Source: Desulfotignum sp. (GTDB lineage Bacteria > Desulfobacterota > Desulfobacteria > Desulfobacterales > Desulfobacteraceae). From it: a stretch of 64,000 bases of DNA. This document shows positions 1 through 64,000 of the stretch, one piece after another. Within the stretch, counting starts at the first letter, position 1. Each line of letters opens with the position of its first letter. A model generated the notes under the pieces. The model made no database searches and had not been told where the DNA came from. It was given only the letters and a program-made list of their open reading frames with translations. The position numbers were made by a program, and so were the translations under genes. Location: the NCBI GenBank assembly GCA_021737695.1, contig JAIPDL010000002.1:1-64000 (forward strand), read 5' to 3'.

Positions 1-22
1 CTCACCCCACCCCGTTAGTTCG

Positions 23-1519
23 ATGCCCCCCAATGCCCAACCCCCAATAAAGACAAGAAAACAGGCCCCCATTACCCCCATTAAAATTAAAATCAAAGAC
101 CTGACCTGGGACCCCACCATCTACCCCAGAACCACCCAAAGCCGTCAGACCATCGATGCCTACGCGGAAGCCCTTGCCATTGGTGCCCAGTTCCCGCCCA
201 TCAAGATCCAGCGGGTATTCAACTATGCAGACGGCCAGACCGCCACCATAGTGATAGACGGCAGGCACCGCTGCTGCGCCTGCACAGAAAAAGGCATCCC
301 AGAGATTGCTGCCATTGAATGGAAAGAACAGCCCATTGATTACCAAAAAAACAAAACCGCCCTTCTCCTGGAATCCGCCCAATGCAATACGCGCCATGGA
401 GACCGGTTAACCCCCAGCGATAAAAAACAGGTGGCCAGAGATATTGCCGCAACGGACCCGGATTGCACCTATACGGAAGACAGCCTTGCAAAAAAACTGG
501 GTGTAAGCCGGCAAACCATCAATCTCTGGATCTCAGATATCCGGGCCCGGCAGCGGTCGGACCGGACCGCCACCATTCTCCGCCTCAGCCGCCTTGGATG
601 GACCCAGGAAAAAATTTCAGGAAAGGTTGGAATCAATCAACAGAGAATTTCTCAAATTACCAATAATGCAAATTTTGGCAATATTGGTAATTTGCTCTCC
701 AGGGGCCATACCATGGAATATATCGCCGTCCATTTTCAGATGGACCTTGCCCTGGCCTGGGCCATCCGCTTGCAGGGCAAAACAGATCAGGAAAAATTCA
801 AGGCACTGGGCTGGGGCCTTCGCACCTGGGACCAGTGGCATTTCAACGAATGTGACGACCGATTCGGAGACGACTGGCCCGGCCGGATTCCGGCCCAGCT
901 CATTGCCCATACCCTGTACTACTTCACAAAACCGGGCGACCATGTACTGGACCCCATGGCCGGCGGCGGGGTGGTCCCGGACACCTGCCTGATTTTTGAA
1001 CGCCGTTGCCAGGCCTTTGACCTGGCAGTCCGGGACAAGCGGCCTGAAATCGAACACTACCACTGGGACCCCCAAAACGACCCATGGCCCGTGACCAGAA
1101 AACCAGACCTGATCTTTTTTGATCCCCCTTATTACACCAAGAAACAAAAGGCATATGAACAAAAAGCAGATAAAGAGATGCCGTCCATCTCCTCCTACAC
1201 AAAAAAAGACTATACAAGGTTTTTCAAAGACTTTTTCACCCTGGCGTACAAACACACAAAACCCGGCACCATCCTGGCATTTCTCAATGCGGACTGGCGT
1301 GATTTTGAATCCACCCCGGCCATACAGGAAAAAACGGACAATGCCATCACCCTGTTTGATTACCACCGCCTTTTATCAGAAACAGGATGGAAAACAACCC
1401 ATCGCATTGAATGCCCCCTGTCCACAGAGCGCCTGACCGGAAACCAGGTCCAAAAAATGCAGGACAAACGCATCCTGGGTACCATCGGCAGAACCTTGTT
1501 GATCGCCAGACAGATGTAA
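23..1519 (+). CDS. ParB-like nuclease/DNA-binding N-terminus + HTH + DNA methyltransferase fusion
   Basis: ParB-like motif VIDGRHRCCAC; HTH-like EDSLAKKLGVSRQTINLW; MTase motif DPMAGGGVVPDTC and catalytic DPPYYTKK. The frame is open to the window edge, so the start may lie upstream. Confidence 0.85.
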   Translation: MPPNAQPPIKTRKQAPITPIKIKIKDLTWDPTIYPRTTQSRQTIDAYAEALAIGAQFPPIKIQRVFNYADGQTATIVIDGRHRCCACTEKGIPEIAAIEWKEQPIDYQKNKTALLLESAQCNTRHGDRLTPSDKKQVARDIAATDPDCTYTEDSLAKKLGVSRQTINLWISDIRARQRSDRTATILRLSRLGWTQEKISGKVGINQQRISQITNNANFGNIGNLLSRGHTMEYIAVHFQMDLALAWAIRLQGKTDQEKFKALGWGLRTWDQWHFNECDDRFGDDWPGRIPAQLIAHTLYYFTKPGDHVLDPMAGGGVVPDTCLIFERRCQAFDLAVRDKRPEIEHYHWDPQNDPWPVTRKPDLIFFDPPYYTKKQKAYEQKADKEMPSISSYTKKDYTRFFKDFFTLAYKHTKPGTILAFLNADWRDFESTPAIQEKTDNAITLFDYHRLLSETGWKTTHRIECPLSTERLTGNQVQKMQDKRILGTIGRTLLIARQM

Positions 1520-1597
1520 GGAGTATGTATCGCAGGCAATCGCCAGCTGACCTGCTTTGGGCAGCTCCAGCTTCAGGTGTACTTCAACCGAAGTTGA

Positions 1598-1777
1598 CAA
1601 GACCATGTTGTATCCAAATATTTTCTGTTTTCTGGCAGAATTTTTCGGATCGTTTCTGACCGAGATCCATGCATTGATTTCGTGGATCTGTCTGATACTG
1701 AAGCCGAACACGAAATGGATTACAACAATAACGCCATCGGCCGTGAATATGCCTTGAAAAAAATACAAAAAAATTGA
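1598..1777 (+). pseudogene. Coding-like fragment without a start codon (ends ...DLSDTEAEHEMDYNNNAIGREYALKKIQKN*)
   Basis: Open frame bounded by stops with no plausible start; acidic C-terminal block looks protein-like. Family uncertain. Confidence 0.3.
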
Positions 1778-1897
1778 AATTCTCTCCCGTATGCTCAATG
1801 ATACCAGAGTAATTAGAACTTCGATGGAATAACCAACCGCCTCAAATATTGAACTTTATGCTATTCGGACAATACTGAAAAACCTCAGGATCGATCC

Positions 1898-2905
1898 ATG
1901 AATAAAATGATAGCCGCAAACTTCCACTACATTAAAAAGGATTTCTCGACTCCCTACCCCAGCATTTTCGGCCGGACGCCCGAACAGTTCAGACATCAGT
2001 TGGAATCTCTGGCCTCAATAGGAACATTCATCAGCCAAGATGAGATAAAAGATCACCTGGTATATGGAAAAAGGATACCGGAAAAGGCATTTCTGATTAC
2101 TTTCGACGATGGGCTCAAGGAACAATACGAGCTGGCAGTCCCCATTTTGAAACAAATGGGAATACCAGCCCTTTTCTTTGTCAACACCCTGCCTTTGAAA
2201 AAGCCCTATATATTAAATGTCCACAAAATCCATCTCATTCGATCAGTCAGGCCCACGCAGGAATTGAATGCTTTGTTAAAAAAAACACTTGCAACAGACA
2301 GAGTCACAGTTTCCCAGGAACAACTGTCCAACTGCGCTGCTGCCACATACAGATACGATCAAAAAGATCAAAGAGAATTGAAATATCTTCTCAATTTTCT
2401 GTTGACCGTTGATCAACGTGAAAAATACACCAATGATTTATTTAATCAAATTTTTCAAAATCAGGAAGCAGCTATCCACAAAGACCTTTACATGACTTCT
2501 GAACAGATAAAACACCTTCACAGGGATGGTATGCTCGGCTGTCACGGGCACAGACATCATCCACTGGGGAGACTTGATGCCCAGAGCTGTATAGCAGACG
2601 TGACCATTTCCAAGACATATCTTGAAAATCTAGCAGGGGGCAAAGTTTATGCATTTTGTTATCCATACGGCACTTACGATGCTGTAAACGGTGCTGACAC
2701 CATCGTCAGAAACACCGGATTTTTATTTGCCTTTACAATGGAACGTGCCGTAAACGATAATTATCGGCTCCCCTTTTTATTCTCCCGGTTTGACACCAAT
2801 GATTTGCCTGGAGGCAAATTGTTCAACCAGAATCCAGCTACCTTATTCGATGATCTCCCCTTCCGTAAATGGATGACACCCCTAATCAGGAAAAGAGAGC
2901 TATGA
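1898..2905 (+). CDS. Polysaccharide deacetylase (NodB-like)
   Basis: FLITFDDGLKEQYE, HGHRHHPLGRL and FCYPYGTYD motifs typical of carbohydrate esterase 4. Confidence 0.85.
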   Translation: MNKMIAANFHYIKKDFSTPYPSIFGRTPEQFRHQLESLASIGTFISQDEIKDHLVYGKRIPEKAFLITFDDGLKEQYELAVPILKQMGIPALFFVNTLPLKKPYILNVHKIHLIRSVRPTQELNALLKKTLATDRVTVSQEQLSNCAAATYRYDQKDQRELKYLLNFLLTVDQREKYTNDLFNQIFQNQEAAIHKDLYMTSEQIKHLHRDGMLGCHGHRHHPLGRLDAQSCIADVTISKTYLENLAGGKVYAFCYPYGTYDAVNGADTIVRNTGFLFAFTMERAVNDNYRLPFLFSRFDTNDLPGGKLFNQNPATLFDDLPFRKWMTPLIRKREL

Positions 2906-3714
2906 AAAAAAAACCCGTATTTATCGGTGGATTGATGAAATCCGGAACCAGTCTGATACGTTCCCTGATAGGAAATCATTCGAATATTTTCGGAGGCTTG
3001 GAAACCTGGTGGTTTTCTGAAGATTTCCAAAATGATTATAAACTGTTGGACAGCAAGACAGCGCAAAAGCTACAAACGCTCTATGGGGTAAACGAAAAAG
3101 TATATGCCGAACTGGTTCTGAAATCTGAACATCACCTTAGTTTTCTGAACCTTTTTTTGCTATACAATGCCACCAGAGAAGGCAAAATCAGGTGGGTCGA
3201 AAAAACACCAGACAATATCTTTCATCTGGACCAGCTAAATAATTTTTGGGATAATAATTATGTGTTTATTTATATGATGCGTGATCCATTTGATACATTT
3301 GCCAGTTGGAAAAAAAACACATCCCATTCTTTGGACTTGTTTGAAAAAAAAACACATGACACTGTTGAGATCCTTTCATCCGATGACTTCTCAAAATCAG
3401 AAAACCATGTGATCATCACCTATGAAGACCTGATTTTACGAACAAAAGACGTCATGAAAAAAGTGATCACCTTCATAGGAGAGTCCTGGGAGGATGGTAT
3501 AGAAATGAATAAGAAGGATCGAACAGAGTATAATCTGGTAAAAAAATTTGCGAATAAGAACAGTACCACCCTTGAATCATTAAGCAAACCCATTTTCACC
3601 TCATCCATCCACCAGTACGAAGAAATTCTGAATCAAAAAGAGATCGAAAAAATCAAATGGTTTGCCAAAGATTACATAAAAATATTTCAGGCAGCCTTAT
3701 TGAGTGAAGCATAA
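2902..3714 (+). CDS. Sulfotransferase family protein
   Basis: PAPS-binding loop-like FIGGLMKSGTSLIRSLIGNH; YMMRDPFDTFASW 3'-phosphate motif. ATG at 2902 preferred over the upstream ORF start. Confidence 0.8.
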   Translation: MKKKPVFIGGLMKSGTSLIRSLIGNHSNIFGGLETWWFSEDFQNDYKLLDSKTAQKLQTLYGVNEKVYAELVLKSEHHLSFLNLFLLYNATREGKIRWVEKTPDNIFHLDQLNNFWDNNYVFIYMMRDPFDTFASWKKNTSHSLDLFEKKTHDTVEILSSDDFSKSENHVIITYEDLILRTKDVMKKVITFIGESWEDGIEMNKKDRTEYNLVKKFANKNSTTLESLSKPIFTSSIHQYEEILNQKEIEKIKWFAKDYIKIFQAALLSEA

Positions 3715-5131
3715 ACAGGAGTTGACCATGATGGACAGAGTCTGGCTGTTTGATCCTCCCAGCAAAACCCCGACCAGAGAAAGCCGTATTTGGGAATTGA
3801 TAAGCGACCGGCTTATCAATGAAGGCTATTGGGAAAAAGTGTTCCGGCGTGTTTACAAACCGACCTTTGAAGAACTGGCCCGCTTAAAAAAAAATTGCAA
3901 AATTCCGGATAACCAAAAATTCAATAAAAATCAGATCTATGACACGCTGATAAAAGATCGCTACCCCATCATGGATATGCTCTACCGTAAAACAGACTGG
4001 GGAACAAACCGGTATAACTCTACATCATTTCATGAGTTATCCAACAGGATCTGGCTGTATTTTGAATTTTCATTTCTTTTTCTGATAAAAGAAAGAATAA
4101 CACTGGTTGTCTATTGGAATCCCCCGCATATGGGATGGAATTATATTGCCTGTCAAGTGGCCAAATCATTGGGCATAAAAACCCTGATACTGGATCAGGC
4201 GAAATTCATTAACAAGTTTTTTCACTACTTTGACTTTCATGATCATGGCGCTTTTCTTACCTCAAAAAAATTGGCGTATACAACCAGATTCAAAATTGAA
4301 AAGAAGATTGAAAAAGAGTGGTTTTACATGAAAAAAAATCGAGGGGTGAAGTCACAATTAAGCTTCAAAAAACTTTTGACTCCCTCAAGATATAAAAAAA
4401 GACTGAACCTTATCATAGAAAACAATGATTATTTAAGGCTTTTCAGAGAATTATGTATCCGGGAACGCCGCCCACAAGCCTTTTTCAGATTTTATACCGA
4501 ACGTAATTACCAGAGGGCCCTAAAAAATGCATATAGCAGAAATGTTTCTCTTGACTCAAAATATGTCTATTTCCCTCTGCATAAACAACCTGAGCGATCC
4601 ACCTCTATTTGGGGTGGCATATACCTGGATCAGATGCTTGCCATTGAACGGTTATCTGAACTAATCCCTGGAAACTGGCATATCTATGTCAAAGAAAACC
4701 CGAAACAAACAGGCGCTTACAGAGATACCCTTTTTTTTCAACGCATGAAACTGATCCCCAATCTGTCTTTACTTCCTAAAGAATCCAATACGCATGAGCT
4801 GATTCGCTACTCACAATTTGTGGCAACCATTTTAGGTACCGCTGGGTGGGAAGCAATCACCGGTGGAAAAAATGTACTCATTTTCGGCTGGGGCACCTGG
4901 TATAAAAATCTGCCTGGTGTTTATCATTACCATCCCGATATTGACATTCAAGAACTGGCTGAGGCTCGAATCGATCATCATGAACTGGAAAAAAAGGTGG
5001 CTGAAATATTCAACAAGTGTGGTACAGGCCTTGTGAACTTCCGACAGATCCCATCCATTCCAAATTTCGACGTGGAAAGCAATACCGATATGGTTGTCAA
5101 GTCTTTAAAACAAATACTCTATGATAAGTGA
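3704..5131 (+). CDS. Capsule polysaccharide biosynthesis/export-like protein (KpsC/KpsS-like GT-B fold)
   Basis: C-terminal YVYFPLHKQPERST, WHIYVKENPKQ and GTAGWEAITGGKNVLIFGWGTWY resemble capsule-synthesis family motifs. Confidence 0.55.
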   Translation: MKHKQELTMMDRVWLFDPPSKTPTRESRIWELISDRLINEGYWEKVFRRVYKPTFEELARLKKNCKIPDNQKFNKNQIYDTLIKDRYPIMDMLYRKTDWGTNRYNSTSFHELSNRIWLYFEFSFLFLIKERITLVVYWNPPHMGWNYIACQVAKSLGIKTLILDQAKFINKFFHYFDFHDHGAFLTSKKLAYTTRFKIEKKIEKEWFYMKKNRGVKSQLSFKKLLTPSRYKKRLNLIIENNDYLRLFRELCIRERRPQAFFRFYTERNYQRALKNAYSRNVSLDSKYVYFPLHKQPERSTSIWGGIYLDQMLAIERLSELIPGNWHIYVKENPKQTGAYRDTLFFQRMKLIPNLSLLPKESNTHELIRYSQFVATILGTAGWEAITGGKNVLIFGWGTWYKNLPGVYHYHPDIDIQELAEARIDHHELEKKVAEIFNKCGTGLVNFRQIPSIPNFDVESNTDMVVKSLKQILYDK

Positions 5132-6585
5132 ATACATTGAAACAATTGCGTGCCAAAATGATTCACGGATTTACCTGGAATGCTGTCAATGTATTCACCC
5201 AGCAGGGGGTGTCGCTTGTCATACATATCACCCTGGCCCGGCTTTTGTTCCCGGCAGATTTCGGGATCATCGGAATGATTACCATTTTTCTTGAACTGTC
5301 CCAGCGCCTCCAAGGTTCAGGACTTGGCGAATCATTGACCCGCAAAAAACATGCAGACCAGGAAGAGTACAACTTTGTGTTTTTTTACAGCATGTCTGTA
5401 GGATTTTTCTGTTATGGGCTCCTTTTCACTCTGGCACCAGCCATAGCCGCCTTTTATTCAGAACCTCAACTGATCTCGGTTATTCGAATCATTGCCATTA
5501 ATTTGATTTTAATGCCTTTGCGGGGAATCAACCGGGTTCAGCTGGTCAAAATGTTCAAATTTGATCAAATTGCCAGAATTGAAATCACCACCAATATCGG
5601 CGCCGGGTTGATTGCCATTTATCTGGCATACACGGGATGGGGAGTTTGGAGCCTCGTTATTCAGCACCTAAGTATCGGTCTGATCTCCCTGACCCTTTTT
5701 GTGACAACGAATTTCTGGTTACCAACGTTTAAACTGGACCATAAAAAATCTCGGCAGTTGTTTTCCTTTGGATCAAAATTCATGATTTCCAATTTTATCC
5801 AGATAGGGTTCCGCAATATATATCACGTGATAATCGGTAAACAATATACTGCAGCAACTTTGGGTTCTTATACGCAGGGCATAAAGCTTGTAAGTCTTCC
5901 CTCCAATGCCATTAATACCATTATTAAAAAGGTTTCCTTTCCAGTCTTTGCCGAAGTGTATGATGACAAAGCCAGGTATCGAAACATATTCCAAAAAAAC
6001 GTCCGTTTGTTGAGCTATATTAACTTTCCTTTGTTAATCACCTTAGCAGCCATGTCAGATCCATTGATTCCCTTTCTTCTTTCAAACAAGTGGCATGCGA
6101 CGATCCCTTTTTTCCAGATCCTTTTTGTAATAGGTTTAATGGACCCTGTCAAATCACTGTTTACAAACGTTTTGAAAGTCGAAGGCAAGGGAGGCCAATT
6201 GATTCAGTATGTGCTTTTCAGCAAATTATTTTTTCTGGCAGGCATTTTTTTAACGGCCCATATCAGTGTTCACGCTTTGGCCATCAGTCAATCCGTTGCC
6301 GCGTCCATGGAATTACTGCTGTTTTCCCGTATCGGCCGATATATTGACTACTATTTTGATGATTTTCTCAAAGATGTTCTTCCTAATTTATTTATCGGGA
6401 CATGTATAGGATGCGGAATCATCCTTTTTAATCGAAACACCCAGTTGAATGACCTGATAACACTCCTTTTGGATGGAACAATTGCATTACTGATTCTTGT
6501 TATCCTGTCATCGTTTTTGAAAAATCCGAGTTTTATTGAAATTAAAACAGAATTGCGATCACGGATACTAAAAAAAGCATTTTGA
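5128..6585 (+). CDS. Oligosaccharide flippase (Wzx/WzxC-like)
   Basis: Many TM segments; GFTWNAVNVFTQQGVSLVIHITLARLLFPADFGIIGM typical of polysaccharide flippases. Confidence 0.85.
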   Translation: MNTLKQLRAKMIHGFTWNAVNVFTQQGVSLVIHITLARLLFPADFGIIGMITIFLELSQRLQGSGLGESLTRKKHADQEEYNFVFFYSMSVGFFCYGLLFTLAPAIAAFYSEPQLISVIRIIAINLILMPLRGINRVQLVKMFKFDQIARIEITTNIGAGLIAIYLAYTGWGVWSLVIQHLSIGLISLTLFVTTNFWLPTFKLDHKKSRQLFSFGSKFMISNFIQIGFRNIYHVIIGKQYTAATLGSYTQGIKLVSLPSNAINTIIKKVSFPVFAEVYDDKARYRNIFQKNVRLLSYINFPLLITLAAMSDPLIPFLLSNKWHATIPFFQILFVIGLMDPVKSLFTNVLKVEGKGGQLIQYVLFSKLFFLAGIFLTAHISVHALAISQSVAASMELLLFSRIGRYIDYYFDDFLKDVLPNLFIGTCIGCGIILFNRNTQLNDLITLLLDGTIALLILVILSSFLKNPSFIEIKTELRSRILKKAF

Positions 6586-8171
6586 TCTCCCGTCAGCTCA
6601 TAGAAAAGTATAGGACCGCTGTTCAATACACCCTGGTCTTTAAAACCATTAGTCAATTGGTTGGAGGTATTGCCGCAATCCTTTTGGTCAGGGCCTTGAG
6701 TGAAACAGAATATGGCCTATATCACCTGCTTTACACTATAATTCCGCTTATAGGAATGATCAGCTCCCTGGGAATTTCAAATACCCTTCAACGATATATA
6801 CCTGAATACTACCGAAAGGGAGAATATCGACTGGCCAGCACTCTTTATCGCACGATGTCCTTTCTTCGGCTGTTATCAAATATTCTGATACTCGGTCTGG
6901 TTCTGATTTTCTGGGAAACCATTTCCCCGATACTAAAATTATCCAGCTATAAAAATTACTTCATGCTTTTCACAGTCATTATTTTTCTCGATATGCATCG
7001 CACTTTACTGGATACCTGCCTGTCATCATTTTTTCTTCAAAAATACGCAAAATCGATTGGATGCCTTTTTCCCATTATCCGGACTGTCGGATATTCATTG
7101 ATTATCATCTATGAAAAAAATATCTGGTATGCCATTCTGACAGACCTGGCTGCTTATACCATTGTTTTTGCAGCGCTACAATTGCTGTATCACCGAAAAA
7201 TCCCAAAATTCGGGGGGCATCATCAATTTTTCTCCCTAACTGAAAAAAAAAGAATCGCCCGTTATGCATTCTTTTACAACTTCAATGAAGCTGGAGACGG
7301 ATTATTAAATTCCTATTTTGACAATTTTATCATCATCATGTTTATGAATCATGCAGCTGTTGGAGCATACTCCTTCTGTGTAACCATGACAGTTCTCATC
7401 GGGCGGATGCTGCCCTTGCGATATTTCATGGAGGTCCTTCGGCCGGCTTTGTTTTCCACATATTCAGTGAACAATAACGGAGACAGCAGCCAATTTTTCC
7501 AACACACAATAAAAATCCATTCAATATTCACCTTTCCCTGTTTCTTTTTTTTGCTGATCTATGGCCGAGATCTGATCATGGTTTTTTTTCAGGGAAAGTT
7601 CATCGACCATGTCCCAGTTCTATGTACCATCTTTTTCTTTTTTGAGGTAATGACTTTTCCTGTGGGGCTTATTGCTCAACTTAAAGAAAAAGCGGACATT
7701 GTCTTTTACAGCAAACTTTTTGCTGTTTACAACCTGATCGCCGATATCGTGCTCATCAATTTCTTCGGATTGTTAGGAGCTGCATTTGCAACCGGAACAG
7801 CCATTCTCGGGAAAAAATGTTTTATCTGGTGGTTTATCAGAAAAAATGCCAGCTTTCAAGGAATGGGGGGATTTTACCTCAAAATCACTGGTTTCTGGTC
7901 TGTTTCAGCTGCGTTGTTTTTTGCAACCTGCCAGGTGATTCCCCACCCATGGGCAAGACTGCTTGTGGGTGTGCTTGGTTTTTCAACAGCTTTTTTCCTT
8001 CAATTCAAATGTAGGTATTTCAATGAAAGGGAAAAATATTTTTGGTTCCAGTTTTTCGACTGCAAGCCAAGCGTTTTGTGTGTGCTAAAACACCTGCATC
8101 TGTTACCCCAAGAAAAAAATGCTCCAGTATCAATTCAAGATAAGTGCACGTGGAAAAAGAGATCCTCATAG
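6582..8171 (+). CDS. Second oligosaccharide flippase (Wzx-like)
   Basis: Polytopic; SQLVGGIAAILLVRALSETEYGLYHLLYTIIPLIGMISSLGISNTLQRYIPEYYRKGE. Confidence 0.8.
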   Translation: MISRQLIEKYRTAVQYTLVFKTISQLVGGIAAILLVRALSETEYGLYHLLYTIIPLIGMISSLGISNTLQRYIPEYYRKGEYRLASTLYRTMSFLRLLSNILILGLVLIFWETISPILKLSSYKNYFMLFTVIIFLDMHRTLLDTCLSSFFLQKYAKSIGCLFPIIRTVGYSLIIIYEKNIWYAILTDLAAYTIVFAALQLLYHRKIPKFGGHHQFFSLTEKKRIARYAFFYNFNEAGDGLLNSYFDNFIIIMFMNHAAVGAYSFCVTMTVLIGRMLPLRYFMEVLRPALFSTYSVNNNGDSSQFFQHTIKIHSIFTFPCFFFLLIYGRDLIMVFFQGKFIDHVPVLCTIFFFFEVMTFPVGLIAQLKEKADIVFYSKLFAVYNLIADIVLINFFGLLGAAFATGTAILGKKCFIWWFIRKNASFQGMGGFYLKITGFWSVSAALFFATCQVIPHPWARLLVGVLGFSTAFFLQFKCRYFNEREKYFWFQFFDCKPSVLCVLKHLHLLPQEKNAPVSIQDKCTWKKRSS

Positions 8172-8261
8172 TGTAACTGCCTTACACTTTTAGTTAAAAT
8201 CCATTTAATCTTTGGACATGTCTCACAATAACGAGTCCAGGTCAGAAACTTTGGAGGCAAT

Positions 8262-8858
8262 ATGAAGAACAAACCTTCACTTTTTGATTTTATTCTCTCC
8301 AAAATCAAAAAAAATCCCAGATCTCATGTACTAAACCTGATTCCTAAGAATGGCATATGTGCTGAATTAGGCGTTTGGAAGGGCAATTTTTCAAAACAAA
8401 TTCTCAAGAGAAAACCCAAAAAAATTCACCTCATAGATCCATGGTTCTATCTTCCTGAATTCGGGGACCGATGCTATGGTGCCCGCAGTGGCAACAGTCA
8501 GGAAAAAATGGACGCCATTTACCGGCAAGTTTATAAATCTTTTTCGAATATACCCCAAGTTGAAATACATCGGATGAAATCGGAGGAAGCAGCAGGACTT
8601 TTTCCGAATCAGTATTTTGATTTTATTTATATTGACGGTAACCACAACTATGAATTCGTTAAAACAGACCTCATTAATTTCAGTCCAAAATTAAAAATCA
8701 ATGGGTATATCTGTGGAGATGATTATATATTCACAAGATGTGGAAATGGAGGCCCAAAACGTGCCGTTATGGAATTTACTGCAGAAAAAATAGACTTCGA
8801 ACAAATACTTCCCATACAAAATAATCAGTTTATCATCAAAAGAACAATTCCAATGTAA
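8262..8858 (+). CDS. Class I SAM-dependent methyltransferase
   Basis: CAELGVWKGNFSKQIL, IHLIDPW, FDFIYIDGNHNYEFVKTDL. Confidence 0.75.
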   Translation: MKNKPSLFDFILSKIKKNPRSHVLNLIPKNGICAELGVWKGNFSKQILKRKPKKIHLIDPWFYLPEFGDRCYGARSGNSQEKMDAIYRQVYKSFSNIPQVEIHRMKSEEAAGLFPNQYFDFIYIDGNHNYEFVKTDLINFSPKLKINGYICGDDYIFTRCGNGGPKRAVMEFTAEKIDFEQILPIQNNQFIIKRTIPM

Positions 8859-8922
8859 TAAACTATCAATTGGGGATACTAATTGAAATCTGTTTTTATT
8901 CCTTTTTTCGAAAGCCTTTTGT

Positions 8923-9930
8923 ATGAAAAAAACAACGGTAATCGCAGAAATCGGACAGGCCCATGACGGCAGCCTTGGTATCCTGCACTCCTATATTGAT
9001 GCCCTTGCGGAAACCGGTGTGGATGCTGTCAAATTCCAGACCCATATTGCCGAGGCGGAGAGTTCCTGCCATGAACCCTTCAGGGTCAACTTTTCATATG
9101 AAGATCAAACCCGTTTCGAATACTGGAAACGAATGGAGTTCACCCCCGAACAATGGCAGGAAATAAAAACGCATTGCGAAGATAAAAGACTGCTTTTTTT
9201 AAGCTCCCCCTTTTCAAATGCAGCTGTTGATCTGCTTGAAAGCATTAATACAAACCTCTACAAGATCGGTTCAGGAGAGATTTCCAATCTGTTGATGCTT
9301 GAAAAAATAGCCAGAACCGGAAAACCCGTTATCATGTCCAGCGGTATGAGTAATTTCAAAGACCTGGACCGGGCTATTTCTTTTTTGGTGCCTTTTCAGA
9401 ATCAGGTATCTATTCTTCAATGTACTTCCAAATACCCCACTGCCCCGGAGGACATAGGGCTCAACCTCATTGGCAAACTGAAAAAACGCTATGGTTTGCC
9501 TACGGGGCTGTCCGATCATTCCGGCACTGTTTACCCCAGTCTCAGCGCTGTTACATTAGGAGCAGAACTGATCGAAGTCCACGCAGTATTCGATAGACGG
9601 ATGTTCGGACCCGATGCCAAGGCATCCCTTACTATTGATGAAATTGCAGACCTTGTAAAAGGTATCCGGTATACGGAAATCATGAGAGACGCTCCTGTTG
9701 AAAAGGATGACACGGCTGCCTACACAAATCTGAAACAGATTTTTGAAAAATCCCTGGCGGTCAACAAACCGCTTACTGCCGGCCATCGTTTGAAAATTGA
9801 GGACCTTGAAGGGAAAAAACCTAAAGGATATGGAATGGAAGCCAGCGAATATGCCAACGTAATCGGCAAAAGACTGAAAAAAGATAAAAGTCAGTGGGCG
9901 TTTCTGAAAAAGGAAGATATTGATGACTAA
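8923..9930 (+). CDS. neuB: N-acetylneuraminate synthase family protein (NeuB-like, C-terminal SAF domain)
   Basis: IAEIGQAHDGSL, VDAVKFQTH, YKIGSGE, SSGMS, SDHSGT; C-terminal SAF-like region. Confidence 0.88.
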   Translation: MKKTTVIAEIGQAHDGSLGILHSYIDALAETGVDAVKFQTHIAEAESSCHEPFRVNFSYEDQTRFEYWKRMEFTPEQWQEIKTHCEDKRLLFLSSPFSNAAVDLLESINTNLYKIGSGEISNLLMLEKIARTGKPVIMSSGMSNFKDLDRAISFLVPFQNQVSILQCTSKYPTAPEDIGLNLIGKLKKRYGLPTGLSDHSGTVYPSLSAVTLGAELIEVHAVFDRRMFGPDAKASLTIDEIADLVKGIRYTEIMRDAPVEKDDTAAYTNLKQIFEKSLAVNKPLTAGHRLKIEDLEGKKPKGYGMEASEYANVIGKRLKKDKSQWAFLKKEDIDD

Positions 9931-11065
9931 AAAAATATGTATCGTGGTGGCAAGCCGGGCCAATTATGGACGGGTAAAATATTTGATGAAAGCCATAAAA
10001 GCCCATCCCGATCTGTCACTTCAGATCATTGTAGGTGCCTCCACCCTGCTGGAGCGTTTTGGAAAAGCAGTGGAGGTCATTAAACAGGACGGTTTTAAAC
10101 CGGATCGTTCAATTCATTATGTAATTGAGGGGGAGAATCTGGTGACCCAGGCCAAGTCAACCGGTATGGGTATTGTGGAATTGTCCACGGCTTTTCAAGA
10201 TCTTGAACCGGACATGGTGGTGACCGTGGCAGACCGGTTCGAAACCATGGCAACAGCCATTGCCGCCTCATATCTCAACATTCCTCTGATCCATCTACAG
10301 GGAGGCGAAATCAGCGGAAATATTGATGACAGGGTTAGGCATGCCATCACCAAACTGGCTGACTATCATTTTGTCGCCACCCGGTTATCCCGGGAACGGG
10401 TCATCAGTATGGGAGAATCGCCAGAGCGGGTTTACAATTTCGGCTGTCCTGCCATGGATATTCTGACCAATGAAAATCTATCCATTTCCAATGACACCAT
10501 GCCGACGACACCAAGAGGCGTGGGCAAACCCGTGAATTGGGAAAGACCCTATATCCTGATGCTTCAACACCCAGTAACCACCAGTTACGGACAGGGATTT
10601 GCCCAGATTAATGAAACCCTGGAAGCATTGAAGAGCTTTTCCAATCTCCAGAAAGTCGTACTTTGGCCCAACCCGGATGCTGGCTCAGATGAGATATCCA
10701 AAGGAATCAGGCAGTTCAGGGAAAAAAATTCCAAAGATATCAACTTCAGTTTTTTTATAAATTTCTCTCCTGAAAACTATGCAAGGGTACTTAACAATGC
10801 AGCCTGCGCTGTAGGCAATTCTTCCTCCTTTCTTCGGGAGGGGGCATTTTTGGGGGTTCCTGCCGTGATCGTGGGTGACCGGCAGAGGAACCGGGAACAC
10901 GGCCTTAACATCTGCTTTGCAGATTACGATGCCGCCTGTATCGCTAAAAAGATTCAAGAGCAAATGACAATCGGAAGATATCCACAAGACCACACCTTTG
11001 GCAACGGGCAGGCCGGTCAGCAGATTGCAGATGCTTTGGCAGTTATTGACATCAAATTGAAATAA
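9923..11065 (+). CDS. neuC: UDP-N-acetylglucosamine 2-epimerase, hydrolysing (NeuC-like)
   Basis: VASRANYGRVKYLM, DRFETMATAIAASYLNIPLIHLQGGE, GNSSSFLREGAFLGVPAV; ATG at 9923 overlaps the end of neuB. Confidence 0.85.
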   Translation: MTKKICIVVASRANYGRVKYLMKAIKAHPDLSLQIIVGASTLLERFGKAVEVIKQDGFKPDRSIHYVIEGENLVTQAKSTGMGIVELSTAFQDLEPDMVVTVADRFETMATAIAASYLNIPLIHLQGGEISGNIDDRVRHAITKLADYHFVATRLSRERVISMGESPERVYNFGCPAMDILTNENLSISNDTMPTTPRGVGKPVNWERPYILMLQHPVTTSYGQGFAQINETLEALKSFSNLQKVVLWPNPDAGSDEISKGIRQFREKNSKDINFSFFINFSPENYARVLNNAACAVGNSSSFLREGAFLGVPAVIVGDRQRNREHGLNICFADYDAACIAKKIQEQMTIGRYPQDHTFGNGQAGQQIADALAVIDIKLK

Positions 11066-11079
11066 GAGGTCATGATTTT

Positions 11080-11775
11080 ATGAAAATTGTCGCTCTTGTT
11101 CCAGCCAGGTCTGGATCAAAAGGGTTTCCCCATAAGAACGTTGCCAGATTGGGAAGAAAGTCTCTGATTGAACTGGCTGTAAAAGTGGGGCTGGCTTGTG
11201 ACTCAGTCCAATCCGTGTACATCAGTACAGACAGCATGACATATGAGACCCTTGCCATCCAGGCAGGCGCACAATCCCTGGGGCTCAGGCCCCGGGACCT
11301 TGCTTCGGATACGGCCAAAAGTGTCGATGTGGCACTGGATTTCTTGAAACGGCTGGCGGAACCGGCAGATTGTCTGGTGTTGCTTCAGCCGACTTCCCCC
11401 ATGAGACATCCGGAAGATATTTCACAGATGATTGAAATCCTGAAAAATCAGAAAGCGGATGCGGTGGTTTCTGTTGAAAAACTTGAAGAACCCCACCCGA
11501 ACAAACTGAAAAAAATCACTTCTGATGGATTCATCGCCCCATTTCTGGAGCATACATCCTCAGAAGTTCCACGACAGTTTCTTCCTGAGGTATTTAAACT
11601 AAATGGGGCTCTATATTTAATCCGAACAGATGTTCTGGTTTCTGCCAGGACTTTTTTACCCCAAAAAACCCTGCCTTTTCTGATGAAAGGAACCATCAAC
11701 ATAGATTCTGAACAGGACTACCAAATCATACAGGGGCTGCTGAAAACAAACAACATCCAAATTTACGGAGTTTGA
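11080..11775 (+). CDS. neuA: Acylneuraminate cytidylyltransferase (NeuA-like)
   Basis: ALVPARSGSKGFPHKNVARLGRKSLIELA, YISTDS, LLQPTSPMR. Confidence 0.88.
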   Translation: MKIVALVPARSGSKGFPHKNVARLGRKSLIELAVKVGLACDSVQSVYISTDSMTYETLAIQAGAQSLGLRPRDLASDTAKSVDVALDFLKRLAEPADCLVLLQPTSPMRHPEDISQMIEILKNQKADAVVSVEKLEEPHPNKLKKITSDGFIAPFLEHTSSEVPRQFLPEVFKLNGALYLIRTDVLVSARTFLPQKTLPFLMKGTINIDSEQDYQIIQGLLKTNNIQIYGV

Positions 11776-11776
11776 T

Positions 11777-12772
11777 ATGTCTTTTGATACAAAAACCAAC
11801 CGAAACCCTTTTTTTGAACAGATGGAAAAAGAAGTAATGGATCTCATTGATCCTGAAACACAGGCACCTTTCAAACACCTTGTGAAAAAAGTCAGCTGCC
11901 CCGTTTGCAGTCATCCTGGAAATTTTTTTCTAAAAAAATGGGGGTTTACCTATGAAAAATGCATCCATTGCGAACTCATCTTTGTGAATCCACGGCTCAC
12001 GGAAGAAGCCACTATTGAGGCTTACCGAAAAGGATCAAAGGCAAATGCACTCTGGGCATCTTCGGTGAACACCTCCACTCACCAGATCGAATTCTATGAA
12101 TCCTATTTCACTGATCATCTGAAACTCCTGAGACAATACCGGCAAACGGGGACCTTATTGGATATCGGATGCGGAAACGGCCAATTTTTGTCTTACGCCA
12201 GGGATGCAGGTTTCAAAGTAATGGGTGCGGAACTGGAGGAAAACGCCCTCAATCTGGCAAGGGAAAGAGGCCTGGATGTGGCACCCCTGATGCTGACGGA
12301 CCCGGAGTTGAATTCCCGACAATTTGATGTCATCTCCATGTTCGGTGTTTTGGAACATTTGATGGAGCCCCGCCGGGACATAAATATTGTGAATGACATG
12401 CTGTCACCGGGTGGTATTTTCATGGGAATCACACCCAATGCACAAAGTCTCGTAGGAATGCTGCTCCATGAAAAAGCACGTTTTTATACGCCACGAAATC
12501 ACCCTCATATTTTTTCTTTTGACTCGATCCGGTACCTGTTCCAGCAAACCGGTTTCAATGTCATTCATCTGGATACTGTATTGACGGGATATGATTCCAT
12601 CGTCAACAGCCTTCAATACAGAGAACCATTCTCAGACCTGAAAACTGATTTCCTTCCCCCGAAACTCAAACAGCGGGTTGTGGACAAATCCGGTTTTGAA
12701 AAACTGATCCTCGACTGGGACCTTGGTTTACGTCTGCGAATCATTGCAGAAAAAAAGAAACCTCAAATATAG
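11777..12772 (+). CDS. SAM-dependent methyltransferase with N-terminal zinc-ribbon-like motif
   Basis: CPVCSHPGNFFLKKWGFTYEKCIHCELIFVNPR followed by LLDIGCGNGQFLSYA. Confidence 0.8.
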   Translation: MSFDTKTNRNPFFEQMEKEVMDLIDPETQAPFKHLVKKVSCPVCSHPGNFFLKKWGFTYEKCIHCELIFVNPRLTEEATIEAYRKGSKANALWASSVNTSTHQIEFYESYFTDHLKLLRQYRQTGTLLDIGCGNGQFLSYARDAGFKVMGAELEENALNLARERGLDVAPLMLTDPELNSRQFDVISMFGVLEHLMEPRRDINIVNDMLSPGGIFMGITPNAQSLVGMLLHEKARFYTPRNHPHIFSFDSIRYLFQQTGFNVIHLDTVLTGYDSIVNSLQYREPFSDLKTDFLPPKLKQRVVDKSGFEKLILDWDLGLRLRIIAEKKKPQI

Positions 12773-12783
12773 TCGGCGTATCC

Positions 12784-13629
12784 ATGGATCAGATACGGGT
12801 CATATTTATCCTGGGAACCGGCCACTGCGGTTCGACACTCCTGGATCTGCTGCTGGGATCCCATTCAAAAATGCTTGGAATCGGCGAAGTAGAACGTATG
12901 GAACAGACCCCCAAATGCACCTGTGGCTATGCCCTCAGGCATTGTAATTTCTGGTCAGAACTATACCTGGAATCATTTTTGAGAAGTCTACGGCTCTTCC
13001 GAAAACCCTTGGATTTTATTTTTGGAAACCAGAATTACCTCACCCGGCGTGGAAAGCATTCCTGGAAACCTCTTAAGGACAGACAGCAATTCATTAAAGA
13101 CAACCTGCTATTTTACAAAACAATTTGTAATAAGAGCGGCAAAGAAATAATTGTCGATTCCTCAAAAAATATCGACCGGGCAGAACTTTTGGCTGCGGAA
13201 GAAGCCATGGATGTCTTTCTTGTCCACATTGTCAGGGATGGCCGGGCCGTTACATGGTCCTACATGAAAAAATACAACAAAGCCCTGTTCTACGCATATT
13301 CATGGCTGACGTATTATATCAAAATAACCCTTTTAAAAAAAAGGACAACTGCTGGCTATATCCGTGTAGAATATGAAGATCTGGTCAAAAAACCCGAACT
13401 TGAACTTAAAAGAATATTAAACGCTCTGGGATATGAATTTGAACCCAGCATGATGGAGTTTAGATCGCAAAATAATCACCAGGTGGGTGGGAATGATATG
13501 AGGTTTCATAAAACGGTTGAAATACGCGAAGACAGGGACTGGATTGAACGAATGCCTCTCAGGTATAAGATCTTGTTCAAATTCTTTGCTTTTTTAAAAA
13601 AATCGAGATATTCGGACGGCAAACGATGA
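12784..13629 (+). CDS. Sulfotransferase family protein
   Basis: ILGTGHCGSTLLDLLLGSH and VHIVRDGRAVTWSYMKKY. Confidence 0.8.
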   Translation: MDQIRVIFILGTGHCGSTLLDLLLGSHSKMLGIGEVERMEQTPKCTCGYALRHCNFWSELYLESFLRSLRLFRKPLDFIFGNQNYLTRRGKHSWKPLKDRQQFIKDNLLFYKTICNKSGKEIIVDSSKNIDRAELLAAEEAMDVFLVHIVRDGRAVTWSYMKKYNKALFYAYSWLTYYIKITLLKKRTTAGYIRVEYEDLVKKPELELKRILNALGYEFEPSMMEFRSQNNHQVGGNDMRFHKTVEIREDRDWIERMPLRYKILFKFFAFLKKSRYSDGKR

Positions 13630-14801
13630 AAATACTCTGGTTTCCCCGGCTTCAGTTTGACATCGACCGACTTCATATCACTACCTGGAAAGAGATGTGC
13701 GACTGCCTGGAGAATAAAGGTCACCAAGTGAGGATTGCCATCGCAGGAAAAAAAATCAAAGGGGTTTTCGAACGGGATTACATACCGGTTTTCACCATCC
13801 GGTTGAAGTATCTCAGGATACTCACCTTTTGGACTTTCGGCCTGGTTCGATTTATGTCACAGGTATTGTCGTTCAAGCCGGATATCATCATATTGAACAT
13901 TTTTACCATCTGGTTCAGCCTGCCGCTGCTGATTTTGGGTGTAAAGAAAAATATTACCATTATTGTTGATCACAGGAACCCTTACACTCAAAGCAACCAA
14001 AACAGCGTCACATTCCAGGACCGGATTTTTCTGCTTTATACCCGGATTTCTATCAACTACTGCAAAAAATTTCTGGACGGTATGACAGTCATCACAGATT
14101 ATTACAAGGACCTGATAGTCCGGCAATACGGGTACGATCCCCACCTTATCGATGTATGGAGTTCAGGGGTGAACATACATTTTTTTTCACATGACATCAG
14201 TAAACCCATATCCGAATTTGAATTTCTCCGTGATCGTTTTGTTGTGATGCAGCACGGACAGATCTCTAAAAATCGCGGTGTCTTCGAGTCTGTGAAGGCC
14301 ATGAAATATGTGGATGACGAATCGATCTGCATGATTTTGCTCGGAGATTCTATTGGTAACGATAACAGCCGAATTCAGCTCCAGTCGCTTATAAGAGAAC
14401 TCGGGCTGGAAGACCGGGTATTTCTTCCAGGGACAATACCCTATGAACAGGTTCCCAGTTTTATTGATTACGCCGACTGCGGCCTGTTGGCCTACCCGAA
14501 TATCGAATACTGGAACCTTAACAATCCCATCAAACTCCTGGAATACATGGCCATGGAAAAAGTTTTGATATGCACAGATATGTGGACCTTTAAAGATGTG
14601 CTAAAAGATTCCCCAAGTGTCTATTATCTTGAAAAAAATTCTCCCGAAAAAATTGCAAAAGGTATCAATTATTACTATGCCAACAGAATCCATATAAAAA
14701 AATGGGGCCGTGAGGCCCGGAATATAGTGATCCGCCGTTTTACCTGGCAGGCCCAGACCAAAAGGCTTGTGAATTTTTGCAACTATTTAAAACAGTATTA
14801 A
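13626..14801 (+). CDS. Glycosyltransferase (GT4-like)
   Basis: GVNIHFFSHD, HGQISKNRGVFESVKAM, DCGLLAYPNIEYWNLNNPIKLLEYMAMEKVLI. Confidence 0.8.
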   Translation: MKILWFPRLQFDIDRLHITTWKEMCDCLENKGHQVRIAIAGKKIKGVFERDYIPVFTIRLKYLRILTFWTFGLVRFMSQVLSFKPDIIILNIFTIWFSLPLLILGVKKNITIIVDHRNPYTQSNQNSVTFQDRIFLLYTRISINYCKKFLDGMTVITDYYKDLIVRQYGYDPHLIDVWSSGVNIHFFSHDISKPISEFEFLRDRFVVMQHGQISKNRGVFESVKAMKYVDDESICMILLGDSIGNDNSRIQLQSLIRELGLEDRVFLPGTIPYEQVPSFIDYADCGLLAYPNIEYWNLNNPIKLLEYMAMEKVLICTDMWTFKDVLKDSPSVYYLEKNSPEKIAKGINYYYANRIHIKKWGREARNIVIRRFTWQAQTKRLVNFCNYLKQY

Positions 14802-14960
14802 GAGGTGCCTCCGGACCGTTTTTCCTGTCAAGCCACTCCGGCTAAACCGAATGACTATTTCAATTCAATTGATAATTGAGCACATCATCAATGTGACTTT
14901 CTTTTTCAGACGGCCCTGAGTGAAAGAAACAAGGGCAACCTAAAGAGGATTATTCCGAAA

Positions 14961-16019
14961 ATGCAAAAGATCTTCACCCCAAAAAAAATAAAGATATCTG
15001 ATCCTTTCTTCATAGTCGGCAACTCCCGAAGCGGGACGACTTTACTTTCAAGGATTTTGAAAAATAACCCCGCCATCCATGTGCTCAAAGAAACCCATTT
15101 TTTTGAAGAATATTTCGCCCAGATATCGGCTTGTGAACAATTGGATCATCACCATTTGTATAAAATGGTCAATCAGATGATAACCGTCCAGCGCAAAGAT
15201 TATTATCGCAAATCTGAATACCAAGAATATCCGGAACAGGCCGATAAAATTCTGGCAGAATTTTATCAGGCAAACAATAAGCGCTTTCAGGTCCTGATCA
15301 AAATTTTTTTTGCAGATGAAGCCAAAAGATTGGGGAAAAATTTGGTGGGAGACCAGACACCTCGGCATGTCTTCTACGCTGATGAAATCTTAACCATGTA
15401 TCCCGGGGCTAAGATCATTCATTTAGTCCGGGACCCAAGAGCGGTTCTCTATTCCCAGAAAAAAAAATGGGCCTCTGGCCTACAGAGGGGTCAGCCTCTT
15501 TTTGAGGTAATCCGCACTTTTATCAATTATCATCCTGTCACCATGTCTCTTTTATGGTGTAAAGCAATCAATGCAGGAAGAACTGCGGAAAAACGACATG
15601 GAACAAAAAAGATCAGGACACTACTATTTGAAGAATTTGTGAAAGAGCCCAAATTTCATGTCAGTAAGATTTGTGAATTTCTGGGAGAGTCCTTTCATCC
15701 AGGAATGCTGGACGTGACTGTTGAATTCTCTGCCACTCGCTCTCAAGAAGGGCATAGGGGAATAAGCCAGGAGGTCACTTATCAATGGAAAAAAGGCCTG
15801 AATCCAGCAGAGGTGTTTTTGTGTGAAAAAATTGCCGGGCAGTTGATGACTGAAATGAAATATCCCTTATCAGGGAACAGGCCGGATTTATTCCACTTGG
15901 GACTTTATGTGGTCTGGTTACCCCTTCATCTCGGGATTGCTTTTGTAATGAATCTCGGTCGCATGGGAAATCCCATCAAATATATATCCAAAAGATTTTT
16001 TCAAGAAAAATGCCGATAG
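14961..16019 (+). CDS. Sulfotransferase family protein
   Basis: FFIVGNSRSGTTLLSRILKNNP and KIIHLVRDPRAVLYSQKKKW. Confidence 0.82.
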   Translation: MQKIFTPKKIKISDPFFIVGNSRSGTTLLSRILKNNPAIHVLKETHFFEEYFAQISACEQLDHHHLYKMVNQMITVQRKDYYRKSEYQEYPEQADKILAEFYQANNKRFQVLIKIFFADEAKRLGKNLVGDQTPRHVFYADEILTMYPGAKIIHLVRDPRAVLYSQKKKWASGLQRGQPLFEVIRTFINYHPVTMSLLWCKAINAGRTAEKRHGTKKIRTLLFEEFVKEPKFHVSKICEFLGESFHPGMLDVTVEFSATRSQEGHRGISQEVTYQWKKGLNPAEVFLCEKIAGQLMTEMKYPLSGNRPDLFHLGLYVVWLPLHLGIAFVMNLGRMGNPIKYISKRFFQEKCR

Positions 16020-16116
16020 TGAAAGTTTCTTAGAGAACGTTCATGAAAGACCGATTTTGTGAAATCAATTGCAACTATAGTTCAGGCTTCGATATCGCTA
16101 CTCAGGATTATTTTGA

Positions 16117-17220
16117 ATGAAAAAAAAGACCATTTGTTTCATTATTCCGAAATTTCTATATGAAAGCCAGGGAGGTGCGGAACTCCAAAGCTATTATATC
16201 GCCAGAGAACTGATAAACAGAGGATGGGAAGCACATTATATCAGAGAATACATGTATCCCGAATTCCCTAAGAATTATGAAAAAGATGGCATTTTCATCC
16301 ACAGTATTCCGTTCTTACATCCACAGCTGCGGTTTTTGAACACGACTTGTTTGTTCAAGGTTATGCAAAACATCATGGCGGATGTCTGGTATTGTCGTGC
16401 AACGATTTCTTATCTATTTCCGGTCTATTGGAATGCCCGAAAACTCAGGCAGGGAAAGGTGGTGTGGGCATGCTCCCATGACAAGGAAATACGCGGTGTG
16501 AAGGCGGCAAAACCCATAATCCAAATGGCCTGGAACCTAAACCAGGCCATATTCAGGGCTGTTCTGCCCAGGATCAACCACATCCTGCTTCAGACACAAG
16601 ACCAGAAAAATCTACTGAAAAAGCATTTCAGGTTATCCGGCAGGATCATCTACAATGCCCATCCAAAAGTCACAGGCTGCTCAGCCTTAACTGACAACCA
16701 AACAATTATTTGGGTGGGGCGGCTTCAAACCTGGAAACGCCCTGAGTTGTTCATTGCGCTGGCCAACCATTTCAAAAAAAAACCTTATCAATTCATTGCC
16801 GTAGGTATCCCCATAGAGGGCTGTGGCCATTTAGAAGCCAGTTTGCGGGAAACGGACAAAGCACTTCCGAATTTCAAATTTACCGGGGAACTGCAAAACG
16901 CAAAAGTCTGCAGGCTTATTACACAAGCAAGGCTCCTGGTCTGCACAAGCGATCACGAAGGTTTTTCAAATACGTTTATCGAAGCCTGGGCAAGAGGGGT
17001 CCCGGTAATATCACTGAAAGTGGATCCGGATAATCTGCTGACCCAAAAAAAACTGGGTGTTGTTTCAAAAAGCTTTGAGCAACTTTGCAAAGATGTTGAA
17101 CATTTTATGGAAGATGATCGGCTCTGGTCTGAAGTGTCTCAAAATTGTCTTCATTTTTTCAACACACATATGACAATTGACCGGGCGGTCAGTGAACTTG
17201 AATCTGTATTAGGAAACTAA
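16117..17220 (+). CDS. Glycosyltransferase family 4 protein
   Basis: SQGGAELQSYYIARELINRGWE, IIWVGRLQTWKRPELFI, DHEGFSNTFIEAWARGVPVI. Confidence 0.85.
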   Translation: MKKKTICFIIPKFLYESQGGAELQSYYIARELINRGWEAHYIREYMYPEFPKNYEKDGIFIHSIPFLHPQLRFLNTTCLFKVMQNIMADVWYCRATISYLFPVYWNARKLRQGKVVWACSHDKEIRGVKAAKPIIQMAWNLNQAIFRAVLPRINHILLQTQDQKNLLKKHFRLSGRIIYNAHPKVTGCSALTDNQTIIWVGRLQTWKRPELFIALANHFKKKPYQFIAVGIPIEGCGHLEASLRETDKALPNFKFTGELQNAKVCRLITQARLLVCTSDHEGFSNTFIEAWARGVPVISLKVDPDNLLTQKKLGVVSKSFEQLCKDVEHFMEDDRLWSEVSQNCLHFFNTHMTIDRAVSELESVLGN

Positions 17221-17232
17221 ATTTTACTGATC

Positions 17233-18510
17233 ATGAGGATTTTGATTGCCAATTACCGGTATTTTCTTTCAGGCGGCCCTGAGCGGTATATGTTCAATGC
17301 GATAAGGGCCCTTGAAAATAACGACCATGAAATCATACCGTTTTCAGTGACCTATAAAGCCAATAAGACCAGCCCTTATGACGGTTACTTTGTCCCGCCA
17401 TTAGGTACCGGCGATGAGGTCTATTTTAAACAGCAAAAAATGACCTATAGGACACTGATCAGGACCCTGTCAAGACTGTTCTATTCCAAAGAAGTGGAAC
17501 ATGCAGTGACCAGGCTGATAAACGAGACCAGTCCCGATGTGGCTTATGTACTACACTACCTGAAAAAAATTTCCCCCTCCCTTCTGGTAGCTCTCAAAAA
17601 AAAAAATGTGCCCATACTTGTCCGTCTGTCAGATTATGCCATGGTCTGCCCACAGAATCACTGCATCAGAAAAAACAGACCATGCACCTTGTGTATCCAC
17701 GGTGATCTTATACCCAGCATTCGCTACAGCTGCGTTAAAAACAGCCGGCCGGTATCTGTCATCAACGCCCTGGCCACCTTGTTTCACCGACATATGAGAT
17801 ATTTTGACCTGATTGACACATTTATTACCACCAACCGGTTTATGTACGATCTGATGCGGGAAGGGGGCTGGCCTGACCACAAGCTCATCTGCATTCCAAC
17901 CTTTACTGACACCCTGGTTTTTCGACCTCCCAAAGGCAACCTGAAGTCAGATTATATCTGCTATGCAGGCCGCCTTGATGAAATAAAGGGAATGGAAATA
18001 CTCTTGAGATCTTATGCTTTGATGAAGCATCGTCAATCAGGATTACAGCTCCGAATTGCGGGAACCGGATCACCCGGGTTTATCAGAAAAATGAAAAGCC
18101 TCGCCGAAACACTGTCTATCGAAAAAGATGTGCGGTTTGAAGGCAGGCTTGATATCCCTGAGCTCTCCCAACTTCTGAGACATGCCCGCCTGACGGTTGT
18201 TCCCTCTCTCTGGTTTGAAAATCTCCCCAATGCCATCCTTGAAAGCTTTGCCTGCGGCACCCCGGTCATTGCCTCGAATCTCGGTTCACTTCCCATGGCA
18301 GTTAAAACTGGTCATACCGGGGCGCTTTTCACTCCTGGAGACATTCAAGACCTGGCCGAAAAAACAGATTACTATCTGGATCATCCCGGATTGTTGGAAG
18401 AAATGGGAAAACAGGCACGATCGGAGGCCCTGACCCACTATTCCTCCGAAGCCCATATCACAAATCTGGAAAAGGCAATGAACAAGCTGTTATCATCTCA
18501 AAGAACATGA
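17233..18510 (+). CDS. Glycosyltransferase family 4 protein
   Basis: FLSGGPERYMFN, YAGRLDEIKGMEILLRSY, FENLPNAILESFACGTPVIASNLGSLP. Confidence 0.87.
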   Translation: MRILIANYRYFLSGGPERYMFNAIRALENNDHEIIPFSVTYKANKTSPYDGYFVPPLGTGDEVYFKQQKMTYRTLIRTLSRLFYSKEVEHAVTRLINETSPDVAYVLHYLKKISPSLLVALKKKNVPILVRLSDYAMVCPQNHCIRKNRPCTLCIHGDLIPSIRYSCVKNSRPVSVINALATLFHRHMRYFDLIDTFITTNRFMYDLMREGGWPDHKLICIPTFTDTLVFRPPKGNLKSDYICYAGRLDEIKGMEILLRSYALMKHRQSGLQLRIAGTGSPGFIRKMKSLAETLSIEKDVRFEGRLDIPELSQLLRHARLTVVPSLWFENLPNAILESFACGTPVIASNLGSLPMAVKTGHTGALFTPGDIQDLAEKTDYYLDHPGLLEEMGKQARSEALTHYSSEAHITNLEKAMNKLLSSQRT

Positions 18511-18567
18511 ATCGATCCACCTCTACATGCCGCTGTCGTTTCGGTCATTATAACAGGAATGCAGAAA

Positions 18568-19668
18568 ATGAAAATTTTTGTTACCGGTACCCGGGGGGTG
18601 CCTGATATCCCAGGCGGTGTGGAAAAACACTGCCAGGAACTATATCCGAGAATTGCGGGTAAGGGGCATCAAGTGGTCATCGCCACCCGCAGCCCATATG
18701 TATCAACGCGCTGTAATTACTGGAATGGTATCCGGCTCGTTCATCTTTACGCACCGGCGTTTAAAAGTTTCGAGGCCATCATTCACACACTGCTTGCGGT
18801 GATCAAGGCGAGACAGATCCGATCGGATATTCTGCATATCCACGCCGTTGGCCCAAGCCTGTTGGTGCCGTTTGCCAAATTTTTGGGTCTGCGTGTGGTA
18901 ATGACCAACCATGGTCCTGACTATGACCGCCTCAAATGGAAACTACCGGCCCGATTGATGCTAAAAATAGGGGAATATCTGGGCGGGAAATTCTCTGACG
19001 CTGTTATTGCCATATCTCCGGTGATTCAACAGATCATCAGAGCCAGATGCAATAGAAATGCATATCTTATCCTCAACGGTGTCACCCAGCCCCGCCCAAA
19101 CACCGGGACCTACCACCTGGACCGATTCGGGATCTCTCCGGGAAATTACATATTCACAGCTGCGAGATTTGTGCCTGAAAAAGGTATTGATCTTCTTATC
19201 CAGGCCTTTAAATCCCTGAAGTTGGGCATCAAACTTGTGATTGCAGGAGATGCGGACCATGAAACTGAATACAGCAAATCACTGAAACTAACAATTGATG
19301 ACGACGACACCATTATTCGAACCGGGTACGTAACAGGAGAGCCTTTAGATCAATTGTTTTCCCATGCGAGATTGTTTGTCCTGTCCTCTTATCACGAAGG
19401 GCTTCCCATCGCTCTATTGGAAGCCCTGAGTTACGGCTCTTCGGTCCTGGTATCAGATATTCCGGCAAATTTGGCGGTGAATCTTCCAAAATCACGATAT
19501 TTCAAGAGTGGCAATTACCAAGATCTGGTAACCGGATTGGCCCGGCTTATTAAAGAACCAATTACACAGGCTGAAAAAAACAGAATTAGTCGCATGATCC
19601 TAAAACAATATGACTGGAATAAAATTGCAGAACAAACCATCCGGGTTTATGAACGCACACTGAATTAA
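18568..19668 (+). CDS. Glycosyltransferase family 4 protein
   Basis: GTRGVPDIPGGVEKHCQELYPRI, AARFVPEKGIDLLIQAF, SSYHEGLPIALLEALSYGSSVLVSDIPAN. Confidence 0.87.
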   Translation: MKIFVTGTRGVPDIPGGVEKHCQELYPRIAGKGHQVVIATRSPYVSTRCNYWNGIRLVHLYAPAFKSFEAIIHTLLAVIKARQIRSDILHIHAVGPSLLVPFAKFLGLRVVMTNHGPDYDRLKWKLPARLMLKIGEYLGGKFSDAVIAISPVIQQIIRARCNRNAYLILNGVTQPRPNTGTYHLDRFGISPGNYIFTAARFVPEKGIDLLIQAFKSLKLGIKLVIAGDADHETEYSKSLKLTIDDDDTIIRTGYVTGEPLDQLFSHARLFVLSSYHEGLPIALLEALSYGSSVLVSDIPANLAVNLPKSRYFKSGNYQDLVTGLARLIKEPITQAEKNRISRMILKQYDWNKIAEQTIRVYERTLN

Positions 19669-19690
19669 TTTGAATAAAAAAAGGTATGAG

Positions 19691-21457
19691 ATGAATCCAG
19701 AATCGTTTCCCACAGATGTATCGATTATCACAACTTATCGATGTTGTATGAAATGTCAGATGTGCAGCATATGGAAATATCCCTCTGATATTCTCAAGGA
19801 GATCAAGGCCAGAGAGCTGGAGATACTGCCGCCCCTGAAATTCATTAATATTACGGGTGGTGAACCGTTTGTCCGCAATGATCTGGCAGATATCATCGAG
19901 GTATGTTTTTCAAAATCTCCTCGGGTTGTCATTTCAACAGCCGGTTACCATGTGGACGACATTCTGGCACTGGCAGACAAGTTCCCCCGGATCGGGGTCC
20001 GGGTCAGTCTCGAAGGTTTATCTACCATCAATGACTGGTTAAGGGGACGTGACGGTGGATTTGACAGGGGCATGAGGACCCTACTTGGGCTGCGGCAGAT
20101 GGGGGTGAAGGATATCGGCATCGCCACCACCGTTTCTCAGAAAAATTGCAATGATCTTATTCCAATCTATCAGTTGACCAGGAACTGGGGTATGGATTTT
20201 GCCACTGCCACTTATCACAATTCTTTTTATTTTCATAAAAATGACAATTTTCTGGACAACCATGATGAAGTATCGCATAGCTTTTTCGACCTCGCAGAAC
20301 TGCTTCTAAAAGAAAACAGACCCAAAGACTGGTTCCGGGCATTTTTCAATATCGGTCTGATCAACTATGTTCATGGGAACAAACGACTGCTGCCATGCGA
20401 GGCCGGATCGGTGAATTTTTTCATCGAACCTTACGGTGATGTTTATCCCTGTAATGGTCTCGAGGAAAGGTACTGGAAAGAACCCATGGGCAATATCCGG
20501 GATGTGGAATCTTTTGAAGAATTATGGCAGGGAGAGCAGGCGCAGAAAGTGCGTGAGAAAGTCAGGACCTGCCCTAAAAACTGCTGGATGGTTGGCACAG
20601 CCGCGCCGGTAATGAAAAAGTATTTCAGGCATCCATTCAAATGGGTTCTCAAACATAAATTTAACAGCCTTCTGGGAAAAAAAATTGACCGGACCTGTTT
20701 GCCGGATCAATTCGAGGTGGGGCAGAGCTCAAGGCAAGGAGACCTGCGCGGCGGGAGTCAGTTTCCTGTTGAATTTGAAGAAAACTGTTTTCCTGAAAGC
20801 ACAAATGGCCGGCTTATGTCCCGCGTAAAAGAAGTCAGACATCTAACTCAGGATAGTTTCATGTTGAGTCTCGAGAAAGGAAATTTTAATTTTCAACCTG
20901 GCCAGAATGTGAGCATCGGTCCTCACATGAAGTATTACAAGAACAGAGACTATACTTTTTGTTCATCTCCGGAAGACCCTGATTTAGATTTTCTGATTAA
21001 AAAGGTCAAAAACGGAGAGATCAGCCTCTATCTTTCAGGTTTGAAACCTGGAGACAAAGTAGATCTGGTAGGTCCCTATGGTGATTTTTTCCTTGATAAA
21101 ACTCCCGGACGGAATCATCTCTTCATTGCCACAGGTGTCGGTATCGGACCGTTCCTTTCATTTATCAAAACCTATCCCGGTATTGAATATACCCTTATCC
21201 ACGGTATTCGTGACTCTGAAGATCTCTGCCTGGCCCAAAACATTCCCCAGGATCGTTACTTCAGCTGCATGACCCGGGGAACCAGTGGTGACTTTCAGGG
21301 ACGGGTAACGGATTTCCTGAAAAATTACACAATCAAAGATGGGACAGCTTGCTACTTATGCGGTAATCCATACATGCTCAAACAGGTTCGTGAAATTTTG
21401 ATTGAAAAAAGCGTTCCAGAAACCGCTATATACATGGAGCCTTATTACACGTATTGA
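19691..21457 (+). CDS. Radical SAM protein (with auxiliary-cluster-like cysteines) fused to a ferredoxin-NAD(P)H reductase-like module
   Basis: N-terminal CCMKCQMC (CxxxCxxC), NITGGEPF; CEAG...CNGL...CPKNC; C-terminal RDYTFCSSP, LFIATGVGIGPFLSFI and YLCGNPYMLKQVREIL...YMEPYY. One continuous frame; ATG 19691 has an upstream AAGG. Confidence 0.88.
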   Translation: MNPESFPTDVSIITTYRCCMKCQMCSIWKYPSDILKEIKARELEILPPLKFINITGGEPFVRNDLADIIEVCFSKSPRVVISTAGYHVDDILALADKFPRIGVRVSLEGLSTINDWLRGRDGGFDRGMRTLLGLRQMGVKDIGIATTVSQKNCNDLIPIYQLTRNWGMDFATATYHNSFYFHKNDNFLDNHDEVSHSFFDLAELLLKENRPKDWFRAFFNIGLINYVHGNKRLLPCEAGSVNFFIEPYGDVYPCNGLEERYWKEPMGNIRDVESFEELWQGEQAQKVREKVRTCPKNCWMVGTAAPVMKKYFRHPFKWVLKHKFNSLLGKKIDRTCLPDQFEVGQSSRQGDLRGGSQFPVEFEENCFPESTNGRLMSRVKEVRHLTQDSFMLSLEKGNFNFQPGQNVSIGPHMKYYKNRDYTFCSSPEDPDLDFLIKKVKNGEISLYLSGLKPGDKVDLVGPYGDFFLDKTPGRNHLFIATGVGIGPFLSFIKTYPGIEYTLIHGIRDSEDLCLAQNIPQDRYFSCMTRGTSGDFQGRVTDFLKNYTIKDGTACYLCGNPYMLKQVREILIEKSVPETAIYMEPYYTY

Positions 21458-21560
21458 AACTCAGTGAACATTTTAACGTTTTTGAATATCAAGATCAAAA
21501 ACAAAATTTTGATTCAGTTTACAAAATTTGACAGAAACATAAACTGGAATTGATAATAAT

Positions 21561-22430
21561 ATGATAACACTTAAAAATATTCTAAAGTATAAACTTAAAC
21601 GCAATTATCAAAGACTTAGGGTCTTCAGAGACTTGATCAATATTTATAACAACAAAAAAATCATATATTTTGTTTCTTTCCCCAAATCTGGAAGAACATG
21701 GGTAAGATATTTTCTAAATTATTACTTTTTTATTTGCAATCCCTTATCTGTAACCAGTAGAAATGATATGAGTTATTATAAAAATATCCCCATCATTATC
21801 TATAAACACGGAAAATATAAAAATTTAAATGTAACGAAAATAAAAAATGATATCCAATGCATGAAAAATAAACAGGTGATCTTTATGATTAGAGACCCAA
21901 GGGATACTTTCATTTCATATTATTTCCAGTTGACCAAACGATACGATCCGGCTAAACGAATCTATAAAGCTTTTGATCTTCCCTACATTGATTGGGAAAA
22001 AATTACTATTGGAGAACTGATGGTTCATCCATATTTCGGAATCAACTGGATTATTCAGCATATGAATCTATGGTTTGACGCACTAAATTCATTTAAAAGG
22101 TCTCATTTGGTCCAATATGAAAAAATACAATTAAACCCTAAAAAAGAATTTAGCGATATTATAAATTTTATTACACCGATGAAAATCAATCAGATTGCAA
22201 TAGAAAAGGCAATAATCGAAACTCACTTTAACAAAATGAAAGCAAATGAAAAAAACAAGCTTTACAGCGAAGATCAGCTCATCGCCCAAAACTGTAAAGA
22301 TGAAGACTCATTTAAAGTTCGAAGGGGAAAGGTTGGAGGATACAAAGACTATCTCAGTGAGGATGAAATTAATTATATAGACACCGCTATGGATGGACTT
22401 CATCCGGACCTGAAAAAAAGATATTCCTGA
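21561..22430 (+). CDS. Sulfotransferase domain protein
   Basis: IIYFVSFPKSGRTWVRYFLNYYF (PAPS 5'-phosphosulfate loop) and FMIRDPRDTFISYYF (3'-phosphate motif). Confidence 0.88.
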   Translation: MITLKNILKYKLKRNYQRLRVFRDLINIYNNKKIIYFVSFPKSGRTWVRYFLNYYFFICNPLSVTSRNDMSYYKNIPIIIYKHGKYKNLNVTKIKNDIQCMKNKQVIFMIRDPRDTFISYYFQLTKRYDPAKRIYKAFDLPYIDWEKITIGELMVHPYFGINWIIQHMNLWFDALNSFKRSHLVQYEKIQLNPKKEFSDIINFITPMKINQIAIEKAIIETHFNKMKANEKNKLYSEDQLIAQNCKDEDSFKVRRGKVGGYKDYLSEDEINYIDTAMDGLHPDLKKRYS

Positions 22431-22511
22431 AACCAATGATCTGGCTAGTTTTTTATTTGATGAAGCAAAAGTAAGTTGATTCTATAACCGATAAAATTAA
22501 ATGAATTGTTT

Positions 22512-23822
22512 CTATGCGGCGCCAGCAGTATGAAAAACCTTCTGTAAATCTGTACTTTTTTCAAAATTTTCAGATTTTTGCGTCTCAGCCTCCACAGACA
22601 ACCTGACAAGTAGACCAGCAACAAAAAAATAAAGAAAAATTAACACATTAGAATCAATAGTGAAAGTATATGCTGTCGATCCTACAAAAAAAACAGTAAA
22701 ACTAAGCGTACCCAAAGCAAACGATCCAGGGATGCCGGATTCCCTGCATAATTTAACCGCATCGAAAAATACTAAAATTGGGAACATGTAAAAAAGGAAA
22801 GCCCCTAAAAAACCAACCTCCCAAATGAGTTTGGGAAGTGTCATTACCACTTTATAATAATACAACTCATTCAAATATTTCCCACTGAGAATTTTTGTAA
22901 ATCCTTCGGATACATTTCCCGCCCCTCTTCCAAAAATTGCAAATCTCATATCCTCCCGGGGTGCAACAGTGAAAGCACTTGTAAGAGGGATAATGCGTTC
23001 TCTATTGTATTCTCGAAGTCTAGCTTCATTTGTCCAGAATTCAACTATTCCCGGCCGGCCCAAGGGTTTCTGGAAATAATTAAAAACCGTTCTGTAAACA
23101 ATCAAAGCAAATATCATCAATAAAATTGAAAACAAAACCTTGATAATAACATTTCGCTTGCCTCTAATAAAAAATGCAGGAAAAATAAACGCAATGGGAA
23201 GCATAACTGAGCTAATTTTAGTTGAATTCATTGTTATTGGTATGAACGCTACAGCTGCAGAAGCTAAGAAAACTGGTAATGAAATTTCTTCTCTAAAATA
23301 AAAGGCAATGAAAAAAGAAATAACTGAAATCAGATAAATGGCAAGTATGCCGTGAGCTGTAACACCAAGGGTGCCACCAACTGGATCACCTGACCCCACA
23401 AATCCAACCAAAAAGAACCGCTGCCATAACACAACAGGTAGCTGGATCATGGTAAGGGCATAAATCCATAACAAAAGGTTTCTAAACGCTTTCTGCGATA
23501 GAGGATATATCAAAGGAAGCAGAAATATGGGAAGAAACTTGGTGTAGATCCGAAATCCTGCCAACATGGTCCAAGAAGAAATTTCATTCAGCAGAAACCC
23601 CATCAAAATATGAGCGACGTAAACAAATATGAGAAGTACATATTTATAAGGAACATGGGTTTGCTTTTCAATCGCGGTCTTAATTGGGAATGACACAGCA
23701 AAGATCAAAACAATGAATTCTGGTATCCAGGTCATGACTCTGCCTCCCACACCCATTACCAAAAACACCCAGTCAAGAACAAACACACTGGCCAGGAATA
23801 TAATTAGCAGAAGGTTTATCAT
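22512..23822 (-). CDS. O-antigen polymerase/ligase-like membrane protein (Wzy-like)
   Basis: Polytopic protein in the polysaccharide operon, with a large loop containing FGRGAGNVSEGFTKILSGKYLNELYY as in Wzy/WaaL-like proteins. Confidence 0.65.
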   Translation of the reverse strand: MINLLLIIFLASVFVLDWVFLVMGVGGRVMTWIPEFIVLIFAVSFPIKTAIEKQTHVPYKYVLLIFVYVAHILMGFLLNEISSWTMLAGFRIYTKFLPIFLLPLIYPLSQKAFRNLLLWIYALTMIQLPVVLWQRFFLVGFVGSGDPVGGTLGVTAHGILAIYLISVISFFIAFYFREEISLPVFLASAAVAFIPITMNSTKISSVMLPIAFIFPAFFIRGKRNVIIKVLFSILLMIFALIVYRTVFNYFQKPLGRPGIVEFWTNEARLREYNRERIIPLTSAFTVAPREDMRFAIFGRGAGNVSEGFTKILSGKYLNELYYYKVVMTLPKLIWEVGFLGAFLFYMFPILVFFDAVKLCRESGIPGSFALGTLSFTVFFVGSTAYTFTIDSNVLIFLYFFVAGLLVRLSVEAETQKSENFEKSTDLQKVFHTAGAA

Positions 23823-23845
23823 GATTTAATATATATCCAATATTA

Positions 23846-24922
23846 CTAAATATATTTGTAGACCCAGCCTGGGATAACCTGTTCAACACGATTCATTATG
23901 ATACCTCCTACATCACATTCATTATTGCGAAGTTCGGATAATCCTTTTTCCGCAACCTGTTTTCTAGCTTTAAATGCCTGCACAACCAGAAAAGTTACAT
24001 CTGATGCTGGTGCCACAGAAAATATATCAGAAGAAGCCAGAACGGAAGGGCAGTCTATCAGCAAATAATCAGACAGGGTTTTACACTCTTGAATCAACCC
24101 AACAAAATCTACCGGATCAAGGTTATTTTGTCTAAAATTTCGAACATCTCCGCTGGACAAAAAGCTCATATTAAACCCAATAGGGAATAGAACAGATTCC
24201 AGGTCAATTTTCCGATCAATTACTTCTATTAATCCTGGACTTTGAGCGGAGATGCCGAAAATATTTTTCAGTCCTGGTGAATTCAAATTGGCATCAATGA
24301 ACAGCACATGTTGTTCACTTCTCTGATTCTGTATATAATAGGCCAGATTGGCCAAAATGGTCGTGACCCCCTCTTTAGGTGTATTACTTGTAAAACTGAA
24401 TGCACTGAAACCGGATTTTTTCTTATATGCCAAAAGCCTCTGATATATATCTCCTGTTTGCTTTCGACTTTTGAGATCCAAAAATTGCCACATTTCAGAG
24501 GAGATTTCCGGCTGTTTGTATCGTATACTGATTCTGGATTGGTTGATACCTGAATCTTTAACAGATCCGATTTCAGTTTTTAAATTATACTCATGGTAAG
24601 CTTTATAAGGCTTGGTAAAACCATTGTCAATCTCACGATCTGTCAAATCCCTTTCAATAGAACCCATAAAAGTGCGGTCCTGCCCAATCGCCTCTTGACC
24701 ATCAGATATAGAATGATATTCACGGAAAGTGGATGAGTCTATATCACGCATGGAGGTCGATAACTTTTGCTGACTTTTTGCAAGGAATTTTTCAGCAAAT
24801 GAATTGGAAGACTGGCCAGAAAGACAATTTCCATTTTCAGAAATTGTCATATCAATGTTCTGATTCTTTCCCCACTTTTTTTTATACTGTAGATAAGGAT
24901 TCTCCCAACTAATTTCATTCAT
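23846..24922 (-). CDS. CpsD/BY-kinase-like P-loop protein with degenerate Walker A
   Basis: FTSNTPKEGVTTILANLAYYI...VLFIDANLNSPGLKNIFG...YLLIDCPSVLASSD matches the BY-kinase layout but has EGVTT where EGK[ST]T is expected. Confidence 0.8.
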   Translation of the reverse strand: MNEISWENPYLQYKKKWGKNQNIDMTISENGNCLSGQSSNSFAEKFLAKSQQKLSTSMRDIDSSTFREYHSISDGQEAIGQDRTFMGSIERDLTDREIDNGFTKPYKAYHEYNLKTEIGSVKDSGINQSRISIRYKQPEISSEMWQFLDLKSRKQTGDIYQRLLAYKKKSGFSAFSFTSNTPKEGVTTILANLAYYIQNQRSEQHVLFIDANLNSPGLKNIFGISAQSPGLIEVIDRKIDLESVLFPIGFNMSFLSSGDVRNFRQNNLDPVDFVGLIQECKTLSDYLLIDCPSVLASSDIFSVAPASDVTFLVVQAFKARKQVAEKGLSELRNNECDVGGIIMNRVEQVIPGWVYKYI

Positions 24923-24975
24923 TTTGAAATTCCCCTTGTCATTTTTATTATCAATAAGTCAGTCATCCTTATCCT

Positions 24976-26328
24976 TCAGATTTTTCTGTAACTAGCAATA
25001 ACCGGAATAGAAAAAAAGGCCTCAATATCATCTCCAATTTTTATCTTACTATCAATTGTTTCAAGAAAAAATGGCAAAAGTATTGCTACAATAGAACCAA
25101 GGAACAGCGATATCATAAAAGCCATCAACGGTTTTGGAGATTTTTGATTTTCGGGTCTGACTGCACGCTGGGAGATGACAATGCTAGAAATATTTGTTTC
25201 ATTTCTCATGGAATACAATCTAGAATCTTCTTTTTTACTTCCATATAATAGATAATTCTTTTTAGCGATATCAAAATCAAGTTCAAGACTGTTTACTCTT
25301 TGCTGTTTAAGTTGCAAATCCGTAGTTTTCTGTTTTAATGCCTCAATCCTGACTATGAAAGCATCCCGTTTAGCCTTTAAACCTTTGAGCTCAAGTTCAT
25401 TGGTATTTCGCACTTCAAAACTTTCATTTCTAATTTCATCGCGCAACATCGAAATTTGATCGTCGATCATTTGATATTCACGGCTATTCTTTGTAAATGT
25501 TTTGCTAATTTCAGTCCGTTTGATCAACAGAGGGACCAGTCCTTTTGCAAGTTCTGCTATTACTGGAACTTCTCTCATCTCACTAGATAAAATTACTTTT
25601 TTGTCTTCAACTTTTACCCCAGTTTTTAACATTTGAATCTTCGAATCCAATTCTGCTATTTGTACTTCTAAATTTTCAAGTTCACCCGTTAACTGTGAAA
25701 TTAATGAAATATACGAATCAATTTGCCCAGGCAAATTGGTGACCTGATTGATTTTATGAAATTCTTCAAGTTTCATTTCTGCTTCATTTAATCTTTTTGC
25801 ATATATCTGTTTTTGGAGATCATAAAACTCTTCACTATCTTCATTTGAAAACAGAAATTTATGATACTCAACATATATTTCAAGAAGTTTATTCAACACG
25901 TCAGCCACCATTTCGTGATTTTCTGACTGAAGATTCACAGATATCATATTGGAATTTGGAATTGGTTCTACAGACATATCATGAACCAAGCCCTTTATTT
26001 CGTCGCCGGTAACAAAATCTTCAAAATACGTATATGTCCGTTTCATTACTTCTTTACTTTGAATAATCTCAATTTCAGTATTGATATCGTCATTTTCAAC
26101 ATTCTGTACATCATATTGCCGTTGCCCCTGCCCTGCACTCACAACTAGTTCGTCATTTGTTTTTGGCAACAGCAAAATTTTGGCTTCAGACTCAAAAAGA
26201 GGGGTCCGGGTCAAGGAGTAAAGGGTGATTCCAACGACTATTAGAAGCCAAAGCACTATGGCAGGGAATTTCCAGTAAAACCAGATTCGCGCAAAATCAC
26301 GAGTAGTTCTCAGGGTCCTCATGGCCAT
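24976..26328 (-). CDS. Polysaccharide chain-length determinant (Wzz/GumC-like)
   Basis: N- and C-terminal TM helices flanking coiled coil; ESEAKILLLP; RAVRPENQKSPKPLMAFMISLFLGSIVAILLPFFLE. Confidence 0.85.
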   Translation of the reverse strand: MAMRTLRTTRDFARIWFYWKFPAIVLWLLIVVGITLYSLTRTPLFESEAKILLLPKTNDELVVSAGQGQRQYDVQNVENDDINTEIEIIQSKEVMKRTYTYFEDFVTGDEIKGLVHDMSVEPIPNSNMISVNLQSENHEMVADVLNKLLEIYVEYHKFLFSNEDSEEFYDLQKQIYAKRLNEAEMKLEEFHKINQVTNLPGQIDSYISLISQLTGELENLEVQIAELDSKIQMLKTGVKVEDKKVILSSEMREVPVIAELAKGLVPLLIKRTEISKTFTKNSREYQMIDDQISMLRDEIRNESFEVRNTNELELKGLKAKRDAFIVRIEALKQKTTDLQLKQQRVNSLELDFDIAKKNYLLYGSKKEDSRLYSMRNETNISSIVISQRAVRPENQKSPKPLMAFMISLFLGSIVAILLPFFLETIDSKIKIGDDIEAFFSIPVIASYRKI

Positions 26329-26463
26329 ATCTCTATTTCATCCTTTTTTTGTTTAGTTGAATTCAAAGTTGCACCGATATAAATAAATAATTTCAACATC
26401 ACTTGTAACTATAAAAGTTCTAATAATAGAATATCAAAATTCAACTTACTACATCCGATTGTA

Positions 26464-27540
26464 TCAATCGCTATATATGGTACCACCAGTTTCTATAAGT
26501 GTACCCCCAAATGCCTGTCCACCTAAATCGTAATTGCTAATCAAAGAACGGGGAATCATATTTTCAATGTATTGCTGCACCCAGATATTCCTACGAGCAA
26601 TGTTTGATTTTGGAACATAAACGATATCATATTGATTCAAAACTATATCTTGGCTCAAATCCCCATCATAAAGAATATTTTCCAGATTAACCAGCCGAGC
26701 CCAGGGTCGTCTTTTTTTATCTCTGCTGATAACCAGGACTGTTTCAGGCTCAGCTGTTATCTTTAAGCCGCCCGCACTGGCAACCAACTGGCTGACGGTC
26801 CAGTTCTGCTGCATCAAAAACATATTCGGCAAGTTGACTTCACCAAAAATGTAAACAAGATTGGCTTTCATCTGTTCCAACAGGACAGACACAGTCATGT
26901 TATCCACTTGTTTCTGATACTCTCCCTGAACAACCTCTCTTAACTCCGGAACTGTCCTTCCGCCTGCTAAAACGTCCGGTATTACCGGAAGCGACAGATA
27001 ACCGTCCGGCCGAACAGGTGAAATCTTGCTTTCCCCCCTAACTGCTGTCTTTATTGCATCTTTTAGCCGGTCAATGGTTCGATTATACTGTATCATGGTT
27101 ACAGTAACAACCGGATCTATGAATTCTTTACTGTATAACTCTTCAAGTTTTTCCTGAAGCTGAACCGTTGTCAGACCCAATGTCTTTACCGGGCCTTTTT
27201 TAGGCATAACAATGGTACCGTCCGGGGAAACAGTCAGCTCTCTGCTAACTTCCGGATGATAGGCAAATTCGACCGCAACAATATCACCCACAGAAATAAT
27301 ATACTCTTTGGTATCTGGTTTAGGATTGAAATGATAAATGATTTCAATAACATCTCCTGGCCCCAGCGTATACTCTGTCTCCAATTCAGGCATGGGCCTA
27401 TCGTAAACCACATCCTCTTTTATTCCCACTTCTGGTTTACCCGCACATGAGGGCAAAACAGCAATTATCAACAACAAAACCGTTAACCATTTAATATAAC
27501 GATTCACTTTAAACTCCTTGTTCCTTGATAATCGCATCAT
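26464..27540 (-). CDS. Polysaccharide export outer-membrane lipoprotein (Wza/OPX, SLBB)
   Basis: Lipobox-like VLPSC; YTLGPGDVIEI; VSPDGTIVMPKKGPVKTLGLT; VYIFGEVNLP...SQLVASAGGL. Confidence 0.87.
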   Translation of the reverse strand: MMRLSRNKEFKVNRYIKWLTVLLLIIAVLPSCAGKPEVGIKEDVVYDRPMPELETEYTLGPGDVIEIIYHFNPKPDTKEYIISVGDIVAVEFAYHPEVSRELTVSPDGTIVMPKKGPVKTLGLTTVQLQEKLEELYSKEFIDPVVTVTMIQYNRTIDRLKDAIKTAVRGESKISPVRPDGYLSLPVIPDVLAGGRTVPELREVVQGEYQKQVDNMTVSVLLEQMKANLVYIFGEVNLPNMFLMQQNWTVSQLVASAGGLKITAEPETVLVISRDKKRRPWARLVNLENILYDGDLSQDIVLNQYDIVYVPKSNIARRNIWVQQYIENMIPRSLISNYDLGGQAFGGTLIETGGTIYSD

Positions 27541-27561
27541 AGTTTACCAAAATTCCCTGCA

Positions 27562-28911
27562 TCATTTTTTGTGATTCCGAAATTCAAATTCCAGCCGCCG
27601 ATTCAACGCTCTGCCTTCAGACGTTTCATTGGTTGCCACCGGTAACGTATAAGAGTGCCAGCTCATCGAAAGTCTCTGTGGTGAAATCCCTTTTTCCACA
27701 AGATAATTATATCCGGTGAGGGCTCTTTGTTTAGACAGCGTAATGTTGTACGCCATGCTGCCGAAATTGTCTGTATGGCCGCTGATGTGTAGGTCCAACA
27801 CCGGGTTTTGTTCTAAATAATGGGCGACCTGATCAAGGGCTGCCACCCCTTCAGGTTTTAAATTGTACTTGTCAAAGTCAAAAAGAACATCTGCCTGGAT
27901 CACCAGATCCCATCCGTTATCTGTCGCCTCTTTTGTTCCCGGACAAAGATCACACCAGTCCGGAATACCGTCACCATCCATAGCAATATTTTCTTTTGAT
28001 GCCCGTTTCAAAAACACAGTTCGGGTAAATTTTTCCATTCTTTTTTTGTCAAGCAGCTGGTCTCCATTCAACGCGACCCCGCACTTTCCACTTTGTGCAA
28101 TTCTGTCCATCACACTCCTGCCAAAAGGATCATTTCCAATCAAAACGGTATATATGCAGATACGATCTCCATATCTGTTTTTTAGATCCATAGCCGCCTG
28201 GACCTCTCTTTCATCCATATCTTTTCCATCACTGACAACAATGACAGCGATATCTCCCTTATCATCGAACCAGTCTTTCGATACTTCTGAAAGCGACCCA
28301 TATAAAGGGCTCGCCCCTTTTGCCTGAAAAATTTTATCAAACCCTCTGCCATATTCATATCGGTCATATTTCAGCTTTTTGGTATTATCTTTTGGGTCCA
28401 GCCCGTAATGGATACTATGGTACACTGGCTCCCCAAAAGTTCGGATCATGCCCGTCAAATCGAGATCCGGAATGGATTGATTGAACGCTTTAGACAAACC
28501 TTTGGCAAATTCAAACTTTGAATAGGCCGGGTCCTGATGGCAGCGGTTGCAGTCTGAGGCATACACAGCAGCGTCTTTTTTTTCAAATTCGCGCCCCCCA
28601 TATTTCACTGCGTGATTCTGGGCAAAAGTTGTATCCTGGAAGTCGATATGACAGGCCACACATTCATAGGATGGCACATACATTTCTGTCATGGAAGCCG
28701 AAGGATCAAACAACACTGTAAAGTTGTCCACTTTTTTTACATATCCTGTTGTATCTATCGGATCATAATTGTCTATATGAAACCGGTGATATTTCAAAGC
28801 GGCATTCTGGACTACGGATTTATTCACTTCGGGCGGAGACTGCTTCATACACCCCACAACCACAAGACACAGAATCAGGATCGTTATTTTCACCTTTATT
28901 CCACTGCCCAT
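27562..28911 (-). CDS. Lipoprotein with VWA-like domain, two c-type haem motifs (CVACH, CNRCH), calcium-type repeat and OmpA C-terminus
   Basis: Lipobox-like VVVGC; MIDAS-like DPSAS; CVACH and CNRCH; VVSDGKD; DGDGIPDWCDLCPGTKE; OmpA core HISGHTDNFGSMAYNITLSKQRA. Confidence 0.85.
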   Translation of the reverse strand: MGSGIKVKITILILCLVVVGCMKQSPPEVNKSVVQNAALKYHRFHIDNYDPIDTTGYVKKVDNFTVLFDPSASMTEMYVPSYECVACHIDFQDTTFAQNHAVKYGGREFEKKDAAVYASDCNRCHQDPAYSKFEFAKGLSKAFNQSIPDLDLTGMIRTFGEPVYHSIHYGLDPKDNTKKLKYDRYEYGRGFDKIFQAKGASPLYGSLSEVSKDWFDDKGDIAVIVVSDGKDMDEREVQAAMDLKNRYGDRICIYTVLIGNDPFGRSVMDRIAQSGKCGVALNGDQLLDKKRMEKFTRTVFLKRASKENIAMDGDGIPDWCDLCPGTKEATDNGWDLVIQADVLFDFDKYNLKPEGVAALDQVAHYLEQNPVLDLHISGHTDNFGSMAYNITLSKQRALTGYNYLVEKGISPQRLSMSWHSYTLPVATNETSEGRALNRRLEFEFRNHKK

Positions 28912-28963
28912 AATATTCTCCCCTGTTTGTTATCTTTACGACTCACATCTGATCCGCCTGCGA

Positions 28964-30409
28964 TCACATCAAGTGTTCCCCTTGCAAAATTGGTTGAATC
29001 TTTCTTTCCAAAAGCAACGGTTCATTATTCAAATTTTTAAGGCTTCCCCGGCGATTGTTTAAATCATCATGGAGCGGACTATTTTGAAATTTTGTCATAT
29101 CTTCAAAAGCCAAATACCGGGGTGGCATTTCTTTTTCAATTTGATTGTGCTGGGCTTTAGATACATAATTATCATTTTTCGATTTAAAAATATATAAAGA
29201 TAAAAAAATGATAACCAAAATCAAAATAATGATCACCCCTATCCGGCCATATTCATGAATCTGATGTTTCAAACTTTTTGTTGTTTTTTGCTCTGGTCTC
29301 TCAGGCTTGTCTTCTGATCGGTCATGATATCTTGGTTGTTCATCAGGCAGTCTTTCCTGCATCCGTCTTTGTTGAAACTCTCTTTTGGGAGCCTGGGGCT
29401 GGGGATGCCTCTGCTGAGTCGGTATTTTCTGGGCCGGGGACGGTCTTTGCGACGGTCCAGTTTGGCTGTAACTTTTTTGAAGATCGAGCTTAGCGGTTCC
29501 AGATTGCTGGGGTTTGATATCGCCAGAAATCTTTTCCGCCCCTGAAGCAGATGTTGCCTTTAAATCCTGAAGATTTCCTATCCCCATCAAATGGCTTTTT
29601 TCAACCGCTTTATGAACTATCTCGGAATCAACCAGATTCTTTTTTTCACTGCTGGCAATAATCAGACTGCTGTCACAAAGGTTGTTTATCAGCCGGGGTC
29701 CCCCTTTGGAGATCTGCTGTATCAGATGTATCGCATTGTCATCGAACACAGGGGTACCCGATGCCCCCGAGTAAAGCAGCCTGAAATAGATGTATTCCCT
29801 GGTTTCTTCAAAATTCAGGCCGGACAAATGGTACACCCTCCTGATGCGTTGACCCAGAGCTTTAAGGGTTTTTTGGCCCAGTAACCTTGAAAAAGAATAA
29901 TGGGCAAAAAAAATCAGCCTGATCGGAAATTGACCGTTAAAATTACTGCTGGCCAGTAATCGGAGTTTATTCAAAAACGTGCCGCTGAACTCCTGGGCAT
30001 CATCGATTATGATATAGACAAACTTTTTTTCATTTGATTCGGTTTCAAAATATTCATAAATAAGCTTTTGAAGCATTTCCTCATCATATCCAGCAGCATT
30101 TTCTAACGAAAAATCCAACAATTTCTCGACGATTTTCTCCAGCATCATCGAATAATTGTAGGTGGGTGTTGGTATCCACACAGCCGGTCGTTTTTTGTGT
30201 CTTTTCAAAAGCGTAATCAGCTTCAGGAACAAAAGAGTCTTGCCGGCACCATAATCCCCTTCCACCAGCAGAATCGGCTCATTTGCCTTGATGCCGTGCA
30301 TCAAATAATTCCAGCAGTTGCGGTGCGTCTCGGATTTATAAAACACTTCCGGAGAGGGGTGGCTGTCAAAAGGCTCTTTCTGCATCATGTAAAATTCTTT
30401 ATACATCAT
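28964..30409 (-). CDS. ExeA-like AAA ATPase with C-terminal TM segment
   Basis: Walker A VEGDYGAGKTLLF, Walker B VYIIIDDAQE; Pro/Gln-rich linker then IGVIIILILVIIFLSLYIF. Confidence 0.85.
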   Translation of the reverse strand: MMYKEFYMMQKEPFDSHPSPEVFYKSETHRNCWNYLMHGIKANEPILLVEGDYGAGKTLLFLKLITLLKRHKKRPAVWIPTPTYNYSMMLEKIVEKLLDFSLENAAGYDEEMLQKLIYEYFETESNEKKFVYIIIDDAQEFSGTFLNKLRLLASSNFNGQFPIRLIFFAHYSFSRLLGQKTLKALGQRIRRVYHLSGLNFEETREYIYFRLLYSGASGTPVFDDNAIHLIQQISKGGPRLINNLCDSSLIIASSEKKNLVDSEIVHKAVEKSHLMGIGNLQDLKATSASGAEKISGDIKPQQSGTAKLDLQKSYSQTGPSQRPSPAQKIPTQQRHPQPQAPKREFQQRRMQERLPDEQPRYHDRSEDKPERPEQKTTKSLKHQIHEYGRIGVIIILILVIIFLSLYIFKSKNDNYVSKAQHNQIEKEMPPRYLAFEDMTKFQNSPLHDDLNNRRGSLKNLNNEPLLLERKIQPILQGEHLM

Positions 30410-30465
30410 GGGCCCCTTTTATTAAATCCATTAAAATCGGTATGATACCTGTCGTCAAAATTCAT

Positions 30466-30720
30466 TCAACTTTCTTCGTTGGGAAAGATGTCCGAAAATT
30501 CCCACTTTTTGGGAGTTGAGGCACCTGCCATGTTCAATCCATTGATAATTTTATTTTTGGTCACCAAGGTGGGATCGATCAACCCTCTTTCTGTCTGGCT
30601 TATAACTTTGCTGCTGACATTTGCGTGACGTGACAATTCAGTTATCGTTAGCCCCAGATTGACACGAATTTTTTTGAGATTGTTACCCTTTACCCCGGTA
30701 CCCTGCAAATATTTAAACAC
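30466..30720 (-). CDS. XRE-type helix-turn-helix regulator
   Basis: LKKIRVNLGLTITELSRHANVSSKVISQTERGLIDPTLVTKNKII. Confidence 0.8.
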   Translation of the reverse strand: MFKYLQGTGVKGNNLKKIRVNLGLTITELSRHANVSSKVISQTERGLIDPTLVTKNKIINGLNMAGASTPKKWEFSDIFPNEES

Positions 30721-30890
30721 CTTGTTTGCCTCCCCCGCTTGCCTCAGTGTTTATAGAAATCTCATACAAAAAACCTGGTTATTTCCGACCAGAAACAACA
30801 AATGGTAGGTATTGCTATTCATGGCATATCTCTTATATGAACTGTTATATTCGTAATGTCAAGAACTATTTTGATTATTATTTAACTTTT

Positions 30891-30904
30891 CCGGAAGTTT
30901 CCGG
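30891..30904. promoter_or_regulatory. Palindrome ccggaa-gt-ttccgg upstream of the HTH gene (candidate operator)
   Basis: Perfect 6-bp arms with 2-bp centre, in the intergenic region upstream of the - strand polysaccharide operon. Confidence 0.35.
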
Positions 30905-30977
30905 TTTTATATGAAATGTCACTATCGATATTTTCGATTGTTGAGTTAGATGGTCTTGAAGGGAACGTCCGAATGGA

Positions 30978-31589
30978 TCAAGAAAGATAGTCAGACAGTC
31001 GGGCTTTTAGATGGGCAAGGCTGCCGCTATAGAAATGATCACACCCTGGAATAATCTCAAACCGCGGCGTAATCCCCCAGCGGTCAAAATGGGTCTGGAT
31101 TCTGTCCGGCGGGGCGATATCATCGTTCTGGCCGGTGATGACCAGGCCGGTGGACGGCAATGCTACGATATCGTCAAAAGACATGAAAGCGACAGGCGGG
31201 GAGATCATGATATGGTCAAAAATGTCATAGCCGCCGGCCACGACCGATGCATTGACCCGGGAACCAAAAGAATAGCCTGCCAGATAAAGGGGGTTGCATC
31301 CCTGATCTTTGAGGAACTCAAGCGCTGCAAGAACATCAGTTTGCTCTCCATGGCCGTTGTCATACATGCCGGAGCTGCCGCCGGTACCCCGGAAATTGAA
31401 CCGCAACGTGGTAAATCCCTGCTGAGCAAACGCAGACGCGGTCCGGACCACCACGGGGTTAACCATATTCCCCCCATACAATGGATGGGGATGGGTGATC
31501 ACCACCCCGCGATTACCGGTTCCTTTGTCCAGCAGGGCCTGGAGCCGGATGGTCTGGTTTTTGATGATCACCGCAGTTTCCATGAACAA
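30978..31589 (-). CDS. Alpha/beta hydrolase
   Basis: HPHPLYGGNM, TLRFNFRGTGGSSG, LAGYSFGSRV, GCDHFYSG. Confidence 0.85.
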   Translation of the reverse strand: MFMETAVIIKNQTIRLQALLDKGTGNRGVVITHPHPLYGGNMVNPVVVRTASAFAQQGFTTLRFNFRGTGGSSGMYDNGHGEQTDVLAALEFLKDQGCNPLYLAGYSFGSRVNASVVAGGYDIFDHIMISPPVAFMSFDDIVALPSTGLVITGQNDDIAPPDRIQTHFDRWGITPRFEIIPGCDHFYSGSLAHLKARLSDYLS

Positions 31590-31602
31590 ATTTCCTTTGA
31601 AT

Positions 31603-34520
<2,918 letters not shown>

Positions 34521-34666
34521 GTTTCCCCCTTCCCGAACCTCTATGTTAACTTGCGTTTGTGCATGAATATTCACCGCCTTTAAATACCAATTCCCCATTT
34601 GACATTCAAGCGCTAATCCAAATAAACAAAAAGACTTGTGATAGCACGTGAAATGGCTGTGCGCTT

Positions 34667-35302
34667 TTACTGGAGAATGGTAACAATAACCCGCCTGTTC
34701 CTCTCTTCAGCGGTTTCATCCGGTGTGGACACTTGAAGACCATGTTCACCATACCCGCGTATTTCAAGAAAATTGGGGCCTGTGTCTTCTGTGGCGATGA
34801 TCCCCGCTATCCGGCTGGCTCTTTTACGGGATAAATCCAAATTATTTTCGACCGTGCCGACTGTATCAGTATACCCTGTCACCCGGATCCTTGCAGGCGG
34901 CAACCGCCGAATCATGAGGATACTCTTTTTCAGTACAGGTTCTGAATCCGGCACCAGTTCGACAGAATTTGGCTGAAAATATAGCGTAAACTGTTCAAAA
35001 ATCGGAGCAGGCGGTGCCGGGGGCTTTTCCTTGGGGCGCTTCAGCTCAGCCTTGAACAATCCACCATATTCCTTGTTAATCTCTTCAGGATCCGCCATTT
35101 GGACATCCATTTTTCCAGACTGGCTGACTGCATAGGGCTTGTCAAGGGTAACGGACTGGTCACCGATGCTCAGGGAAATGGCACCCACCGCTTCATTTTC
35201 CTGGGGCAAAAGAACCACCTTGGTCTGCTTCTGACCACAGGAAGCGGTAATGATAAGGATCAGGAAAAAAAGCAGGTATCGAATGGCAAGTTTGTCTATC
35301 AT
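34667..35302 (-). CDS. OmpA family lipoprotein
   Basis: Lipobox-like [28 protein letters not shown]. Confidence 0.85.
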
Positions 35303-35733
35303 TTTAGATCCACAATAAACCGGGTCCCCCGGATACCAACCATCGCACTGGGCGTTGCCAGATGGACAGATTGGGGTGACAGTTTGCCGATCTGTCCAGA
35401 ATTATAAATCATTGATCCCTTTTCCATATAAAATCGAAAATAATATGCCTGATCCTGTGGTTCAAAAATATAGGTATCGATCTTGAATTCAGATTCAGGG
35501 CCCAGGGTGATAACCGTGTCATCATTGAAAAGCAGCCCGGCAAACCCTTCAGGCCCGGTGATGACAATATCCTTGTCCATGAGTCGAAACCCTTTCCAGG
35601 CCGGATAAAGATTGCTTTGTCTGAGGATATCCACTTTACCTGAAACACTTTGAATCATACCTGCAAACTGAGCTTGACCCACTCCCGAAAACAAAAGGAA
35701 AAAGAGCATGGTAAAAAGCCATATGTGTTTCAC
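35299..35733 (-). CDS. FecR-domain secreted protein
   Basis: Signal-like N-terminus; SVSGKVDILR...LMDKDIVITGPEGFAGLLFNDDTVITLGPESEFKI...TPSAMVGIRGTRFIV; GTG start inferred. Confidence 0.75.
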   Translation of the reverse strand: MKHIWLFTMLFFLLFSGVGQAQFAGMIQSVSGKVDILRQSNLYPAWKGFRLMDKDIVITGPEGFAGLLFNDDTVITLGPESEFKIDTYIFEPQDQAYYFRFYMEKGSMIYNSGQIGKLSPQSVHLATPSAMVGIRGTRFIVDLK

Positions 35734-35957
35734 ATCATCAATCCTTTCTTTTTCAGAGGCCACATATAATTCGAAGTCGATTATAGTGAAGCCTAAACCG
35801 GGTGTCAACAAAAGGTGCTTTCTTATGGGTCATGGGTATATTCATCTGCAATTCCATGGCTTGACAAAACCCTGTACCTCTTATAAGTAGAAAAGTTGTT
35901 TTCATTGTACATTATATTTTTGCGGCATTCAAAGAACTGGATAAAAAAGGAGCGTTT

Positions 35958-36632
35958 ATGAACATTTTATTTTTCGGACCCAACGGCAGCGGCAAAGGTA
36001 CCCAGGGTGCCATTCTCAAGGATAAATTCAATATTGCCCACATTGAATCCGGCGGTATTTTCAGGGAAAACATCAAAGGCGGCACCGATCTGGGCAAACA
36101 GGCCAAAGCTTACATCGACAAAGGCGATCTGGTGCCCGACGAGATCACCATCCCCATGGTGCTGGACCGGCTCAAAAAAGATGACTGCAAGAACGGATGG
36201 CTGCTGGATGGCTTTCCCAGAAACAAGGTCCAGGCGGAAAAACTGCATGCCTCCCTGGAAGAAGCCGGCATGAAGCTCACCTATGTCATTGAAATGATTC
36301 TGGACCGGCAGGTGGCAAAAAACCGGATTATGGGCCGTCGTTTGTGTGAAAACGACAACAACCATCCCAACAACATTTTCATCGATGCCATCAAACCGGA
36401 CGGAGACAAATGCCGGGTGTGCGGCGGCGCCTTGAGCGCCAGGGATGACGACCAGGACGAGACCGCCATTGACAAACGGCATTCCATTTACTACGACACG
36501 GACACCGGCACACTGGCGGCCGCGTATTACTTTAAAAACCTGGCTGCCAAGGATGATACCATCAAATATATCACGTTGACCGGTGAAGCCCCGCTCAATG
36601 AGGTCACTGACGAGCTGCTGTCCAAATTGTAA
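35958..36632 (+). CDS. adk: Adenylate kinase
   Basis: MNILFFGPNGSGKGTQGA; WLLDGFPRN. Confidence 0.95.
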   Translation: MNILFFGPNGSGKGTQGAILKDKFNIAHIESGGIFRENIKGGTDLGKQAKAYIDKGDLVPDEITIPMVLDRLKKDDCKNGWLLDGFPRNKVQAEKLHASLEEAGMKLTYVIEMILDRQVAKNRIMGRRLCENDNNHPNNIFIDAIKPDGDKCRVCGGALSARDDDQDETAIDKRHSIYYDTDTGTLAAAYYFKNLAAKDDTIKYITLTGEAPLNEVTDELLSKL

Positions 36633-36728
36633 TCCAAGTTTTACTTGCATTCATAATTGCGTTTTGATATAAAGTTGGGTTATGAATATTTTGCGTATTT
36701 AAATCCACCATGAAAGGGGCGATGTTTT

Positions 36729-36938
36729 TTGAAAGAAATTACTGTCACAGTGATTGACAACGATGTTGAAAAAGCGTTGAGAATTTTGAAGAAAAAAATC
36801 CAGAATGATGGACTCTTCAAACGGCTCAAAGTGAAAAAGCATTTTGAAAAACCCTGTCAATACCGAAGACGTAAGATGCGCGAAGCAATGCGTAGACAGC
36901 GGATCGCAGCTTCCAAATCCCGCAGAAAACGCAAATAA
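36729..36938 (+). CDS. rpsU: 30S ribosomal protein S21
   Basis: KEITVTVIDNDVEKALRILKKKIQNDGLFKRLK...; TTG start. Confidence 0.93.
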   Translation: MKEITVTVIDNDVEKALRILKKKIQNDGLFKRLKVKKHFEKPCQYRRRKMREAMRRQRIAASKSRRKRK

Positions 36939-36953
36939 ACCATTTAAACCTGT

Positions 36954-36993
36954 CCCGGCAGACCGTTTTGATCCAAGGAATGCCGGGATTTTT
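36954..36993 (+). terminator. Rho-independent terminator after rpsU
   Basis: CCCGGCA ... TGCCGGG perfect stem followed by ATTTTT. Confidence 0.7.
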
Positions 36994-37004
36994 ATGTGCT
37001 GACC

Positions 37005-38306
37005 ATGGCGGAAACCTACCAGAAGTGTCTTGAAAAAATCTATCAGCTGGGCCGGTTCGGTATCAAACTGGAGCTGGAGACCATCCAAAATATCCTGGCA
37101 CGTCTGGGCCTTCCTGAAAAAAAATATCCTTGTGTGCATGTGGCCGGCACCAACGGCAAAGGGTCCACTGCCACCTATATCGCTGCCATCTTACAGGCGG
37201 CCGGTTTTAAAACCGGCATCTACACCTCCCCCCATCTGGTCCGGTTCAACGAACGGATCTGTATCAATGGACAGATGATTTCGGATGCGGACGTGGTTGC
37301 CGCATACGAAGCCGTGAATGCCGCAGATATTGGTGATAGAAACGCCACATTCTTTGAAATTGCCACTGCCATGGCTTTTTATTATTTTGCCGAACAACAG
37401 GTGGACTGGGCCGTGATTGAAACCGGTATGGGGGGTCGATTCGATGCCACCAATATCATTGATCCCGCCGTGGCTGTGATCACCAATCTGTCCATTGAGC
37501 ACACCCAGTATCTGGGCACAACCATCCAGGCCCTGGCAACGGAAAAAGGTGGAATCATCAAACCCTTCACCCCGCTGGTCACCAGTGTGAGCCAGCCGTC
37601 GGGAATCCGCACCCTCAAGCAGATCGCCAAAGAAAAAAATACGCCGATGTATCAGTACAAACAGGATTTTTTTGTCCGCAAAACCCCGAACAAAGCAACC
37701 GTCACTTATCGGGGACTGAATTTGCGCATTCCAGACATCATACCGCCGTTGCCCGGAGACCATCAAAAGGAAAATTTAGGCATGGCCCTGGCTGCTTGTG
37801 AGTTGATTTTTGACTGCCATAAAAAAAACGATTCCCGGTACCAGCTGACGTGTAAACTGGTCAAACAGGGACTGGCCGGCACCCGATGGCCCGGACGGCT
37901 GGAAGTGATTCAGCAGCATCCGCTGGTCATCCTGGATGGGGCCCACAATTTACAGGCCGCCCGGGTGTTGGCCAGATATCTGTCCACCACCCTGGCCGGC
38001 AGAAAACTGACTCTGGTCATCGGTATTCTGGATGACAAACCCTATGAAGCCATGCTCAAACATCTGCTGCCCGTGACCCACCGGGTGATCATTACCCGGG
38101 CAAAAATCGATCGAAGCCTGCCGACGGCGGTGCTGAAGACGGCGGTCCAAAAAAATTTTAATGGGCAAATCCAGGTGATCGAAACGGTATCAGACGCAGT
38201 ATCTTATGCAATTTCAGACACTTCAAAACAAGATGCCGTGTGTATTGCCGGGTCTTTATACGTTGCCGGAGAGGCCAAGGAAAAATTTGATCTGGATTTT
38301 TTTTGA
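37005..38306 (+). CDS. folC: Bifunctional folylpolyglutamate/dihydrofolate synthase
   Basis: VHVAGTNGKGSTATYIAAIL, ETGMGGRFDATN, LDGAHNLQAARVL. Confidence 0.95.
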   Translation: MAETYQKCLEKIYQLGRFGIKLELETIQNILARLGLPEKKYPCVHVAGTNGKGSTATYIAAILQAAGFKTGIYTSPHLVRFNERICINGQMISDADVVAAYEAVNAADIGDRNATFFEIATAMAFYYFAEQQVDWAVIETGMGGRFDATNIIDPAVAVITNLSIEHTQYLGTTIQALATEKGGIIKPFTPLVTSVSQPSGIRTLKQIAKEKNTPMYQYKQDFFVRKTPNKATVTYRGLNLRIPDIIPPLPGDHQKENLGMALAACELIFDCHKKNDSRYQLTCKLVKQGLAGTRWPGRLEVIQQHPLVILDGAHNLQAARVLARYLSTTLAGRKLTLVIGILDDKPYEAMLKHLLPVTHRVIITRAKIDRSLPTAVLKTAVQKNFNGQIQVIETVSDAVSYAISDTSKQDAVCIAGSLYVAGEAKEKFDLDFF

Positions 38307-38338
38307 CAATCTGTTATATTCACGTTTGTTTTTTCCAT

Positions 38339-38414
38339 GCGCCCGTAGTCCAGTGGATAAGACGTCAGCCTCCGAAGCTGAAAATCGCTGGTTCGATTCC
38401 AGCCGGGCGCACCA
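38339..38414 (+). tRNA. tRNA-Arg (anticodon CCG)
   Basis: Acceptor GCGCCCG/CGGGCGC; anticodon arm TCAGC-CTCCGAA-GCTGA; T-arm GGTTCGATTCC; encoded CCA. Confidence 0.95.
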
Positions 38415-38426
38415 AACACTTCTTTG

Positions 38427-39662
38427 ATGAACTCAACGCTCAAAATAGCCTTACTGTCTTATCGGAGCAACCCCCACTGTGGCGGCCAGGGGGTGTATAT
38501 CCGACACTTGAGCCGGGCATTGTCTGATTTAGGGCATCAGGTGGAGGTCATTGCCGGACCACCCGATCCCCAGCTCAACGGTCATACCCAACTGACCATG
38601 CTCCGGACCTTAGACCTGTACAACCCCAATGATCTGTTCCGCACCCCCAGTATTTCAGAACTTTCCGACTGGATCAACCTGATGGAATGGCTGGATGTGT
38701 GCACCATGGGATATCCGGAACCCTGGACCTTCGGCAAGCGGGTGGTGCGTCACTTGAAAGGCAGAGAATCGCGGTATGACATCATTCATGACAACCAGAG
38801 TCTGTCCTATGGCCTGCTGTCTTTGATGAAAAAAGTCCCGGTCACCGCCACCATTCACCACCCCATGACGGTGGATCGCCGGCTGGCAGTGAAAGCCACC
38901 CGGTCTTTTTACAAAAAAATCAAAGCGTTGCGATGGTATTCCTTTATCCAGATGCAAAAAAAAGTGGCCAGAAAACTGCCCAGGATCCTCACGGTTTCCG
39001 CCGTATCCAAACAGGATATTTCAACGGAATTTTCCATTCCTGAAAACCGGTTTTCCATCATTCCCAACGGCATAGATACCGCCAGTTTTCATCCCCTGGA
39101 AACCGTGAAAAAAATCAACAACCGAATTATTGTGACCAATTCGGCGGACACCCCACTGAAAGGGTTGTATCACCTGCTTTATGCCGTGAAAAACATTGTC
39201 AAAAAAAGACGGATCTCCCTGGTGGTCATCGGGTCCCCCAAAAAAAACGGCGGGGTTGAGCGGCTCATCCGGCAGCTGGACCTGGCCCCCTATATTGAAT
39301 TTACCGGGCGTATCAGTCAAACCCGGTTTTGCCTGGAATATGCCAAAGCCACTTTGGCGGTGGTACCTTCATTGTACGAAGGATTCGGACTGCCCGTGGG
39401 AGAAGCCATGGCCTGCCGGATTCCGGTGATCTGCACGACGGGCGGTGCATTGCCTGAAGTGGCCGGAGATGCGGCTGAGCTGGTTCCTCCGGGGGACAGT
39501 GCCGCCCTGGAAACAGCCATTCTCAAGCTTTTAGATGACCCGGCCCGGCAGGAAATCCTGGCCCAGAAAGGGTATGACCGGGTGATGGCCCATTTCACAT
39601 GGGAGGCCACAGCCCAAAAAACCGTCCAGGCATACAGAGACATTATCCATGATTACCATTGA
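38427..39662 (+). CDS. Glycosyltransferase family 4 protein
   Basis: CGGQGVYIRHLSRALSDLGHQVEVIAG, VPSLYEGFGLPVGEAMACRIPVICTTGGALPEV. Confidence 0.88.
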   Translation: MNSTLKIALLSYRSNPHCGGQGVYIRHLSRALSDLGHQVEVIAGPPDPQLNGHTQLTMLRTLDLYNPNDLFRTPSISELSDWINLMEWLDVCTMGYPEPWTFGKRVVRHLKGRESRYDIIHDNQSLSYGLLSLMKKVPVTATIHHPMTVDRRLAVKATRSFYKKIKALRWYSFIQMQKKVARKLPRILTVSAVSKQDISTEFSIPENRFSIIPNGIDTASFHPLETVKKINNRIIVTNSADTPLKGLYHLLYAVKNIVKKRRISLVVIGSPKKNGGVERLIRQLDLAPYIEFTGRISQTRFCLEYAKATLAVVPSLYEGFGLPVGEAMACRIPVICTTGGALPEVAGDAAELVPPGDSAALETAILKLLDDPARQEILAQKGYDRVMAHFTWEATAQKTVQAYRDIIHDYH

Positions 39663-40374
39663 TTTTGCCCGGCTTGATATCCGGCCCGGGGACCGGATCC
39701 TGGACATGGGGTGCGGCGAAGGCCGGCATATGGTTGAGGCCTGCCGGACGGAAAACACTGTGTGTATCGGAGCGGACTATGGATATGAAACCCTGAAAAC
39801 CACCCGGGAAAAACTGGCATTTCACCAGGCACTGAACGATCTGTCCTGCGCCCGGTTCGATTTGTCGTGCATGGATGTCACCCGCCTGCCGTTCAAAGAC
39901 AGCTGCATGGATGTGGTGATCTGTTCTGAAGTGCTGGAACATATCCCGGATGACGATGCTGCGATATCGGAACTGGTAAGGATTCTCAAACCCGGCCGGA
40001 TCCTGGCGGTCAGTGTGCCCCGGTTCTATCCGGAAAAAATCTGCTGGCATCTGTCGGATGACTATACCGCCGCAGACATGGGACATGTGAGAATCTACCG
40101 CAAAAACGATCTGGTGAAAAAAATCACTGACAACCACATGACCTTTTCAGGTGCCCATTTTGCCCACAGCATCCATACCCCTTACTGGTGGCTCAAATGC
40201 CTGGTGGGGGTGAACCGCAGCGATGCGTTTCTGGTGAACCTGTATCATCGAGTGCTGGTGTGGGATATGATGAAAAAACCCAAACTGACCCGGTTTCTGG
40301 ATCGATGGTTCAATCCGGTGCTGGGAAAAAGCCTGGTACTGTATTTCAGAAAACAAACATCTGGCCAAACATGA
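39649..40374 (+). CDS. Class I SAM-dependent methyltransferase
   Basis: RILDMGCGEGRHMVEA; DVVICSEVLEHIPDD. Confidence 0.85.
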   Translation: MITIDFARLDIRPGDRILDMGCGEGRHMVEACRTENTVCIGADYGYETLKTTREKLAFHQALNDLSCARFDLSCMDVTRLPFKDSCMDVVICSEVLEHIPDDDAAISELVRILKPGRILAVSVPRFYPEKICWHLSDDYTAADMGHVRIYRKNDLVKKITDNHMTFSGAHFAHSIHTPYWWLKCLVGVNRSDAFLVNLYHRVLVWDMMKKPKLTRFLDRWFNPVLGKSLVLYFRKQTSGQT

Positions 40375-40428
40375 CCCGGCATAGATCCCGGGGTCTGTCG
40401 AAACGGCATGGGGTATGATTTTTCTTTG

Positions 40429-41052
40429 TCACACCGGTTTCTGCTGTAACACCCCCAGGGTATTTGTCATGGGAAGCTCCATATAATTGCTGGTTTTCAG
40501 GGCAATGTCATAGACCTGTCTGGGGGCCTGTCCGCCCCGGGCCGGATCCAGAAAAATATCGTGAAAAACCAGAAACCCATTGGCCATGATATGGGGAGAC
40601 CAGGTCAGAAAATCCTGATACACCGCATCAAACGAATGCCCCCCGTCAATAAATACCATGGATAACGGGGTGCGCCACATCTTGCCGGCCACAGCGGATG
40701 CGCAGACCATGGGAACCACATAATCTGCAAGACCGGCGGTTTCAATGGTTTTTAAAAAAACCGGGAACGTATTGATCCGTTTCATGGTTTTGTCGTACAG
40801 ATCCGGATCAAAATATTGCTCGCCGGGCTGCTGTTCTTCGGATCCGGTATGGTGATCAATGGAAAAAAGTGTGCTGTGGGTCTGTTTGCAGGCCGATCCG
40901 ATCACTGCAGCGGAAAGGCCGCAATAGGAACCGATCTCCAGAATGGGCCCCATGGGTGCGGCAGCCAAAGCCAGGTCATGAAGCCGCGTTGCTTCTTCAT
41001 CCGCCATAAATCCTTTGACGGCATGCAGGAAATCAAAATCCATTTTCGTCAT
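40429..41052 (-). CDS. Class I SAM-dependent methyltransferase
   Basis: ILEIGSYCGLSAAVIGSA; SMVFIDGGHSFDAVYQDF. Confidence 0.75.
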   Translation of the reverse strand: MTKMDFDFLHAVKGFMADEEATRLHDLALAAAPMGPILEIGSYCGLSAAVIGSACKQTHSTLFSIDHHTGSEEQQPGEQYFDPDLYDKTMKRINTFPVFLKTIETAGLADYVVPMVCASAVAGKMWRTPLSMVFIDGGHSFDAVYQDFLTWSPHIMANGFLVFHDIFLDPARGGQAPRQVYDIALKTSNYMELPMTNTLGVLQQKPV

Positions 41053-43387
41053 AGTTTTTCACCAGGATCTCTCTGGGTTTGGTACCGATCTGGGGGCCGA
41101 TAATGCCCTCGTGTTCCATGATTTCAATAAGCCGGGCCGCCCGGTTATATCCAATGCGAAGCCGTCTTTGCACATAAGAGATGGAGGCCTGGCCGGACTG
41201 GGTGACCACGGCCACGGCCTCATCATATTTTTCATCATAATCGGCGTCATCAAATTCTCTTGTTTCCTCCTCGTCATCCCCTTTGGTGACATTTTCATCA
41301 TATTCCGGGGTGCGCTGCTCTTTGAGAAAACCGGTGATTTTGGCAATTTCCTTTTCAGATATATACGCCCCCTGAATCCGCATGAGTTTTCCGGTCCCGG
41401 GCGGGCAGAACAGCATGTCCCCGTTCCCTAAAAGGCTTTCAGCCCCGCCCTGGTCCATGATGATCCGGCCGTCGATCTTGGAGGAGACCTGGAAAGAGAT
41501 CCGGGTGGGGAAATTGGCCTTGATGGTGCCGGTGAGCACATCCGCGGACGGCCGCTGGGTGGCGATGATAATATGAATACCTGCGGCCCGGGCCATCTGG
41601 GCCAGCCGGGTCAAAGCAAACTCCACATCCTTGGATGCCACCATCATCAGATCCGACAGCTCATCCACAATCACCACAATATAGGGAAGCGGTTCTGAAT
41701 CCGGCAGATCGGCGTCAGTCTCGTGTTCCGGATCATCCATTGTCTGGCCGGATCGGGATCGATTTTTTTCCCGGACCATCTCATTGTACTGAGCCAGGTT
41801 CCGCAGCCCGTTTTCCTCCAGCAGCTCATACCGTCGCTCCATCTCTTTCACGGCCCAGAAAAGGGCGTTGGTGGCTTTTTTCATGTCCGTGACCACCGGG
41901 GAAATCAAATGGGGAATATCGTTGTAAACCGAAAGCTCGATGCGTTTGGGATCGATCATGATGAACTTGACATCATCCGGGGTCGCCTTGTACAACAGGC
42001 TGATGATCATGGCGTTGAGGCCCACGCTTTTACCGGTGCCCGTGGCACCGGCAATGAGCAGATGGGGCATCTTGTCCATCTTGGTGATCACCGGCCGCCC
42101 CATGAGATCCTTGCCTAAGCCCAAAGTGAGCATGGAATCCGACTGGATGAAATCCTTGGATGCGACCATTTCCCGGAGGTTCACCATTTCCCGTTCGTCA
42201 TTGGGAATTTCGATGCCCACCACATCCCGGCCCGGGATGGGAGCCACGATCCGGATGCTCACCGCGCTCAGGGCCAGGGCCAGATCATCGGAAAGTCCGG
42301 TGATTTTAGACAGCTTGATTCCCGGGGCCGGCCGGTATTCAAATGTGGTGATCACAGGTCCCGGCAGAATTTCCACCACATCGCCCTTGACATTGAAATC
42401 ATTGAGTTTGGTTTCCAGAATCCGGGCCTTTTGCTGCAGTTTATCCGTATCGATTTCCCGCCGGATCTTGACTTTTTCCTCCAGAAAATTGATGGGCGGC
42501 AGCTTGAACGCTTCCGGCTGCCGGATATCTGCCAGCACGTGGTCTGATACATATTCAGTGGTATCGACCTGAGGGGCCACAATGGTCGGAGAAAACACAT
42601 CATCCAGGTCAATGGCATCATGCTCGTCTTGATTGCCGGCACCTTTTGAATTTGCCGCATCCGGATGCGGCAGATCCGCTTCCGATTGTGAAGCATCGGT
42701 TGACGTATGATTCTGGATCAAGGCCCTGGGCATATCCATGGTCATTGAACGGGCCTCACGCGCCATTCGATAGGATTGCCATCCAGATTTCATCTGTTCG
42801 ATCCCCTGCCCCAGATAACCAGAAAATTGTTTCAATTCCCGGAAAATGACCGCCGCCAGAACTGATGTTTTCTGATACACCATTCGGCCCAGCGTCACCA
42901 TGGAAATGCCGGTGGCGAAAATAAATCCGATCACCGCAAAAAACACCAGAACAATCATACATCCCAGAGAATTGACATAAGTCAGAAGAAATCCGGCCAC
43001 GGTACTGCCGATCCACCCGCCGGCCGGCACCAGCGTGCCGGAAAACGCATATGCATCCCTGAACAGAAAAAAACCGGCCCCGGTACAGATCATCAGAATA
43101 ATGCCACCGGCCGGGGTCAGCCACATGACCCGAAAGGATTTTTCCTTGATATACCACAGGGTGATCAATGCCAGAATCACGGGAATCCAGAACGCCCCCA
43201 CCCCAAACAGAAAAACAAAAAAACCGGCCACATGGGCGCCCACCAGGCCAAACAGATTGTGAATACCGGTTGGCACGATCAAAGGATCATTGCCGATGGC
43301 CGGATCCTGGGCATGAAAGGAAAACAGGCTGACTGCAAAAAAAACGATCAAAAACAGCAGCAGCAGTGAAATCAGTTCTTTTTTCAT
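41033..43387 (-). CDS. ftsK: DNA translocase FtsK/SpoIIIE
   Basis: N-terminal TM helices; LIAGATGTGKSVGLNAMI; IVDELSDLMM; C-terminal gamma-like wHTH. Confidence 0.95.
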   Translation of the reverse strand: MKKELISLLLLFLIVFFAVSLFSFHAQDPAIGNDPLIVPTGIHNLFGLVGAHVAGFFVFLFGVGAFWIPVILALITLWYIKEKSFRVMWLTPAGGIILMICTGAGFFLFRDAYAFSGTLVPAGGWIGSTVAGFLLTYVNSLGCMIVLVFFAVIGFIFATGISMVTLGRMVYQKTSVLAAVIFRELKQFSGYLGQGIEQMKSGWQSYRMAREARSMTMDMPRALIQNHTSTDASQSEADLPHPDAANSKGAGNQDEHDAIDLDDVFSPTIVAPQVDTTEYVSDHVLADIRQPEAFKLPPINFLEEKVKIRREIDTDKLQQKARILETKLNDFNVKGDVVEILPGPVITTFEYRPAPGIKLSKITGLSDDLALALSAVSIRIVAPIPGRDVVGIEIPNDEREMVNLREMVASKDFIQSDSMLTLGLGKDLMGRPVITKMDKMPHLLIAGATGTGKSVGLNAMIISLLYKATPDDVKFIMIDPKRIELSVYNDIPHLISPVVTDMKKATNALFWAVKEMERRYELLEENGLRNLAQYNEMVREKNRSRSGQTMDDPEHETDADLPDSEPLPYIVVIVDELSDLMMVASKDVEFALTRLAQMARAAGIHIIIATQRPSADVLTGTIKANFPTRISFQVSSKIDGRIIMDQGGAESLLGNGDMLFCPPGTGKLMRIQGAYISEKEIAKITGFLKEQRTPEYDENVTKGDDEEETREFDDADYDEKYDEAVAVVTQSGQASISYVQRRLRIGYNRAARLIEIMEHEGIIGPQIGTKPREILVKNYDENGF

Positions 43388-45033
43388 ACTTCAATAATGA
43401 CAGGTACAATGAGGGGCTTGCGGTTGATGGTATAGGAAAAATATTGTTTCAACGCCTTTTTGAGACGGGCGCGAATCAATTCCACCCGGGAATCCATCCC
43501 GGCTTCAATTTCTTCCACAATCTCCAGAATCACACACTGGGCATCATCCACCAGGTGCCCGGTGGCAGAATCAAACACAAACCCTTTGGAAATCAGTTCC
43601 GGACCATACAGCACCACCCCGGTTTCCTCATCAATGATCATGGTCACCACCACCAGCCCGCCTTCGGACAACTCCCGCCGTTCTTTGAGAACGCTCCGGC
43701 CCACATCGCCGATGCCTTTGCCGTCCACCATGATCCGGCCGGTGTGCACCTGGCCATGGATACGTCCGCCTTTATGATCAAACACAATCACCTGTCCGTC
43801 TTCCGCCACCAGCACATGCTCTCGAGGAATTCCCATTTTTTCCGCCAGCCGGGCATGGATCACCAGATGCCGGTATTCACCGTGGATGGGAATGAAATAG
43901 TCGGGCTTGGTCAGTGTCAGCATGAGTTTGAGCTCTTCCTGGTGGGCATGCCCGGACGCGTGAATGTCCGCGGATTTGGAATAAAACACATCCGCGCCCC
44001 GGCGATACAGCTTGTTGATGATATTGGCGATGGCTTTTTCATTGCCGGGAATATGCTTGGAAGACAGGATCACATTGTCCCCTTTTTTAATGCGGATGTG
44101 TTTGTGAACTCCCGATGCCATTCGTACCAGGGCAGACATGGGTTCCCCCTGGCTCCCGGTGGTGATGATCAATACCTTGTCGTCTGGCATATTTTTAATC
44201 TGTTTGATGTCCATTATCGTATCCGGCGGGCAGGATATATGGCCCAGCTTGACCGCCACGGCAACGATCTGCTCCATGGACCGGCCGTTGAACACCACTT
44301 TGCGCCCGTTTTTCACGGCAATATCGATCACCTGCTGGATCCGGAACACATTGGAGGCGAACAAGGTCACAATCACCCGGCCCCGGGCCGCAAAAATCAC
44401 TTTTCCCAGATTCTTGGCCACCTCCTGTTCCGACATGGTATACCCTTCCACTTCCACATTGGTGGAGTCAGAAAGCAAGGCCAGAACCCCTTTTTCCCCG
44501 TATCGGGCAAAAGATGACAGATCCGTATTTTTCAAGGGATCTGTGTTATGACTGATCCGAAAATCCCCGGTATGAATCACCACCCCTTCCGGGGTCTGGA
44601 TGGCCAGGCCCACGCCTTCGATGGTGGAATGACTCACCCGGATAAACTCGATTTCAAACGGGTCCATGGACAGGGTCTCGCCCGGATTGACCACGTTGAG
44701 ATCCACCCGGGTGTTGAGCTCAAATTCCACCAGTTTGTTTCTGACAATTTCCAGGGTAAAGGCCGTGCCATAGACCGGAATCCGGATTTCCTTCAACAGA
44801 TAGGGCAACGCCCCGATATGGTCTTCATGGGCATGGGTGATGATGATACCGTGAATTTTGCTGCGATTTTCCCGGATATAATCCATGGCCGGGATCACGA
44901 TATCCACTCCCAGCATGTAATCTTCCGGAAACATAAGGCCCGCATCGATGATGAACATGGCATCGTCATATTCCACCACCATCATGTTCAGGCCGATTTC
45001 TCCCAGCCCGCCCAATGGTATTAATTTAAGCAT
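43384..45033 (-). CDS. rnj: Ribonuclease J
   Basis: Metallo-beta-lactamase HAHEDHIGALPYLL; beta-CASP and RNase J C-terminal domain; TTGSQGEPMSAL. Confidence 0.93.
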   Translation of the reverse strand: MLKLIPLGGLGEIGLNMMVVEYDDAMFIIDAGLMFPEDYMLGVDIVIPAMDYIRENRSKIHGIIITHAHEDHIGALPYLLKEIRIPVYGTAFTLEIVRNKLVEFELNTRVDLNVVNPGETLSMDPFEIEFIRVSHSTIEGVGLAIQTPEGVVIHTGDFRISHNTDPLKNTDLSSFARYGEKGVLALLSDSTNVEVEGYTMSEQEVAKNLGKVIFAARGRVIVTLFASNVFRIQQVIDIAVKNGRKVVFNGRSMEQIVAVAVKLGHISCPPDTIMDIKQIKNMPDDKVLIITTGSQGEPMSALVRMASGVHKHIRIKKGDNVILSSKHIPGNEKAIANIINKLYRRGADVFYSKSADIHASGHAHQEELKLMLTLTKPDYFIPIHGEYRHLVIHARLAEKMGIPREHVLVAEDGQVIVFDHKGGRIHGQVHTGRIMVDGKGIGDVGRSVLKERRELSEGGLVVVTMIIDEETGVVLYGPELISKGFVFDSATGHLVDDAQCVILEIVEEIEAGMDSRVELIRARLKKALKQYFSYTINRKPLIVPVIIEV

Positions 45034-45051
45034 GTGACTTCCAATATATTT

Positions 45052-45384
45052 TTAAATGCGAATGTCCAGCTTTTCAAGAATGGCATCGGTCTGATCAATC
45101 AACCAGTTCCGTTGATCTCTTGTGGCATAGGCCATGCAGTCGCATCGGATCTGTTTTTGGGTTCTGACCAGCAGTTCACAGGCCAGTGAGCTCTGCTCCA
45201 GTTTCAGGGCAAACACATGGGGCGCACAATCCCTGTGATCTGCCTGAACAGGTGTGAGCACTTCTTTTTCCAGGGGCAGCCAGTAGATTCCCACAATCCC
45301 GGCCACCCGGGTGTATTCATCCAGGTATTCCTTTAACCGGTCATAATCCTGGGGCCGCAACCCGTCTATAACATATTGTTTCAT
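45052..45384 (-). CDS. Conserved-looking hypothetical protein
   Basis: Coding-like ORF in operon context; family not recognised. Confidence 0.55.
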   Translation of the reverse strand: MKQYVIDGLRPQDYDRLKEYLDEYTRVAGIVGIYWLPLEKEVLTPVQADHRDCAPHVFALKLEQSSLACELLVRTQKQIRCDCMAYATRDQRNWLIDQTDAILEKLDIRI

Positions 45385-45532
45385 AACAGTGTTAAATACC
45401 ACAGATGTATCAATCGTTGCAACGGGTTTATCAGATCATCCTTGCAGGAGGAGCCGCTTCGGGAGAGTGCCGCCCCTGTCGGGGTGCCAAATGGACCTAT
45501 GCATGAAATGTGACCTTTGTTTACCCCTGCCA

Positions 45533-46429
45533 TCATCGACTAGTGCCGGGCGGTGCCGGCCGGTGCAATGCCAGAAAATTGCCGCCCACCACCAGGATGA
45601 GCCCGGCGATGGCGGAAAAACTCCAGACATAGCCTTCAACAAAAGAAGAGATGATCAGCGCCACCACCGGAACCACCATGATGCTGTAAGAGGCCTTGTC
45701 CGCCCCCAGAGAACGGATCAGGGTCAGATAACTGGTAAAAGCGATAATGGAACCAAAAACCGCCAGGTAAAACAGGGAAGTTACATAGGGCAGGGTCATG
45801 GAAAAATCAAAGGATTTGCCAAGAATCAAAGCCAGAATCGCCAGGGCCAGGGCGCCATACCCCATGCCAAAGGCATTGGCCTGAATCACCGGGATATCAG
45901 CTCTGGAATTTCGGGCGGATGTGATGTTTCCCAAAGACGCCAGCAGCACGCTGGAAAATCCAAAAGCGATCCCCAGCAGATTTTTGTCCGTCAGGTCAAA
46001 GGATTCAATTTCATGCATGAAAATCAGACCGATCCCTACAATCCCGACGGCAGCCCCCACCACCATTTTCCGTTCCACCGGGGCCCCGAGAAACAATGCC
46101 CCGTTGGCAATGTTCAGAAACACAATCGAAGAAAACAGCACCGCCACCAGGCCCGAGGTGAGATACACTTCCGCCACATACACCAGCCAGTAGTTCACGG
46201 AAAATAAAAGCAGGCCCAGCAATGCCATAAAACCATGGTCTTTGAATGAAAACTTCAAAGACAGCCCCCGCAACTTGCAGAACACCAGCAGAATCACCGA
46301 GGACAAAGCAAACCGGTACACCACCGACACCATGGGGTCCACGGTCCCCAGCTGGAATTTAATGCCGATCCAGGTGGAACCCCAGATGATAATGGTCAAC
46401 ACATAAAGCAGGCTGTCTTTCATGGACAT
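45533..46429 (-). CDS. EamA/DMT family transporter
   Basis: Ten-TM-like; IIWGSTWIGIKFQLG...; two EamA repeats. Confidence 0.88.
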   Translation of the reverse strand: MSMKDSLLYVLTIIIWGSTWIGIKFQLGTVDPMVSVVYRFALSSVILLVFCKLRGLSLKFSFKDHGFMALLGLLLFSVNYWLVYVAEVYLTSGLVAVLFSSIVFLNIANGALFLGAPVERKMVVGAAVGIVGIGLIFMHEIESFDLTDKNLLGIAFGFSSVLLASLGNITSARNSRADIPVIQANAFGMGYGALALAILALILGKSFDFSMTLPYVTSLFYLAVFGSIIAFTSYLTLIRSLGADKASYSIMVVPVVALIISSFVEGYVWSFSAIAGLILVVGGNFLALHRPAPPGTSR

Positions 46430-46435
46430 GGGTGA

Positions 46436-47128
46436 TTACGCCACTCCCGGCAATCCCTGGATCACAAACCAGATCAATGGAATAAAAATAGCGGGAAGCA
46501 TGTTCCCCACCTTGATTTTTTTTTCTCTGAGCATGTTCATACCGATCCCCAGAATCAACAGACCGCCCACCCCGGACATCTGGGCGATCACCGCCGGCAC
46601 CAGCAAGGGTTTGAGCACTGTGGCCAGCAAAGTAATGGATCCCTGGTAAAGCAGCACCGGCACCGCAGAGAACAGCACCCCCATGCCCAGAGACGAGCTT
46701 AAGATGATGCTCACAATCCCGTCCAGGCAGGATTTGGCAAACAAGGTGGCATGGTTGCCGGACAACCCGCTTTCCAGAGATCCGACAATGGCCATGGAAC
46801 CCACACAATAGATCAAAGAGGCCGTGACAAATCCCTGGGCAAACCCGCCGCTGCCTTTTGTGAATTTTTTTTCCAGAAATTTTCCCAGCCGTTCCAGCCG
46901 GTTTTCGATGCCGATCCATTCGCCCGCAAGGGCCCCGATGGCCAGAGAAATAATGATCACCAGAAGATCATCACAGACAATAGCGGTTTTCAGGCCCACC
47001 AAAAGCACAGCCAGGCCCACGGCCTGCATCACGGTCTGGTTGTAGCGGTCCGGAATGCCGTTTTTAAACAACAGCCCCACCAGGCCACCCGCAATAATGG
47101 CCACACAGTTGACAATGGTCCCCAGCAT
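46436..47128 (-). CDS. DUF554 family membrane protein
   Basis: MLGTIVNCVAIIAGGLVGLLFKNGIP; VGSMAIVGSLESGLSGN typical of DUF554. Confidence 0.85.
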   Translation of the reverse strand: MLGTIVNCVAIIAGGLVGLLFKNGIPDRYNQTVMQAVGLAVLLVGLKTAIVCDDLLVIIISLAIGALAGEWIGIENRLERLGKFLEKKFTKGSGGFAQGFVTASLIYCVGSMAIVGSLESGLSGNHATLFAKSCLDGIVSIILSSSLGMGVLFSAVPVLLYQGSITLLATVLKPLLVPAVIAQMSGVGGLLILGIGMNMLREKKIKVGNMLPAIFIPLIWFVIQGLPGVA

Positions 47129-47133
47129 GATAT

Positions 47134-47958
47134 TTAAAAGAACCTTTCCCGGATGTGAGCCACCCCGTTTTGAAACAAACGGATACCAATGGTTTCTTCT
47201 GCACCGAATGCCTGACCTTCACGCTGGCGCTGTTGTTTTCTGCGGGTCCAGTCCGGATGATTGGTCACATGATTATAGGCTTCCGGATGAGGCATGAGCC
47301 CGAAGATCTTTCCGGTGGGATCACAGATGCCGGCAATGTCGTACAGCGACCCGTTGGGGTTGAAGGGAAACACCCCGCCGGCGGGACTGCCCGTTGCATC
47401 GGCATATTGGAACACCACCTGGCCGTTGGCCTGCAAAGAGGCCAGCACGGCCGGTTCGGCAATGAACTTGCCCTCCCCGTGCCGCACGGGAAAATCCGCC
47501 TGGTCCATGCCTTTGGTAAACACACACGGACTTTCAGGATTGGCGGTCAGATGGACCCACTGGTCCCTGAAATTACCGCAGTCATTATAGGTGATGGCCA
47601 CGGAACGCCGGGTGTAGTTTTTGTCCAGTCCCGGCAGAAGCCCGGTATTCACCAGTGCCTGGAATCCATTGCAGATACCGATGATCAGTTTTCCCGCATC
47701 CACAAAACCAAGCAGGTCTTTTCCGATATGGTTTTTAAGTTTCACTGCCTGAATCACACCGGCCCCGTGGTCATCCCCCCAGGAGAACCCGCCGCCGAAC
47801 GCCAGGATATGAAAATCCGCCAGATTCACGGTGCCGTCCACCAGAGAATTGATATGCACGCGATAAGGCCGGGCACCGGCCAGTTCAAAAGCCAGCGCGG
47901 TTTCATGGTCGCAGTTCAGTCCGAAACCTGTTAATATCAGTGCCTTCACCTGTGTCAT
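47134..47958 (-). CDS. purQ: Phosphoribosylformylglycinamidine synthase, glutaminase subunit
   Basis: ILTGFGLNCDHETALAFELAGA, GGFSWGDDHGAG, IIGICNGFQALV. Confidence 0.92.
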   Translation of the reverse strand: MTQVKALILTGFGLNCDHETALAFELAGARPYRVHINSLVDGTVNLADFHILAFGGGFSWGDDHGAGVIQAVKLKNHIGKDLLGFVDAGKLIIGICNGFQALVNTGLLPGLDKNYTRRSVAITYNDCGNFRDQWVHLTANPESPCVFTKGMDQADFPVRHGEGKFIAEPAVLASLQANGQVVFQYADATGSPAGGVFPFNPNGSLYDIAGICDPTGKIFGLMPHPEAYNHVTNHPDWTRRKQQRQREGQAFGAEETIGIRLFQNGVAHIRERFF

Positions 47959-50900
47959 ATCATCTCTCCAAACAATTTGTTAAATGCCTTGTCCAGATCG
48001 GCACAGGACAGATCCACAATCATATCGTTCCGGACCCCTGTGACTTTCAGGTGATCGTGTGCATCTGTGACCCCCCCCACACACTTGAATGCCAGTCCCT
48101 TGGCGAGTTTGTCAAATACCGGTTTCCGGTCAGGCGGAACGGTCAGAAGCAACCGACCCGCAGATTCGGAAAAAAGCAACACATCGTCTGAAAATGTTTC
48201 CGCCGCAGCCGGCACCTGGGACAGGTCGATTTCCATGCCCAGTCTGCCGGCCATGGTCATCAGCGCCAGGTGAATCCCCAGCCCGCCTCTGCCCACGGCA
48301 TGACACGAAGCCGGCATTTCGAGGCGAACTGCTTTTTCCACGGCCCGGTACAATACCTTATTGGCGGCAAAATTCACCTGTGGCACATTGGCACCGGTTT
48401 TTCCGAACAGATCGTAATATTCGGACGCCCCCAGTTCATCGGCCGTGATCCCGGCCACATAGACAAAATCCCCGGCCGATTTGGGCGCCAGGGTCTGGCA
48501 GTGAAGGATGTCTTTTACCACGGAAGTGGCGGAAAACTGGACCGTTTCCAGTGCCGACACTTTGATGCGTTCACCGAACGCCCCTTCCAGGTGTCCGTCC
48601 ACATACATGGAATCCTTGCCGGACAGCAGCGGGATCTCATAGGCCATGCACGCATCTTTCAGGGCCCGGCAGGCCCGCACCAGCTGGGCGGCCTTGAATC
48701 TGCCGTCCGGATTGGTTTTTTTATCATACCCGATATCGGGCCAGCAGAAATTGTCCACCCCGCCGATATGATCCATGCTTCCGCCCACGGCAATGAGTCT
48801 TCGTACCGCCTCGTCAACGGTGCAGGTCATCATGTGATAGGCATCGATTTTTGAATACCAGGGTAAAAGCGTCTGGGAAAACGCCAGTCCTTTGTTCCCG
48901 GTAAGCACGGGCCGGGTCACGGAGCCATCCGACGGAATGTTGCGGTTCACGCCCACCAGGGGCTTGATCACGGATCCGCCCTGGACCTCATGGTCATACT
49001 GGCGGAGGATCCATTCTTTGGAACAGATATTGGGCCGGGCCAGCATGGCGGTCATGAGACCATTGAAATCTTCTGGTTTGCGGATCACCGGTTCGGTCAG
49101 GCCCCGGGCCGCAGGGGGCAGCCACACCGCGTCAAACTCCCAGGCGGGAAACCCTTTGTCCAGCAGATCCATATCCACATAGGCACAGGTTTTTCCCTGA
49201 AAAGTGATGTGCAGCTTACCGGTATCGGTATATTCGCCGATCACTGTGCTTTCCACGGCATGCTGCCTGGACAGGGACATGAACCGGTCCAGATCGTTTG
49301 GGTCGATGGCAATGGTCATGCGCTCCTGGGATTCCGACACCCAGATCTCCCACATGTCCAGGCCCGGATACTTGAGGGGCACCTTGTCCAGATACACCAC
49401 ACACCCGTTGGAAATCATGGCGGATTCGCCGATGGATGAAGACAACCCGCCGCCGCCGTTGTCGGTAATAAACCGGATCAACCCCTCATCCCGGCATTCC
49501 AGGAGAAAATCATGCATTTTTTTCTGGGTATAAGGGTCTCCGATCTGAACATGACCGGCCGGGGTGTTTTCCGAATAACTTTCCGAAGACGCGGTGACCC
49601 CGTGGATCCCGTCCTTGCCCACCCGGCCCCCGCTCATGATGATCAAGTCACCCGGTGAGGTTTTCTTTTCATGACTGGGACTGCCTTTCACCTGTTTGGG
49701 CATGATACCCAACGCCGTGACAAACACCAGGCTTTTGCCCATATATCCCGGATCAAACAGGGTCTGGCCAAAGGTGGTGGGCACCCCGCTCTTGTTGCCC
49801 CCGTCTCTGACCCCTTCGATGACCCCGTTCAAAAGCCGTCTGGGATGCAATGGCGGTTTTAAGGGCCCGTCATAATTGACATCCCCCACACAGAACCCGA
49901 AACTGCCCATGAACAGTTTGGAACCCAGGCCCGTGCCCATGGGGTCCCGGTACACGCCCACAATACCAGTGATGGCCCCGCCATAGGCTTCCATGTTGGA
50001 CGGCGAGTTGTGGGTTTCCCCGGTGATCGCATAGTTGTTGTGTTCATCAAACGCCCCCACGCCGGCATTGTCCCAGAGTACAGACACCACCCAGTCTTTT
50101 TTTTGTTTCAGCGCCAGGGTGGGCTGCTGGATATAGGTCTTGAACAAGGAGTGTTCAATGGTTTTCTCCCCGGTCATCCCATCCGTGTAATTGAAAATGC
50201 CCCGAAACGTGTTGTGATTGCAATGATCGCTTCTGGCCTGGGAAATATATTCCAGTTCCACGTCCGTGGGCCCGGACAACCCCATGGCCTGGCGCTGGGC
50301 CGCCACCTCGGGATCCAGAAAATATTGCCGGATAACCGGGATATCCCTGGGGTTCAATGCCAGGTTCCGCTGATCGCTGATCTTTGCCAGGGTCTGGTCG
50401 GAATCGATGTCAATGAAATCAAAACAGGGGGTATGGTCCAGAATCACCCGGGCCGGTTTGACATTTGCCCCTGTTTCAGGGTGCCAGTCCGATTTTGAAA
50501 AAATCTTGAACTGCTGGATAATGGGGTTAGATAAAAGCGCTTTGGCCAGGGTTTCCATCTGGGACCGGGTTAAGGATTCTCCGGAAAGGCAATAGCGCTT
50601 CGAGGTATAGATCCCTTCATCCGGCCCGAATGATCGGCCCAGCAGATCTTCAACAGCTTCCATGGCCGTGGCCCCGGGATTGTCCTTGACCCCGGGCCGC
50701 AGCCCGATCCAGATGCACCAGTGAAAGTCTATTTCCAAGGGGGATAATGAAGATACCTGGGTCACGGGATTGGTGAAAATCTCCTGCCTGATCCGTTCCA
50801 GGTCCTGTGTTTTCAGTTCAGAATCAATGGTCAGCATATGGATGGTTCTGGCCGACTCAATGTGAATTTTAAAATAGGAATCCGCCTTTTTTACAAGCGA

Positions 50901-50969
50901 AGATGCTTCCGCATCCCCCAGCGATTGTTTCAACGCAATCTCGATACAGGCTGTCATGTTATCCACCAT
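47955..50969 (-). CDS. purL: Phosphoribosylformylglycinamidine synthase, synthetase subunit (PurL with PurS-like N-terminus)
   Basis: SQARSDHCNHNTFRG, ETHNSPSNMEAYGGA; ~1000 aa without GATase domain. Confidence 0.92.
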   Translation of the reverse strand: MVDNMTACIEIALKQSLGDAEASSLVKKADSYFKIHIESARTIHMLTIDSELKTQDLERIRQEIFTNPVTQVSSLSPLEIDFHWCIWIGLRPGVKDNPGATAMEAVEDLLGRSFGPDEGIYTSKRYCLSGESLTRSQMETLAKALLSNPIIQQFKIFSKSDWHPETGANVKPARVILDHTPCFDFIDIDSDQTLAKISDQRNLALNPRDIPVIRQYFLDPEVAAQRQAMGLSGPTDVELEYISQARSDHCNHNTFRGIFNYTDGMTGEKTIEHSLFKTYIQQPTLALKQKKDWVVSVLWDNAGVGAFDEHNNYAITGETHNSPSNMEAYGGAITGIVGVYRDPMGTGLGSKLFMGSFGFCVGDVNYDGPLKPPLHPRRLLNGVIEGVRDGGNKSGVPTTFGQTLFDPGYMGKSLVFVTALGIMPKQVKGSPSHEKKTSPGDLIIMSGGRVGKDGIHGVTASSESYSENTPAGHVQIGDPYTQKKMHDFLLECRDEGLIRFITDNGGGGLSSSIGESAMISNGCVVYLDKVPLKYPGLDMWEIWVSESQERMTIAIDPNDLDRFMSLSRQHAVESTVIGEYTDTGKLHITFQGKTCAYVDMDLLDKGFPAWEFDAVWLPPAARGLTEPVIRKPEDFNGLMTAMLARPNICSKEWILRQYDHEVQGGSVIKPLVGVNRNIPSDGSVTRPVLTGNKGLAFSQTLLPWYSKIDAYHMMTCTVDEAVRRLIAVGGSMDHIGGVDNFCWPDIGYDKKTNPDGRFKAAQLVRACRALKDACMAYEIPLLSGKDSMYVDGHLEGAFGERIKVSALETVQFSATSVVKDILHCQTLAPKSAGDFVYVAGITADELGASEYYDLFGKTGANVPQVNFAANKVLYRAVEKAVRLEMPASCHAVGRGGLGIHLALMTMAGRLGMEIDLSQVPAAAETFSDDVLLFSESAGRLLLTVPPDRKPVFDKLAKGLAFKCVGGVTDAHDHLKVTGVRNDMIVDLSCADLDKAFNKLFGEMI

Positions 50970-52029
50970 TGAAAATTCTTATAATATCATTGTAAAAAAC
51001 AAATACCATCAATGCCACCAGAAGGGCGGCTCCGAACTGGATCATTTTTTCTTTTACTTTGTCGCTGACCTGTTTTCCCGTGACCGCCTCAATGCCGAAA
51101 AACACCAGGTGCCCCCCGTCCAGCACCGGGATGGGGAACAGGTTGATGATGCCCAGGTTGACCGACAGCAAGGCAATGAACCACACAAAATTAACGACAC
51201 CGGCTTTGGCCTGTTCCCCGGCCATCTGGGCAATCATGATGGGGCCTCCCAGGTTGTCGGCGGACAGGCTGCCCGAGATCATCTTGCCCACGGACAGAAT
51301 GGTCACTTTCACCAGCCCATATGTATCTGAAATAGAGCTTGCCATGGCCTGGAGCGGATTCAGCGGCTGATGAAATACATCGCCCGTGCCCCGGATCCCG
51401 ATAACGTACCGGTCCACAGGTTCCTGGAACACATTGACGGTTTCCTGTTTTTCCGGAACCAGAGAAATCCCCAGGGTGTGCCCTTCCCGGTCCACACCGA
51501 TGTCCAGGGCTTTTCCGTCTGATTTTCCCACGATCCGGGAAATGTCTTCAAAAGACCGGATGTCTTGGCCGTCGACTTTCGTGATCACATCACCGGGCAA
51601 AAGCCCGGCCTGCTGGGCCGGGGTGTTGTCCATGACCTCGCCGATCACCGGTCTGGCCAGATAGATGCCGGAAAACTGATACAGGACATAGAAAATAAAA
51701 ATCGCCAGAAAAAAATTGAACGCAGGGCCGGCAGCCACGATCAGGCTTTTCTGATACAACGGTTTGTGGGAAAATGAGATGGCTTCATCTTCTAAAGGCA
51801 GATCTTTACCCGATTCTTCCCCCACCATTTTCACATATCCCCCCAAAGGAACGGCAGAGATACAATATTGGGTGCGGCCTTTCATTTTTTTAAATATTTT
51901 GGGACCAAACCCCAGAGAAAACACATCCACGCCTACTTTGAAAAACCGGGCCACCAGAAAATGGCCCAGCTCGTGGATGAACACCAGAACACCGATAACG
52001 ATAATGAATGCGACAACGGAATGACCCAC
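50959..52029 (-). CDS. rseP: Site-2 RIP metalloprotease
   Basis: FIHELGHFLVARFF; PDZ domain; NLFPIPVLDGGHL. Confidence 0.95.
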   Translation of the reverse strand: MGHSVVAFIIVIGVLVFIHELGHFLVARFFKVGVDVFSLGFGPKIFKKMKGRTQYCISAVPLGGYVKMVGEESGKDLPLEDEAISFSHKPLYQKSLIVAAGPAFNFFLAIFIFYVLYQFSGIYLARPVIGEVMDNTPAQQAGLLPGDVITKVDGQDIRSFEDISRIVGKSDGKALDIGVDREGHTLGISLVPEKQETVNVFQEPVDRYVIGIRGTGDVFHQPLNPLQAMASSISDTYGLVKVTILSVGKMISGSLSADNLGGPIMIAQMAGEQAKAGVVNFVWFIALLSVNLGIINLFPIPVLDGGHLVFFGIEAVTGKQVSDKVKEKMIQFGAALLVALMVFVFYNDIIRIFNGG

Positions 52030-52044
52030 GTTTACCTCTCTAAA

Positions 52045-53193
52045 TTATATAAGGGAGCCGGCTTTTTCCCTGGCCCAGCGATCGGCCTCAATAATACCTG
52101 AAAGATCTGGATTGTCAATGCAGGTATGGGCTGCCATGGTGGTGGACACCAGGGTAAAGATATCGGAAAATCGGATGCGCCGGTCAAGGAATGCCTGAAC
52201 CGCCACTTCATTGGCGGCGTTCATCACCGCAGGCAGGGTTCCTTTTTTTTCGCACGCTTCCCGGGCAAATGCCAGGGATGGAAACCGCTCAGAATCCGGG
52301 GCGCAAAAGGTCAGAGAGGCAAGTGCTGCAAAATCCGGAAATAACAGACCGGTGTCCAGGCGATCCGGAAATGACAGGGCAAAAGAGATGGCCTGCTTCA
52401 TGTCCGGCACCCCCATCTGGGCCATGACCGATCCGTCGGCAAATCCGACCATGGAATGGACAATGCTCTGGGGATGGATCAGCACCTGAATATTTTGATG
52501 GGAAATGCCAAACAGGTGCACGGCTTCGATGAGTTCCAGCCCCTTGTTCATGAGTGTGGCTGAATCAATGGAGATCTTGTTCCCCATGGACCAGTTGGGA
52601 TGGTTTAACGCATCTTCTCTGGTAATGCCGGGAAAATCCGATTGGGGCGTATTTCTAAACGGCCCGCCCGAAGCAGTGAGAAAAAGCTGTGTCACATCCC
52701 TGGCCTGATTGCCCAGCATGCATTGAAACATGGCGGAATGCTCACTGTCCACGGGCAGCACAGTCACATTTTTTTCCCGGGCTCTGGCCATGACAATATC
52801 ACCGGCCATCACCAGGGTTTCCTTGTTGGCCAGGGCAATGTCTTTTCCAGCCTCGATGGCGGCCAGCGCCGGTTTCAACCCTGCGGCCCCCACCATGGCC
52901 AGCACCACGGTGTCCACCTTGTCCCAGGCGGCTGCGGCCGCGTATCCGGAAGCTCCGGACAGAATCTCAGGCCGGACACCCGGCGTCAGCATGTCAGCCA
53001 GTTCCCGGGCCTTGGCCTCATCCAGCACCGCCACCATCTCCGGCATAAATTGCCGGATCTGACGGCTCAACAGCGGCAGATTATTGGCAGCGGTCAACGC
53101 CTTTACCTGAAACCGGTCCGGATGCATGCGGACAATTTCAAGGGCAGACGTACCAATGGAACCGGTCGCCCCTAAAATGGACAGAAGCTTCAT
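52045..53193 (-). CDS. dxr: 1-deoxy-D-xylulose-5-phosphate reductoisomerase
   Basis: LLSILGATGSIGTSALEIV; PVDSEHSAMFQCM. Confidence 0.97.
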   Translation of the reverse strand: MKLLSILGATGSIGTSALEIVRMHPDRFQVKALTAANNLPLLSRQIRQFMPEMVAVLDEAKARELADMLTPGVRPEILSGASGYAAAAAWDKVDTVVLAMVGAAGLKPALAAIEAGKDIALANKETLVMAGDIVMARAREKNVTVLPVDSEHSAMFQCMLGNQARDVTQLFLTASGGPFRNTPQSDFPGITREDALNHPNWSMGNKISIDSATLMNKGLELIEAVHLFGISHQNIQVLIHPQSIVHSMVGFADGSVMAQMGVPDMKQAISFALSFPDRLDTGLLFPDFAALASLTFCAPDSERFPSLAFAREACEKKGTLPAVMNAANEVAVQAFLDRRIRFSDIFTLVSTTMAAHTCIDNPDLSGIIEADRWAREKAGSLI

Positions 53194-54008
53194 ATCCCCA
53201 CCGCCAGCAGATATGCGTAGAGCACGGGAATGGCGAACAGCAACCCGTCAATGCGGTCCAGCATCCCCCCATGGCCCGGCAGAATCCGGCCGGAATCCTT
53301 GACCGAGGACGCCCGCTTTAAAGCGGATTCAAACAGGTCCCCCACCTGCCCGGCCACGGCAATGAAAAAGGAACAGGGAAGTGTCAATAAAGCCAGCCCG
53401 GGTGAACCGAAAAACAGCATTGAAAAAATCAGGCCGGCTGTCATGGATGCACCGATACCACCGGCCGATCCTTCCAGGGTTTTTTTGGGACTGATCCGGG
53501 GTGCCAGTTTGCGTTTTCCAAAAAACGTACCTGTGTAAAACGCGCCGGTATCATTCATGAAACAGACAATCAACAGCCAGAAAACCCAAAGCGCGCCGTG
53601 CTCCATATTTCTTACAAACAGCAGCAAAGACAGGGACAAGGGAACATACATGATCCCCAAGGCCTGGCGGGCGATGGTATCAAACAGCTCTTTGCCTGCC
53701 GGGAACCGGAACAGGACAAAGCCGGACAGAAAAATCAGGTTCAGGATCAACACAAGAATCATTGCCGGCCACGAGGCAAAGGCGGCGGCACTCACCAGAA
53801 AGATACAGGTCAGATAGGAAAACCCGGAGATTATCCATGGCACGGTATGGTTATCAGATCTGAAAACAATGCGCAGATATTCCCGGATGGCAAAGATAGC
53901 CACGGCGGAAACCAGGGCGGACAAAATCATGGGTGTGCCTTTGATCAGAATCCAAATGATCAACGGCGCCAGTATTAATGTGGTAATCCATCGCTGGGCA
54001 TGTTGCAT
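53190..54008 (-). CDS. cdsA: Phosphatidate cytidylyltransferase
   Basis: C-terminal SSVKDSGRILPGHGGMLDRIDGLLFA. Confidence 0.95.
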   Translation of the reverse strand: MQHAQRWITTLILAPLIIWILIKGTPMILSALVSAVAIFAIREYLRIVFRSDNHTVPWIISGFSYLTCIFLVSAAAFASWPAMILVLILNLIFLSGFVLFRFPAGKELFDTIARQALGIMYVPLSLSLLLFVRNMEHGALWVFWLLIVCFMNDTGAFYTGTFFGKRKLAPRISPKKTLEGSAGGIGASMTAGLIFSMLFFGSPGLALLTLPCSFFIAVAGQVGDLFESALKRASSVKDSGRILPGHGGMLDRIDGLLFAIPVLYAYLLAVGI

Positions 54009-54769
54009 TCAACGTTACCGAACCGTCGGTCCCTTTTCTGATAATGGGTTAAGATATCGATAAATTCCGCCTGGGTAAAATCCGGCCATAAGGTGGGTGT
54101 GATGAAAATTTCCGCATATGCGGACTGCCAGAGCAGAAAATTGGATAGCCGGAACTCTCCGGATGTCCGGATGACCAGGTCCGGGTCCGGTATACCGGCG
54201 GTGTACAGATGATTCGATATCATTTGCTCATTGATATCTTCTGGTGCCAGTTCACCGGTGGCTACTTTTTTGGCCAGGGCGTGAACCGCATCGGTGATCT
54301 CCTGGCGACTGCCGTAGCTTAACGCCAGGTTCAGGGTCATTTGTGTATTTTTGCAGGTAACCGCCATGGTTTGCCTGGCCTGAGCCTGAACATCTTCCGG
54401 CAGTTTTTCCAACTGACCCAGCACGTTCAGGCAGATCCCTTTTTCCATCATTTCTTTGCGCTCCGACACCAGAAATTGTTTTAACAGGTGCATCAGCGCC
54501 GACACTTCGGAACGGGGTCTGGCCCAGTTTTCAGTGGAAAATGCATATAAAGTCAAAAAAGGAATCTGCAATTTCCGGCAGGACTCTACAATGGTTCTGA
54601 CCGTTTGAGAGCCTTTTTCATGGCCTTTGACCCGGTTCAACCATCGTTTTTTGGCCCACCGGCCGTTGCCGTCCATGATAACCGCCACATGTTTCGGCAA
54701 TCTGGCAGAATCCAGATCATGTGGCTGCCCTTCATCAGATTTCAAGGATTTCCTTTTCTTTTTCAGCAA
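53975..54769 (-). CDS. uppS: Isoprenyl transferase (undecaprenyl diphosphate synthase family)
   Basis: VAVIMDGNGRWAKKR; YAFSTENWARP; LVIRTSGEFRLSNFLLWQSAYAE. Confidence 0.95.
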   Translation of the reverse strand: MLKKKRKSLKSDEGQPHDLDSARLPKHVAVIMDGNGRWAKKRWLNRVKGHEKGSQTVRTIVESCRKLQIPFLTLYAFSTENWARPRSEVSALMHLLKQFLVSERKEMMEKGICLNVLGQLEKLPEDVQAQARQTMAVTCKNTQMTLNLALSYGSRQEITDAVHALAKKVATGELAPEDINEQMISNHLYTAGIPDPDLVIRTSGEFRLSNFLLWQSAYAEIFITPTLWPDFTQAEFIDILTHYQKRDRRFGNVECNMPSDGLPH

Positions 54770-55292
54770 AAATATCGTCCAGTTGCTGAATGTAGTCGTC
54801 AGTCAGTTCCTGAACCTGTTTTTGCCCCTTGAAGCTGTCATCTTCTGAAATTTCCCCGTCCTTTTGGAGCTCCTTGAGCATGTCGTTGGAATCCCGACGG
54901 ATATTACGAACCGCTACCTTGTAATCTTCACATATTTTGGACACATTTTTGGCGATCTCCTTTCTGCGCTCCTCGGTCAACGGCGGTATGGAGATCCGGA
55001 TCAATTTGCCGTCATTGGAGGGTGTCAGTCCGAGATTGGCTTTGAGAATGGCTTTTTCCACCGAATTGATCACGCTGATATCCCACGGCTTCACGGTTAT
55101 CAAACGACTTTCGGGAATGGACACCGTGGCCATCTGGGGCAACGGGGTCTGGGTGCCGTAATAATCCACTTTCACACTGTCCAGCATGGACTGGGATGCC
55201 CTGCCGGTCCGAACCTTTGCCATCTCCTTGACAAAGGCTTTCTGTGTTTTTCCCATCCGGTCCCTGGTTTCTTCAACCACTTCATCGATCAT
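54735..55292 (-). CDS. frr: Ribosome recycling factor
   Basis: VRTGRASQSMLDSVKVDYYGTQTPLPQMA. Confidence 0.97.
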   Translation of the reverse strand: MIDEVVEETRDRMGKTQKAFVKEMAKVRTGRASQSMLDSVKVDYYGTQTPLPQMATVSIPESRLITVKPWDISVINSVEKAILKANLGLTPSNDGKLIRISIPPLTEERRKEIAKNVSKICEDYKVAVRNIRRDSNDMLKELQKDGEISEDDSFKGQKQVQELTDDYIQQLDDIFAEKEKEILEI

Positions 55293-55306
55293 ATGAGGTC
55301 ACCTTT

Positions 55307-56023
55307 CTATTTTATCCGGGTGCCGATATCCTGACCCAACACCGCCTTGAGAATGTTATCCGATTGATGCAGATCAAACACCTGAAGGGGCAGGTCATGC
55401 TCCATGGCCAGGGAAATGGCTGTCATATCCATGACATGGAGCTGTTTTTCAATCACCCGCATATAGGACAATTCATCAAACATCACTGCATCTTCATGGG
55501 CCACCGGGTCTTTGTCATATACCCCGTCCACCTGGGTGGCTTTGAACAGAATCTGTGCACGGGTTTCATGGGCTCTGAGCACAGCTGCCGTATCAGTGGT
55601 AAAATATGGGTTACCTGTCCCTGCCGCAAAAATCACGATCCGCCCTTTTTCAAGATGCCGAATGGCCTTTCTCCGAATAAAGGGTTCTGCAATCTGATCC
55701 ATGCGTATGGCAGACTGAACCCGGGTGGGCACATCACATTTCTCCAGGGCATCACACAATGCCAGGGAGTTGATCACTGTGGCCAGCATTCCCATATTAT
55801 CGGCGGAACTTCTATCCATACCGGCGGAACTGCCGGCCACCCCTCGAAAGATGTTGCCGCCGCCCACCACAATGCCGATTTCAACGTTCAGCCGGGCCAC
55901 TTTGGCAATTTCTTCCGCCACATAATGAATCATTTCCGGGGTGATGCCGAAGCCCTGATTTCCCATCAGGGCTTCGCCACTCAGCTTGATTAAAATCCGT
56001 TTGAACTCCGGCTGAGTATTCAA
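55307..56023 (-). CDS. pyrH: UMP kinase
   Basis: [30 protein letters not shown]. Confidence 0.97.
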
Positions 56024-56026
56024 CAG

Positions 56027-56623
56027 TTACGCTCCTATCTGGAACCGTGCAAAGCGTCTGATCTGGATATTTTCACCGATCTTGCCGATGGTTTCCTTGA
56101 GAAATTCTTCAATGGTTTTCTGGGGATCCTTGACATACTGCTGACTCAGGAGGCAGACTTCCTTGTAGAATTTTTCCACCTTGCCGTCCACAATCTTGTC
56201 GATGATGTTTTCGGGTTTACCTTCTTCAAGCATCTGGGCCCTGAAAATTTCGCGTTCTTTTTCCACCACGCTTTGATCCACATCATCCGGTGTCAGCCCC
56301 GCAGGATTGGCAGCAGCGATGTGCATGGCAATGTTTTTGGCAAATTCGATAAAATCATCGGTTTTGGCCACAAAATCAGATTCACAATTCACTTCCACCA
56401 GCACGCCCAGTTTGGCACCGGTGTGAATATAAGAATAGACAATGCCTTCTGACGTGGATCGACCCGCCCGCTTGGCTGCTTTGGCCAGCCCTTTTTTACG
56501 CAGCAGTTCAAAGGCTTTTTCCATATCGCCGTCTGCTTCGGCCAGCACCCGTTTACAATCCATGATGCCCGACCCGGTTGCTTCGCGCAGTTCTTTTACC
56601 ATTGCTGCGGAAATCTCAGCCAT
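56027..56623 (-). CDS. tsf: Elongation factor Ts
   Basis: MVKELREATGSGIMDCKRVLAEADGDMEKAFELLRKKG. Confidence 0.97.
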   Translation of the reverse strand: MAEISAAMVKELREATGSGIMDCKRVLAEADGDMEKAFELLRKKGLAKAAKRAGRSTSEGIVYSYIHTGAKLGVLVEVNCESDFVAKTDDFIEFAKNIAMHIAAANPAGLTPDDVDQSVVEKEREIFRAQMLEEGKPENIIDKIVDGKVEKFYKEVCLLSQQYVKDPQKTIEEFLKETIGKIGENIQIRRFARFQIGA

Positions 56624-56649
56624 ATTATTATGCTCCTATTATAATGTCG

Positions 56650-57507
56650 TTATTCAGTTTCAATCGATTCTTCTGCCGGTTCAGCAGGTGTGGTTTTGCG
56701 TTTGATTTTTTCCACAACAGGGCCGTCAGTACCGTCTGATACCACTTCAATGGCCACTTTCTGATCCCCTTTAGCCATCTCTTTTTCCTGATCACCATCG
56801 GCCTGGGCCTGCATTTTTTCTTCATAGATCTGACGACCTTCAATGCAGGCATCGGCAATTCGGGAGGTAAACAGCCGGATCGACCGGATGGCATCATCAT
56901 TGCCGGGGATCACATAATCAATGTCATCCGGATCGCAGTTGGTATCCACGACTGCCACAATGGGAATGCCCAGGCGCTTGCCCTCTTTAACGGCAATGGC
57001 CTCATTTTTGGGATCAATGATGAAAATGGCGGAGGGCAGCCGTTTCATATTGCTGATACCGCCGATGGCAAATTCCAGTTTCTCTTTTTCCTTGAGCATT
57101 TTGGACTGCTCTTTTTTGGGATAATTCTCAAGGGTCCCGTCATTTTCAATGGAATTGAGAAAATGGAACCGGTTGATATTATTCTTGATGGTCTGAAAGT
57201 TGGTCAGCATGCCGCCCAGCCACCGGTTTTCCACATAAAACATCTCAGCCCGGTTGGCTTCTTCATACAGGGCTTCGGACGCCTGTTTTTTGGTTCCCAC
57301 AAACAGGACATCCTTGCCTTCCGCTGCAATGCCTTTGATGAAATCATGGGCTTCTTTGAACAGTTTCACGGTCTGCTGCAGGTCGATAATATAGATCCCG
57401 TTTCTGGCCCCGAAGATATATTTTTTCATCTTGGGGTTCCAGCGTTTTGTCTGGTGTCCGAAATGAACACCGGCTTCCAGCAATTCTCTGATGGTAATGT
57501 AGGCCAT
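56650..57507 (-). CDS. rpsB: 30S ribosomal protein S2
   Basis: [40 protein letters not shown]. Confidence 0.98.
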
Positions 57508-57623
57508 TGGTTCTCCAAATCAATCTAAATGGTTTTGTAAATCCTTCATCCATTTCATCCCCGGAAATCGACTTTATGAAAAGCACCGGACTCCGAGTCC
57601 ATGAATGTGTGTGTTAAACGCTT

Positions 57624-57651
57624 CTAATAAAAATACTTCCATCTATATCAA
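57624..57651 (-). promoter_or_regulatory. Candidate sigma70-type promoter upstream of rpsB
   Basis: - strand TTGATA -16 bp- TATTAG in the prmC-rpsB intergenic region. Confidence 0.4.
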
Positions 57652-57662
57652 AAACAAAAAAG

Positions 57663-58532
57663 TTAATCAATTTTTTTTTTAAATTGTGCCACCCGGTTTT
57701 GACCGGCCAGATCCTGTACAATATTTATTTGATCAAACTGGGGACATGTTTTTGCCAGAGCCGTGACATCGGCTTTCTGGTCAAACCCCATTTCCAGAAG
57801 AAGCTGCCCCCCGGGCACCAGAAAATCGCCGGCATGGATCACTATCTCACGGATACATGTTAACCCGTCATGTCCGCCATCAAGGGCGGATGTGGGTTCA
57901 TGATCCCTGATTTCTGGGGCCAGGCCAAAAATATCTGCGGTGGGAATATACGGGGGGTTTGAGACAATGACATCAAAAAAAGAACCGGTTGCCAGTGGCG
58001 CAAACCAGGATCCGTTGAAAAAATGAATCGTTCCGATCTCTTTTTCCCGGGCCGCATTTTTCCGGGCCGCGTCCAGTGCGACCCGGGAAATATCGCCGGC
58101 AAAAAAAAGGTGTTCCGGGTGGGCCTTTGCCAGAGAGACGACAATGGCACCGGAGCCCACCCCCAGTTCCAGGATTTTTTGCTGTTTTCGGAAAGTTTCA
58201 TCCAGCACCGCCAAAGTGGTTGTCACCAGGGTTTCAGTGTCCGGCCGGGGGATGAGTACGCCCGGACCCACCTGAAAACTGGACTCGAAAAATCCTTTTT
58301 CACCGGTGATATAGGCCACCGGCTCATGGTTTTTCCGACGTTGAATCAATGTTTTGAACCGGGCCAGTTCCTGCTTTTCCAGAGGACGATCGTGCTGCAG
58401 ATACAGATCCAGGCGCCGGACACCCAAACAGAATCCCAGCAGAATTTCCGCAGTCAGGCGGGGGCTGTCAATCTGGTGCCGGGTAAAATAGGTTTCCGTC
58501 CAGGAGATCAGTTTGAATACAGTCCAGTCCAT
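57663..58532 (-). CDS. prmC: Peptide chain release factor N5-glutamine methyltransferase
   Basis: ILELGVGSGAIVVSLA; DVIVSNPPYIPT; downstream of prfA. Confidence 0.95.
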   Translation of the reverse strand: MDWTVFKLISWTETYFTRHQIDSPRLTAEILLGFCLGVRRLDLYLQHDRPLEKQELARFKTLIQRRKNHEPVAYITGEKGFFESSFQVGPGVLIPRPDTETLVTTTLAVLDETFRKQQKILELGVGSGAIVVSLAKAHPEHLFFAGDISRVALDAARKNAAREKEIGTIHFFNGSWFAPLATGSFFDVIVSNPPYIPTADIFGLAPEIRDHEPTSALDGGHDGLTCIREIVIHAGDFLVPGGQLLLEMGFDQKADVTALAKTCPQFDQINIVQDLAGQNRVAQFKKKID

Positions 58533-59605
58533 TATGCAAAGGTGTGATTTTCCTGCAGCGCCCGGGCTTGATGAAAGGTTTTCAATTCATCGATAATGGC
58601 CTGGATATCGCCTTCCATGATACTGTCCAGTTTATACAGGGTCAGCCCGATACGATGATCGGTCATCCGGCCCTGGGGAAAGTTGTAGGTCCGGATACGA
58701 CCGCTCCGGTCTCCGGTACCCACCTGGCCTTTGCGGTCAGCGGCCCGTTTGGCTTCTTCTTCTCTCATCCTGGCGTCCAGGATTCGGGATTTCAACACGC
58801 CCAGGGCTTTGGCCTTGTTTTTATGCTGGGATTTTTCATCCTGGCACGTGGCCACCACGCCCGTGGGAATATGGGTGACCCGAACAGCGGAATCCGTTGT
58901 GTTTACAGACTGTCCCCCGGGTCCGGATGCCCGGAACACATCCACTTTGATGTCTGCCGGATTGATCTCAATGTCGATATCTTCGGCCTCGGGCAATACG
59001 GCCACGGTGACGGCAGACGTATGGATCCGGCCCTGGGTTTCGGTTTCCGGCACCCGCTGCACCCGATGGGTGCCGCTTTCATACTTGAACGCACCAAACA
59101 CGCCTTTCCCCTGAATCAAAGAAACGATCTCCTTGAATCCGCCGGCACTGGAATCATTTTTTTCAATCACCTCGACATTCCAGTTTTTGTTCTCCGCATA
59201 CCGGGAGTACATTCTGAAAAGATCGCCGGCAAAAATACCGGCTTCTTCTCCGCCCGTGCCGGCCCGGATCTCCAGGATCACGTTTTTGTCATCCCTGGGA
59301 TCTCTGGGCATGAGCAGCACATTAAGTTTGGATATCAGTGTTTCAGCCTGTTTTTCCAGACTGACGATCTCGTCTCTGGCCATTCCGCGAATCTCGGCAT
59401 CCGGATCCTTCAACAGATCCTGTGCCTCTTCCAGTTGGGCCTGAACCTGTTCATAGGTCCGGAACACCGGAACAATCCGATTGAGTTCTCCGTGCTCCTT
59501 GACGTATTTCTGGTATTTGGTCTGGTCTTTGATCACCTCGGGGTCACTCAGCAGGTGCTCAAGCTTGACATACCGTTCTTCTATGCCTTTTAATTTTTCA
59601 ATCAT
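58532..59605 (-). CDS. prfA: Peptide chain release factor 1
   Basis: RAGTGGEEAGIFAGDL; RASGPGGQSVNTTDSAVRVTHIPTG. Confidence 0.97.
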   Translation of the reverse strand: MIEKLKGIEERYVKLEHLLSDPEVIKDQTKYQKYVKEHGELNRIVPVFRTYEQVQAQLEEAQDLLKDPDAEIRGMARDEIVSLEKQAETLISKLNVLLMPRDPRDDKNVILEIRAGTGGEEAGIFAGDLFRMYSRYAENKNWNVEVIEKNDSSAGGFKEIVSLIQGKGVFGAFKYESGTHRVQRVPETETQGRIHTSAVTVAVLPEAEDIDIEINPADIKVDVFRASGPGGQSVNTTDSAVRVTHIPTGVVATCQDEKSQHKNKAKALGVLKSRILDARMREEEAKRAADRKGQVGTGDRSGRIRTYNFPQGRMTDHRIGLTLYKLDSIMEGDIQAIIDELKTFHQARALQENHTFA

Positions 59606-59618
59606 GATGCAAAAATCC

Positions 59619-59648
59619 AAAAGGGGTGTCTGTCGCAGACCCCCTTTT
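59619..59648 (-). terminator. Strong hairpin between rpmE and prfA (possible terminator/attenuator)
   Basis: AAAAGGGG-T-GTCTG-TCG-CAGAC-C-CCCCTTTT-like stem directly upstream of the prfA start. Confidence 0.45.
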
Positions 59649-59671
59649 GTAAAATTTCACAGATTTTATAA

Positions 59672-59890
59672 TTATACCAGTTTGCTTGCATCAAAGTTGG
59701 CATATTTTCTTTTGAACCGGTCAATACGGCCGGCAGAGTCCACCAGTTTCTGTTTTCCGGTAAAAAACGGATGACACTGTGAACAGATTTCCACCTTGAT
59801 ACCCTCGCGGGTGGAACCCACATCAAAGGTGGCACCGCATGCACAGGTAGCGGTCGTTCTTGCATATTTGGGATGAATGTCTTTTTTCAT
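59672..59890 (-). CDS. rpmE: 50S ribosomal protein L31
   Basis: [63 protein letters not shown]. Confidence 0.97.
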
Positions 59891-59957
59891 TTTTTTCTAT
59901 CACTCCTTGGTGCACCTGCCTGTTCAATCCGGCAGCTGATTCATAAAAAATTTGTGT

Positions 59958-61205
59958 TCATGAATTCATCAATTCAAGAAACTCTTTATTATCCTTTGTT
60001 CCCTGCATTTTTTCAAGTAAAAACTGCATACTGTCCACAGAATTTAAACTGGACAGCAATTTTCTCAAAATCCAGACCCGGTTCAAAGTCATGGGATCCA
60101 GGAGCAGTTCCTCTTTCCGGGTCCCGGACCGGTTGATATCAATGGCCGGGAACACGCGTTTATCCGCCAGTTTTCTGTCCAGTGCCAGCTCCATATTGCC
60201 GGTGCCCTTGAACTCTTCAAAGATCACCTCATCCATGCGGCTGCCGGTTTCCACCAGGGCTGTGGCGATAATGGTCAGGCTGCCGCCGTCCTCGATATTC
60301 CGGGCGGCCCCGAAAAACCGTTTGGGCCGGTCCAAGGCGTTGGAATCCACACCACCGGACAAAATTTTTCCGGACGGCGGCATCACGGCATTGTAAGCCC
60401 GGGCCAGCCGGGTGATGGAATCCAGAAGAATCACCACATCATGGCCCTGCTCCACGATCCGCTTGGCTTTTTCAATGACCATTTCCGCCACCTGCACATG
60501 CCGCTCCGCCGGCTCGTCAAACGTGGAACTGATCACTTCCGCGTCCACCGACCGGGTCATGTCCGTGACCTCTTCAGGACGTTCGTCAATCAGCAGTATC
60601 ATGGGCACAATGCTTTTATGGGATTTGATCATGGAATTGGCAATATTCTGGAGCAGCATGGTTTTTCCGGCTTTAGGGGGCGAAACAATCAACCCTCTCT
60701 GGCCGAAACCGATAGGAGACATCAGATCGATGATCCGCATGGAATAATTATCGGATTCCGCCTCCAGATTCATCTTTCGATCCGGATAAAGCGGCAGAAG
60801 GTTGTCAAATAAAATGGTCTCAGCCGCCACTTCCGGGCTCTGAAAGTTGACTGCCTCCACCTTGAGCAGGGCGAAATACCGTTCTGAATCCTTGGGTTGC
60901 CTCACCTGACCGGAGATGGTATCCCCGGTTCTCAAATTAAAGCGCCGGATCTGGGAAGGAGATACATAAATGTCATCCGGGCCGGGCAGATAATTATAGC
61001 CGGGTGCCCTGAGAAAACCAAATCCATCCGGAAGAATTTCAAGGGTTCCCTCTCCATATACCTGGCCACTTTTTTCAATATTGGCCTGGAGCAGGGCAAA
61101 AATCAATTCCTGTTTTTTTAGACCGCCGATCCCTTTGATATTGTTATCTTTAGCAAGCTTGGTCAGCTCGCTGATTTTCATTTTATTGAGTTCTACAAGA
61201 TTCAT
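59958..61205 (-). CDS. rho: Transcription termination factor Rho
   Basis: [37 protein letters not shown]. Confidence 0.98.
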
Positions 61206-61369
61206 TCGCGCTCCCGAATTTTTTTATTTTTTTCATTTTCCGGCATAATTTCATTTTCTGGCAAGGATCAGTTGATTTTACAGGACGTCTTTGATGTCTG
61301 AAATTTTCGAATACAACCAAATATGGAAAAAAACAGACCGTGGACTGGTATTCTTTGAAAAACATCTGA

Positions 61370-61398
61370 CTAATAGTGCATTAATTTTTTATTGTCAA
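61370..61398 (-). promoter_or_regulatory. Sigma70-type promoter for rho
   Basis: - strand TTGACA -17 bp- TATTAG, ~165 bp upstream of the rho start. Confidence 0.65.
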
Positions 61399-61571
61399 CA
61401 ATTCTTTTGAAGATCCAGCCCTTATATTGACTTACAATACACGAATATGGTAATTTTCCCTTCTGATTCACACAAATCCGTCATGACAGGGTCTCAACCT
61501 TTGCACCATCAGCCATTGGTCCTGTCCTGCCTGGACAAACCTTATAATAATTGAAGAAAGGAAAACCAAAC

Positions 61572-61991
61572 GTGGAAAGAACACTGTCCATTATCAAGCC
61601 CGACGGGGTGGCAAAAAACATCATCGGCGAGGTAATCAAACGTTTTGAAAGCGCGGGCATCAAAATCGCTGCCATGAAAATGATCCATCTGACCAAATCC
61701 CAGGCCCAGGGATTTTACGCCGTTCACAAAGAACGTCCATTTTTCGACAGCCTCACTGACTTCATGACCTCGGGTCCCATCGTTGTCATGGTGCTGGAAG
61801 GTGAAGATGTGATTGCCGGAAACCGCAAAATCATGGGTGCCACCAATTTCAAAGAAGCAAAAGAAGGCACCATCCGCCGCGAGTATGCCACTGACATTGA
61901 AAAAAATGTGGTCCACGGATCCGATGCCCCGGAAACCGCTGCCTTTGAAATCAGCTATTTTTTCAACCAGTTGGAGATCCAGTCCCGGTAA
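61572..61991 (+). CDS. ndk: Nucleoside diphosphate kinase
   Basis: [44 protein letters not shown] start with GAAAGGAAAA upstream. Confidence 0.96.
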
Positions 61992-62004
61992 GCCATCTTT
62001 CCTT

Positions 62005-62037
62005 GCAGGCGCAGCCATTTTTTTAAACTGCGCCTGC
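62005..62037. terminator. Hairpin in the convergent ndk/PPC-remnant intergenic region
   Basis: Perfect 10-bp arms GCAGGCGCAG/CTGCGCCTGC around a T-rich loop; no clear T-tail. Confidence 0.4.
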
Positions 62038-62082
62038 TTCGGTCTGATAAAGACGTCACCTTTTTTCAGGTGGGGCTGCTCT

Positions 62083-62395
62083 TCAGGGCACCAACATGGC
62101 AAACCCGGTGACCTCATCTGTTTTGCGCACCCCCCTGGCACCGGTCAGTTCATAAAGTATCACCTCCATCATCTGCCATACCGTCACTCCTTTGCGAACA
62201 CACCCGGTCACAGTTGTATCTCCCCTGCCGCAGGCCAGGTGCATGTGCAGCACCGGATTTGCCGGCTTCATCCGGGAACAGGGTCCCGGTGCCGGTCACT
62301 TCATGGACCTCCTCCAGGACATGGGTCTGTGGCGTGACCGGGAACCGACGGCCCTGCTTTGGTCCGGTCACCAGTTCGCTGCCTTTGTCAGCCAT
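62083..62395 (-). pseudogene. PPC-domain (DUF296) DNA-binding-like protein, frameshifted and N-terminally degraded
   Basis: MADKGSELVTGPKQGR...HVLEEVHEVTGTGTLFPDEAGK in one frame continues as PVLHMHLACGRGDTTVTGCVRKGVTVWQMMEVILYELTG in the next frame. Confidence 0.75.
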
Positions 62396-62459
62396 TGCTG
62401 TGGTATCCCTGTTTCTCTTTCCGTCTGTCGATCGACTCTGAAGTCCTGATTGCAGGAAT

Positions 62460-63272
62460 TCAGCTCGGATTCATTTTTCCGGTGTGATACCCGTCCAGGT
62501 CCAGACTTACAAAAGTGAACCCGATCGTTTTGAGGGCCACTGAGATCTGTCTGCGATGCGCCACCATGGCTGCAATGTCAGCTGTATCGGTTTCGATGCG
62601 GGCCACGGTGCCATGACTTCGCACCCGGACATGAAAAAAACCCAGGGACCGAATAAATTGTTCGGCCTGGTCAATGCGAACCAGGGCCTTTTTTGTAATC
62701 ACATCAAAAAAAGGAATCCGGGTGGCCAGACAGGACTGGGCCGGCAGATCCCAGGTCGCCAGACCCATCTGCCTGGAACAGGTACGAATCAGGTGTTTGG
62801 AAAACCCGGCCTCCATCAGGGGGGCACGGACTCCCAGTTCTTCGGCTGCTTTTAAACCGGGCCGGAAATCGCCCAGATCATCGGTATTCACCCCGTGCAG
62901 CACATGGGTGATCCCATTTTTGACCGCCACCCTGCGGATCACAGAGAATATCACGGTTTTACAATGATAACAGCGTGCCAGTGTATTTGCCGTCACCTGT
63001 TCATGACTCAGAATATCAAGTTTTACCACCTGATGGGCAACCCCGAGATCTTTGGCAATCTGCCGGGCCTGGCAGATCTCCTGGTTGGTTACAAACGCGG
63101 ATTCCACAGTCACTGCCAGCAGATTCTCCAACCCGGATTCAGCGGCCACTGCCAGCAGAAAAGCGGAATCCACCCCGCCGGAAAATGCCACAACCGCAGT
63201 CTTCATTTTTTTCAATCCGGCTTTAAGCGTCCATATGTTTTCATCACACACAGGAGTTGATTCATCTGCCAT
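62460..63272 (-). CDS. larE: ATP-dependent sacrificial sulfur transferase LarE
   Basis: VVAFSGGVDSAFLLAVA PP-loop; CYHCKTVIFSVI; QSCLATRIPF. Confidence 0.9.
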   Translation of the reverse strand: MADESTPVCDENIWTLKAGLKKMKTAVVAFSGGVDSAFLLAVAAESGLENLLAVTVESAFVTNQEICQARQIAKDLGVAHQVVKLDILSHEQVTANTLARCYHCKTVIFSVIRRVAVKNGITHVLHGVNTDDLGDFRPGLKAAEELGVRAPLMEAGFSKHLIRTCSRQMGLATWDLPAQSCLATRIPFFDVITKKALVRIDQAEQFIRSLGFFHVRVRSHGTVARIETDTADIAAMVAHRRQISVALKTIGFTFVSLDLDGYHTGKMNPS

Positions 63273-63348
63273 CTTTCATTGCTTTCATTCAATTTATCCG
63301 CTTAAAGGTAATGATGATTTTTCGATCCCGGCAAACACCAGAAAGTCC

Positions 63349-63377
63349 TTGACACGGCCGGGTCTTTGGTGTATAAA
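63349..63377 (+). promoter_or_regulatory. Sigma70-type promoter of tRNA-Gln
   Basis: TTGACA -17 bp- TATAAA, ~20 bp upstream of the tRNA. Confidence 0.75.
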
Positions 63378-63397
63378 CCCCGGACATTCAGCACTGG

Positions 63398-63471
63398 TGG
63401 GTGATCGTCCAATGGCAGGACTACGGACTCTGACTCCGTCAATTAAGGTTCGAATCCTTATCACCCAGCCA
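63398..63471 (+). tRNA. tRNA-Gln (anticodon CTG)
   Basis: Acceptor TGGGTGA/TCACCCA; anticodon arm ACGGA-CTCTGAC-TCCGT; T-arm AGGTTCGAATCCT; encoded CCA. Confidence 0.95.
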
Positions 63472-63481
63472 TTAAATTCAT

Positions 63482-63520
63482 AAGGATTTCAGCGTAAGTT
63501 GAAATCCTTTTTTGTTTTTT
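63482..63520 (+). terminator. Rho-independent terminator after tRNA-Gln
   Basis: AAGGATTTCA/TGAAATCCTT perfect stem followed by TTTTGTTTTTT. Confidence 0.85.
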
Positions 63521-63734
63521 ATTGATTCTCTATATTTTCTCATTTTACCCCCAATAAAAAACGGTGCTCCCTTTGGTCAATTTTTCTGATATCCAGTTAT
63601 TGTTTCTTCAGTTATAATAATTCAAAATACATGCAAATACAACGCTGTTTCCTTTTCAACCCGTTGCTTGAAACAACGGCCCGGAAATGATAGCCTGTAT
63701 CAAAGATCCCAACTTTTTTGGTGAAGGAAACATC

Positions 63735-64000
63735 ATGACCCCTGTCCTGAATCTTTTGCGTGTCCACCGTTCTATACGGAAATTCACTGCAAAATCCGTG
63801 GATGAAACCCTGCTCACATCATTGATTTCCGCGGCCCAGTGCACCAGTACCTCCCATCATGTTCAGGCATACACCATCATCCAGGTGACTGATCCGGATA
63901 CTCGGCAGAAAATCGCCGACATGGCCGGTCCCCAGCCCTGGGTGGCCCAGGCCCCGGTGTTTCTGGTGTTCTGTGCCGATCTGACCCGGCTGGTGCATGC
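63735..64000 (+). CDS. Nitroreductase family protein (partial, runs off window)
   Basis: MTPVLNLLRVHRSIRKFTAKSVDETLLTSLISAAQCTSTSHHVQAYTII typical of NfsA/nitroreductase N-terminus. Confidence 0.85.
   Translation, partial: MTPVLNLLRVHRSIRKFTAKSVDETLLTSLISAAQCTSTSHHVQAYTIIQVTDPDTRQKIADMAGPQPWVAQAPVFLVFCADLTRLVH

Follow-up and report, generated by a model that had tools for sequence, protein, structure and literature searches.

Fpr is one half of the classical reducing system of radical SAM enzymes. In E. coli this system consists of NADPH and two separate proteins, FPR and FldA, with flavodoxin standing between the reductase and the radical SAM enzyme. The electron donor that radical SAM enzymes use in vivo is still called elusive (PMC11994313, PMC10470005). 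For PapB, NADPH and FPR without flavodoxin gave ~45% turnover in 180 min, and FMN with NADPH sufficed for full turnover (PMC10470005), which makes direct reduction by a flavin plausible. A flavin electron-transfer domain in the same chain as a radical SAM enzyme is also known: this is the arrangement of TYW1 (PMC9186531), the eukaryotic 4-demethylwyosine synthase, which has an N-terminal FMN flavodoxin-like domain and acts on tRNA. Another parallel is offered by the reductive dehalogenases BhbA and JtRdhA, low-potential metalloenzymes of a kind in which a C-terminal NAD(P)H-flavin reductase is present in some members and absent from others; catabolic reductive dehalogenases with a fused phthalate-dioxygenase-reductase domain are self-sufficient (PMC10463259). 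Their reductase uses FMN and its own [2Fe-2S] cluster, and their catalytic part is a corrinoid rather than a radical SAM enzyme.

In the window, the whole 64,000-nucleotide stretch of a Desulfotignum sp. contig that was analysed, one gene joins a radical SAM enzyme to a C-terminal reductase of the ferredoxin-NADP reductase (FNR) type. A 588-codon open frame without internal stop, at 19691-21457 (+), encodes 588 aa. AAAGG lies at suitable spacing 5' of its ATG at 19691, and a gap of 22 bases separates it from the end of the upstream glycosyltransferase gene (19668). The Pfam domains follow one another in the order Radical_SAM, SPASM, FAD_binding_6 and NAD_binding_1, all above curated cut-offs, and the gene is present in one copy in its own genome (4.2 Mb, 158 contigs). 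An earlier note on this DNA had proposed one uninterrupted radical SAM and FNR frame, and this is what we found: four Pfam domains in 588 aa, in a frame that recurs in two other genomes. It had also seen no plant-type [2Fe-2S] or FMN domain, in agreement with the Pfam search, which returned neither a [2Fe-2S] ferredoxin nor an FMN/flavodoxin domain in the fusion protein. The parts of the gene are:

19691..21457, + strand: fusion gene, radical SAM/Twitch-FNR, 588 aa (translation, Pfam, homologues)
19724..20119, + strand: Radical_SAM core, residues 12-143 (Pfam PF04055, E 4e-12)
19742..19765, + strand: CxxxCxxC motif, C18/C22/C25 (sequence; all three Cys invariant in 20 homologs)
20396..20584, + strand: SPASM/Twitch-like auxiliary cluster region, residues 236-298, with C236/C254/C294/C298 (PF13186, E 1e-10)
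20585..20800, + strand: C-terminal tail and junction, residues 299-370 (comparison with stand-alone homologs)
20855..21088, + strand: FAD-binding domain with RDYT motif, residues 389-466 (PF00970, E 9e-10; model; Foldseek)
21122..21391, + strand: NAD(P)-binding domain (GVGIGPF ... CGNPYM), residues 478-567 (PF00175, E 2e-6)

Unlike TYW1, the fusion has a C-terminal FAD/NAD(P)H reductase, is missing an FMN/flavodoxin domain (Pfam) and lies in a polysaccharide locus. Since TYW1 already joins a flavin domain to a radical SAM enzyme, a flavin-domain fusion as such is known (PMC9186531).

The radical SAM half carries the superfamily motifs CCMKCQMC (C18/C22/C25) and GGEPF. Across 20 homologs, C18/C22/C25, GGEP (G56-P59), C236, C254, C294 and C298 are all invariant. 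The motifs listed in the earlier note (CxxxCxxC, GGEPF, four further cysteines and the FAD and NAD(P) motifs) are thus all present in the sequence. Although PF13186 matches, just four further cysteines are invariant, rather than the seven of a SPASM domain; four conserved cysteines after the core are what a Twitch domain has, and the Twitch region of BtrN is matched. Having four and not seven extra cysteines, this half is predicted to hold a single Twitch-like auxiliary cluster rather than a full SPASM arrangement. Among the best PDB profile matches to this half are SkfB, cytosylglucuronate decarboxylase and BtrN (Twitch part). BtrN and SkfB, which resemble the fusion in their auxiliary cluster region (Twitch/SPASM), differ from it in having no reductase domain, and act on 2-deoxy-scyllo-inosamine and a peptide, respectively. 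The substrates of cytosylglucuronate decarboxylase and BtrN are sugar-like, which may hint at a similar role for the radical SAM half, short of an assignment. Scans of viral sequences for a deeper radical SAM alignment yielded relatives that were weak or none at all.

The reductase half contains RDYTFCSS, GPYGDF, GVGIGPF, CGNPYM and a terminal E-PYY. The characteristic elements of the FNR superfamily, an FAD barrel with RxY[TS], the NAD-binding GxGxxP and a CG motif, are invariant in all three fusions, and the FNR halves of the other two (52-55% identical to that of the window) retain RDY[TS], GPYG.F, GVG..PF and YxCGN. By sequence, the best PDB match was E. coli flavodoxin reductase. The same protein came first in Foldseek (1fdr, E 5e-16, TM 0.75 by target), so that this half is closest to the FPR fold. 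In the AlphaFold model of the fusion (overall mean pLDDT 61, pTM 0.42), only the FNR half was confident, with blocks mostly at pLDDT 80-93, while the radical SAM half was poor. The fusions have C526, C554, C557 and C336 in common. C557 belongs to the ordinary CG motif and C526 also occurs in non-fused FNRs, so we do not claim an extra iron-sulfur cluster in this half.

NCBIfam gave sub-cut-off matches only, and both assignments were rejected. For the C-terminal half, the best match was BenC (NF040810), with 102 bits against a cut-off of 430, confined to profile positions 104-330; NADH reductases of the BenC/MmoC type have an N-terminal [2Fe-2S] ferredoxin, which is missing from the fusion. For the N-terminal half, the mycofactocin maturase MftC (TIGR03962) reached 79.6 bits against a cut-off of 265, and no mycofactocin genes were found among the neighbours examined.

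Two further full-length fusions were obtained in a class-wide search, with 63% (L007) and 61% (L008) identity, in genomes that belong to the same order but to two other families; a scan of named records gave these two proteins again, in a Desulfosudis oleivorans MAG (L051) and a Desulfobacteraceae MAG (L052). The junction is identical in the three fusions, which come from three independent assemblies. This rules out an assembly or frameshift artefact, and with it the sequencing error joining two genes that the earlier note had named as a way to refute the fusion. The note had likewise allowed for a common, well-described architecture. Instead, the fusion is rare, occurring in 3 genomes among 774 genome-searches (family, class and phylum, all within the phylum, with single genomes possibly counted more than once), and searches of the open-access literature gave no description of a radical SAM enzyme fused to an FNR. 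No further fusion was recovered from the family, class and phylum searches, plasmids, phages or viral contigs, and a pattern-limited scan across 85,462 species genomes returned the two known relatives and no other fusion, all of which speaks against a widespread architecture. Other long frames of 573-628 aa with an FNR match (in L128, L129 and L131) proved to be NqrF-like, with a [2Fe-2S] domain, rather than fusions to a radical SAM enzyme.

The radical SAM half occurs alone in about 50 other genomes at 38-63% identity (class, family and phylum searches). The nearest solo enzymes have the tail ..DVGQDxRQGDLR and end within a few residues of it; fusions and solo enzymes share this tail through QGDLR, where the fusions continue into the reductase. 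Just past the tail lies C336 (window 20696-20698), which all three fusions keep and none of the solo enzymes compared has. A tree of 49 sequences places the fusions in a single clade (ultrafast bootstrap 100, SH-aLRT 98) within the solo enzymes. As these end at the junction, the reductase was probably appended once, and a single C-terminal gain followed by spread or loss would be the simplest history. No homolog was found at E 1e-60 in 12 other genomes of the window's genus, which fits a mobile polysaccharide locus.

In the window, the fusion gene stands last in a series of polysaccharide genes, among them those for two flippases, methyltransferases and GT4 glycosyltransferases; Wzz and export genes lie on the opposite strand. 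Two of these genes recur beside its relatives:

18559..19668, + strand: GT4/DUF1972 glycosyltransferase, directly upstream, conserved neighbour (Pfam, locus comparison)
17233..18510, + strand: second GT4 glycosyltransferase, frequent neighbour (Pfam, locus comparison)

Genes for NeuB, a UDP-GlcNAc 2-epimerase and a cytidylyltransferase at 8923-11772 indicate a putative pathway for a nonulosonic (sialic-like) acid. Four sulfotransferase genes (2869-3711, 12784-13629, 14961-16019 and 21561-22430) in one locus suggest a heavily sulfated glycan. We compared 13 genomic settings of fused or solo radical SAM genes, and in most of them the radical SAM gene adjoins homologs of the two GT4 genes that lie upstream of the fusion gene in the window; a Segatella copri plasmid is among the settings with such neighbours. 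The link to a polysaccharide locus made in the earlier note is therefore backed by a conserved neighbourhood. The same GT4 neighbours for fused and solo genes make a role in glycan tailoring likely, and the context points to glycan assembly rather than a peptide natural product.

Other genes were also observed at these loci. An exosortase gene (Exosortase_EpsH and DUF3485; L041:5166-6737) lies directly 3' of a solo radical SAM gene, and in L042, L044, L045 and L046 a gene of similar size is found near the corresponding place. In a Desulfobacterota genome, the GT4 gene adjoining the radical SAM gene is followed by an NTP_transf_5 nucleotidyltransferase gene (L040:6154-7353); the same place on the Segatella plasmid is held by an annotated nucleotidyltransferase family protein (L049:14453-15601).

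We searched 297 genomes of the phylum for stand-alone relatives of the FNR half. The best match, L113 (E 5e-33), has its gene overlapping that of an unrelated radical SAM enzyme:

L113, 1480-2166, - strand: FNR, upstream member of the overlapping pair
L113, 585-1568, - strand: Rv1681/MoaA-like radical SAM enzyme

A search of the order around the L113 genome (G491) found this second radical SAM family in 20 genomes. In 11 loci, a full FNR gene lies directly upstream of the Rv1681/MoaA-like gene and overlaps its start; overlapping pairs occur at L113, L146-L148, L151-L155 and L157-L159. One more locus had a match to the FNR tail only, and five (L149, L156, L160-L162) had no FNR gene within the flank covered. 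As in the fusion, a ferredoxin-less FNR is here tied to a radical SAM enzyme, but the genes are separate, the FNR is upstream and the radical SAM family is different. The overlapping genes possibly encode a dedicated reductase pair. Sister FNRs adjoin a cobalamin adenosyltransferase in six loci (L114, L115, L116, L118, L122 and L123) and an MtrH-like gene in one (L117), which suggests a family of corrinoid-reducing reductases. Such corrinoid partners, like radical SAM enzymes, need low-potential electrons. In the FNR tree, the fusions and the overlapping pairs form separate clades, and the pairing of FNRs with radical SAM enzymes thus probably arose at least twice. Tentatively, and with slightly less than even confidence, we suggest that ferredoxin-less FNRs form an unrecognised class of dedicated direct donors for radical SAM (and corrinoid) enzymes, that they were recruited on two or more occasions, once by fusion to the C-terminus in polysaccharide loci and once as a gene upstream of its partner and overlapping it, and that the fusion may be the first single-chain radical SAM enzyme to reduce itself with NAD(P)H.

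For the fusion itself, we propose, with a probability of roughly 0.6, that FAD relays electrons of NAD(P)H to a [4Fe-4S] cluster within one chain and that these drive the modification of a glycan precursor, a reading drawn from sequence and from analogy with the systems above. Compared with E. coli FPR/FldA, the proposed NADPH-flavin-cluster route would run in one chain with no flavodoxin. The FAD of the C-terminal FNR would accept hydride from NAD(P)H and give single electrons directly to the iron-sulfur clusters of the same chain, bypassing flavodoxin and ferredoxin. The point of entry may be either the Twitch auxiliary cluster or the SAM-bound [4Fe-4S] cluster itself. The reduced cluster would then cleave SAM to a 5'-deoxyadenosyl radical, which would modify a nucleotide sugar or lipid-linked sugar for the adjacent glycosyltransferases. 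This electron flow, which the earlier note had also suggested, is supported by the FNR genes overlapping another radical SAM family, by the FNRs beside corrinoid enzymes and by the flavodoxin-free activity of PapB, and the solo enzymes of the same clade in the same setting argue that the module supplies electrons and adds no catalytic step. As counterpoints, the fusion is rare, most homologs have no FNR, and flavodoxin-family matches in the genome represent other possible donors. Besides, FNRs usually pass electrons to ferredoxin or flavodoxin, and reduction of the SAM cluster by NAD(P)H runs uphill until SAM cleavage pulls it.

The FNR might, beyond priming the SAM cluster, give the second electron that completes a net-reductive sugar reaction, such as a radical dehydration whose product radical is then quenched, in which case the fusion would mark changed chemistry. 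AprD4 carries out C3 deoxygenation together with AprD3, a separate reductase that depends on NADPH (PMC5461906), and the Twitch region, resembling that of the cyclitol-acting BtrN, could relay electrons to the substrate. We nevertheless regard this as unlikely, since solo enzymes of the same clade, with 56-63% identity and in the same glycosyltransferase setting, have no FNR in the fetched context, which suggests the same reaction without the module. Moreover, AprD3-type partners reduce their substrate by hydride, whereas FNR modules transfer electrons. A little less probable again is a general ferredoxin or flavodoxin reductase tethered near the enzyme, with a soluble carrier then reducing the radical SAM cluster. 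The closest solved structures are indeed Fpr enzymes acting on flavodoxin or ferredoxin, and flavodoxin-family proteins are encoded in the genome, but tethering would bring little gain if electrons entered a common pool, and the overlapping FNR-radical SAM pairs as well as flavodoxin-free turnover (PMC10470005) favour direct transfer. The rarity of the fusion, with the FNR missing from most homologs, could also be taken as a sign of a functionless part, joined by chance read-through or during assembly. Three independent assemblies with the same junction in one clade refute an assembly error, and with FNR halves still 52-55% identical and their FAD and nucleotide motifs invariant, lack of function appears very improbable.

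With a donor encoded in the same chain, or in an overlapping gene, the partner of the radical SAM enzyme is named and the donor question becomes testable with one purified protein; the fusion thus offers a clean way into how these enzymes obtain their electrons. If self-reduction holds true, it would also provide a radical SAM biocatalyst for practical use, driven by NAD(P)H and independent of dithionite.

Finally, two records from human faeces labelled 'Bacteriophage sp.', MT836979.1:5176-6213 (H31) and MT836080.1:10110-11144 (H32), encode a solo radical SAM enzyme of 58-60% identity; they are possibly bacterial contigs filed as phage.
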